From Actinomycetota bacterium (GTDB taxonomy: Bacteria > Actinomycetota > Geothermincolia > Geothermincolales > RBG-13-55-18): 41,316 bases of DNA. Location: NCBI GenBank assembly GCA_013178005.1, contig JABLXL010000032.1, positions 1 through 41,316 of the forward strand, written 5' to 3'. Positions 1-41,316 of the stretch are shown here, in pieces; the first letter of the stretch is position 1, and the number at the start of each line of letters is the position of its first letter. The translations under genes and the position numbers were made by a program. The notes under the pieces were generated by a model. It was not told the origin of the DNA. It searched no databases and saw nothing but the letters and a program-made list of their open reading frames with translations.

Positions 1-126
1 TCTCCGAACTCGGACTCATCACCTTGGAGGCCCGCTGCTCCGCTTAACCTTGCCGAACCGCCGTGTACGGACCCGTACGCACGGTGGTGTGACAGGGACA
101 GCCCGCGAGGGCCTACCTATGTCGAT
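1..126 (+). mobile_element. Group II intron 3' end (domains V and VI), partial
   Basis: Bases 57-89 fold as a domain V hairpin: outer strand ACCGCCGTG pairs with CACGGTGGT, a two-base CG bulge interrupts the 3' strand, and TACG/CGTA closes on a GACC loop. This is the size and bulge layout of the catalytic group II intron domain V. Bases about 93-118 form a domain VI-like stem (GCCC-GCGA-GGGC) with an unpaired A in CCTACCT a few bases before a likely 3' splice end near 112-126. Upstream, frame 3 ends in a short peptide (SELGLITLEARCSA, stop at 45-47), which could be the C-terminus of the intron-encoded reverse transcriptase that lies outside the window. The fold was judged by eye; the exact 3' boundary is uncertain. 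Confidence 0.7.
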
Positions 127-473
127 TTAGGTTACTACAAGATGGCGGGAAGCCTGGGAAGAGAGATGGACAGGCATATGAGGAAAGGACTTGCGGGCTT
201 CCCGCTTTCGCCTGGCTTTCAAAGCCATCAGTTGGGACAAAACGGAGGGCCGGTCGGAATCGCTTTCTCCGGCCAGGATGTTTGACAATTCGGGTTCCCC
301 CGCATCTACGCCGGGCGCGCAAGAACGGGGCGGATCTTGCGGGATCGGACCGATGTTTGATGCGCATATAATCACGCGCACGGCAATAGCCGGCTGTAAA
401 GACCGAAAGGCGACACAGCAAAGCTAGCTTTTTCCCTCAAGCCCTCGCTTGCATTGTTATCTCCGGATGTTAT

Positions 474-584
474 GGTAACGGAACGCGAGATCTCTGCGCT
501 GGACGGAACGACGGCAATGTCCTGAAGGTCAGCGAAGTCCTGGCGCTTGGTAACGGATCGCTAGATCTCGGCGCCGGACGGAGC
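474..584. repeat. Degenerate 36-nt direct repeat pair, period 75
   Basis: The segment at 474-509 (starting GGTAACGGAACGCGAGATCT) recurs at 549-584 (starting GGTAACGGATCGCTAGATCT). By hand alignment about 31 of 36 bases match. The pair lies in non-coding sequence and resembles other pairs in this window in size and spacing. Confidence 0.6.
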
Positions 585-629
585 CCGCGATGAGTCGACG
601 GGCACAGCCATATTACCATATAAAAACCC

Positions 630-659
630 TTGCGATGTTCATATATTGCGTGTTATAAA
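630..659 (+). promoter_or_regulatory. Possible sigma-70-type promoter for the CocE-like gene
   Basis: TTGCGA (630-635) and TATAAA (654-659) are separated by 18 bp, in an AT-rich patch unusual for this GC-rich chromosome, about 75 bp before the start at 735. Prediction by eye only. Confidence 0.35.
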
Positions 660-734
660 TATCCTGAGTCGCAATGAGGGGTTGCCGGTGGATACGATAT
701 ACCCGCCGAGCTTCGTCGTCTGAAGGGGGTAACG

Positions 735-2645
735 ATGACGAGATTTTTTCGCTTTCGAGCCAACCTTTTCCTCGCCCTGATCCTGGCCGCGCTGCTCGTG
801 TTGCTTCCCCTGGCGCCCGCGATGGGCGCGGGGACGGCGGCCGGATCCGGCGGCGGGGTCGCGGTCGATGCCCCCGACCACGACTCCTCCCTTGAGATAA
901 CCAGGGTCGACGAGCAATGGACCATGGAGGACGGGGTAAAGCTTCCCGTCTCGGTGTTCTATCCAACCGGTGATGCGGGTGATGGGCCGGGCGAGTGCTA
1001 CCCCGTCATCGTCTTCGTGCATCCCTGGGATTGCGACAAGCTCATCTTCGAGAAGATGGCCGAGGAATACGCGGGCAACGGCTACGTGTGCGTCACCTTC
1101 ACCATGAGGGGATGGTACGGCGCCGAAGGCCAGATAGGCTGCATGGACCCCGAGAAAGAGATCAGGGACGTGCGCGACATCATCACCCTGGTGTCGGAGG
1201 ACGAGCGCTTCCCGGTGCTCTGGGACGACAAGGGACCCGTGGTGGGGATCACGGGATATTCCATGGGCGGCTGCACCTCCTTCCTGGCGGCGCCGCGCAA
1301 GGACCCCCGGCCGGGCGACCCCGGCGACCCGCGCATACGCGCCGTGGTGCCCATGCACGGGGGCGCGGACCTGGAGTTCTCCATCCTTCCCAACGGAGCC
1401 GCCAAGGCCCTCTGGGGCGTGTTCCTGACCGCCGGCGCATACATAGGAAATATCTCCGGGCTGATGATGCACGCCCTCGATATCCTCATGAGAAACGACA
1501 TGAACGCCTGGCAGAAACTGCAGGCTACCCTGGACGCTTTCTGGAAAGCCATGCCACCGGTGAACAACGTCACCGACATGCTGGTGTGGATCACCGGGGC
1601 CGCCATGCAGCGACGGGTGGAGGACGTCGAGATAGGGCGCCAGTATCTGCGCACGCGCTCCGCCCGCTACTGGTGCGACGAGGAATACGACGGGGTGGTG
1701 GAGCACCCCATCATCGCTCCCACCCTCATCCTGGCGGGATGGAACGATGACATCTTCTATGCCAACGAGGGGCTGCGCATCTTCTCCACCGCCATGGAAG
1801 CTCCCGCGCGCATGATCATCACCAACCACGGCCACATCGGGGGCATGGGCGACAACTTCTTCATCGACCTCCCCGAAAGCCCCGAATACCTCTGGGTTAG
1901 CGAGCAGATAAGAGCCTGGTTCGACCGTTTCCTCAAGGGCGAAGACAACGGGGCGGACAGGGAGCCGAAGCTGGTCTTTTACCGCGACCGGGATCCCGAG
2001 AACTACGGACGCGCGTATTCCTACCCCCTGCCCGGAACGAGGGAGGCTTCTTTCTACCTGAACGCTCAAAACGGGAACCTCCTCCTCTCCAGGGCCAAAC
2101 CGCGCAGCGCGAACGGGGATTTCGAGCTGTTGGTGAACATCGGCGTTACCGGATCCGTCTCCCTCCCCTATTACCAGGACGTCCCGAACATGGTGGGCGG
2201 GGAAACCATGCAGGTGCCCTCGCGGATCAAGCTGCTGGGCATCCCCCTCACCGAGCGGAGCTACCTCTCGCCGCCCCTGACCTCCGACCTCACCATCATG
2301 GGGGCGCCCAAACTCGAGCTGTATTACAAGAGCTCCCAGCCCTTCACGCAGCTCATCCCCTGGATATACGAGGTGGGACCGGACGGGACGGAGACGCTGG
2401 TCAGCCGGGGATATTACGAGGGTTACAACCCCGCCGTCTGGACCATGTGCGACACCGCGGCGCGACCGGTGGAGATGCAGGCCTGCTACCACCGTTTCCC
2501 GAAGGGGAGCCGTATAAAGCTGGAGATATCCACTGCCGACCTGCTCATGACCTGGCCTTACTTCGGCCTCACCTTCATCCAGCTCCAGCGCAACCGCGCG
2601 GCGGCAACGCGCTTGATCCTGCCGGTGGTGCCCAACACTTACTGA
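735..2645 (+). CDS. Secreted CocE/NonD (peptidase S15) family alpha/beta hydrolase
   Basis: This 636-residue protein begins with a clear signal peptide: basic MTRFFRFR, a long Leu/Ala core, then an APAMGAG cleavage region near residue 32. The mature part is an alpha/beta hydrolase of the X-Pro dipeptidyl-peptidase/CocE type. The nucleophile elbow GYSMGG puts the serine at residue 176. The likely acid is in LILAGWNDDIF and the histidine in NHGHIGG. The last third is beta-rich, as expected for the C-terminal jelly-roll domain of the family. Members hydrolyse acyl esters or N-terminal X-Pro peptides; the substrate cannot be told here. The start is supported by GAAGGGGG just upstream. It appears monocistronic and is followed by two strong hairpins. 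Confidence 0.9.
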   Translation: MTRFFRFRANLFLALILAALLVLLPLAPAMGAGTAAGSGGGVAVDAPDHDSSLEITRVDEQWTMEDGVKLPVSVFYPTGDAGDGPGECYPVIVFVHPWDCDKLIFEKMAEEYAGNGYVCVTFTMRGWYGAEGQIGCMDPEKEIRDVRDIITLVSEDERFPVLWDDKGPVVGITGYSMGGCTSFLAAPRKDPRPGDPGDPRIRAVVPMHGGADLEFSILPNGAAKALWGVFLTAGAYIGNISGLMMHALDILMRNDMNAWQKLQATLDAFWKAMPPVNNVTDMLVWITGAAMQRRVEDVEIGRQYLRTRSARYWCDEEYDGVVEHPIIAPTLILAGWNDDIFYANEGLRIFSTAMEAPARMIITNHGHIGGMGDNFFIDLPESPEYLWVSEQIRAWFDRFLKGEDNGADREPKLVFYRDRDPENYGRAYSYPLPGTREASFYLNAQNGNLLLSRAKPRSANGDFELLVNIGVTGSVSLPYYQDVPNMVGGETMQVPSRIKLLGIPLTERSYLSPPLTSDLTIMGAPKLELYYKSSQPFTQLIPWIYEVGPDGTETLVSRGYYEGYNPAVWTMCDTAARPVEMQACYHRFPKGSRIKLEISTADLLMTWPYFGLTFIQLQRNRAAATRLILPVVPNTY

Positions 2646-2650
2646 TTCTT

Positions 2651-2728
2651 GTTCGCTGCTTTGGGGGCATCCCAAAGCAGCGAACCCTTGTTGCCGGCGG
2701 TGCCCAAGACTTGCCAAACCGCCGGCAA
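2651..2728 (+). terminator. Two consecutive perfect hairpins after the hydrolase gene
   Basis: The first hairpin pairs 2651-2665 with 2671-2685 (15 bp, perfect, 5-nt loop). The second pairs TTGCCGGCGGT (2691-2701) with ACCGCCGGCAA (2718-2728), loop 16 nt. They begin 6 bases after the stop codon, so transcription termination or mRNA 3' protection is likely, although no U-tract follows. The remaining sequence to 3062 shows no gene. Confidence 0.6.
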
Positions 2729-3062
2729 GGCGTTTGGTGTGGGCCGCCGGGCACGCGCGGCAGCTTTCACCCGCGACTGGAAAAACGGCCGGGTGCGTGC
2801 GCGAACACAGGGAAGCCAGAAGCTTATCGTTATCGACGCCCTTCGCAGCTGCGCCAAGCGGGACGCGGACGCGCGCGGGAAACGCTTCGCACGGCGAACA
2901 CCCGGGGCCATGAAATCGAACCGCTACCCCCGAAGCGGGAACACAGACGCCGGAAAGCGAAGATGCATATGTTGAAGGACGAGCCAGGAAACCGAAAAGC
3001 GACCTCCGAGGCGGTGGATGCCTGGTGGGGGAGCATCTCATGCCGTAAACCTTCGGCAACCA

Positions 3063-3812
3063 TCAGTGTTCCCGCGGTATCTCCACCAACATGCGCCAGT
3101 ACCTTTCCGGCATAAGGTTTTTCTGCAGCCTGGGATTGCGCCGCTCGGCCACGGCGATGGCCCTGAAGTAATCACGCCACAACCCCTGCACGCGCCTCTC
3201 GCGCTCGCAGAGGTCCACGGCGAGCTCGGGCATCTCGACGAAAGACGGCTCCCCGCCGCGACAAAGGGCGGCCCACCCCCGAACGAGGTCGTGAATGATC
3301 CAGTCCTGCCCCTCGAGGCGGCGCGCGAAATGGGGCGCCACCAGTCGGAGCACGTCGCACCTCGCCTCCATGGGCGCGTAATACATTCCACCGTCCAGGA
3401 GGCGGAATCTCAGGAAGCCGCGCATACGGTGCGCTTCGTGCGCGGTTCGCCTCGCCATGTCGCGCACGGCGCGAACGAAATCCCTGTGCAGGTGGGAGTC
3501 GACTTCGGCCCCCACCTGAAAACCCAGGCGCAGGTACTCCAGGATGCGCACCTCCCGGCCTTCTTCCTCCGACAGAAACGCGTAAAGGCATTTTCTCAAG
3601 GCGCGCCGGGATACGCATTCGCATACCCGGGAGCACATCCTCATGGCGCACTCGGGGTCCGCCTCCACCACGACCTGATCGGCGAAAAGGCTCCCCTGCG
3701 CGCCCGCGCCCACCGGGAGGATATCATCCGGCGCCTCCCCCTCCTCAAGGGAGCGGGAGAGGGCGCAGAGCAAGCCCTCAAACCCCCCGTCATAGACCAG
3801 GATCACTCCCAT
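3063..3812 (-). CDS. DUF4130 / TIGR03915-type DNA metabolism protein, radical SAM partner
   Basis: The 249-residue product starts MGVILVYDGGFEGLLCAL, the characteristic opening of the DUF4130 family (SAM/UDG-linked 'probable DNA metabolism protein'). Further family hallmarks are DMARRTAHEAHRMRGFLRF and the region DWIIHDL. The C-terminus (YWRMLVEIPREH) reads KNLMPERYW before it, matching the usual family ending. The known association is with the radical SAM protein found just upstream on the same strand (4101-5411), and in some genomes with a uracil-DNA-glycosylase-like domain; no such domain is fused here. The pair is inferred to act in DNA repair or modification, but the reaction is not established. 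Unusually, 288 bp of repeat-bearing sequence separates the two genes. Confidence 0.85.
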   Translation of the reverse strand: MGVILVYDGGFEGLLCALSRSLEEGEAPDDILPVGAGAQGSLFADQVVVEADPECAMRMCSRVCECVSRRALRKCLYAFLSEEEGREVRILEYLRLGFQVGAEVDSHLHRDFVRAVRDMARRTAHEAHRMRGFLRFRLLDGGMYYAPMEARCDVLRLVAPHFARRLEGQDWIIHDLVRGWAALCRGGEPSFVEMPELAVDLCERERRVQGLWRDYFRAIAVAERRNPRLQKNLMPERYWRMLVEIPREH

Positions 3813-3936
3813 AACTCATCACCGCACAAGATCCCGAAACGTCCCTATACGACCGCGCTCTCGTCGCCGGGAAAAGGCCTGCCCCACCCTACACCACCGC
3901 CTCCTATTTTCTTGTTTGGCACAATATGCCAACCAC

Positions 3937-4089
3937 AGGCACGAAGGCTTCATGGGCGCCCTGCCAGGCATGAGGCACGGGCCGTCCCCTTCGTGCTTAA
4001 TATCCGAGGCCATCGCCTCTCTTCCGATCGGCATCATCCGGAAAATTCAGGCACGAAGGCTTTATGGGCGCCCCGCCAGGCATGAGGCA
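3937..4089. repeat. 42-nt direct repeat pair, period 111, between the DUF4130 and radical SAM genes
   Basis: The segment beginning CAGGCACGAAGGCTTCATGG (3937-3978) recurs at 4048-4089 with about 40 of 42 bases identical. The first copy also carries an inverted motif, GCACGAAGG followed about 40 bp later by CCTTCGTGC, so it could fold. Part of it (GGCATGAGGCACGGGCCGTC) resembles the palindromic element at 5563-5598. Confidence 0.7.
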
Positions 4090-4100
4090 AGTCTCGACTC

Positions 4101-5411
4101 CTATATCTCCCCGCTGGCGCTGGTTATGGCGTCCTCCACCCCACGCAGCCCACCGTCGTCCCCGAATAGTCGGAGCTGGTTGGCCTTTCCAGCCCTCCCT
4201 CGCGACGTCCCGCAGAGGGTGCCGATATTGCGCCGGATTTCCTCCTCGCTCACCCGCGCGCCGGAATAATACCTGCCTCTACAGGTTATGAAATAACGCG
4301 CCCGCTTCAACGCCACCCCGATCTTCCCTAGGTCCTCGAAGTCCAGGGAATGGACGCGGCGGGCCTGGATAATCCTGCGCGCCGACCTCACTCCCAGGCC
4401 GGGCACGCGCAGCAGCTCCTCGTAGTCGGCGCGGTTGACCTCCACAGGGAAGAACTCCGGATGCCGGAGCGCCCAACCCGACTTGGGGTCGAGCTGCTCG
4501 TCGAGCTGAGGGCGCTCCTCGTCCAAGAGTTCTCCCGAGGTGAAGTGGTAATGGCGGATGAGCCAGTCGGCCTGGTAGAGCCGGTGCTCGCGCAACAAGG
4601 GCGGGCTTTCCAGGCGCGGCAGGCGGGGGTCGTCGCTCACCGGCACGAAGGCGGAATAGTACACTCGCTTGAGCCCGTAACGCCGGTAGAGCCCCTCCGC
4701 GAGCTCCACGATACGCAGGTCGCTCTCTGGGGTGGCCCCCACGATGAGCTGGGTGCTCTGGCCCGCGGGAACGAAGGCGGGAGCCCGGCGGAAGCGCTTG
4801 CGCTCCTCCCGGTTGGCGGAGATATGTTCCGCCACCTCCCCCATGGGCCCGAGGATGTCCTCCTTCCTCTTGTCCGGAGCAAGCAGGCGCAGGCTGCCCT
4901 CGCTGGGCAGCTCGATGTTCACGCTCATACGGTCGGCATAGATACCCGCCTGCCGGATGAGCTCAGGGCTGGCGCCGGGGATGGCCTTGAGGTGGATGTA
5001 GCCGTTAAAACCCTCCTCCTGACGCAGCAGGCGCGCGGTGAGCAGGAGCCGCTCCATGGTGTAGTCCGGGCTCACCCACACCGCGGAGCTCAGGAAAAGT
5101 CCCTCGATGTAGTTGCGCCGGTAGAAATCCATGGTGAGATCGGCCAGCTCCCGGGGGGTGAAGGAGGCGCGCGGGCGCGAAACCGACGCCCGGTTGGCGC
5201 AGTAGGCGCAGTCGTAAACGCAGTGGTTGGAAAAAAGCACTTTGAGCAGGGATATGCAACGCCCGTCGTCCGACCAACTGTGGCAGACGCCGTAGCGCGC
5301 GCAGTCGCCGAGCTTTCCGGCACGCGCCGGCCTCCTCACCCCACTCGAGGAACAGGACACGTCGTAGCGCGCCGCGCCCCCGAGTATCCTCAGTTTCTCC
5401 TCCAGGTCCAT
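4101..5411 (-). CDS. Putative DNA modification/repair radical SAM protein (TIGR03916 type)
   Basis: This 436-residue protein has a CX3CX2C radical SAM motif, CVYDCAYC (Cys64, 68, 71), in the context LFSNHCVYDCAYCANR typical of the UDG-linked radical SAM family. Several extra N-terminal cysteines (about residues 20, 37, 43, 52) could serve another metal site. Near the C-terminus, LLRVPGLGVRSARRIIQARR is a helix-hairpin-helix, a DNA-binding signature. The family is normally next to a DUF4130 protein, which is the next gene downstream here. A role on damaged or modified bases is inferred from family context, not shown. ATG at 5409-5411 fits the family N-terminus MDLEEKLRILGGAARYD. Confidence 0.88.
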   Translation of the reverse strand: MDLEEKLRILGGAARYDVSCSSSGVRRPARAGKLGDCARYGVCHSWSDDGRCISLLKVLFSNHCVYDCAYCANRASVSRPRASFTPRELADLTMDFYRRNYIEGLFLSSAVWVSPDYTMERLLLTARLLRQEEGFNGYIHLKAIPGASPELIRQAGIYADRMSVNIELPSEGSLRLLAPDKRKEDILGPMGEVAEHISANREERKRFRRAPAFVPAGQSTQLIVGATPESDLRIVELAEGLYRRYGLKRVYYSAFVPVSDDPRLPRLESPPLLREHRLYQADWLIRHYHFTSGELLDEERPQLDEQLDPKSGWALRHPEFFPVEVNRADYEELLRVPGLGVRSARRIIQARRVHSLDFEDLGKIGVALKRARYFITCRGRYYSGARVSEEEIRRNIGTLCGTSRGRAGKANQLRLFGDDGGLRGVEDAITSASGEI

Positions 5412-5462
5412 GGCTCACCGTCCCCGACTTAGCGCGTGTCCATCCACCATGATTATGAAACC

Positions 5463-5655
5463 CCGCGGTGACACCGGGACCTCGCGGCGGGACGGGAACG
5501 GCGTCTCTCTCCCGCATACGGCCGGGGGCGTCAACGGGGTTGACGATTCTACCCCGGGCGCAATGGGCATGGGGCAAGGGCCGTCCCTGTATGCCCATGA
5601 GGAGCCGCGGTTGCACCGGGACCTCGCGGTGCGACGGGAACGGCGTCCCTCTCCC
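5463..5655. repeat. 51-nt direct repeat pair, period 142
   Basis: The segment starting CCGCGGTGACACCGGGACCT (5463-5513) recurs at 5605-5655 as CCGCGGTTGCACCGGGACCT with about 46 of 51 bases identical. The palindrome at 5563-5598 sits between the copies. No gene is visible from 5412 to 5810. Confidence 0.7.
5563..5598. repeat. REP-like palindromic intergenic element
   Basis: ATGGGCAT (5563-5570) pairs with ATGCCCAT (5591-5598), with inner GGGG/CCCT pairing around a CAAGGGCCGT centre. A related copy lies at 8667-8697 (GGGCATGGGGCAAGGGCCAT) and a weaker one near 3970. Such dispersed palindromes can stabilise mRNA ends or be mobile REP-type units; no associated transposase is seen. Confidence 0.5.
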
Positions 5656-5810
5656 CGGGCGGGAAGTCTGTCCTCTCCCGCAAGCATTAAACCCTTCCTC
5701 TCACACGGGTGGTGAGCCCTTTTAATGGACGAGACGAACATGTCCCCGCCAAGGGATAGAATGAATACGCGGTCGTGGAAGGCCTTCCGGAAGGCGAAAC
5801 GGAGGCGGGG

Positions 5811-6641
5811 ATGGCGGCCAGGGGCGTCGACCTCTTCAGCATCGGGGAGTTCTCGCGCGTGAGCAAGATCAGCGTGAAGGCGCTGCGGCACTACGACGAG
5901 CGAGGCCTGCTCAAGCCGGGGCACGTCGACGCCAGGAGCGGCTACCGCTACTACAGCTCCGCACAGCTCGCCGAGGCCAACCTCATCCGCCTTCTGCGCT
6001 CGCTGCAACTTCCCCTGGAAGACATCCGGCTCTTCCTGCGCGAGCGGGATCCCGGGCGGCGGCGGGCGCTGCTGGAGGGCCATCGGAAGAACATGGAAGA
6101 ACAACTATCCCGCTATCGCTCCATCCTCTCCTCCATCGAGCGCATCATCGCGGGCGGAGGCGAGGGCATGCGAAGGGAGGTGGGGCTCAGGGAGCTGGCC
6201 GGTCAGAACATTTTGAGCGTGCGCCTGCGCACCGACTACGACCGCCTGGGGGGGTCCATAGTCAAGGCCTTCGGCGACATCCACGCCATCCTGGGAGAGA
6301 GGGGGGAACACCCCTCCGGCCCGCCCTTCTCCATCTACTACGGCGAGGAGTGGGACGAGAAGGACATCGACCTGGAGACATGCGTGCCGGTAGCGAGGCC
6401 GATGGGAGGGCGGGGACGCGTCCAGGGAAAGGAGCTCCCGGGGTGCCTGGTAGCCTTTACCATGCACAACGGCCCCTACCATGAGCTCGCCGAGGCATAC
6501 CAGGCCCTGGACCTGTGGATAAGAAAAGAGGGCTACGCTTATGCCGGGGCCTCCAGGGAGGTCTACCTGGTGGGCTTCGACCAGGTGCGGGACGAGGCGG
6601 ACCTGCGCACTGAGGTGATGTTCCCGGTGCGCAAGGCCTGA
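5811..6641 (+). CDS. MerR-family transcriptional regulator with GyrI-like effector domain
   Basis: The N-terminal ~70 residues are a MerR winged helix-turn-helix: FSIGEFSRVSKISVKALRHY, DERGLLKP and GYRYYSSAQL are textbook. A short coiled coil (HRKNMEEQLSRYRSILSSIE) follows, then a GyrI-like/AraC effector-binding domain ending in SREVYLVGFDQV and TEVMFPV. Such proteins act as dimeric activators that sense small hydrophobic or drug-like molecules. I chose ATG 5811 (MAARGVDLF) over the upstream GTG at 5775 because GGAGG lies five bases before it. The following gene (6781) encodes a second copy of the effector domain alone. The ligand and target promoters are unknown; multidrug sensing is inferred from family. 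Confidence 0.9.
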   Translation: MAARGVDLFSIGEFSRVSKISVKALRHYDERGLLKPGHVDARSGYRYYSSAQLAEANLIRLLRSLQLPLEDIRLFLRERDPGRRRALLEGHRKNMEEQLSRYRSILSSIERIIAGGGEGMRREVGLRELAGQNILSVRLRTDYDRLGGSIVKAFGDIHAILGERGEHPSGPPFSIYYGEEWDEKDIDLETCVPVARPMGGRGRVQGKELPGCLVAFTMHNGPYHELAEAYQALDLWIRKEGYAYAGASREVYLVGFDQVRDEADLRTEVMFPVRKA

Positions 6642-6780
6642 GGGCGGAGACCTCGCGGCGATGTCTGGGAGGTGGCTCAGCCTGGCTGGATAACCGGACA
6701 CGAATGGGGGGTTGACTCTCCCCTTGGGGGAGACCCGACCATGGAGCTGAAGGCAGGACTTCCAGGGAAAGGAGCCGGAG

Positions 6781-7257
6781 ATGGAGAGGAAGATCGAGCT
6801 CAAGGAGCAACCCCCGCAAATGGTGCTGGGAAAGCGCTTCCGCAGCTCCATGGCCAAGGTGGCGGAGGACGTCGGAGCCGGCTACGGAGCCCTATTCGCC
6901 TACCTGGGCGAGCTGGGCGAGTTCCCGAGCGGGGCGCCTTTCGCGCTCTTCTACGGCGACCCCGAGGGGTTCGACCCCGAGGACTTCGAGATGGAGCTCT
7001 GCGTCCCCGTAAGCCGCGCCCTGCAGGGGCGAGGCGAGATCGTGGCCAGGGAGATCCCCGGGGGGCTTGCGGCGGTGACCATCCACAAGGGGCCCTACTC
7101 CGCCATGGAGCCGGCCTACGGCGACCTCAAGGCCTGGATGGCCGAGAACGGCTTCCGGCATGCCGGACCGGCGCGCGAGGTATACCTCAACGACCCCGGC
7201 CAGGTGACCGAGGACGAACTGCTTACCGAGGTATCCATCCCCGTGGTGAAGACTTGA
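6781..7257 (+). CDS. Stand-alone GyrI-like small-molecule-binding domain protein
   Basis: The 158-residue product is essentially one GyrI-like domain. It is a clear paralogue of the C-terminal half of the MerR regulator just upstream: both share CVPV, GRG, a HxGPY motif (HKGPYSAMEPAY here, HNGPYHELAEAY there), AREVYL and a TEV-x-x-PV ending. It lacks any DNA-binding domain. GyrI-like single-domain proteins can bind or hydrolyse cyclic and xenobiotic compounds or sequester ligands; which applies here is unknown. AAGGAG precedes the ATG at 6781, and the 139-bp gap from the previous gene has no terminator, so co-transcription with the regulator is plausible. Confidence 0.88.
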   Translation: MERKIELKEQPPQMVLGKRFRSSMAKVAEDVGAGYGALFAYLGELGEFPSGAPFALFYGDPEGFDPEDFEMELCVPVSRALQGRGEIVAREIPGGLAAVTIHKGPYSAMEPAYGDLKAWMAENGFRHAGPAREVYLNDPGQVTEDELLTEVSIPVVKT

Positions 7258-7341
7258 GGTGTGAGCGAGGCGGGATCCCGGCCGCAAGCCCTCGCGGGAG
7301 CATCGCTCCCACATGTCGCGCCGGCGGCGGGACGGGGGGAA

Positions 7342-7376
7342 GCGGCCGGCGGCCATCACGGTCGGTGGCCGGCCGC
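7342..7376 (+). terminator. GC-rich hairpin after the GyrI-like gene
   Basis: GCGGCCGGC (7342-7350) pairs perfectly with GCCGGCCGC (7368-7376) around a 17-nt loop. It lies 85 bp after the stop at 7257; no strong U-tract follows, so terminator function is tentative. Confidence 0.4.
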
Positions 7377-7501
7377 GCCTCGTTTGAAAGGACTGCGGCC
7401 TCGCCCCCCAGGCCACGCCCGCGCACACGAAAGGGCATGGCCGGAAGACGTCCCGTGGTGTAGAGTCAAGGCACGTGGACGCATGAGGAAAGGGGGCCGA
7501 G

Positions 7502-8305
7502 GTGGAAAGAGACGAGGACCTCCTCACGGACTTGAGGGAAGCGGCGGGCACGGAGCTCTTCGGGATTGCGGACGCCCGCGCCTACGGCGAGAAAGCTCCG
7601 CCGGGCCACCGTCCCGGCGATTACCTCAAGGGCGCCTGCAGCATCGTGCTCCTGGGGACGCGCATGCTGGACCTTCCCCTGGACGGGCTCCCCGGGACGC
7701 GCAAGGAATACACGGTCAACTTCCACGTGGCCAATACCAGGCTGAACCAGGCGCTCTTCGCCGCCGCGGGCTTCCTGCAGGAGCGGGGACACAAAGTCTT
7801 CCCCGTCCCCTACCTGGAGATGCCGGGATGGAACCTGGACAAGCGGCCGGCCTGGGCGCTCAAGCTGCTGCGGCACCTCGCCGCCATCCCGAAGGTCCAT
7901 GACGTCCTCAACGCCAGGGTGTTGTGGGAGAATCTCTCTTTCCGGCACATGGCGGTGGAGGCAGGTATGGGGGAGATCGGCCTCAACAACCTCCTGCTCA
8001 CACCGGATCACGGTGCCAGGGTGCGCCTGGTCGCGCTGCTCACCAGCGCCGAGCTTCCGGGGGGGAAACCGCTTGCGCCTTCGCTGTGCCGACCCGAGCG
8101 CTGCGGATACGCCTGCGTCAAGGCGTGTCCCGTGGGCGCCCTCGACCGCGAAGGCGGGGGAACGGACAAGGCGGCCTGCCTGAGATACTACATCAAACTC
8201 GGCCTGCCGGGCATAAACGGCCTGCGTTGCGGGATGTGCGTCGCCGCCTGCCCCATGCACAGCCCCCGCTTCCGGGGGGAGACACAGCGAAAGAAATCGG
8301 AATAG
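7502..8305 (+). CDS. Short epoxyqueuosine-reductase-like 4Fe-4S protein
   Basis: This 267-residue protein resembles QueG and related corrinoid iron-sulfur reductases but is much shorter than QueG (about 350-380 residues). Two cysteine clusters lie in the C-terminal third: CRPERCGYACVKACPVGAL and CGMCVAACPM, the double 4Fe-4S ferredoxin-like domain. Upstream, the segment GEIGLNNLLLTPDHGARVRL matches the QueG pattern that positions the corrinoid. It lacks the C-terminal HEAT-like tRNA-binding repeats of true QueG, so tRNA queuosine reduction is doubtful; a small redox reductase is the safer call. GTG at 7502 follows an AAAGGGGG ribosome binding site. Confidence 0.8.
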   Translation: MERDEDLLTDLREAAGTELFGIADARAYGEKAPPGHRPGDYLKGACSIVLLGTRMLDLPLDGLPGTRKEYTVNFHVANTRLNQALFAAAGFLQERGHKVFPVPYLEMPGWNLDKRPAWALKLLRHLAAIPKVHDVLNARVLWENLSFRHMAVEAGMGEIGLNNLLLTPDHGARVRLVALLTSAELPGGKPLAPSLCRPERCGYACVKACPVGALDREGGGTDKAACLRYYIKLGLPGINGLRCGMCVAACPMHSPRFRGETQRKKSE

Positions 8306-8696
8306 CCGAATCCCGATTTCAACGCCCGGGCTTCCGAGGGAGGGCGCTGTAAGCCGCCGTAGCCGTCAGGCCGCCATTGTCACCGCGCGCTTTCGAGGCA
8401 GGCAGCAAATGGAAGCATCGTTTGAAGGCGAACCGTGACCTTCGCCCATACCTCCGTGGGGAAAAGCGAGCCAGAGGACCGAAGTCCTGAGGGGTAACAG
8501 GATCGAGGCAGTCAAGGGATCTTTGCAAGAACGAGAGAAAAAGAGCTTTCCTTTCCCCTCCACCAAGATGCGATATGCATGGAACAAGCGCTGTCCCCAT
8601 ATGCCAGGGCATGGGCTTTCGGCAATTCCATGCTGATTCACCGGACCAGGGCTCCCCCGTCCGCCCGGGCATGGGGCAAGGGCCATCCCCATATGT
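8306..8696. repeat. Convergent intergenic region with palindromic repeat copies
   Basis: This gap between convergent genes has no gene. It holds two copies of the dispersed palindrome family: TGTCCCCATATGCCAGGGCA near 8593 and, on the other orientation, GGGCATGGGGCAAGGGCCAT at 8667-8686 followed by CCCCATATG. The latter matches the element at 5563-5598 closely. Confidence 0.5.
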
Positions 8697-9464
8697 CTAA
8701 TCTATAATGGGGCTGGCATCGGGATCCAGGGGGTTCAAGCGCACCGCCAGGGAGAAAAGATAGGGATAGTTGCTCTTCAGGTGCTCCAGGTAGACAAGCC
8801 ATTCCCTGAGCAGCAGGCTGTAGGCGCGCGCGATGTCGCTGCACAGGTGCTGGTGGTCGGAGTCGGGCAACCCCGCGATGATATACCTGTATTTCAGCTC
8901 CTCGGTGAGGTGAAAGACCGCCCACAGCAGGTCGGTGAAGGTCTCGTGCTCGAGCAGGGCCGGGTTCTCCAGCAGGGTGAGGAGGAAATCGCGCTTCGTC
9001 TGCAGATATTCCCGCATCTCCTCCAGCAACTGGTCGTCCCTTCCTATTGCGCACTCGTACTGCTCCATCCTCCAGCGCGCGCGGCGGAAGTCGTCCTCTT
9101 TCCACTCCGAGCCGGCGGCCAGGCAATCCTTTATCTCCGCGCAGGTGGCGTCGAACTGGGAGAAGGAACGCAGAAGGTGGATGCCCATTTCGCTGAAAAA
9201 CGCGCCGATGACCATGTTCAGCTTCTCCATCCTCAACTTTCTCTCGCGCGAGTCCAGCAGGCGGTGCACGATGATGGCCACCAACAGCACCTCTATGGGC
9301 ATGAAGGCGATATCCCCGAGCATGTAGATGAAGATATGGTGAGCATCCCGGAAAATGGCGTAGTGGACAAGGTAAAGGGCGGCCGAGCCAACCAGGAGGG
9401 CAGCCCCCAGGATCACATACCAGCTTTCATACCATTTTCTTCCATATTCCCGGTATATCCCCAT
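8697..9464 (-). CDS. Membrane protein with two N-terminal helices, unknown function
   Basis: The 255-residue product starts MGIYREYGRKWYESWYVILG; this start is chosen over one 24 bases upstream because GGAGGGAGGTG immediately precedes it. Two membrane helices follow (about residues 15-35 and 45-68: YVILGAALLVGSAALYLVHY and IFIYMLGDIAFMPIEVLLVA). The remaining ~180 residues are a charged helical cytoplasmic domain rich in Glu, Arg, Leu (RMEQYECAIGRDDQLLEEMR) with an isolated HQH motif. I do not recognise a family. It lies beside the sigma factor and signalling genes, divergently from the former, which may hint at a regulatory or stress role, but that is only context. Confidence 0.75.
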   Translation of the reverse strand: MGIYREYGRKWYESWYVILGAALLVGSAALYLVHYAIFRDAHHIFIYMLGDIAFMPIEVLLVAIIVHRLLDSRERKLRMEKLNMVIGAFFSEMGIHLLRSFSQFDATCAEIKDCLAAGSEWKEDDFRRARWRMEQYECAIGRDDQLLEEMREYLQTKRDFLLTLLENPALLEHETFTDLLWAVFHLTEELKYRYIIAGLPDSDHQHLCSDIARAYSLLLREWLVYLEHLKSNYPYLFSLAVRLNPLDPDASPIID

Positions 9465-9510
9465 CACCTCCCTCCAAACGCGCCGCACCTTAAGCCATGA
9501 ACAGATTTTA

Positions 9511-9630
9511 TACCATCCCGGAACGGGACGAAGCGACGAAGATCACCTCCCCGTGGAACCAACTCCATCGGCTTTTACGTTTGCCAGGCCCATCCCGGAA
9601 CGGGACGGGGTGGCGGACGTCATCCTCCTT
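9511..9630. repeat. Direct repeat pair with 17-nt identical core, period 81
   Basis: CCATCCCGGAACGGGAC occurs at 9511-9527 and again at 9592-9608; similarity continues more weakly for about 20 bases (GAAGATCACCTCC versus GACGTCATCCTCC). The pair lies in the 460-bp divergent gap 9465-9924. A third partial copy (TATCCGGAACGAGCGCC) is near 9851. No gene is supported in this gap. Confidence 0.55.
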
Positions 9631-9924
9631 CGGCCCGACCGCGGGAACTCCACCCCGGCTCGCGGGTACGAACGAGCGCCTGCCTCCCTCCGGGCGGCTG
9701 TAAAACCACCAGGAACACGCCGCCGCCTACCACGGCCGGGGGCTCCGCGCGGATATCACCTACCGACGTTATCCCCGGGATCCCTCGGGCGGGAGTCTCG
9801 CTTGGAGGGCATTATCACCCTCGCGTCGTGTTTCAATCACCCGCGCGCCCTATCCGGAACGAGCGCCTCGTTTCCGAGAACCCGAGGGAGACATGGAGAG
9901 GAAGCGCGGAAAGAGGGCACGACC

Positions 9925-10680
9925 ATGGCAAGGACCAGGACCAGGGACGGTCAGCTCACAAAGGACTCCGAGCACACGAGAGAAGCCCTGGTCCTGCGTT
10001 ATGCCCCGTTGGTGCGCAAGGCTGCCCGCTATTACCGGCTCCGCGTTTCACCCCACGTGGATTACGCGGACCTGGTCGGCTACGGTTTTCTCGGCCTGCT
10101 GGACGCCATCGACAGGTTCGATCCCAAACGGGGCGTGGAATTCGAGGCCTATGCGCGCATCCGCATCAACGGCGCCATAAGCGACGGCATCCGCGCCGAG
10201 GCCCGCCTTCCACGCTCCATCCAGGAGAAGGCGCGCAAGCTCAACCATGCCTATGAGGTGTTGTGTGCCGCGTTGAACCGCCTGCCCACCGAAAAGGAAC
10301 TGGCCGACTACCTGGAAATCAACCTGGCCGGATTGCGGCAGTTGCTGGTGGAGGTGGACCAGGCCTTCGTATCCTCCCTCGACGACGCCATATTCCTCAA
10401 CACCGGCGAAGAGGGCGGCCTCAGCCTGCTCGACACCCTGCCGGACGACGGCTCGTTCGACCCATCAGCGCTCTCAGAGACACGGGCCACGGAGGAAATG
10501 GTGCGCGAGGCGGTTAACGACCTGGCGGAAAGGGAGAAACTCGTGTTGCTCCTCTACTATTTCGAGGACCTCACCATGCGGGAGATAGGAGAGGTGCTGG
10601 GCATATCCGAATCCCGGGTTAGCAAGATCCACTCCACCGCCCTCACCCACCTCAGGTCACGCCTCGCAAAAGCAGTATAA
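9925..10680 (+). CDS. RNA polymerase sigma factor, FliA/WhiG (sigma-28) type
   Basis: The 251-residue product shows the sigma-70 family regions in order. Region 2 reads YADLVGYGFLGLLDAIDRFD, with RGVEFEAYARIRINGAISDGIR, a signature of the FliA/WhiG group. Region 3 follows as LPRSIQEKARKLNHAYEVL and LPTEKELADYLEI. Region 4 is LVLLLYYFEDLTMREIGEVL with the HTH ISESRVSKIHSTAL. FliA directs flagellar genes and WhiG directs sporulation genes in actinobacteria; no flagellar or chemotaxis operon lies in this window, so the regulon is unknown. The open frame extends upstream to 9553, but that part is low-complexity non-coding sequence; ATG 9925 (MARTRTRDGQ) is the natural start. Confidence 0.9.
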   Translation: MARTRTRDGQLTKDSEHTREALVLRYAPLVRKAARYYRLRVSPHVDYADLVGYGFLGLLDAIDRFDPKRGVEFEAYARIRINGAISDGIRAEARLPRSIQEKARKLNHAYEVLCAALNRLPTEKELADYLEINLAGLRQLLVEVDQAFVSSLDDAIFLNTGEEGGLSLLDTLPDDGSFDPSALSETRATEEMVREAVNDLAEREKLVLLLYYFEDLTMREIGEVLGISESRVSKIHSTALTHLRSRLAKAV

Positions 10681-11032
10681 GCGCGGACGCTGTTTGGCGC
10701 TCTCGCTGGACCTGGAACGCGGGATGGAATGCAACCTCGCTTCGCTCGCGAGGACTCCCTTGATGATTGTTGTTCCGGTTCCCATTTTTCACATGGTACG
10801 CGACCTGGCGCCCCTCACGCACGATCCTGCTGACTCCGGGGCCTCGATGAGCTTGAAAAGCTAGCTAGTGTCCGAAAGCGCGTTTCCCGTACGTGGAACT
10901 TTGTCATTCCATTACTTTCAATCGCCGGTATGGAGAAAAGGAGGGCAACCACGGGGATTTATGGGCCGAACAATCGTTCTCGGCCAGCGACAACGAGCTC
11001 CGGCGATGCGCGGGAAGCACGAAAAACGGCCC
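10681..11032. other. Intergenic region between convergent genes
   Basis: No supported gene. It contains a short hairpin (CCTCGC 10735-10740 with GCGAGG 10748-10753) after the sigma factor gene but no U-tract. Small open frames at 10868-11174 overlap the receiver gene antisense and lack ribosome binding sites. Confidence 0.4.
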
Positions 11033-11395
11033 TCAAGCAAGGACCCTTCTCACCACCTCCATGACCTTTGAGGCCTGGAAGGGTTTAGCGATGAAATCCT
11101 TGACCCCGGATTCCAACGCCTCCAGCATGAGCTGTTTCTCCCCCAGGGCGCTGCAGATGATGATGCGCGCCTGAGGGTCCATGGCCAGGATGTTCCTCAC
11201 CGCGGTCATGCCGTCCATCTCCGGCATGTTGATGTCCATGATCACCAGGTCGGGCTTCCAGCGTTCGTATGCCCAGATAGCCTCGGCTCCCGTCTCCGCC
11301 TCCACGATGGCGGTATAACCGTGCTCAGAAAGGATGTTGCGCAACATCATGCGCGTGAAGAGCGCGTCGTCGGCGATGAGTATGGTCTTGGCCAT
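11033..11395 (-). CDS. CheY-like single-domain response regulator
   Basis: The 120-residue product is a lone receiver domain. It has the acidic pair at residues 9-10 (LIADDALFTR), the phospho-acceptor Asp54 in LVIMDINMPEMDG, the Ser/Thr switch in IICSALGE and the conserved Lys in FIAKPFQASK. It has no output domain, so it acts by protein-protein contact or as a phosphorelay intermediate. The start at 11395 (MAKTILIADD) is preferred over one 27 bases upstream because GGAAGGAAAG precedes it. The nearest kinase gene, upstream on the same strand, is decayed; the intact kinases at 13097 and 15600 are candidate partners. Confidence 0.92.
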   Translation of the reverse strand: MAKTILIADDALFTRMMLRNILSEHGYTAIVEAETGAEAIWAYERWKPDLVIMDINMPEMDGMTAVRNILAMDPQARIIICSALGEKQLMLEALESGVKDFIAKPFQASKVMEVVRRVLA

Positions 11396-11501
11396 CTTTC
11401 CTTCCCGTCGTTCGAACTGCATTTACCCGGCTCGCCGGCTACATAGACCAGCGCCGCGCCAGGATATCTATCCGCGACGTTTTATGTATCGGTAGCGGCG
11501 C

Positions 11502-11615
11502 GGGTGTTATTGAGGACGAGGGAAAGGAAACGTGGAGTATCGCGAGGCGAGCAACGTCGACCTCCTGGAAGGTGAAATAGGGTGTTGTTGAGGACGAGTG
11601 AGATGAAGCGTGGAG
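11502..11615. repeat. 36-nt direct repeat pair, period 78
   Basis: GGGTGTTATTGAGGACGAGG (start of 11502-11537) recurs as GGGTGTTGTTGAGGACGAGT (start of 11580-11615), about 31 of 36 bases matching and both ending CGTGGAG. It lies in the 497-bp gap 11396-11892, where no gene is supported. Confidence 0.6.
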
Positions 11616-11892
11616 AGGGACGCGCAAACGGCCGAACATAGACTCCTGCCTCGAGGCGCATGCTCTAAACCATGTCCTTATCTCCAAACCCCGCTTTGTT
11701 TTTCCCATAAAACGCCAGGATGCAGACGAGATCGAGACACCTTTTTTCAGGCTTCCGCCGTTCTTTCCGATGCGTGGGAAACGGACACACTCGCCGCCGA
11801 AGAGAAGCATGCATGATAAACAAGCGCCAAAGGAAATGTCGGCCAAGCCAATAATAATAACGCGCAATCATGCTCGGGGCTTGAGATGGGGA

Positions 11893-12823
11893 TCAACGAG
11901 ATATGGGCGGGGTGGCGTCGCGCAGGGTGGACTCGAAGCAGGCTTTCCCTTCGTTGAAGGCCTTGATCTCCCCTCCGTATGCCTCCACCACCTTCTTGGC
12001 GATGGCCAGCCCGATCCCGGCGTCCCCCCGGGACCCCTTGGAGAAGGGCTCAAACAGGGCTGGCAGGAGGTCTTCGGGGATGCCGGGTCCGTTGTCGCAT
12101 AACCGGTAGACATGCGCCTCATCGCGCATTCCGAGGTAATCGACCCGCAGCTCAGGGGAGGGTCTATCGTTATAGCGAAGGGAGTTTCCCACCAGGTTTC
12201 CGAAAAGCTGGTAGATCTGGATGGGGTCCGCGCGCAACCTGCCCAGGTCCTTGCCCATGATGACCCTGAGGCCGCGTTTCGACACCTCCTCGGCGTGTTC
12301 GGCCAGGACCCTGTCGATGACCTCCCTCACCTCCACCGAGAGCACTTTCTGAGGCACCTGGCCCGCCCTGGCCAAATTGAATCTATTGCAGCTGCAGGAA
12401 GAGCAGCTTCTCTCACTGCTCCTTCCATGCGCACGCGATCGCTGACGTCGAGAAAAGACCACACCCTCCCCCGGATCTCACCGTCGATGACCAGGGGGCG
12501 GAAAAACGCTCGAAAACCCTGCCGTCCTTGAACCCTATAAGGTCATGGCTCTTCTCGCTCGAGTGGTAGAGCTCGCGCGCCCTCTCCGGAAACGCCTGTG
12601 GCTCCTCGAGCTGGTCGCATACGAAGTCGAGGAGAACAGCATCGTCGGAGGTCTCCATGAGCCTCGAGGGAATGCGCCACATCTCCTGGAAAAGGGCATT
12701 GGCCATCATTATCCTGCTCTGAAAATCCACCACCAGGATTCCCGTGCCAGCGGATTCGAGCACCGCCTTCAGGATCGCCTCGCTCACGCCCTCAATTCCG
12801 TGGTTAATCCCGCCAATCCTCAT
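11893..12823 (-). pseudogene. Decayed PAS-domain histidine kinase lacking its HisKA domain
   Basis: Two frames together resemble one kinase. The 5' part (12823 leftward) encodes a PAS domain: ILKAVLESAGTGILVVDFQS, then IGFKDGRVFERF. At about 12508 one base seems lost from a T run; shifting frame restores the expected PLVIDGEIRGRVWSFLDVSD. After RVRMEG the sequence moves to the third frame, where the ATP-binding domain reads LFGNLVGNSLRY (N box), LCDNGPGIPEDL (G1), FEPFSKGSRGDAGIGLAIAK (F/G2) and a normal end. The H-box and dimerisation helices between PAS and the ATPase are absent. With at least two frame changes and a missing phospho-acceptor, it cannot be a working kinase unless the assembly is wrong. 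Confidence 0.75.
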
Positions 12824-13096
12824 TTCACCTTAACCCTAACGCCCCTTTCCCGTCCTCTTATGGCTTCTTATATGTGTGGCCTACAGAAACAATTTGTATT
12901 TTTCCGGGCCCGCTATCACCCCCATCGCGTCTTTAAAACCTAAACAGCGAATTCGATTCTTTCCTCACCCGATTTTCGCTTGCTTCGCCAGTAAAACAGA
13001 ATCGTCATACACGTATCCCTTGCTATGAGTTCGTAAAATCAACGATTCTATATGGCCGTCGTTCCCCTCCCCCTCGACGTTCCCCGCCCCTCCAGC

Positions 13097-15079
13097 TCAA
13101 CCACCTCGCGGTATGATGAAGTTGAAGGTAGTGCCTCCCCCTTCTCGAGCCTCGCACCATATTCTTCCACCGTGGGACTCGACTATATCCCTCGCGATGT
13201 ACAGACCCACACCCATGCCGGGAATGGAATGGTGGAGGGCATCCTCCACCTGGTAGAAACGCTCGAAGATCCTCTCCCTTTCGCCCTCCGGAACGCCTAT
13301 TCCGCGATCCATAACCGAGAAGAGCAGACCTGCATCCCTCTCTTCCACCATCAGATCGATGTCAGAGCCCTGAGGGGAGTACTTCGCCGCGTTGTCTAGG
13401 AGGATGGATAGCAGCAGGGAGAGGCGGTCGCCATCCGCGATCACCTTATCCTCGCCCACGCGTGAGACGACGTTCACGACATGCAGGTAACCGCGGTTGG
13501 AGAGTTCGGCGGCGGCGGCGCGCAGCAGCGGTTCCACGGGGACCTCCTCCCTGCGCAGCGGGAAATAGCCCCTCTCGATGCGCGACAAGTCGAGGAGCTC
13601 CTTCACCAACCGCTCCAGGCGGTCGGCGCCGTGCTCCACCGCCTCGAGCAGCTCTAAACGCTTTTCGGATGGGATGTTCGGCCATAGCTCCCGCAAGGTC
13701 TGCGCGTAACCCTTGATCACCGTGATGGGGTGCCGCAGCTCGTGGGAAGCCACGTCGATGAAATCCTTCAGGTCCTCCTCGCGGTCGAGGCGCTCCTGCT
13801 CCACGGAGACCGCCTGGGCGAGCATCCCCGCGAGCTCTATCTCCTCCTCCGTCCACTCCCTGGGACGGGTGTCGAAGCACCCCAGGCAGCCAATGGTCCT
13901 CCCCTCGACCACCACCGGGTACAGTATGAACGACGCCAGGCCGTATTTCTCCACCAGTTTGTCCCTGGCAATGCCGGGCTTGCCTGTCATGTCGGGGACG
14001 ACCAGGGGAGATCTGGCCTCCCCGGAGATGAACGCATAGCAGAGGTAGTTCTCCTTGTCCGTGGCCACGGTGAATCCCTCCTCACCAGGGGCGGTGGTGA
14101 GGATGGAGAGTCGCTCTCCCACCAACAGGCAGTATATGGCCAGGCGACAGGCGAGTATTTCCTCCGCGCCCTCAAGGATGTTCTCGATGTTCTCGAGGAT
14201 GTCGGATCCCAGGCGCATGAACACCTGGTTCAGCTTTTCCCTCCTCTCCCGGGCGCGCTTCGTCTCGGTGATGTCCAGGGCGAACTCGAACCTAGCGTCT
14301 CTTCCGTCGGGCCAGCGTATCATCCTGTCCACGATGAGATAATCGCGATTCAGGATGGGGTTGTGATATTCCCAGATATAGGGCTCCATCGGATTCTTCA
14401 GCAGTATGGAGTTGGTGCAAAACGGGCATGGCGCTTCCAGACCCTGGAATTCCTTGTAGCAAATGCCGCCGGAGGGATCCTTCCCGAAAAGATCCTTGAC
14501 GGTCTTGTTGACGTAGAGTATCTCGTAGGTCACGGGATCCGAGACGTAGATAACCTGATCTATGCTCTCGAATATGGATTTTGCCTGCTCCCATTCCTTC
14601 CTCAATGCCTCCTGGGCGCGTTTCGTCTCGGTGATGTCCAGGGCGGTGAAGACGGTTCCGGCGGAGGGGTCGGAGGGATCGACCCGTACGGAGCTCAGGA
14701 GAACGTGAATCACTTCGCCGTCCCTGCTTTTCCAGCGCGTCTCCACCGAGCCCACCCCGCGCTCCTCGATCCGGACGTATTTCTCCCTGCCCACGAAATC
14801 GAAATCATCGCGGGAGGGATAGAGGACCAGGGCGCTCCTCCCCACCAGCTCCTCGCGCGAATAACCCAGCATGCGACAGAGGTAGTCGTTCACCTCCAGG
14901 AGCACCCGGTCGGCGCTCACCAGACCGATGGCCAGGGGAGCCGCGCGCATCAGGCTTTCCAGCCTCGCAGCCTTTTCCTCCCTGTCGCGGGCGACGTCCT
15001 CGAGCTCGCGCACCCGGCGGCGAAGCTTTTCCAACTCCGCCTCTGATCCTCGACCAGTTTTCCCTTGTTCCTCACGCAT
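13097..15079 (-). CDS. PAS-PAS-GAF sensor histidine kinase
   Basis: The 660-residue product has a coiled-coil start (residues about 12-45), PAS 1 (about 45-150, with NDYLCRMLGYSREELVG), PAS 2 (about 165-275, with CYKEFQGLEAPCPFC, the cysteine-containing PAS variant), GAF (about 290-435), HisKA and HATPase domains. The phospho-acceptor is His446 in DVASHELRHP; the usual SHELRTP is SHELRHP here. ATP-binding boxes are ILLDNAAKYS (N), MDRGIGVPEGE (G1), FERFYQ (F) and GMGVGLYIARDIV (G2). There is no membrane segment, so it is a cytoplasmic sensor. Its cognate regulator may be the receiver at 11033. No DNA-binding regulator is adjacent. ATG at 15079 fits, though its Shine-Dalgarno is weak. Confidence 0.93.
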   Translation of the reverse strand: MREEQGKTGRGSEAELEKLRRRVRELEDVARDREEKAARLESLMRAAPLAIGLVSADRVLLEVNDYLCRMLGYSREELVGRSALVLYPSRDDFDFVGREKYVRIEERGVGSVETRWKSRDGEVIHVLLSSVRVDPSDPSAGTVFTALDITETKRAQEALRKEWEQAKSIFESIDQVIYVSDPVTYEILYVNKTVKDLFGKDPSGGICYKEFQGLEAPCPFCTNSILLKNPMEPYIWEYHNPILNRDYLIVDRMIRWPDGRDARFEFALDITETKRARERREKLNQVFMRLGSDILENIENILEGAEEILACRLAIYCLLVGERLSILTTAPGEEGFTVATDKENYLCYAFISGEARSPLVVPDMTGKPGIARDKLVEKYGLASFILYPVVVEGRTIGCLGCFDTRPREWTEEEIELAGMLAQAVSVEQERLDREEDLKDFIDVASHELRHPITVIKGYAQTLRELWPNIPSEKRLELLEAVEHGADRLERLVKELLDLSRIERGYFPLRREEVPVEPLLRAAAAELSNRGYLHVVNVVSRVGEDKVIADGDRLSLLLSILLDNAAKYSPQGSDIDLMVEERDAGLLFSVMDRGIGVPEGERERIFERFYQVEDALHHSIPGMGVGLYIARDIVESHGGRIWCEAREGGGTTFNFIIPRGG

Positions 15080-15599
15080 GCTAAGCCCCCAGGGCAGTCG
15101 CCTTCACCGGGATGATCGCCAACCCCCGGCACCGCCCATTACCCTTTACGACCTTCAGCAAACGGCAACGTACCGAGGTTTATATCACCTGATGTCAAAG
15201 CCGAAAAACACAGCGAGTGGCATCCACGCCATCCCGGCGACCTCGACAAACGCCATCTTGTATTCCGCCTTGCGTCCCCCTTCATACAACCACATATTAT
15301 TCCAACCCGTGTTTTTATTCCATCCAGGAAGCCCGACAGTGCTTTATAGCATCGCGCAGAGTAGACATTGGCTATGGTTGCCAGCATAAACGGCGGGCAG
15401 TGCTCCCCTTCCTTGTCATTGAATTAGCCTGGCTCGCCAAAATGATCGGGTGGCCTCCAAACCTTTTCCAACCAGGAAAGCATCTGCCGATACGATAAGG
15501 CATATGTGCGACTGCGGCGCGCATCGGCTATTATATGCATACAGGGCTTTTCGTCCGGAGGACGCGCCACCAGGGCACGCGCCGGAAAGGGGAGGGAAG
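15080..15599. other. Divergent intergenic region between two histidine kinase genes
   Basis: No supported gene in this 520-bp region. It should hold the promoters of both kinases, but I see no convincing -35/-10 pair with proper spacing. The open frame of the right-hand kinase extends back to 15450 but lacks coding character before 15600. Confidence 0.4.
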
Positions 15600-17135
15600 G
15601 TGGAAGTAGAGAATCCCGGAGGCGAGGGAGATTGCCGGGACGGCGGTAGCGTTTCCGGTGCGAGCGGCCGCGGCTTGATTCCTGGTATGGGAAGCGACCG
15701 GAGCGGTGATTTCTACCGCCTTCTCATCGAAAACACCCTGGACCTGATAACCGTGCTCGACGCCGAGGGCAGGGTGACCTACAACAGCCCTTCCATAAAA
15801 CCCCTCATGGGATACGAACAAGGCGAGCTGGTGGGCAGGAACGGCTTCGAGCTGGTGCACCCCGAGGACCGCGAGAGGGTATCCCGAATCTTTATGCGCG
15901 GCAAGGAAAGCGGGGGGACCACGGAACACGTGATCTACCGCATCCGGCACAAGGATGGATCCTGGAGGGACTTCGAGTCCGTGGGCATCGGCATGTTCGA
16001 CAACCCCCACGTGCGCGGCATGGTCATCACCTCCCGGGACATCACCGACCGCGTGCGCGCCGAGACCGAACTCAAGGAATCAGAGGAGATGTACCGGGCG
16101 CTGGTGCTCACCTCTCCAGACGCGGTGACCATCTCCGACCTGCAAGGAAGGGTGGTATATGTCTCTCCCTACGCCCTGGAGATGAACGGCTACGAGGACG
16201 AGGGCGAAGTGATGGGGAAAAACACCTATATCTTCATCGATCCCCGCGACCACGGGAAAGCCCTGGAGGCTTGGCGGCGGGTGCTCTCGGAGGGCACGGC
16301 GCACAACGTGGAGCTCATGGGGATACGCAAGGACGGCAGCAACTACGTCGCTGAGCTCAACGCCGCCGTCATCCGGGACGCGCGGGGAGAGCCCAAGAGC
16401 CTGGTGGCCTTCATCCGCGACATCAGCGAGCGCAAACGCATCGAAAGGGAGCTGAAGGAGCGCAACGAGGAGCTTGAGGCCTTCGCCCACACCATATCCC
16501 ATGACCTGCTCACCCCCGTGGCCATCGTGGAGGGATACGCCAAGGCGGCCCTTGAGGCGGACGCGGAGGGAAGACCGGAGGCGGAGAGGGAGTGCCTGGA
16601 GGCCATAGCCCGCGGCGCGCAGCGCATGAGCGACCTCATCACCTCCCTGCTGCAGTACGCCCAGGCGGGACACACGGCGCTGGAGGATTGCCGAGCCGAC
16701 GCCGAGGAGGTGCTCATGGAGACGCTCCTGGACCTGGGAGAGCAAAGCGGCGATAGGCGCGTGCGCATCGAGACCGACGGAGACCTGCCGGCGGTGCGGG
16801 CGGACGCCGTGAAGCTCCGCCAGGTCTTCTACAACCTCATCGGCAACGCCATCAAGCACATGGGCAACCGCGAGGACCCCCGGGTGAACATCGGCGCGGA
16901 GATCCGCGGGGACACGGCGGTGTTCTGGGTGCGGGACAACGGCAGAGGCATCCCGGTGGAGCTGCAGGAGAAGATCTTCGAGCCCTTCCACCATTACTCC
17001 GTCGAAGGCACCCCGGGGCTGGGCATCGGGCTCTCCACCGTGAAACGCGCCGTGACCGCCTGGGGCGGCCGGGTCTGGGTGGAATCACGGCCCGGCGAGG
17101 GGGCGACTTTCTACTTCACCGCCCCCCTGGCCTGA
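15600..17135 (+). CDS. PAS-PAS sensor histidine kinase
   Basis: The 511-residue product (GTG start at 15600, just after GGGGAGGGAAG) has two PAS domains, about residues 38-150 (LIENTLDLITVLDAEGRVTY) and 158-278 (VLTSPDAVTISDLQGRVVYV), both with PAC motifs (ITSRDITDR, FIRDISERK). The HisKA helix carries His301 in HTISHDLLTP, of the SHDLxxP type common in bacteriophytochrome-like kinases. ATP boxes are NLIGNAIKHM (N), VRDNGRGIPVEL (G1), FEPFHHY (F) and GLGIGLSTVKR (G2). No membrane segment is present. It is divergent from the kinase at 13097. A 114-bp duplication of the neighbouring gene's end lies 28 bases after its stop. Confidence 0.92.
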   Translation: MEVENPGGEGDCRDGGSVSGASGRGLIPGMGSDRSGDFYRLLIENTLDLITVLDAEGRVTYNSPSIKPLMGYEQGELVGRNGFELVHPEDRERVSRIFMRGKESGGTTEHVIYRIRHKDGSWRDFESVGIGMFDNPHVRGMVITSRDITDRVRAETELKESEEMYRALVLTSPDAVTISDLQGRVVYVSPYALEMNGYEDEGEVMGKNTYIFIDPRDHGKALEAWRRVLSEGTAHNVELMGIRKDGSNYVAELNAAVIRDARGEPKSLVAFIRDISERKRIERELKERNEELEAFAHTISHDLLTPVAIVEGYAKAALEADAEGRPEAERECLEAIARGAQRMSDLITSLLQYAQAGHTALEDCRADAEEVLMETLLDLGEQSGDRRVRIETDGDLPAVRADAVKLRQVFYNLIGNAIKHMGNREDPRVNIGAEIRGDTAVFWVRDNGRGIPVELQEKIFEPFHHYSVEGTPGLGIGLSTVKRAVTAWGGRVWVESRPGEGATFYFTAPLA

Positions 17136-17162
17136 GGGCCGTTATTCTCCATGGAGAACCTT

Positions 17163-17400
17163 CGCGCCGGTCTATCGCCAAGCCACCGCGGCCTCCGTCC
17201 ACCCACAGGAGATCAGAACTTGAACCCCTCGGCGAACATCAAGGTGGCGGGGCTGGTTACCTTGGGATCGGTGATCGCTTTGTTGGCGCGCCGGTCTATC
17301 GCCAAGCCACCGCGGCCTCCGTCCACCCACAGGAGATCAGAACTTGAACCCCTCGGCGAACATCAAGGTGGCGGGGCTGGTTACCTTGGGATCGGTGATC
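17163..17400. repeat. Perfect 114-bp tandem duplication of the TPP-enzyme gene 3' end, period 124
   Basis: Bases 17163-17276 are repeated without a mismatch at 17287-17400, separated by 10 bases. The right copy contains the last 64 bases of the TPP-enzyme gene (codons for the ending PATLMFAEGFKF and its stop) plus 50 bases of downstream sequence; the left copy is the orphan duplicate in the convergent gap. The lack of mismatches suggests a recent event. Confidence 0.93.
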
Positions 17401-18998
17401 ACGTTGACGCAGGCCGGTCCGCCGCAATCCAGGGCCCTGCGCAGGGCGGGCAGGATGTCCGCCTCTTTTTCCACGAACTCCCCGTGCCCCCCCAAGGCCT
17501 CGGCTATCTTCTCGTAGCGCACCACGCCCAGCTCTGTCCCGCACACCCTGCACTCCTCGTAGCACAGCTCCTGGTGGTGCTTCACCATGCCCCAGGCCTG
17601 GTCGTTGCAGATCACCACCACGATGGGCAGGCCATGCCGGCAGGAGGTCTCCATCTCCATGGCGTTGAGCCCGAAGGAACCGTCGCCGGTGACCAGCACC
17701 ACCCTTTTGTCCGGCCTGGCCGCCTTGGCCCCGATGGCGAAGGGCACGCCGGTACCCAGGCACCCGAAGAGGGTGCCGCTGCCGATGACCCCCGACATCT
17801 CCTTCGCCCGCAGGCCCATGAGCCCGAAATAAACCGTGTCCCCTCCGTCGATCACGAAGATGGCGTCGTCGCGCGTGGCCTCCCTTATGCCCTGCATGAG
17901 GCGGAAGGGGTGTATGGGATCGGCTGGGGTCTCCCGCGCCTGCCTTTCTCCCTCCGTGAGGGTGGCGAAGGTGGCTTTCAGGGTCTCCAGCCAACCCGAG
18001 CGGTCTTTTTCCTCCAGGTCGCGGACCAAGCGCTTAAGGGTCGCCTTCGCGTCTCCCACCAGGGCCACGTCCGCCCTGCGGTTGCGGTCCACCTCGGAGG
18101 GGTCGATGTCCACGCGGATGACCTTGGCGTTGGCCAGGGTGTCGCCGTAGTTGAGCACCCAGTTGAACCTTATGCCCACGGCGAGCACCACGTCGGCCAT
18201 GGAGGTGGCCGCCAGCATGCCCATAAGGCCGCCGTCCCAGAGGGATAGAGGGTGCTCGTCGGGGATGGCGCCGCGGCCGTTGTCGAAGATGAGGGTGGGA
18301 ATGCCCGCCTTCTCGACCAGGTCTTTCACCTCCTCAGCGCAGCGGCTGTGGGCGATGCCGCTTCCCCCTATAAAGAGGGGCCTCTCCGCGGCGTTGAGGA
18401 GCTCGACGGCCTGGGTTACGGCATCCTCGTCGGGAAGCACGAGGTGCTTGCGAGCGCCCGCCGCGGGGTATTTGACCTCGGATTCCTCCATGGTCAGGTA
18501 GAGGGACTCGGTCGCGAACTCCAGGAAGACCGGACCGGGCCTTCCGGAAACGGCGTTGCGGAAGGCCATCTCCAGGTACTCGGGTATGCGCTCCACCTGG
18601 TGGCACCTGGCCGCCCACTTCACCACCGGCTTGATCATCCCCTGCTGGTCCATGTCCTGCAGCGCCCCCTTGTCCAGGTCGCGCAAGGGCACCATGCCGC
18701 TCAGCACCACCACGGGGACGTTCTCCAGGTAGGCGTTGACCACTCCGGTCAGTGAGTTGGTGAAGCCCGGTCCCGCGGTGACAAGGCACACCCCGGGCTT
18801 GCCGGTGAAGATGGACCAGGAATGCGCCATCATCACCGCCGCCTGCTCGTGCCGCACGTCGATGATGCGCACTCCGTGGTCCAGGCAGCCATCGAAGATG
18901 GGCGCTATGTGTCCTCCCGAAAGGGCAAAGATGGTGTCGATGCCCTCGACTTCCTTGAGGTATTCCGCTACTATGTGCCCTCCGTGCACCTCTCCCAT
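17337..18998 (-). CDS. Thiamine-pyrophosphate-dependent enzyme, acetolactate synthase-like
   Basis: The 553-residue protein has the three-domain plan of the acetolactate synthase/benzaldehyde lyase/oxalyl-CoA decarboxylase superfamily. The N-terminal PYR domain has the catalytic Glu in DVRHEQAAVMMA. The middle domain is present. The C-terminal PP domain has the TPP/Mg motif GDGSFGLNAMEMETSCRHGL followed by VVVICNDQAWG. No regulatory subunit gene (ilvN) or other branched-chain genes are near, so housekeeping acetolactate synthesis is unlikely; 2-keto acid or acyl-CoA carbon-carbon chemistry is inferred. It follows the epimerase gene by 30 bp on the same strand, forming an operon. GGGAGG precedes the ATG. 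Its 3' end is duplicated downstream. Confidence 0.88.
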   Translation of the reverse strand: MGEVHGGHIVAEYLKEVEGIDTIFALSGGHIAPIFDGCLDHGVRIIDVRHEQAAVMMAHSWSIFTGKPGVCLVTAGPGFTNSLTGVVNAYLENVPVVVLSGMVPLRDLDKGALQDMDQQGMIKPVVKWAARCHQVERIPEYLEMAFRNAVSGRPGPVFLEFATESLYLTMEESEVKYPAAGARKHLVLPDEDAVTQAVELLNAAERPLFIGGSGIAHSRCAEEVKDLVEKAGIPTLIFDNGRGAIPDEHPLSLWDGGLMGMLAATSMADVVLAVGIRFNWVLNYGDTLANAKVIRVDIDPSEVDRNRRADVALVGDAKATLKRLVRDLEEKDRSGWLETLKATFATLTEGERQARETPADPIHPFRLMQGIREATRDDAIFVIDGGDTVYFGLMGLRAKEMSGVIGSGTLFGCLGTGVPFAIGAKAARPDKRVVLVTGDGSFGLNAMEMETSCRHGLPIVVVICNDQAWGMVKHHQELCYEECRVCGTELGVVRYEKIAEALGGHGEFVEKEADILPALRRALDCGGPACVNVITDPKVTSPATLMFAEGFKF

Positions 18999-19028
18999 TT
19001 CAGCCTCCCTTCTCTCCCCTCCCCCGCC

Positions 19029-20012
19029 TTACCTGGGGGGCTTGTACTCCTCCCGTACCCATCTCTCGATGGCGGACCTGGCCTCATCCCAGGACACCCT
19101 GGTGCTCCAGCCCAGCTCCTCCTTTGCCCTGCGGTTGCTTATATCCAAGTCCCGCCCCATGATCCCCACCGCCTGGGCGGTGATGGGAGGACGGACCTTT
19201 AAGGGAAGGTACAGCGTCTGCACTATCCATCCCAGTTTCCAGGCGAGGCCGAAGGGAAGCGACCCCGCGGGCTTTTTCCCCACCAGGCCGGCCAGCCACC
19301 GCAGGTATTCCCCCCAGGTGACCCGGTAATCGTCGCGCAGGTTGTAGGTGCGCCCCCGGGCGGCCTCGGCGTCCATGGCCGCCAGGATGCCGTCCACGAG
19401 GTTCTCCACGTAGATCAGGCTGGCGCTCCACTTGCCGCCGTCCATGAGGGGGAAGGGGCCCTTGTGCATCACGTCCAGGATCTCCCTGACCCATACGCTT
19501 CCCGGGCCGGTGACGTTGGCGGGGCGGATGACCGTGGCCTCGAAGGCGCCCTTCCCGGCGTAAGAGCCGACCAGCTGTTCCGCCTCGGCCTTGGCATCGC
19601 CGTAATGGATGCCCGTTTTCACCAGGGGGATGTATTCGTCGAAGTCCCGCATGTGAACGCCCAGCCCGTAGGCGGCGACGGAGCTGAGGTACACGAAGCG
19701 CTCCACCTTTCCGGCGCATTCCTCCATGAGGTTGCGCGTCCCGTCGACCCCGATGGAATAGAACTGCCTCCGCGTCCCCCAGTCGATAGTGCGATTGGCG
19801 CAGTGGATGACCTTGTGGCAGCCGTCCGCGACCCCCACGATGCTCGCCGGATCGGTGAGGTCGCCACGCGCGATCTCCATCCCCTCCGCTTCGAGGCCGC
19901 GGTCCGCCTCCTCCGGCATGAGGAGGCCGCGCACCCCGTCACCCCTCTCGAGCAGCCTCCGCGAGATATGGAAACCTATGAAGCCGGCGGCGCCCGTGAC
20001 CAGAACCTTCAC
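19029..20012 (-). CDS. NAD(P)-dependent epimerase/dehydratase (extended SDR)
   Basis: The 327-residue protein begins KVLVTGAAGFIGFHISRRLL, the GxxGxxG Rossmann motif of extended short-chain dehydrogenases. The active-site serine region is VYLSSVAAYG and the YxxxK pair is in HYGDAKAEAEQ. IRPANVTGPG and the C-terminal AKEELGWSTRVSWDEA are typical of the 3-beta-hydroxysteroid dehydrogenase/nucleotide-sugar epimerase group. Substrate cannot be assigned. The start codon is GTG (complement of 20010-20012), preceded by GGAGGGGG. It is the first gene of an operon with the TPP enzyme. Confidence 0.88.
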   Translation of the reverse strand: MKVLVTGAAGFIGFHISRRLLERGDGVRGLLMPEEADRGLEAEGMEIARGDLTDPASIVGVADGCHKVIHCANRTIDWGTRRQFYSIGVDGTRNLMEECAGKVERFVYLSSVAAYGLGVHMRDFDEYIPLVKTGIHYGDAKAEAEQLVGSYAGKGAFEATVIRPANVTGPGSVWVREILDVMHKGPFPLMDGGKWSASLIYVENLVDGILAAMDAEAARGRTYNLRDDYRVTWGEYLRWLAGLVGKKPAGSLPFGLAWKLGWIVQTLYLPLKVRPPITAQAVGIMGRDLDISNRRAKEELGWSTRVSWDEARSAIERWVREEYKPPR

Positions 20013-20127
20013 CGCTTATACCCCCTCCAGGACCAGAAGTTCTCCCGCACCATCGCGAACGAACATCCCGATTATAGCGCAAGGGAAGGGATGCGGTCTT
20101 CATCCCGGGATACCGAGCATTGAAGAT

Positions 20128-20420
20128 GGATGGATAAGCCGGCGGGAACGGCGACCATCGCCCCGACTTCGTTCCGGCCATGGCCACAGACGGGAGTGGC
20201 ATTATTTGGCTCTTGCTCCAGGATTGAAGAACCGGCTATCGTGCGCGGATGTACAGGCGGGGCGGCAATGTCGGCGACCGCCTCATCGACGTCACGGTTC
20301 AATCATGGAAGATATTGGCTATTTATGGCTCTTCATCACGGGTTCAAGGTCCGTCTATCGTGTGCGGATGGACAGGCAGGGCCGGAACGGCGATAATAGC
20401 TTCGTCGACGTTCCGTCCTC
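20128..20420. repeat. Three-copy imperfect tandem repeat, period 119
   Basis: Copies start at 20128, 20247 and 20366, exactly 119 bp apart. The best-conserved part is about 52 nt: GGATGGATAAGCCGGCGGGA, GGATGTACAGGCGGGGCGGC and GGATGGACAGGCAGGGCCGG at the starts, each reaching a C(A/T)TCGT/CGACGTT-like end. Copies two and three also share the intervening sequence (TTTGGCTCTT.../TATGGCTCTTCA..., then CTATCGTG). It fills most of the 479-bp gap between the epimerase start and the YkgJ-type gene. Confidence 0.75.
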
Positions 20421-20491
20421 GACCTTCGATTTAGTTGGTATATTATGGCATATTCACGGGACTTGTGATATTTACCTTGATGGGAGTGGTT

Positions 20492-20983
20492 ATGAGCACA
20501 GAAATCCGAAAGTTGATGAGGATGGCGGCGGCCAACGAAGAGGAGGTCGACGCATTCATAGAGTGGTTGAAGAAGCGGGACCTCTCCTCGGGAAGGCTGG
20601 ACCGCAAGCTCAAGAGGTCGCTCAACCGGGCCATGTCCGAGCTGGACTGCACGCGTTGCGCCCGCTGCTGCAAAGAGGCGTACGTGGTGCTGCAGGATGG
20701 CGATATCGGGCGGCTCGCTGACCGCCTGGGCATGAGGCGCTCGGATTTCCGCGCCAGGTACGTGACCCGGAACGAGGACGGAGACACCTGCCTGAGCGTA
20801 CGCCCCTGCCCTTTTCTGAAGAAGAACCTCTGCACCGTCTACGAGGACCGTCCGGACTGCTGCCGGGAATACCCCCAGTCCCTGGCCTCGGAGGCGGCGG
20901 ACAACCTGGATAACCTCGGAGCCAATTACCTGGTGTGCCCCGCCGTCTATGACGCCCTGGAGCGCTTGCGCGACTTCATCTGA
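20492..20983 (+). CDS. YkgJ-family cysteine cluster (putative metal-binding) protein
   Basis: The 163-residue product has the YkgJ-type cysteine arrangement: CTRCARCC (residues 53-60), then RPCPFLKKNLCTVYEDRPDCCREYPQ and a final VCP. This matches the zinc- or iron-binding CxxCxxCC family formerly called Fe-S oxidoreductase-like. The residues before CTRC are helical and charged. The biochemical role of the family is poorly defined. The start at 20492 (MSTEIRKLM) follows GGGAGTGG; the frame runs upstream to a TTG at 20435 but that part lies close to the repeat array. It has no operon partner. Confidence 0.88.
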   Translation: MSTEIRKLMRMAAANEEEVDAFIEWLKKRDLSSGRLDRKLKRSLNRAMSELDCTRCARCCKEAYVVLQDGDIGRLADRLGMRRSDFRARYVTRNEDGDTCLSVRPCPFLKKNLCTVYEDRPDCCREYPQSLASEAADNLDNLGANYLVCPAVYDALERLRDFI

Positions 20984-21205
20984 AACCCCATGCACAGAGC
21001 CTACGCACGGGGCGCCGCAGGCGGCGGTATCTCACCTTCCCACGGGCAAAACCAAATATGCGAATCCCTATAGATCGCCACGCCATGCCGTGCTTTCCCG
21101 GTGAGCGGATTCACCCGGCGCGGTTCAGAAACAGGCCGGTCCAGTCCACGGAACGCCGCGCGATTGTGCGCCACGATCGGTTTTGTCCGGGATAGGTTAT
21201 AAAAG

Positions 21206-21229
21206 GGGCCGGGAGATTCGTCCCGGCCC
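21206..21229 (-). terminator. Rho-independent terminator of the acyl-CoA ligase gene
   Basis: On the minus strand, GGGCCGGGA pairs with TCCCGGCCC (9 bp, 6-nt loop) and is followed by CTTTTATAA. It sits 34 bp after the ligase stop codon and could also act weakly for the convergent YkgJ-type gene. Confidence 0.75.
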
Positions 21230-21263
21230 GTCGGTTTCGCTTGAAGCGGCTTTCAGATTCCGC

Positions 21264-23024
21264 TTACTCGCTCTTTATCTGGTCCTTGATGATCTCCTTC
21301 AGCTCGCGCTTGAGGATCTTTCCCACCCCGCTGGTGGGAAGCTGGTCCATGAACTCGATGACCTTGGGGACCTTGTATGGCGCCACCGTCTCCCGCAGGT
21401 ACTGGAGGATCTTCTCCTTCTCCTCCTCGCTCTTCTCCACCCCGGGCTTGAGCACGATGGCCGCCGCGACACGCTCCGATCCCGGCCGCTCCGGGTCGGG
21501 GTACCCCACCGAAGCAGCCATCTCCACGTCGGGGTGCTTGACCAGCACGTCGTCCAGCTCGCGCGTGAAGACCTTGAAGCCGGAGACGATGACCATGTCC
21601 TTCACGCGGTCCACGATGTAGAAGTAGCCGTCCTCGTCCATGTAGGCCACGTCGCCGGTGTACATCCAGCCATCCCGGATGGCGTTGGCCGTCTCCTCGG
21701 GCTTGTTGTAGTAGCCCTTCATGAGCTGCGGTCCCCGCACCGCTATCTCGCCGGGCTGCCCCGGCTCCGCCAGCTGCCCCGTCTCGGGATCGACGAGCTT
21801 GAACTCGGTGTCCGGGAGCGGCATTCCGATGGAGGCGGGCTTCTTCTTGCCGTAGCGCGGGTTGCAGCAGGTGACCGGCGAGGTCTCGGTCATTCCGTAT
21901 AGCTCGATGAAATTGCCCTCGCCGATGACGCTCTCGAGCTCCTTCATGCTCTCGGGCGGGAAGGGGGCCGCCGCGCTGAGGCAGAACCAGATGTTGCTCA
22001 GGTCGAGCGCCTTGAACTCCTCCTGCTTCATGAGCTCGAAGAAGACGGTGGGGACGTTGACGATGATATTGGGCTTGTACTTCTCGATGCACTCGATGAG
22101 GAAGTGGGAGTCCCGGGGGTTGGGGACGCAGATCTGGGTCGCGCCGTTGGTCATGGAGAACCCCCCCAGGGCCAGTCCCGCGATGTGGAAGAGCGGGAAG
22201 GCGGAGAGCGCCCTGGTCTCGGGCGTGAGGTTAAGGTAGGTGAGGGTCTGCTGACGGTTGCACATGTAGCTGCGCTGGGTGAGCATGGCCCCCTTGGCCG
22301 GCCCCGTGGTTCCCCCCGTGTACATGAGGAAGATGAGGTCGTCCATGCTGCGCTTGACCTCTACCCGGTCCGCGGGCATACCCTTGATGGCGTCCATGAA
22401 ACGGATCACCGTCTTTCCCGGCAGCGGCTTCACCTCGGCGCTGGGGATGGCGCTGAGCTTTTCTTCAAGCTTCTTGACCTTCTTGAGCAGCTTGCCGAGG
22501 GCGGTCTGCCTGAGATATGCCTTGGCCAGCTTTTCCTTGATCCCCGGCAGGAAGTCGGCTATCTCCGAGTAGATGATGGTGGTCAAGCCCGTCTTGTCCG
22601 CCACCGCCGCAACGCTGCCATAAAGCAAGTCCACGGTGATGACCACCTTGACCTTGGCGTCGTTGATCTGGTGCTCCATCTCATGCGGCGTGAGCAGGGG
22701 GCTCAAGCCGGTGGATACCGCGCCGGCCTTCTGCACCGCCACGATGCTGATATAATGCGCCGGTATGTTGGGCATGCACAGCCCCACCACATCGTCGGGC
22801 TTGACGCCGATCTTGATGAGGTAGGCGGCCAGCTGGTTTGAAAGCATGTCCAGCTGCCGGTAGGTGATCTCGTTCTCCATGTAGATGATGGCGGTCTTGT
22901 CGGGATATTTCTCCACTGTCTCACGGAATTTCTCCGCAAACGTCTTCTCCTCGTACTCCAGCGTGGGCGGCACGTGGTCGTCGTAATTTTTCAACCACGG
23001 CTTTTCGGCGTAGACGTCACCCAT
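21264..23024 (-). CDS. AMP-dependent acyl-CoA synthetase/ligase
   Basis: The 586-residue protein activates a carboxylic acid, probably a medium- or long-chain fatty acid, by adenylation and thioesterification to CoA. It has the AMP-binding P-loop YTGGTTGPAKGA, the YGMTETSP motif, the YTGDVAYMDEDGYFYIVDR motif with the hinge KDMVIVSGFKV, and the C-terminal catalytic lysine in SGVGKILKREL. The residues after the hinge (TRELDDVL) resemble FadD-type enzymes. The start at 23024 (MGDVYAEKPW) is preferred because AAGGAGGGAGAA precedes it. It is transcribed divergently from the fatty-acid synthesis cluster, so shared regulation is plausible. Confidence 0.93.
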   Translation of the reverse strand: MGDVYAEKPWLKNYDDHVPPTLEYEEKTFAEKFRETVEKYPDKTAIIYMENEITYRQLDMLSNQLAAYLIKIGVKPDDVVGLCMPNIPAHYISIVAVQKAGAVSTGLSPLLTPHEMEHQINDAKVKVVITVDLLYGSVAAVADKTGLTTIIYSEIADFLPGIKEKLAKAYLRQTALGKLLKKVKKLEEKLSAIPSAEVKPLPGKTVIRFMDAIKGMPADRVEVKRSMDDLIFLMYTGGTTGPAKGAMLTQRSYMCNRQQTLTYLNLTPETRALSAFPLFHIAGLALGGFSMTNGATQICVPNPRDSHFLIECIEKYKPNIIVNVPTVFFELMKQEEFKALDLSNIWFCLSAAAPFPPESMKELESVIGEGNFIELYGMTETSPVTCCNPRYGKKKPASIGMPLPDTEFKLVDPETGQLAEPGQPGEIAVRGPQLMKGYYNKPEETANAIRDGWMYTGDVAYMDEDGYFYIVDRVKDMVIVSGFKVFTRELDDVLVKHPDVEMAASVGYPDPERPGSERVAAAIVLKPGVEKSEEEKEKILQYLRETVAPYKVPKVIEFMDQLPTSGVGKILKRELKEIIKDQIKSE

Positions 23025-23446
23025 TTCTCCCTCCTTGTCCATTGCCTTGACCGGATTCCCCTACTGCAACTCACCGCCGCCCATGCACGCGCACGGCGTA
23101 CGGCTTTTCCGAATGGACAACAGCACCAACCTAACCGAAATAGATTTTAACAGAAAAGCATGCCGTTTTCCTAACCTAAGAGACAACAGGGCGCGCCGGC
23201 TGGAAAAAGTCAACGGGATTACTTGCAAGTAATTTCCAAAACCGCGGTAACCATCCACGCCGCCGGATGTTGGTAAGGGGAGAGCGCCGGATACGGTAAC
23301 GCCGCGAGAGGGAATTCCCCCGGCGCGATCGTAAGGAAACGTTCGAGAGAGGCCGAGCGCCGGATGCCGGCGACGGCGCCGCTCATCTTCCGTTTCCATG
23401 GGACCAGAGAAGACGCGATATACGGTTGACAGGAGGTTGAGGCCGT
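23025..23446. promoter_or_regulatory. Divergent control region between the acyl-CoA ligase gene and the fatty-acid cluster
   Basis: A 422-bp gap with an AT-rich core (about 23110-23190). CCTAACC occurs at 23130-23136 and 23170-23176, 40 bp apart or about four helical turns, flanking a TAGATTTTAACAG segment that could contain a minus-strand -10. This could be an operator region for a fatty-acid regulator, but no regulator gene is nearby. A weaker repeated GAGCGCCGGAT occurs at 23282 and 23355. AGGAGG at 23431 is the accA ribosome binding site. Confidence 0.35.
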
Positions 23447-24289
23447 ATGGACGCATGGAACGTGGTAGCCTTTTCGCGCCATCCCCAAAGGCCGACGGCG
23501 GCGGACTTCATCGAGCTGGCCTGCGATTATTTCTTCGAGATCAAGGGAGACCGTTCGGGAGCCGACGATCCGTCCGTGATCGCCGGCATGGTTACCATGT
23601 GCGGCGAGCGCCTCGCCGTGGCAGGTCATGAGAAAGGGTCCGGGGCAACCGAGAGGAAGCGCCGCAACATGGGCATGCCGGGTCCACGTGGCTTCGCAAA
23701 GGCGTTAAGGCTCTTCAAGCTGGCAGAAAAGCTCTCCCTACCCGTGCTCTGCCTCGTGGACACTCCGGGGGCGTACCCTGGGGTCGAGGCGGAGGAACAC
23801 GGGCAGGCCTTTGCGATTTCGCGCAACCTCGCCGCCCTCGCGTCCCTGAAGACACCGGTCATCGTGGCCCTCATCGGGGAAGGAGGAAGCGGGGGAGCCC
23901 TGGCCCTGGGGGTCGGCGACGCGGTGCTGATGATGGAGAACGCCACCTTCTCGGTCATCAGCCCGGAGGGCTGCTCCTCGATCCTCTGGAGGGACGCCGG
24001 GAAAGCGCGGGAAGCAGCCGAGATGCTGCGCCTCACCTCGCGGGACATGCTTGAGCTCGACCTTATCGACGCCGTGGTCCCCGAAGGCCCCGGGGGCGCC
24101 CACGCACAACCCGTTGCCGCCGCCCTCAACTTGAGAAAATCGGTCCTCGAGCACCTGCGCGCCCTTTCCGCCCTTCCCATCCCTTCCCTGCTCGAGCGCC
24201 GTAAGGAACGGTATCGCCGCCTCGCCTTCTTCCATGAAGTTCCGGGAGACGAGGCGGGCCTGAGCGTCTCCGCGGGCCGGCTCCCTTGA
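23447..24289 (+). CDS. accA: Acetyl-CoA carboxylase carboxyltransferase subunit alpha
   Basis: This 280-residue protein pairs with AccD to transfer the carboxyl group from biotin to acetyl-CoA, giving malonyl-CoA. Family hallmarks are FFEIKGDRSGADDP, the crotonase-fold motif RRNMGMPGPRGFAKALRLFK, DTPGAYPGVEAEEHGQ and the oxyanion-hole region IGEGGSGGALALGVGD. ISPEGCSSILWRD matches the AccA C-terminal half. It is shorter than common AccA (about 315-320), mainly at the N-terminus. First gene of the cluster, preceded by AGGAGGT. AccD is eight genes further on, so the two halves of carboxyltransferase are split within one operon. Confidence 0.95.
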   Translation: MDAWNVVAFSRHPQRPTAADFIELACDYFFEIKGDRSGADDPSVIAGMVTMCGERLAVAGHEKGSGATERKRRNMGMPGPRGFAKALRLFKLAEKLSLPVLCLVDTPGAYPGVEAEEHGQAFAISRNLAALASLKTPVIVALIGEGGSGGALALGVGDAVLMMENATFSVISPEGCSSILWRDAGKAREAAEMLRLTSRDMLELDLIDAVVPEGPGGAHAQPVAAALNLRKSVLEHLRALSALPIPSLLERRKERYRRLAFFHEVPGDEAGLSVSAGRLP

Positions 24290-24346
24290 GCCGCTCAGAC
24301 ATGCCGTTATGGTGAGGTTCTCGCGCCAGGAGGAGGTTTCACAATC

Positions 24347-24808
24347 ATGGACAACACGGACAAGCTCATTGACGATATGGAATCAATTACCAGCGTCTTT
24401 TTAAGGTACCAGGTGACGGAGGCCGTATTCCAGGGTTCATTCTGCCGCGTGGAAGTGAGGCTCCACTCGCGAGACACGGTTTGTTCCGTCCGGGAAAGCG
24501 CGGCGACGGGCGTGGCGAGCGATCCGGGAGTCAGGAGGGAGGAAAGACCGATGGGTCCAGCCCAAGCGCCGGGAAAGAGGCGCTGCGTCCTCCTCCGCTC
24601 CCCCGCCGTTGGCCTCTGGCATCCCGCCTCCGACGGCGCCGCGGCGGAAGGCGGTGGGGGGAAGATTCGCGTCGCCGGCGTGGTGCGCGCCATATTGGGC
24701 GACGAGATGGTAGCCGCCCCTAGGGAAGGGCGCCTGCTCCTGGAGCTGGCGGAGGAGGCATCCCTGGTGGGTTTCGGTGACCCGCTGGCTTTCTGGGAGG
24801 TGGCCTAG
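24347..24808 (+). CDS. BCCP-like protein lacking the biotinyl lysine
   Basis: The 153-residue protein lies between accA and fabD. Its N-terminus (DKLIDDMESITSVFLRY) and central VLLRSPAVGLWHP resemble AccB, where the region reads SPMVGTFY. The C-terminal part (AILGDEMVAAPREGRLLLEL, then VGFGDPLAFWEV) follows the biotinyl-domain pattern, ending like the usual EPLVVIE. However, the EAMK motif is absent: the aligned segment has no lysine. The true AccB with EAMKHLN is at 27191. This may be a structural or regulatory paralogue of BCCP or a decaying duplicate. AGGAGG precedes ATG 24347, and the stop is two bases before fabD, suggesting translational coupling. Confidence 0.7.
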   Translation: MDNTDKLIDDMESITSVFLRYQVTEAVFQGSFCRVEVRLHSRDTVCSVRESAATGVASDPGVRREERPMGPAQAPGKRRCVLLRSPAVGLWHPASDGAAAEGGGGKIRVAGVVRAILGDEMVAAPREGRLLLELAEEASLVGFGDPLAFWEVA

Positions 24809-24810
24809 AG

Positions 24811-25713
24811 ATGCGCACGGCGTTCGTGTTCCCGGGGCAGGGAAGCCAGCACCCGGGCATGGCGAAAGAGGTCCTGGAAAGCGAACCCGCGGCGATGGAG
24901 ATCTACCACCTCGCCCGGGAGATATGCGGAGTCGACCTGCTGGAGCTCTGCGCGGAGGGCAATCCCGAGGCCCTCGCCCGCACGGATCACTGCCAGATCG
25001 GCGTCGCCGCGACCTCCCTGGCCTGGCTGGAGTCGCTGCGCCGCCGGGGGTTTGTCCCCCAGGCCGTCGCCGGACACAGCCTGGGGGAGTACTGCGCCGC
25101 CTGCGCGGCGGGCTGCATGAGCGTTACGGACTGCCTGCGCCTGGTCTGGCTCAGGGGCCAGGCCATGCTGGAATGCTCCCGGAAAAGACCCGGGGGCATG
25201 CTCGCCCTGGTGGGCGTGGATCACGGGCGGGCCGCAAGACTGCTGGAGGAAACCGGCAGGAGCGAAAGAGTCTCCATAGCCAACCTCAACAGCTCCTCAC
25301 AAGTGGTGCTCGCGGGCGACCCGGAAGACCTGCGGGACGTCGCCGCCCGTCTGCGCGGGCACGGCATAAGGGCCATACCCCTTAAGGTCGGCGGCGCCTT
25401 CCACACCCAAGCCATGCGCGAGGCGCAGGAGGAGATGGCGGAACACCTGGCGGCGGCCCGGTTGAGCGCGCCATCCACCACTTTTTACTCGGCCTTCACG
25501 GGGAGGCCGGTCTCCAGCGCGGAAGAGGTGGTGGACTGCCTCTCCCGCGGCATGACCTCGCCGGTGCGCTGGCACCAGGTGCAGGGAAGCCTGGTGAAAG
25601 AGGGCATCGCACGGCAGATCGAGGTCGGCCCGGGAGACACCTTGAGCCGCATGGGCCGCAGGGACCATCCGCATATGCTCTTCATACGCGCGGCGGAAGC
25701 CCTGGGGGAATAG
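24811..25713 (+). CDS. fabD: Malonyl-CoA:ACP transacylase
   Basis: The 300-residue protein moves the malonyl group from CoA to ACP. It has FPGQGSQHPGM at the N-terminus, the nucleophile Ser90 in AGHSLGEYCAA, an arginine in RLVWLRGQAM and the catalytic histidine in VGGAFHTQAM. QIEVGPGDTLSRMGRR is the usual C-terminal motif. Length is normal. It starts two bases after the BCCP-like gene and ends 12 bases before accC. Confidence 0.96.
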   Translation: MRTAFVFPGQGSQHPGMAKEVLESEPAAMEIYHLAREICGVDLLELCAEGNPEALARTDHCQIGVAATSLAWLESLRRRGFVPQAVAGHSLGEYCAACAAGCMSVTDCLRLVWLRGQAMLECSRKRPGGMLALVGVDHGRAARLLEETGRSERVSIANLNSSSQVVLAGDPEDLRDVAARLRGHGIRAIPLKVGGAFHTQAMREAQEEMAEHLAAARLSAPSTTFYSAFTGRPVSSAEEVVDCLSRGMTSPVRWHQVQGSLVKEGIARQIEVGPGDTLSRMGRRDHPHMLFIRAAEALGE

Positions 25714-25725
25714 GAGGAGGCAGTC

Positions 25726-27060
25726 TTGTTCGATCGCGTGCTCGTCGCCAACCGTGGGGAGGTTGCGCTGCGCATACTGCGCACCCTGCGCGAGATGGGG
25801 ATCGACGGCGTACTGGCATCCTCCATGGCGGACGCGCGCCTGCCCATGCCCCACGCGCGGGCAAGGGTGTGCATCGGAGGTGACGACCCCACTTCGAGCT
25901 ATCTCAATCCATGCCGAGTCATCGGCGCCGCGGTTGCGTCGGGGGCGGACGCCATCCATCCCGGATATGGCTTTCTCTCCGAGGACGCGGACTTCGCCCG
26001 CATGTGCGCGGAGATGGGACTTGCCTTCATCGGCCCCTCTCCCGAGGCCTTGCGGCGTCTCGGAAACAAGGTCGAGGCCTGCCGCCTGGCCGCGGAGGCC
26101 GGCCTGCCAACCCTGCTCGTGGGGGTGGCGCGCGATGAGGCGGAGATCGCGGGCATGGCGCACGAGGAATTATTTCCCATCGTACTCAAACCGGTGATGG
26201 GAGGAGGGGGTAAGGGGATACGCGCCGTTTTCCGCCCCGAGGACACCGGGGAGGCTTGGCGCCAGGCGCGAAAAGAGGCGAGCACGGCCTTCCGCGACGG
26301 GGGCCTGTACGTCGAGCGCTACCTCCCCGGCGCCCGGCACCTGGAGGCCCAGGTAATACGCGACACGAGGGGAAACACCGCCACTTTCCCCTTGAGGGAA
26401 TGCTCCATCCAGCGACGCCACCAGAAATGGCTGGAGGAAACCCCGGCACCCTCCTGTCCCGAGCGGCTCGAGTCAAGGTTGCGGGAGGGCGCGGCGCGCC
26501 TGGTCGAGATATGCGGCCTGGTGGGAATAGCCACGGTGGAATACCTGGTGCGAGGCGAGAGCTATTTCTTCCTGGAGGTTAATCCACGACTGCAGGTGGA
26601 GCACACCGTCACCGAGATGATCTGCGGCATCGACCTGGTCCGGGAACAGGTGCGCATTGCGAGCGGGGAGGAGCTGGACCCGCTTCCCGCCCCCAGGGGC
26701 CACGCCATGGAGGTGAGGCTTTACGGCTACCCCGCGGGCGGAAGAGCCTGCCGGCTGACGCTTCCGGGAGGAAACGGCATCCGCGTGGACGCCGCGCCCA
26801 CGGGGACCGCGGCCGCCTCGTCCAGGTATGACGGCCTGCTGGCCAAGATCTGCTCCTGGTCCCCTACCCGAGAGATGAACGTGCGGCGCATGCGGCGAGC
26901 CCTGGAGGAGACGGAAGCGGCGGGTTTCCGCTCCAACCTGGAGGAGCTTCGATCGTTGCTGGAAAATAAGGACTTCCAAAGAGGCACATACGACCTCTCG
27001 ACCTTCGATGATCGTTCCGGGGAACCGAGGCGCTTCCGCCAGACCCGGGGACAAAGCTGA
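25726..27060 (+). CDS. accC: Biotin carboxylase subunit of acetyl-CoA carboxylase
   Basis: The 444-residue ATP-grasp enzyme carboxylates the biotin on AccB using ATP and bicarbonate. It begins FDRVLVANRGEVALRILRTL; the glycine-rich loop is VMGGGGKGIRAV, followed by ECSIQRRHQK and the metal/active-site segment FLEVNPRLQVEHTVTEM. The C-terminal biotin-carboxylase domain includes HAMEVRLYGYP, where most homologues have HAIExRINAE, and SRYDGLLAKICSW. The start is TTG at 25726, with GAGGAGG just before. Confidence 0.95.
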   Translation: MFDRVLVANRGEVALRILRTLREMGIDGVLASSMADARLPMPHARARVCIGGDDPTSSYLNPCRVIGAAVASGADAIHPGYGFLSEDADFARMCAEMGLAFIGPSPEALRRLGNKVEACRLAAEAGLPTLLVGVARDEAEIAGMAHEELFPIVLKPVMGGGGKGIRAVFRPEDTGEAWRQARKEASTAFRDGGLYVERYLPGARHLEAQVIRDTRGNTATFPLRECSIQRRHQKWLEETPAPSCPERLESRLREGAARLVEICGLVGIATVEYLVRGESYFFLEVNPRLQVEHTVTEMICGIDLVREQVRIASGEELDPLPAPRGHAMEVRLYGYPAGGRACRLTLPGGNGIRVDAAPTGTAAASSRYDGLLAKICSWSPTREMNVRRMRRALEETEAAGFRSNLEELRSLLENKDFQRGTYDLSTFDDRSGEPRRFRQTRGQS

Positions 27061-27096
27061 CACGGGAGCGGGCGATGCGAGGCGATGAGCGCGTGA

Positions 27097-27236
27097 GGAT
27101 GGATCTCCTGGAGGGCATGGGCGGCTTCATGGCCCGCGAGGGCGTGGGGACGGAACGCGATTGGAAACGGGTTCCAGGGAGGACTTAGGGATGGATTTCC
27201 TGGAGGGCGTGGGGGGCTTCATGGCCCGCGAGGGCA
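27097..27236. repeat. Duplicated accB 5' end, period 92
   Basis: The first ~48 bases around the accB start (27189-27236: GGATGGATTTCCTGGAGGGC and onward) also occur at 27097-27144 with about 45 identical bases. The upstream copy reads M-D-L-L-E-G-M-G-G-F-M-A-R-E-G and then diverges to a stop at 27186-27188, so it is a short false start placed just before the real gene. It fills the accC-accB gap. Confidence 0.85.
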
Positions 27237-27589
27237 TCGTGGAGCTCGAGATACTGGACGGCGACCGCATTTTGCGCATACGGCGAGGACCGCTGGATCC
27301 GCCAGGGTCCCTTAAAGAAGAGGGCCCCGGCCTGGTCCGCGCACCCCTGGGAGGGATCCTGCGCCTCTCTCCCTCCCCGGAAGAGCGGCCTTTTGCCCCG
27401 GTGGGCGAGGCAAGGAAGGAGGGTGACGTGCTGTTCTGCGTCGAGGCGATGAAGCACCTGAACGAGGTGAGGGCGGACGGCGACCTCGTGGTCGAGGAGG
27501 TCCTGGCGGAGGAAGGCGACGCCGTCCATGAAGGCCAGGCGATTATGCGCGTGTCGCGCCTGGACGGCAGGGCTGAGGGGGAGGGTTGA
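27191..27589 (+). CDS. accB: Biotin carboxyl carrier protein of acetyl-CoA carboxylase
   Basis: The 132-residue protein carries biotin between AccC and AccD/AccA. The biotinylation motif is CVEAMKHLNEV with Lys88; M-K-M is M-K-H here, a mild change. The APLGGILRLSPSPEERPF segment corresponds to the SPMVGTFYRAPSP region of AccB. The N-terminal part (MAREGIVELEILDGDRILRI) matches the family helix-strand start. It is a bit short because the usual Ala/Pro linker is reduced. ATG 27191 is chosen over an earlier in-frame ATG (27161) because GGAGG precedes it and a duplicate of this 5' end lies 92 bp upstream. Its stop is four bases before fabH. Confidence 0.93.
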   Translation: MDFLEGVGGFMAREGIVELEILDGDRILRIRRGPLDPPGSLKEEGPGLVRAPLGGILRLSPSPEERPFAPVGEARKEGDVLFCVEAMKHLNEVRADGDLVVEEVLAEEGDAVHEGQAIMRVSRLDGRAEGEG

Positions 27590-27593
27590 GGGC

Positions 27594-28664
27594 GTGGGCG
27601 GCATCGCCATCAAGGGTTGCGGCAAGGGCATCCCGCGTTATTCGCTCCACAACCGGGACCTGGAGGAATTCCTGGACACCAGCCATGACTGGATAGTTTC
27701 CCGCACGGGGATCGAGGAACGCCGTGTGGCCGCTCCGGATGAGGACAACGTCTCGCTGTCCTTGCTCGCGTGCGGGCAAGCCCTCGAACGGGCGGGCGTC
27801 GAGGGGCGGGACGTGGACCTGATAGTGGTGGCAACCGCCACCCCGGACCGCATGGTTCCCTCCCTGGCCTGCACGCTGCAGAGGGAGCTCGGCTCGCGCG
27901 GGCCCGCGCTGGACATCAACGCGGGTTGTTCGGGGTTCATATACGCGCTTGCCATCGCCTTCCACCTGATGCGGGGGGGCATCGCCACTCGCGCCCTGGT
28001 AGTGGGGACGGAGACGCTCACGCGCATCGTGGACTGGAGAGACCGGTCCACCTGCGTGATCTTCGGCGACGGGGCGGGAGCGGCGCTGCTCGCTCCCTGC
28101 CCCGAAGGAGAGGGGATAATCGCCGCCTCCCTGGACGCGCTCGGGGAAGGCGACGGCCTCATACGGGCCGAGGGCGGCGGCGCGCGCATGATGGCCTCGC
28201 TGGCGGGAGGCCTCGTCCCGGGGAACCACCTCCTCCCCTCTCCCCTTCCCCACCTGCACCGCACCTGGAACGGGATAGACCCCTTCCTGCGCATGGACGG
28301 AAAAGAGGTGTTCAAATTCGCGGTCAACAAGCTCTGCGCCACGGTAAAGGAGCTTTGCTCAGCCGCCGGCGTGGGCACGGAAGAGGTCTCGCTCATCATC
28401 CCCCACCAGGCAAACCTGCGCATCCTGGCCGCAGCCGCGGAGAGGCTCGGGGTTCCCAAGGAATCGTTCTTCACCAACATCCAACGCTACGGCAACACCT
28501 CGGCGGCCTCCATTCCCATCGCCCTGGAGGAGGCGCTACGCGCCGGGATGATCCGTGAGGGCGACCTGGTGATCCTCGCAGGGTTCGGGGCGGGCATGAC
28601 CTGGGGAGGCGCGCTGCTGCGCTGGCAGGACGGCCAGGCGATCGAGGGAGGGAGGACGGCTTGA
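27594..28664 (+). CDS. fabH: Beta-ketoacyl-ACP synthase III
   Basis: The 356-residue enzyme condenses acetyl-CoA (or a branched starter) with malonyl-ACP to start fatty-acid synthesis. The Cys-His-Asn triad is visible: Cys112 in [13 protein letters not shown], His in [11 protein letters not shown] and Asn in [10 protein letters not shown]. Other hallmarks are [13 protein letters not shown] and [12 protein letters not shown] at 27594 is chosen; it follows GGGGAGGGTTGAG and gives the family N-terminus ([12 protein letters not shown]), whereas the frame upstream overlaps accB. The stop overlaps the fabG start in TGATG. Starter preference cannot be read from sequence alone. Confidence 0.96.
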
Positions 28665-29407
28665 TGGGAATGGAAGGGAAAACGGTGCTGGTAACGGGCG
28701 GTTCCCGCGGCATCGGGCGCGCCATCGCCCTGGCCCTCGCCGAGGACCACGAACGAATCGCCATAAACTACCAGGGCAACGCGGCCGCCGCCGCCGAATG
28801 CCTCGAGCTCCTGCGCGGGAAGGGAGTCGAGGCCATGGAGTTGAGGGCGGACGTGGGCGACCCCAAACAGGTGGAAACGATGTTCGCGCGCCTAGCGGAG
28901 GTCTGGGGCGGAGTGGACGTCCTGGTCAACAACGCCGGGGTGCGCCGCGACGGGCTCGCCGTCACCATGAGCGACGAAAGCTGGGAGGAGGTCATGCGCA
29001 CCAACCTGCGCGGGGCCTTCAACTGCTCGCGCGTGGCGCTCAAGTCGATGCTGCGAAGGCGCTGGGGAAGGATAATCAACGTCTCCTCGGTGGCCGGCCT
29101 GAGGGGCGTGAAGGGCCAGGCCAATTACTGCGCGTCCAAGGCGGGCCTCATCGGGCTGACGCGCAGCATGGCCCAGGAGGTTGCCGGGCGCGCCATCACC
29201 GTGAACGCCGTGGCTCCCGGGCTGATCCTGACCGATATGACCGAGGACCTGCCCGAGGAAAACCTCGGCCTCATCCTGGGAACCATTCCCATGCGCAGAG
29301 CGGGACGTCCCGAGGAGGTTGCGGGCGCGGTCGCCTTCCTCGCCTCCGAGGAGGCCTCCTACATAACCGGGCAGGTGATCTGCGTGGACGGGGGGATGCT
29401 GGGTTGA
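28664..29407 (+). CDS. fabG: 3-oxoacyl-ACP reductase
   Basis: The 247-residue classical SDR reduces 3-oxoacyl-ACP with NADPH. Motifs: [16 protein letters not shown] (cofactor), [11 protein letters not shown], catalytic Ser in [11 protein letters not shown] and YxxxK in [11 protein letters not shown], and the terminal [11 protein letters not shown]. The start ATG 28664 shares a base with the fabH stop; GGGAGGGAGGA precedes it. The last 47 bases and the beginning of accD are duplicated directly after the gene. Confidence 0.95.
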
Positions 29408-29565
29408 CAGGGCAGGGCGAGATCAGGGAACGACGCGCGGAAGGCTCCGCCGCCTCCGAAGTGACCTCCCACATAACCGGGCAGGTGATCTGCGTGGACG
29501 GGGGGATGCTGGGTTGACGGGGCAGGGCGAGATCAGGGAACGACGCGCGGAAGGCTCCGCCGCCT
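29361..29565. repeat. Near-perfect 95-bp tandem duplication across the fabG/accD junction, period 110
   Basis: Bases 29361-29455 are repeated at 29471-29565 with one visible mismatch (TTGACAG versus TTGACGG). Each copy holds the fabG ending (coding for [14 protein letters not shown], stop) and the overlapping TTG start of accD with its first ~17 codons. The left copy ends fabG and contains an orphan accD start; the right copy contains an orphan fabG end and the working accD start. The frame stays open from one TTG to the next stop at 29517. Confidence 0.93.
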
Positions 29566-30371
29566 GCGCGGACTCGCGCATCGTCTCCCTCCGGGACCGG
29601 GCCAGGCGTCTCTGGACGAGATGCCCGGGCTGCGGGCTGGAGGTGGAACGCTCCGGGCTCAGGGCCTCTCTCGGGGTATGTCCCCACTGCGGCTTCCACC
29701 ACCGCATCAGCGTGGGCGAACGCGCTGGATACTTATTCGACCCGGGCTCCTTCCGCGTCGCGGACGAAATCATCCTGACCGCCGACCCCCTTTGTTTCCA
29801 GGGCGGCGCCTACCGTCGGGAAGCCCAGGAGCTGGGGCGGGAGGCGATGGCCTACGGAACGGCCGCCGTGCGGGGCTCATCCTGCGTGGCCGCATTGATG
29901 GACTTCTCCGTCTTCGGCGGCTCCATGAGCGCGGCGGTGGGAGAGATTTTCCGCCGCGCCTGCGCCCTCGGCGTCGAACACGGGCTTCCCCTGCTGGCGG
30001 CGGTGTGTTCCGGCGGGGTGCGCGTTCAGGAGGGGGCGCCGGCGCTGATGCAGATGGCGAGGGTGATGTTCGCCCTGGAGGAGCTCTCGGAAGCCCGCCT
30101 CCCCTTTATCTCCCTTCTCTGCGACCCGTCGTGCGGCGGGGTCGCCGCGAGCTTCGCCACCGCCGCGGACGTCATCCTGGCTGAGCCCGGGGCGCTCATC
30201 TGTTTCAGCGGACCCAGGGTGGTCGAGCAGACCCTGGGGATAAAGCCCGAACCGGACTTCTCGCGCGCCGAATCCCTCCTCGAGCGGGGGCTGGTGGACA
30301 TGGTGGTGCCCCGTCCGCGCCAGCGCGAGGTGATCGGCGGCCTGCTGGCCTTCTTCTCCGAAAGGGGGTGA
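29514..30371 (+). CDS. accD: Acetyl-CoA carboxylase carboxyltransferase subunit beta
   Basis: The 285-residue subunit pairs with AccA. An N-terminal Cys4 zinc ribbon reads RCPGCGLEVERSG then GVCPHCGFHH. The crotonase-fold core has FSVFGGSMSAAVGEIFRRA, VCSGGVRVQEGAPALMQMA, PFISLLCDPSCGGVAASFAT and ISGPR-equivalent FSGPRVVEQTLG. AccD usually has CTGGARMQEG where this has CSGGVRVQEG, a close variant. The start is a TTG at 29514, overlapping the duplicated fabG stop (TTGA); no ATG or GTG alternative precedes the zinc ribbon. The enzyme belongs to the accA-accC-accB set of this cluster. Confidence 0.93.
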   Translation: MTGQGEIRERRAEGSAACADSRIVSLRDRARRLWTRCPGCGLEVERSGLRASLGVCPHCGFHHRISVGERAGYLFDPGSFRVADEIILTADPLCFQGGAYRREAQELGREAMAYGTAAVRGSSCVAALMDFSVFGGSMSAAVGEIFRRACALGVEHGLPLLAAVCSGGVRVQEGAPALMQMARVMFALEELSEARLPFISLLCDPSCGGVAASFATAADVILAEPGALICFSGPRVVEQTLGIKPEPDFSRAESLLERGLVDMVVPRPRQREVIGGLLAFFSERG

Positions 30372-30640
30372 TGGGGAAATAGACAGAAGCCCTTGTAGCC
30401 CGATAAACGCAGGGCGTCACGTACGGAAAAGAACAACGGCGTAGGAAAATAACGCCATCCCGTAAGGCGTGTTCCCCGGAGCGCCCCAAGACGCGGGCGC
30501 GGGCTGGAGGAGGCAGCGCAGATGAGGACGTTTCTCCCGTTGCGCTCGGATTGGCATGGCACAAGGCATGACAATCGCTCCCCCTTTTGCTCCCCGACCG
30601 AGGTTACGCACAAGGGAGGCAAGGAGGAAAGGAAGGAAGC

Positions 30641-30892
30641 GTGGACGAGAAACAAGTGTTCATGAGGATAAGGGAGATACTGTCCGGGAGGCAGGCGATA
30701 CCGGTTGAGGAGATCGGCCCCGACACCCGCCTCAAGGAGGATCTGGAAGTCGATTCCCTCGACCTGGTAGAGCTTTCCATGCTGGTGGAGGAAGAGTACG
30801 GGATCGAGCTCTTCGACGAGCAGCTGGGCGCGGTCAACACGGTGGGTGACGTGGTCCGCCTGATACTGGAAAGCGTATCGGCGAGGGACTGA
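30641..30892 (+). CDS. acpP: Acyl carrier protein
   Basis: The 83-residue protein carries growing acyl chains on phosphopantetheine at Ser39 in the motif EVDSLDLVEL. TRLKEDLEVDS and EEEYGIELFDEQ are typical of ACP helices I-III, and VGDVVRLILE closes the domain. The GTG start at 30641 follows AAGGAGGAAAGGAAGG; the open frame upstream is non-coding. It is 269 bp after accD, a gap with no gene that may contain a separate promoter giving higher ACP expression. Confidence 0.95.
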   Translation: MDEKQVFMRIREILSGRQAIPVEEIGPDTRLKEDLEVDSLDLVELSMLVEEEYGIELFDEQLGAVNTVGDVVRLILESVSARD

Positions 30893-31025
30893 CCGGGCGA
30901 GCGGCGAGCGAGTGGGCGGCGACGCGGCGCAGGAGGGGTCGCCCGGCCGCCGCTCGCGGAGTCGCCGCGCCTCGCGGCACGAGACACCTTGCCGCGGACG
31001 GAACGGGGGTGGGGTCGCAAGAACC

Positions 31026-31055
31026 CGTGAGGGCGGCCGGATCGCCGCCCTCACG
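31026..31055. terminator. Perfect 12-bp hairpin between acpP and fabF
   Basis: CGTGAGGGCGGC (31026-31037) pairs with GCCGCCCTCACG (31044-31055), 6-nt loop. No U-tract follows, and fabF starts 43 bp later, so attenuation or mRNA processing may be meant rather than full termination. The gap also has other GC-rich inverted stretches. Confidence 0.5.
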
Positions 31056-31098
31056 CGCGGCGAAAATGTAGAGGCTTGAACGAGGAAGGTGAGAGAGC

Positions 31099-32358
31099 AT
31101 GAAACGCAGAGTGGTCGTAACCGGCCTGGGGGCGGTCACCCCACTGGGCGTGGGAGCGGAGGCGTTCTGGACGGCGCTCAAGCAGGGTCGCTCCGGCATC
31201 GGCCCCATATCCTCCTTCGACGCCGACGGCCTGCCCAGCCGCATAGCCGGAGAGGTATCGTCCTTCGATCCGGCCGAATACGTGGACCCCAAGACGGCCA
31301 TGCGCATGGACCGCTTCTGCCATTTCGCGGTGGCGGGAGCCCGCCTCGCCCTGGAAGACGCCGGGCTGCCGGAGGGAAGAGAGCTCGAGGCGGCGGGGGT
31401 GGAGGCGGGACGTGCGGGCATAATAGTGGGCTCGGGCATCGGGGGGATGTCCACCCTGGAGAACCAGCACCGCGTGCTCCTGGAACGCGGATATGCGCGG
31501 GTGAGCCCCTTCACCATACCCATGATCATCCCCAACATGGCCGCGGGGATACTGGCCATCAACCTCGGTTTCACGGGGCCCAACGCATGCACCGTCACCG
31601 CCTGCGCCGCGGGCGCCCACGCCATAGGCATGGCCTACGATCTCATCGCCTCGGGAAGGGCGGACCTCTGTATCGCGGGCGGGAGCGAGGCCAGCATAAC
31701 CCCGCTATCGGTGGCCGGTTTCTGCTCCATGCGCGCTCTCTCCACCCGCAACGAGGAGCCCGAGGCGGCCAGCAGGCCCTTCGACGCCGGCAGGGATGGC
31801 TTCGTCATCGCCGAGGGGGCGGGGATCTTGGTGTTGGAGAGCGAGGAAGGGGCGCTTGCCAGGGGGGCGAGGATATACTGCGAGCTGGCCGGCTTCGGGA
31901 TGAGCTGTGACGCCTACCATATAACCGCCCCCGACCCGGAATCGCGGGGCGCATCCGCGTGCATGCTGGAGGCCATGCGTTCCGCCGGCCTCGGCCCCCG
32001 GGACATCGGCTACATCAACGCCCATGGCACCTCCACCCCCTACAACGATCGCAGCGAGACCCAGGCGATAAAGATGGCCTTGGGCGAACACGCCCATGGC
32101 GTGGCGATATCCTCCACCAAGTCCATGACTGGCCACCTCCTGGGGGCGGCGGGCGGGGTGGAGGCCATCGCCACCGCCCTGGCCATACACGAGGGGGTCA
32201 TCCCACCCACCATCAACCTGGAGGAACCGGACCCGGAATGCGACCTCGACTACGTGCCCGGCGAAGCGCGCGAGGCGGCGGTCGAGGCGGCCTTGAGCAA
32301 CTCCTTCGGGTTCGGGGGGCACAACGCGTGCCTGGCCTTCAAAGCGTGGCGCGGGTAA
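31099..32358 (+). CDS. fabF: Beta-ketoacyl-ACP synthase II
   Basis: The 419-residue KAS II condenses acyl-ACP with malonyl-ACP for elongation. The Cys-His-His triad is Cys169 in TVTACAAGAHAIG, His in INAHGTSTPYNDRSE and His in KSMTGHLLGAAGG. The N-terminus (RRVVVTGLGAVTPLGVG) and the glycine-rich NSFGFGGHNACL end are standard. GAGGAAGGTGAGAG lies before the ATG. It is the last gene of the cluster; no fabZ or enoyl reductase follows. Confidence 0.96.
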   Translation: MKRRVVVTGLGAVTPLGVGAEAFWTALKQGRSGIGPISSFDADGLPSRIAGEVSSFDPAEYVDPKTAMRMDRFCHFAVAGARLALEDAGLPEGRELEAAGVEAGRAGIIVGSGIGGMSTLENQHRVLLERGYARVSPFTIPMIIPNMAAGILAINLGFTGPNACTVTACAAGAHAIGMAYDLIASGRADLCIAGGSEASITPLSVAGFCSMRALSTRNEEPEAASRPFDAGRDGFVIAEGAGILVLESEEGALARGARIYCELAGFGMSCDAYHITAPDPESRGASACMLEAMRSAGLGPRDIGYINAHGTSTPYNDRSETQAIKMALGEHAHGVAISSTKSMTGHLLGAAGGVEAIATALAIHEGVIPPTINLEEPDPECDLDYVPGEAREAAVEAALSNSFGFGGHNACLAFKAWRG

Positions 32359-32750
32359 ATCGCGGTGCAGGCCGCCGAAGGGGCCGCTTAAACGGCAGGA
32401 TGCGGCGCAACTCCTGGGGAATCAAACCCCATCAGTCCAGGGGTAACCCGCCGAGAGTTTTGAATGCTTGCTCTCGAGACCTCAACATGGATAGAGGGCT
32501 ATTGATCACGGCGCGCCGGTTAGTACCAATCATGCTCGTGATAACTCGGCCGCGAGGCAAATGAAAGCCTCGATTATAAAGGCACGGTCCGATAGCGGGC
32601 AATGGACACTGGGGCATTGTCTTCGACGGGCAACGAAAATGCAAAGGATGTCGAAAGCGGATGCCGCCCGCGTATATCATCTTATAGAGTCTATAGAGTC
32701 GTGAACAGGCCGGGCTATTAGCTCAGGCAAGGGATCGAAACAGGGGGATT
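32359..32750. other. Intergenic region after the fatty-acid cluster
   Basis: No gene supported. Two small features: a short tRNA-like 5' fragment GGGCTATTAGCTCAG (32712-32726) with no tRNA body after it, and a tandem TATAGAGTC TATAGAGTC (about 32683-32700) in a promoter-like AT-rich patch before the GH38 gene. No convincing U-tract terminator for fabF was found. Confidence 0.4.
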
Positions 32751-35252
32751 ATGAACATGTCGGCAAAAGGGGAAAGCGAGCTGAGAGAAAGGCTGGAAAT
32801 ACCATCCAGCGCGTCCAAGGTGCTGGTGTTCGCCGAATCCAGCCACTGGGACCCCGACTGGCTCCTGACCAGCGAGGAATATTACCGCCTCCGCATCCGT
32901 AAGATCCTGGACCGCATGGTCCACTGGCTCGAAAGGGAGCCGAAAAGGGTTTACAGCCTGGAGTCCATCTTCTTTCTCCGCATGTACTGGGAGAGAAGGC
33001 CGGAGAACCGTGACGCGATAAGGGATTGGGTCAACGGCGGGCGCGTCCGCCTGAGCGGCAGCGGCATCAACACCCCGGACACCATCCTTCCTCCCCCGGA
33101 GGCCCTCCTAAGGGACTACCTGCACGGCCAGGAATGGCTGAGGGAGAACGGCATGTTCCAGGAACCCCGCCTCGCCTACCTCCCCGACAATTTCGGGAAC
33201 ACTCCCAACCTTCCTACCTTGCTCCGGGCCATGGGCTATGAGTACGCCGCCTTCAGCCGTATCGACGGGATCCTCTTCCCCGGCTCGGACTACCGGCCAC
33301 AGGGGAGATACCCACTGCCCGGCTCCAGCGCCCACCTGCTCCTGAGGGAGAAGCGCAGCGCGGATTTCACCTGGAGGGACGCAAACGGCGAGGAGGTCCT
33401 CTGCCACCTCAACCCCTTCACCTACGGCCAGGGGGACACCATCGTCCACGGGGGGGCGGCCAGGTGGATGGGACTCAAGGTGGGGCTGCCCTCCCGCTCG
33501 CCGGACTTCGCCCGCTCCCTGCGCATGATCGCACGCCTCATCCGAAGACTCGAGCCCCTGTCTCCCAGCCCCTACATGTTCTGCCCCATCGGCATGGACT
33601 TCAACGATCCCCTGCCCCATCTGGCCGAGGTCATCGAGGAACACAACCGCGCCGCTTACGGCAGGAGCGGGGTTTTCGCGGTCATAGCCTCCCTGGAGGA
33701 CTACCTGGACCTGGTCTCCGCTTACCGCTCTCGCCTTCCCGTTGTGCAACTCGACCCAAACCCGTATTTCATGGGCTTCTACTTCTCCCGCCCGGAGGCC
33801 AAGCAGCTCTGGGACTCGGTGGTTCGCTGCCTGGTGGCGGCGGAGAAGATCCTCGTGGAGCGGGAGTTGGAGGGAGCCCGAAGCCCAAGCGGTTCATTAT
33901 GGCGGAGGCTGCGTGACCTCTGGGATCGGGCGCTCATGGCGAACCACCACGATTTCATCACCGGCACCGCTCCGACCCGGGTCTGGGAAAAGGAACAGAA
34001 GCCCCTCCTGTTGCGGTGGCGGAGGGAAGCGATGGAGATCCTGGAGGAGATCGCCGCCGGTGAACGGCGCGCCGCTGAGATCGCGGCAGCGGGAGGCCGC
34101 CTGTATGACCTTGGTTCCCCGCGCTCCCCTTCCGCCCCCGGGAAAGCGGGAACCATTGCCGGCACTGATGGAAGCTCGCGGCCGGCCTGGAAATGGATGG
34201 AAGGCGTATTGCGGGTGAAGACGGAAAGGTATGAGCTGGAGATCGACCCGCGGAGCGGCGGATGCATAAGGTGCCTGATGGACCTGGATAAGAGCCACGA
34301 TGTACTCAACGGTCTCGGTAACGACGTGGTCCTATACAAGGACAGCGGGGGCCTCTGGCGCATGGGCCACGAATTCCTGGGGGGGACCTTCCGCGAGTTG
34401 GAGCGCAGCTCCGCCCGCGAGGCGGCGGTGCGGGTCATGGAAAGGGAGGATTTCCTTCTGGTGGAGGTCATCACCGAGTTCGAGGGGCTCGCGGTGACCC
34501 GGAGAATATGGTGCCGGCTAGGAAGCCCGCTGATTCGCATGCGGCTGGAGGGACGCGTGTCGGACCACCGCACGGCGGTCGTCAGGTTCCCCCTCGCGGG
34601 CAGCGTCTCGCGCTTGTTCATGGAGGCCAACGGGGGCATGGTCAGGCGTCCCACGGTCAAGCTCTACGAGCCGACTTTCTGGGCTGGCGGCCGCGTGGTG
34701 ATCCCCGAGGACGGGGAGGGAAACGTGGGGGTCGCTTTTCTCCCCGGCGTGCCCTCATGCGTGGCCCACAACCCGAGCCGGGGCCTGGAGCTGGTGGCCA
34801 TGCGCAACGCCCCGTGGGAGCGGGCTTTCGGGGTGTTACCCCTTCTTTCCTTCCCGGCGTCGGGCCCGGACCGCGGCGTCCAGGCCTTCGATTACTCCCT
34901 CATGTTGCTTCCCGGCGACGCCGGCGAGGATCCCGTCGCCGCCAGCCTGAAGGCGGTATGGGAGGGCGATCCGCTCCCGTTCTCGACGAAGTGGGACATC
35001 TCCCCCGAGGAAGTGGAGATCCTGGCCGTCAAGCGGCCGCTCCGCGGTGAAGGTTACATAGTCCGCCTCTATTCGCCCTCACCGGGTCCGCGCGAGGTCT
35101 CGCTTTTCCGGGAGGACACGGGGATCGAGAAGGCTTTTCTCTGCGACGCCATGGAAAGGGACGCGGGGGAACTGACCGTCGACGGGGGCAGGGTCAAGCT
35201 AACCATGGGCTCTACCCTGGCCACGGTCAGGGTGTTCGTGGCGCGGGCTTGA
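32751..35252 (+). CDS. Glycoside hydrolase family 38-like alpha-mannosidase
   Basis: The 833-residue protein resembles GH38 alpha-mannosidases. In the N-terminal catalytic domain, SHWDPDW (His32, Asp34) corresponds to the zinc-binding HxDxxW site, and LAYLPDNFGN holds the likely nucleophile Asp146 (family PDxFG). NHHDFITGTAP around residue 400 matches the distal His-containing NxxHD motif. The C-terminal half is a beta-sandwich region as in the family (MEDKYLEI-type start seen here as TERYELEIDPRSGGCIRCL). No signal peptide, so cytosolic. Substrate would be alpha-mannosides from glycans or glycoconjugates. CAGGGGGATT precedes the ATG. It stands alone, and its 3' end is degenerately repeated downstream. 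Confidence 0.85.
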   Translation: MNMSAKGESELRERLEIPSSASKVLVFAESSHWDPDWLLTSEEYYRLRIRKILDRMVHWLEREPKRVYSLESIFFLRMYWERRPENRDAIRDWVNGGRVRLSGSGINTPDTILPPPEALLRDYLHGQEWLRENGMFQEPRLAYLPDNFGNTPNLPTLLRAMGYEYAAFSRIDGILFPGSDYRPQGRYPLPGSSAHLLLREKRSADFTWRDANGEEVLCHLNPFTYGQGDTIVHGGAARWMGLKVGLPSRSPDFARSLRMIARLIRRLEPLSPSPYMFCPIGMDFNDPLPHLAEVIEEHNRAAYGRSGVFAVIASLEDYLDLVSAYRSRLPVVQLDPNPYFMGFYFSRPEAKQLWDSVVRCLVAAEKILVERELEGARSPSGSLWRRLRDLWDRALMANHHDFITGTAPTRVWEKEQKPLLLRWRREAMEILEEIAAGERRAAEIAAAGGRLYDLGSPRSPSAPGKAGTIAGTDGSSRPAWKWMEGVLRVKTERYELEIDPRSGGCIRCLMDLDKSHDVLNGLGNDVVLYKDSGGLWRMGHEFLGGTFRELERSSAREAAVRVMEREDFLLVEVITEFEGLAVTRRIWCRLGSPLIRMRLEGRVSDHRTAVVRFPLAGSVSRLFMEANGGMVRRPTVKLYEPTFWAGGRVVIPEDGEGNVGVAFLPGVPSCVAHNPSRGLELVAMRNAPWERAFGVLPLLSFPASGPDRGVQAFDYSLMLLPGDAGEDPVAASLKAVWEGDPLPFSTKWDISPEEVEILAVKRPLRGEGYIVRLYSPSPGPREVSLFREDTGIEKAFLCDAMERDAGELTVDGGRVKLTMGSTLATVRVFVARA

Positions 35253-35340
35253 ACCGATATCTGGTCAGCGCCATCAGCGCCGTCACCTCCGGCATCAAGG
35301 CGGCGGTCAGGGTTTTCACCATGCGGATGTGAACCGATAC
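35224..35340. repeat. Degenerate duplication of the GH38 gene 3' end, period 80
   Basis: Bases 35224-35260 (CGGTCAGGGTGTTC ... TTGAACCGATAT), covering the end and stop of the GH38 gene, recur at 35304-35340 (CGGTCAGGGTTTTC ... GTGAACCGATAC) with about 27 of 37 bases matching. It looks like an older version of the gene-edge duplications seen elsewhere. Confidence 0.6.
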
Positions 35341-35343
35341 TCC

Positions 35344-35451
35344 TTTCGATCCCCGCGGCCCGGGAGAATCCCGTTTCCGCGTGCAGCCTCTTTTCATCAA
35401 GTGGCAGGTGGTACCTGCTTCGATCCCCGCGGCACGGGAGAGTCCCGTTTC
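35344..35451. repeat. Two 34-nt repeats with 74-bp period; possible CRISPR remnant
   Basis: TTTCGATCCCCGCGGCCCGG (start of 35344-35377) and CTTCGATCCCCGCGGCACGG (start of 35418-35451) match at 31 of 34 positions. Read on the minus strand the unit runs from GTTGAAACGGGA to GGGGATCGAA with an internal GGGA/TCCC dyad, which looks like a type I/III CRISPR repeat, and the 40-nt gap is spacer-like. There are only two units and no cas genes, so an ordinary duplication is equally possible. Confidence 0.45.
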
Positions 35452-35561
35452 AACAGCACTGAGCGGCAGACGCATGTGGGAAATCTCGCCATATTTACCT
35501 CACGAAAATCCGGCCGAAGAGGAAGGCTCCTCCGAAAAGGGGCCTTGACCTGGTCTTTTGC

Positions 35562-35609
35562 TGGTGGCGAGAGAGGGATTTGAACCCCCGACGCCAGGAT
35601 TTTGAGTCC
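35562..35609 (-). tRNA. 3' half of a tRNA (anticodon CAA), integration scar
   Basis: On the minus strand: an anticodon loop CTCAAAA with half of its stem, variable bases, T arm GGGGG-TTCAAAT-CCCTC, acceptor strand TCTCGCC and ACCA. The 5' half is absent: to the right there is no matching GGCGAGA or D arm, and pairing breaks inside the anticodon stem. This is the layout left when an element integrates in the 3' half of a tRNA gene. CAA would mean leucine, but the variable region is short for a leucine tRNA, so identity is uncertain. Confidence 0.75.
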
Positions 35610-35743
35610 GATTCAAGCGTTTCAGTAGCTGCTAGTCGACACCCCTATTATGACTTTGACCTGCCTTTAAGTAAGCATATTTGTGAACTATAAAGCGTAT
35701 CTCCGCAGAACCATTTACGGCGCGTGATCTATTCTTGATCCAC

Positions 35744-35995
35744 CTATTCCTTGAACTCGAAATCGAGGGTCACGCCAAGCGATGGGGGAAACCCCGCTGT
35801 GACAGCTATCGAGAAGCCCTTGAAATGATTGCTTTGCGCAAACTCCTTTACCTTCTCGAACCACTTCTGCACCTTATCCTTCCAACCCTCGTCCTTTGCA
35901 AGCCCTCTGATATCTTGCTCCGTTGCCCCTGCCAGAGAGGCATTGATTTCTGCAAGCTCATTCAGGATTTCATCGAAAGACGCCAACTTTCCCAT
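35744..35995 (-). CDS. Small hypothetical protein
   Basis: The 83-residue product (MGKLASFDEILNELAEINAS) has a helical N-terminal half (DEILNELAEINASLAGATEQ) and a C-terminal beta-like stretch (GFSIAVTAGFPPSLGVTLDF). GGAGAAAGGGG directly before ATG 35995 decides this start over one 30 bases earlier. No family recognised. It is the first gene inside the island next to the tRNA scar. Confidence 0.6.
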   Translation of the reverse strand: MGKLASFDEILNELAEINASLAGATEQDIRGLAKDEGWKDKVQKWFEKVKEFAQSNHFKGFSIAVTAGFPPSLGVTLDFEFKE

Positions 35996-36076
35996 CCCCT
36001 TTCTCCGCATCAAATGCCGGAACAACCCGCCCCTTCTTGATATACCCTGGGTCTCCCTTCCTCAAACAAACAATGG

Positions 36077-36119
36077 CCCCGCCTGACCGGTTGCTCTTTC
36101 ACATACCGGTCAGGCGGGG
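36077..36119. terminator. Strong, probably bidirectional terminator
   Basis: CCCCGCCTGACCGGT (36077-36091) pairs perfectly with ACCGGTCAGGCGGGG (36105-36119), 15 bp with a 13-nt loop. On the minus strand it is followed by TTGTTTGTTTG, and on the plus strand by TTCTCTTC. It fits termination after the small minus-strand gene at 36140-36277. Confidence 0.8.
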
Positions 36120-36139
36120 TTCTCTTCAATGTCGTCGAT

Positions 36140-36277
36140 CTACAAGCCTTTTGCCTTGAACGTTGTCGGTCGGTCCGCGTACTGGCCAAACCAGAAACCT
36201 CCCACCATGGTGAGGATCCCTACAGCCGCCACAGGCTCCTTACCGAGGATGAGCATGGCTATGGCTGCGCCCACCAC
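36140..36277 (-). CDS. Possible small membrane protein
   Basis: A 45-codon frame reads VVGAAIAMLILGKEPVAAVG and continues to FGQYADRPTTFKAKGL, with one or two short hydrophobic helices. GTG would be the start, but there is no strong ribosome binding site. The preceding bases read NERIDKK in another frame, so one base may be missing from the A run just upstream and the real gene longer. The terminator at 36077-36119 downstream supports transcription. Confidence 0.35.
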   Translation of the reverse strand: MVGAAIAMLILGKEPVAAVGILTMVGGFWFGQYADRPTTFKAKGL

Positions 36278-36295
36278 TTTTTGTCGATTCTCTCA

Positions 36296-36326
36296 TTGAC
36301 ATTAATCGAACATGTCAAGGTAAAAT
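36296..36326 (+). promoter_or_regulatory. Promoter with palindromic operator for the XRE repressor gene
   Basis: TTGACA (36296-36301) is a consensus -35; TAAAAT (36321-36326) is a good -10 (19-bp spacing). The -35 is part of a perfect inverted repeat TTGACAT-N9-ATGTCAA (36296-36318), typical of an operator bound by a dimeric helix-turn-helix repressor. The GTG start lies only 7 bp after the -10, which predicts a leaderless mRNA. Confidence 0.65.
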
Positions 36327-36332
36327 TAGATT

Positions 36333-36731
36333 GTGAGGCTCGGTGAAGAAATCCGCCGGCAGAGAAAAGAACGTGGGCTATCGCTCAGGGACATGGAACC
36401 GCTCACAGGTCTACGCTATGTAACGATCAATGATGTTGAGCTCGAAAAGGGCAAGAATGGGCCTTTGCTTAACACCATCAAATTGATTGCACGGGGCGGA
36501 AAATTTGATATACATCGCATCGCTCATGCCGCCTTCGACCTCCCCGAACCCGAACAGCTCGGCGAGCTGGACGACCTTCTCAAAGAGCTCTGCGATAGAG
36601 TCATGAACTTGAGCGAGGAGGACCGCAAAAGCGTCCTCACCTACGTAAAGACTTTGACCCGCATGAGGCAAGAGGAGCAAGGAGGTGGTGCCGATATCAC
36701 AACCCAGGACGCACAAGCCGGGTTCGGCTGA
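36333..36731 (+). CDS. XRE-family transcriptional repressor
   Basis: The 132-residue protein begins MRLGEEIRRQRKERGLSLRD and continues with TGLRYVTINDVELEKGKNGP, a Cro/C1-type HTH. The C-terminal part is acidic and helical (PEQLGELDDLLKELCDRVM). It probably controls the island, and the palindrome over its own -35 suggests autorepression. Start is GTG 36333, in a leaderless position. A terminator follows at 36816-36843. Confidence 0.85.
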   Translation: MRLGEEIRRQRKERGLSLRDMEPLTGLRYVTINDVELEKGKNGPLLNTIKLIARGGKFDIHRIAHAAFDLPEPEQLGELDDLLKELCDRVMNLSEEDRKSVLTYVKTLTRMRQEEQGGGADITTQDAQAGFG

Positions 36732-36815
36732 CCAGGGCGGCCCGGTGCGCACGCGGAGGGGACGGGCCGCCGGCAAAGGTGATCGAGTTTGATAGGTATA
36801 AATGAACGGGGTGGG

Positions 36816-36843
36816 GCTCCTTGGTAAGGAGCTTCTTTGTTTG
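36816..36843 (+). terminator. Rho-independent terminator after the XRE gene
   Basis: GCTCCTT (36816-36822) pairs with AAGGAGC (36826-36832), 3-nt loop, followed by TTCTTTGTTTG. A second GC-rich hairpin (GGCGGCCCG 36736-36744 with CGGGCCGCC 36763-36771) lies just before it. Confidence 0.7.
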
Positions 36844-36899
36844 GCAAGGTCGTCAATCTTGAGGGTTTGCCTGGATATGATTGCGAGGTGAGGAGTATT

Positions 36900-37724
36900 A
36901 TGCAACAGCCACCCATTCCACCATCGACCGGTTCTGCGGGACCGCCGTTACCTCCCCCGAAACGACCCTTGGATGTAAAAAAGCCCGTGATGCTCATACT
37001 CCTGGGGATCTTCATCTTTGTGCTGATCATAACAATAGCAATCGGTACATCGAACAAAGGGACGAAGAATGATACAAAGCCAACGACATCAACGGAAAAA
37101 ACAACAACCGACACCCAAACAAGCAAGCCTCCATCCACAACCGTGACCCCTCAAACCACCCAGACAACTCCAGAACCCGCACCCCAGTCATTCTCCGGAT
37201 CGGGGGATTCGGCGATACAGGCCGTAAACCTCAATAGAGGACTTGCGCATTTTGAAATGACGCACAATGGAGGAGCTAATTTCGCAATCCAGTTATATTC
37301 TTCTGCTGGTGAATATATTGATCTGCTTGTAAACACGATCGGTTCCTTCAACGGCACGAAGGTGATAAGCCTGTCAAATTCTGGGCAATACTCGATGAAC
37401 GTGACGGCATCCGGGAAATGGACAATCACCGTAACCCAACCCAAGCCCATAAGCGTCGGCTCTCCTCCGATATCTTTCTCCCAAGGAATACGATTTGCAA
37501 CACCGTATTTTACGTTGAATTCAGGCGTCGCCACATTCAAGATGACGCATAATGGCTCCGGAAATTTCGCGGTCATCCTTTATGGAAGCGACGGATCATA
37601 TATCGACCTTCTCGCCAATGAAATAGGCTCATATTCAGGGTCTCAGGTTGTCCCGGTTCGAGCGGGAACTTATATTCTGGACGTGGAGGCAGATGGCAAA
37701 TGGACAATCGACATCACACAGTAA
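36900..37724 (+). CDS. Single-pass membrane protein with two tandem beta domains
   Basis: The 274-residue protein has a proline-rich cytoplasmic start (MQQPPIPPSTGSAGPPLPPP), one membrane helix (VMLILLGIFIFVLIITIAIG), a Thr/Pro linker rich in TTT and TPQTTQTTPEPAP, and then two homologous ~75-residue extracellular domains. Both contain MTHNG(G/S)xNFA, YIDLL, then N(T/E)IGS and finish in GKWTI(T/D)(V/I)TQ. The repeats look like beta-sandwich ligand-binding modules. GGTGAGGAG precedes ATG 36900. The architecture suggests an actinobacterial or related surface protein; function unknown. Confidence 0.75.
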   Translation: MQQPPIPPSTGSAGPPLPPPKRPLDVKKPVMLILLGIFIFVLIITIAIGTSNKGTKNDTKPTTSTEKTTTDTQTSKPPSTTVTPQTTQTTPEPAPQSFSGSGDSAIQAVNLNRGLAHFEMTHNGGANFAIQLYSSAGEYIDLLVNTIGSFNGTKVISLSNSGQYSMNVTASGKWTITVTQPKPISVGSPPISFSQGIRFATPYFTLNSGVATFKMTHNGSGNFAVILYGSDGSYIDLLANEIGSYSGSQVVPVRAGTYILDVEADGKWTIDITQ

Positions 37725-38207
37725 TAGCCGCCAAGATTATTCCGATTGTCCTTCTAATGTTGTTCATAATCACAACGAGCATCGGCTGCGGTTCGTCGAC
37801 CAATAATGGCGATGCAGAGATCGCTGACGTTGTGATCCATTCTTTTAAAGAAGACCCCGGCACCGAATTGGATCGCCCTGGTAGCGGCAACACATATCTC
37901 GTGTTGGATCTAGAAGTAACGAAGAAGAGCGGGAAAGTGATCAGCACGAAGTCAGAAATAATGCAGCAAGGGATAACATACGTTTGGTTCGCACTCAATC
38001 ATCCAGACGGCTACAGATATTCTGAATCATTTCTACAGAGTCGAGCCGAACCTGCCCAGAGTGACGATTGAACCAGGAGACAAGGTGCGTGGAAATATCG
38101 CATTCGAGGTGCCAAAGGATTGGGAGAGACTCGATCTCGTTATGATGAGTGGCGAACTGCTTAAGCCAGACAAGGAAGTTCTCGATATCGAGATTTCAAG
38201 GCAATAG
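37700..38207 (+). pseudogene. DUF4352-type lipoprotein gene with a frameshift
   Basis: The first part reads a lipoprotein signal (LLMLFIITTSIGCGSS, lipobox TSIGC) followed by LVLDLEVTKKSGK, a DUF4352/telokin-like start. Around 38010-38040 the frame changes: after GYRYSESF the first frame ends in LQSRAEPAQSDD, while the next frame continues RVEPNLPRVTIEPGDKVRGN and IAFEVPKDWERLDLVMMSG to a stop at 38205-38207. The second part has the expected DUF4352 ending. One base is probably missing. It overlaps the preceding gene by 25 bases. Confidence 0.65.
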
Positions 38208-38231
38208 GTCCGGATGGGAGGTGAAAAAAGA

Positions 38232-38768
38232 ATGTATTCTCTAAGCATGCGAATTCGTTTCCGGCGAATCCTCTTTGTCGCTCTAGCTCTAATCCTGACA
38301 TCCATTCTCTGTGTGGTTCTTGTGGGGTGTGGGACAGCAGAGAAGCCGAAAACGAAAGAATCTCGTGGCAACGCTGAGAAAACGACGACTCAAACAACTG
38401 CGGGGTCCGAACAACAAAAGGTACCGGCTTCAACCGCAACAAACACCCAGAAGCCGCAACCTAGCGGGATACCATGGGATGAAGCCAAATACCATATCGG
38501 CGAGAGGGCGACCGTTTATGGGCCTGTTGCCAGTACGAAATGGGCAACGAGCAGCCGGGGGCAACCTACTTTCATCAACATCGGAAACTCCTACCCCAAC
38601 ACCAATAGGTTTACGGTCGTCATATGGGGAGAGAATAGAGGAAACTTCCCGTTCGCACCCGAGAGCCATTACAGCGGAAAGACGATATCTGTTACCGGCT
38701 TGATTACCAGTTATGAGGGAATCCCAGAGATTGAGGTCACATCGCCGAATCAAATTCAGGAATGGTAA
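38232..38768 (+). CDS. OB-fold lipoprotein
   Basis: The 178-residue product starts MYSLSMRIRFRRIL with a signal ending in VVLVGCGT, a lipobox. After a Thr/Lys-rich linker the C-terminal ~95 residues form an OB-fold, nucleic-acid-binding-like domain: IPWDEAKYHIGERATVYGPV, then NTNRFTVVIWGENRGNFPF and TGLITSYEGIPEIEVTSPNQ. Such domains often precede or accompany secreted nucleases, and the next gene is one. GGGAGGTG before ATG 38232 decides the start. Confidence 0.75.
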   Translation: MYSLSMRIRFRRILFVALALILTSILCVVLVGCGTAEKPKTKESRGNAEKTTTQTTAGSEQQKVPASTATNTQKPQPSGIPWDEAKYHIGERATVYGPVASTKWATSSRGQPTFINIGNSYPNTNRFTVVIWGENRGNFPFAPESHYSGKTISVTGLITSYEGIPEIEVTSPNQIQEW

Positions 38769-39147
38769 AGCGGTTGCCGTAATCTGCATCGCAGTTGCTG
38801 CCGCGGTAGGCTTTCTGATCGGATATATTACCAGGCCGGCAGATAAGGACGGCGATGTTGGACCATGCTTTGAGCAGGCACTCGTCACTAGCGTAATAGA
38901 CGGAGACACCATTGTCCTAGATGACGGAAGGACAAAACGTTATTTAGGCATTGACACTCCCGAATCTGGAGAGCCCTTCGATCATGATGCCACGGAGAAA
39001 AACAAAGAACTGGTCGGGGGAAAGGTCGTCGAACTCATGACCGGGCAGAGAGACCTAGACGAATACGGCCGGCATCTTAGGTATATATTTACCGATGGTG
39101 TATTTGTCAACGCGGAGCTTGTTGCGCAAGGTTATGCAAAAGCGTGA
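38713..39147 (+). CDS. Staphylococcal nuclease (SNase)-like protein, C-terminally short
   Basis: The 144-residue product has a membrane anchor (AVAVICIAVAAAVGFLIGYI) and an SNase domain: VIDGDTIVLDDGRTKRYLGI, DTPES with the catalytic Glu, and DEYGRHLRYIF with the catalytic Arg. It ends at VAQGYAKA, about 25 residues before the usual end of the fold, so activity is uncertain. Its start overlaps the OB-fold gene by 56 bases and lacks a clear ribosome binding site; the true start may lie later. Function: Ca-dependent nuclease, possibly extracytoplasmic. Confidence 0.7.
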   Translation: MRESQRLRSHRRIKFRNGKAVAVICIAVAAAVGFLIGYITRPADKDGDVGPCFEQALVTSVIDGDTIVLDDGRTKRYLGIDTPESGEPFDHDATEKNKELVGGKVVELMTGQRDLDEYGRHLRYIFTDGVFVNAELVAQGYAKA

Positions 39148-39264
39148 TTGAAGGATGCCGGCGCGTCCGAATAGAATATCTCAGGAGGAGGTATTCAATT
39201 CGGAAATCGGGGTTTTTTCATAGGAAGGACGAAGAACCCGGGTACGGATTTTCACATTAAGCCC

Positions 39265-39546
39265 ATGAAAAGAAAAAGACCACTTCTTAGGCTTATCGAC
39301 GCCTACTCCGGAGCAGGAGGAATGACCCTCGGCTTTACCAAGCTTGGTCATGGATTCGAGCCGGTATGGGCGAACGACATCAACGAATACGCGGTACGGA
39401 CCTACAACGCCAACTTCGGCGATCACTGCGTTCTGGGAGACATCGAAGTCCTTCTGAATGATCCGGACCTGGTTGCATTTCACCAAGGGAGGAGCAACGG
39501 GCTATGCGTACAAGTGTTGAGGCACTTGTTACACCCTCTGTCTTGA
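39265..39546 (+). pseudogene. Truncated C5-cytosine DNA methyltransferase
   Basis: The start MKRKRPLLRLIDAYSGAGGM contains Dcm motif I (DAYSGAGGMTLGF), and VWANDINEYAVRTYNANFGD is motif II region. Similarity stops after DPDLVAF; the PCQ catalytic motif IV and all later motifs are missing, and the frame runs into the start of the next gene. Only about 70 codons remain. It marks a deletion that removed most of a methyltransferase, and perhaps a restriction partner. Confidence 0.85.
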
Positions 39547-40682
39547 AATGGGCAAGAGAAAAGTCAGGCTACGATTTGCAGACGGCCTCCAAGAAAATCG
39601 GAAGGCCGGTTTCCGATATCGAGGCCTGGGAGTCTGGTGAGAAGCGGCCGACACTTGCCCAAGCAAGGAAGGCAGCGGAAGTATATAAATATTCTCTTGC
39701 CGTATTTTACTTGCCGGAACCTCCAAAAGGCTTCTCCGTCTTGCGCGACTTCAGGAATCTCCCAGACGAAAGGGAAAGAGAATATTCTCCAAAGTTATTA
39801 TTCTTAATTCGCAGAACACAAGCTAGACAAGAATGGATGAGAGAGCTTCTTATAAGCGAGGGAGCCGATAAGCTGGAATTCATCGGCTCGGGGAAGATGG
39901 ACGAGCCAGCCGATAAGCTAGCATCTGAAATACGTAACTTCCTTAAAGTTGCTCCCGAAGATCAAATCGCCTGCAGAGATTATCGAGAAGCGCTGAATAT
40001 ATGGATTGACGGTGCCGAAATGGCTGGGATCAATATCTGCAGAGAAGGTGGAATCGACTGCGTAGAAGCGCGAGGTTTTGCCATAGCGGATCCGTATGCT
40101 CCTTTCATATTCATCAACTCTGAAGATGCAACCGCTGGCCAGATGTTCACTCTTGTTCATGAACTGGCGCATCTATGGCTCAATGAAAGCGGCGTATCGA
40201 ACCTCGAGCAACTCGAAGCAAGAAGCAAATCGAAAACAATGAGGATAGAGGTCTTTTGCAACCGAGTGGCAGGATTGGTCCTCGTTGAACCCGGCGTATT
40301 TAATGAGCTATGGGCTGAAAAATCGTTTGCCGAATCAATCGAGGAAAAGATCGAGGAAACCTCTAAACGATTCAAAGTGAGCGAGGAAGTAATAGCTCGC
40401 CGTCTGCTAGACATAGGAATTATCGACGATGAGAAATATAAATATCTTCGCAAGATATACATGGATAGATGGATAGAGTTTAAAGCAACGAGACGCGCAA
40501 GTGGCGGATTTGTGCCACCAAATCTTATGACTGTAGTTCAATATGGTCGCTCGTTTACGCAAACTGTGCTTTCAGCATATCAAAATGGTGTGATATCCGG
40601 AGCCGATGCTTCATATTTGCTTGGCAGAAAGATAGGGTATTTTAAGGGGATTGCGGAATATGCATACAGAAGGCCGATTTAG
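39504..40682 (+). CDS. XRE-ImmA/IrrE fusion protein
   Basis: The 392-residue protein has an N-terminal XRE-like HTH (TPSVLKWAREKSGYDLQTAS, KRPTLAQARKAAEVY) and an ImmA/IrrE zinc metalloprotease domain with HEXXH at residues 219-223 (TLVHELAHLWL). VFCNRVAGLVLVEP matches the conserved helix after the zinc site. Such proteins regulate mobile elements by cleaving repressors or act as antitoxins beside DUF4411-type proteins; exactly such a gene follows after 14 bases. GGGAGGAG precedes the ATG. Confidence 0.9.
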   Translation: MRTSVEALVTPSVLKWAREKSGYDLQTASKKIGRPVSDIEAWESGEKRPTLAQARKAAEVYKYSLAVFYLPEPPKGFSVLRDFRNLPDEREREYSPKLLFLIRRTQARQEWMRELLISEGADKLEFIGSGKMDEPADKLASEIRNFLKVAPEDQIACRDYREALNIWIDGAEMAGINICREGGIDCVEARGFAIADPYAPFIFINSEDATAGQMFTLVHELAHLWLNESGVSNLEQLEARSKSKTMRIEVFCNRVAGLVLVEPGVFNELWAEKSFAESIEEKIEETSKRFKVSEEVIARRLLDIGIIDDEKYKYLRKIYMDRWIEFKATRRASGGFVPPNLMTVVQYGRSFTQTVLSAYQNGVISGADASYLLGRKIGYFKGIAEYAYRRPI

Positions 40683-40696
40683 AGGAGCCTTCGCAA

Positions 40697-41059
40697 ATGG
40701 CTAGACGAAGATATTCGTTGGATACTTGTGTGTTGATTGAACCATGGAATTCCTATTATTCGATGGATAAGTGTCCTGATTATTGGGATATCATCGATGA
40801 GCTTGCGAGAAAAGATGTCGTATTCTGTTCTGAAGAGGTTCGCAGAGAGATAAAGAGGATCGACGACAACCTTTGGGCTTGGGTGAAAGCAAGAGATTAT
40901 CTCTTCAAGAAGGCAGACGAAGAAGTCCAAAATCATTTAAGAATGAAGCTCCTCATAAGAATTTGTGGGTCGTTTCCGGCATTGGGAGGTCACCTAATAC
41001 ATGATATAAGGCCAGCTGGAAAGTGGGGACGGACCCGTAGCCGTAAGCCCTCTGGCTGA
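40697..41059 (+). pseudogene. DUF4411-like (PIN-fold) toxin gene truncated by an IS
   Basis: The start MARRRYSLDTCVLIEPWNSY matches DUF4411/PIN-like proteins (conserved DT/DA near the N-terminus and YY...CPDYWD). It is coupled to the XRE-ImmA gene, the usual partner. The true sequence seems to stop near residue 82 (QNHLRMK, about 40945); the remaining 36 codons read through antisense ISL3 sequence. The catalytic C-terminal half is missing, so the toxin is likely inactive. Confidence 0.75.
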
Positions 41060-41190
41060 CCACCTTGGCCTTGCGGTTCATGCCCTCCACGGAAGCGTTG
41101 GTGACCCTTGCTCGGAAGTAGTTGAGGATGCCTTTCTTGTGCCTTTTCACCAGCCAGGCGAAGTCGCGCATGGGCGCAAGCCTCGAGTGT
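40953..41190 (-). mobile_element. ISL3-family transposase C-terminal fragment
   Basis: The minus-strand frame reads AWLVKRHKKGILNYFRARVT, NASVEGMNRKAKVVSQRAYG and LYHVLGDLPMPETTHKF, the well-known C-terminus of ISL3 transposases. The N-terminal and catalytic DDE parts are missing; at about 41190 the frame leaves ISL3 and enters the repeat-bearing sequence to the right. It interrupts the DUF4411-like gene. Confidence 0.85.
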
Positions 41191-41205
41191 GTTTTTCGTA
41201 CACTG

Positions 41206-41271
41206 AAATTCCCTGAAATGAGCAACCAAAATTCCCTGGAATGAGCAAGGGGAATTCCCGGGAAAAAGCGG
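41206..41271. repeat. Three 23-bp tandem repeats, IS-end-like
   Basis: Units start at 41206, 41229 and 41252, 23 bp apart: AAATTCCCTGAAATGAGCAA, AAATTCCCTGGAATGAGCAA and the more divergent GAATTCCCGGGAAAAAGC. Multiple short terminal repeats with AATTCCC resemble the ends of IS21-family elements (inference). Immediately after, GGGACAGT (41270-41277) pairs with ACTGTCCC (41287-41294). Confidence 0.55.
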
Positions 41272-41316
41272 GACAGTTGAAGGAAGACTGTCCCCCCGCC
41301 TCTAACCTTTGCTTTG

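Follow-up and report, generated by a model that had tools for sequence, protein, structure and literature searches.

Acetyl-CoA carboxylase (ACC) carries out the committed step of fatty acid synthesis. The closest known counterparts of the protein that we report here are the plant BADC proteins, which are BCCP-like, are not biotinylated and have been described as a glue for BC-BCCP; non-catalytic BCCP-like subunits have been described as unique to plant ACC, and the non-catalytic subunits of bacterial acyl-CoA carboxylases have been called 'glue' (PMC11926652). BADC proteins have also been described as competitors of BCCP for BC that inhibit ACCase (PMC7712654). The role of BADC, in assembly or in inhibition, is disputed, and a bacterial version contained in one operon would offer a simple system for reconstitution.

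We analyzed a 41,316-nt stretch of DNA (the window) from an Actinomycetota genome of 3.6 Mb in 98 contigs. The window carries a ten-gene operon on the + strand, in the order accA-X-fabD-accC-accB-fabH-fabG-accD-acpP-fabF (Table 1), in which X is very probably a homologue of BCCP (AccB) without the biotinyl lysine. AccA is present in a single copy in the genome, and thus the ACC of this operon is the only AccA-type ACC there. AccA itself begins at approximately position 50 of the Pfam ACCA model, its N-terminal region being absent or much shortened. A true AccB is encoded further on, as the preliminary description had stated; it follows accC, and its biotinylation motif is intact; the accB frame is also open from a TTG at 27161, and fabH probably begins later than the first position of its open frame. 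Consensus scans at the start of the operon found no promoter, terminator or clear operator, and yielded one 8-nt palindrome only. We found the same gene order, to the extent of the contigs, in five other draft genomes of the order, one from the same genus (L099), two from the same family (L100, L101) and two from another family of the order (L102, L103); contig ends truncate the cluster on the accA side in L101 and L102, and at fabF in L103.

Table 1. Features of the operon within the window.
Feature	Position	Strand	Basis
accA, carboxyltransferase alpha, first operon gene	23447..24289	+	Pfam ACCA 2.7e-103
X, lysine-less BCCP-like protein, 153 aa	24347..24808	+	ORF, orthologues, profile and model matches to BCCPs
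Biotinyl-type beta domain of X, residues 79-152	24581..24802	+	predicted strands, alignment to canonical BCCPs
SPAVG of X, first strand, retained, residues 85-89	24599..24613	+	sequence and alignment
RAIL of X, replacing EAMK	24686..24697	+	alignment
GGGAGG, probable fabD Shine-Dalgarno, inside the TGG-GAG-GTG (WEV) codons of X	24795..24800	+	
fabD	24811..25713	+	Pfam Acyl_transf_1 1e-43
accC, biotin carboxylase	25726..27060	+	catalytic motifs intact
accB, true BCCP	27191..27589	+	Pfam Biotin_lipoyl 4.8e-10, alignment
EAMK of accB	27443-27454	+	VEAMKHLNEV in alignment
fabH ORF (span with fabG 27528..29407)	27528-28664	+	named from sequence, conserved order
fabG	28661-29407	+	named from sequence, conserved order
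accD, carboxyltransferase beta, zinc ribbon	29514..30371	+	Pfam Carboxyl_trans 1.6e-17, Zn_ribbon_ACC 6.4e-05
acpP ORF (span with fabF 30587..32358)	30587-30892	+	named from sequence, conserved order
fabF	31099-32358	+	named from sequence, conserved order

The X frame starts with an ATG behind an AGGAGG-type ribosome site and is open throughout. In the AlphaFold model, the N-terminus contains a helix (residues 3-19) predicted with low confidence, residues 14-74 form a low-confidence stretch, and the domain block that follows (pLDDT about 64-90) has six strands (79-84, 89-93, 107-115, 118-123, 129-133 and 146-152). This domain opens with RSPAVG and closes with PLAFWEV, and the hairpin aligns without gaps to that of E. 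coli BCCP and of 19 other BCCP domains, which places Leu117 (codon 24695-24697) at the position of the biotinyl lysine. Thus, the preliminary description was right that X is an AccB-like protein that keeps SPxVG and the terminal strands and lacks EAMK. A G-D-E turn, mostly conserved among the X sequences, follows RAIL. Since lysines in the X domain are few (zero to two per domain) and none is conserved across the six X sequences, modification with biotin at a shifted lysine is unlikely. Five of the X sequences span the thumb, between strands 2 and 3, and in these it is shorter and has no P-F-V pattern; compared with a functional biotin carrier, X therefore departs in its thumb as well as in the lysine of (E/A)MK, which is absent from six of six. 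A shuffle test for the BCCP N-terminal domain did not detect this domain in the window X, which was matched by 659 of 1000 shuffles, or in L103 (260 of 1000), and gave weak signals in two of the four orthologues tested (8 of 1000 and 19 of 1000).

We examined the relationship of X to BCCP with profile and structure comparisons. Single-protein searches of Pfam and NCBIfam with the window X alone returned nothing useful, and two of the six X members reached Pfam Biotin_lipoyl weakly (best 0.0048). When a profile of the six X sequences was run against all PDB chains, the first 11 matches were biotin carriers only (best 7.6e-7), with E. coli BCCP at 5.5e-5, and an ordinary BCCP from the same class scored 1.8e-9 with the X profile. 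Similarly, hhalign aligned X with the ordinary BCCPs of relatives at a probability of 96.8 (E 2.4e-10), and with the AccB of its own operon at E 1.9e-4. With the X model as a Foldseek query, biotin-dependent carboxylases and BCCPs led the list (prob 1.00; best E-value 8.9e-4), and the top 15 included a long-chain acyl-CoA carboxylase, E. coli BCCP, Pyrococcus BCCP and Arabidopsis BCCP1; the TM-scores by target length were modest (0.55-0.7, isolated BCCP domains), in part because much of the X model is disordered. The preliminary description had called for a comparison of the predicted structure with BCCP, and the predicted fold does match BCCPs rather than lacking the biotinyl fold.

The lysine-less form is more than a chance feature, as it recurs at this locus in all six clusters found. 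In all six clusters a gene without EAMK precedes fabD, the residues in the lysine column being L, L, A, A, M and I, such that none of the five other genomes has EAMK at this locus. We found X to be less conserved than any other gene of the cluster: the window and L099 share 46% identity in X, compared to 67-86% in the other genes. Nevertheless, the dN/dS of the X domain was 0.34 and 0.49 in the two closest pairs, and thus below 1 in a comparison that the preliminary description had also proposed, although these pairs are diverged and GC-rich with high dS; moreover, third codon positions held more than one third of the changes over two independent pairs (P = 5e-4). Among 396 Actinomycetota genomes, the X profile detected no lysine-less form beyond the six, its other matches being ordinary BCCPs (G028, G032) or unrelated reading frames. 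In three class members whose FAS cluster is different (L110, L111, L112), accC is preceded by an ordinary BCCP carrying ETLK, and we found no lysine-less BCCP there. In a tree in which both X and AccB sit on long branches, and in which an origin of X from the operon AccB is not separable from one from another BCCP, the lysine-less X sequences formed one group with 100/100 support, and the AccB proteins of these clusters likewise formed one fully supported group. Thus, most simply, the lysine would have been lost once, in an ancestor of at least two families of the order and before those families split.

We also noted features of the wider genome context. A second biotin enzyme at L115 (G000:C9, about 7440-10631) resembles OadA/pyruvate carboxylase B chains and includes a BCCP domain (EVMK) of its own; a second AccC lies beside it, and a gene of the biotin/lipoate ligase family is found at C9:11796-12122. 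Across the class, the distribution of this pathway is patchy, with AccA in 8 of 30 genomes and FabF in 9 of 30; AccA-type ACC and FabF are missing from many genomes that are more than 90% complete, including that of a congener (G001), and such members would either have no type II fatty acid synthesis or use another system.

The junction between X and fabD is tight. The stop codon of X and the ATG of fabD are 2 nt apart in the window, with the probable fabD Shine-Dalgarno inside the end of X, consistent with the translation-coupled position previously ascribed to the gene. In all six clusters a probable fabD Shine-Dalgarno (GGAGG or GAGG) falls within the last X codons (WEV), and in most of them the stop and start overlap or are a few bases apart, the fabD start in L103 being unsettled. 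We had considered the conserved WEV ending as proof of a protein surface, but this idea is weakened because the WEV codons form the fabD Shine-Dalgarno. Some of the C-terminal conservation of X may serve the ribosome site of fabD.

The AccB of the operon is itself derived. AccB keeps the biotin hairpin, but its post-hairpin glycine and terminal glutamate, which are conserved elsewhere, are gone, and it has APLxGIL instead of SPMVGTF; these unusual features are conserved in the six genomes. Scored against 19 canonical BCCP domains, X and AccB have about a dozen core positions in common and otherwise show a reciprocal pattern: X keeps and AccB has lost V9, the aromatic residue at 12, G54, the aromatic residue at 69 (in half of the X sequences) and E77, while AccB keeps and X has lost M8, E40, K43, N46, E47 and I59 (alignment columns). 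The AlphaFold model of the true AccB (pLDDT 42) is too poor to use and says nothing on the AccB fold. In AccC of all six clusters, the catalytic motifs are intact and the segment before the Y-D motif is altered (GTAAASSRYD here), whereas the two ordinary AccC proteins compared read GCSVPYIYD or GCLIPYFYD (GxxxPxxYD-type). This co-divergence of AccB and AccC would be compatible with an ACC whose carrier subcomplex has been remodelled.

We considered several alternatives to an ACC protein derived from BCCP. If X were a barrel-sandwich hybrid of other descent, HlyD-like or lipoyl-like, and no BCCP, the weak matches of three of the six X members to Pfam HlyD_3 (best E 0.0018) would be explained; however, biotin carriers and biotin-dependent carboxylases head both the profile and the fold matches, and X has SPxVG in common with BCCPs as well as an ACC gene context, and we consider this descent highly improbable. 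It is unlikely that X is a degenerating, functionless duplicate of BCCP, tolerated since its 3' end gives a coupled start to fabD. While X evolves fast, has no catalytic lysine and holds the fabD ribosome site within its 3' end, its frame is open in six of six genomes from two families, the turn and domain residues are conserved far from the fabD site, and the excess of third-position changes and the dN/dS below 1 also count against this reading. X might also act with FabD (malonyl-CoA:ACP transacylase), for example by docking FabD to ACC, and not in AccC-AccB. Its place directly upstream of fabD, where the two frames overlap at stop and start or are separated by a few bases in the clusters in which both are readable, would agree with such a role, but accA is equally adjacent to X wherever the contig extends, and we know of no FabD partner with a biotinyl fold, which counts against this quite improbable reading. 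Context and homology would link X to ACC rather than to FabD.

Thus, we think it probable that X is a non-biotinylated, BCCP-derived subunit of ACC, of either an assembly or a regulatory kind. The preliminary description had suggested a structural or regulatory subunit; what our results support is a conserved AccB/BCCP homologue without the lysine, tied to the ACC/FAS operon, while physical membership in ACC and a role in assembly or restraint are what we infer from the gene context and its co-conservation, from the residues lost reciprocally and from the precedent of plant BADC. Specifically, X would have lost its lysine in an ancestor and then persisted in the heteromeric ACC of the operon as a subunit without catalytic function. 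Its flattened-barrel domain, unable to carry CO2, would sit within the AccC-AccB subcomplex much as a BCCP does and there hold or cap AccB on AccC, or compete with AccB, and X might thereby set the assembly and activity of this committed step, as BADC does in plastids. One variant of this explanation, which we regard as rather doubtful, is that X is a decoy regulator, which would vie with AccB for AccC and thereby slow the formation of malonyl-CoA instead of aiding assembly. BADC has been reported to inhibit ACCase in competition with BCCP for BC (PMC7712654), and X does retain the domain with the carrier site gone; however, the losses in AccB that mirror those in X point to partnership over simple competition, and NMR data on BCCP1 speak against such an inhibitor model for the plant enzyme (PMC11926652). 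Another reading, also rather doubtful, is that the role of BCCP is split, with AccB providing the biotin hairpin and the thumb length and X the other canonical barrel positions, in an obligate hetero-oligomer.

We compared X with the known systems. Like AccB/BCCP of heteromeric ACC (E. coli, 1BDO, 4HR7; TIGR00531), X has the biotinyl-domain fold, SPxVG and the terminal PLxxxE, but it differs in having no EAMK or lysine, an altered and short thumb and an unrecognisable N-terminal domain. The AccE/PccE epsilon subunits are similar to X in being an extra small carboxylase subunit in Actinobacteria (PMC13118682). These subunits, however, belong to a different enzyme architecture than the heteromeric ACC of X. 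They are not known to have a biotinyl fold. The likeness to plant plastid BADC1-3 is closer, since both are BCCP-related, have no biotinylation motif and coexist with a true BCCP; BADC is part of heteromeric ACC, and X would be so by its context. Unlike BADC, X is bacterial, single copy and within a FAS operon, and is confined to one order among the genomes sampled. In this reading X would work like BADC, and we assume that its origin is separate. A bacterial version would suggest that the non-catalytic BCCP-like arrangement evolved more than once, and if the role of BCCP is indeed split between X and AccB, bacteria would have evolved a counterpart of plant BADC independently.
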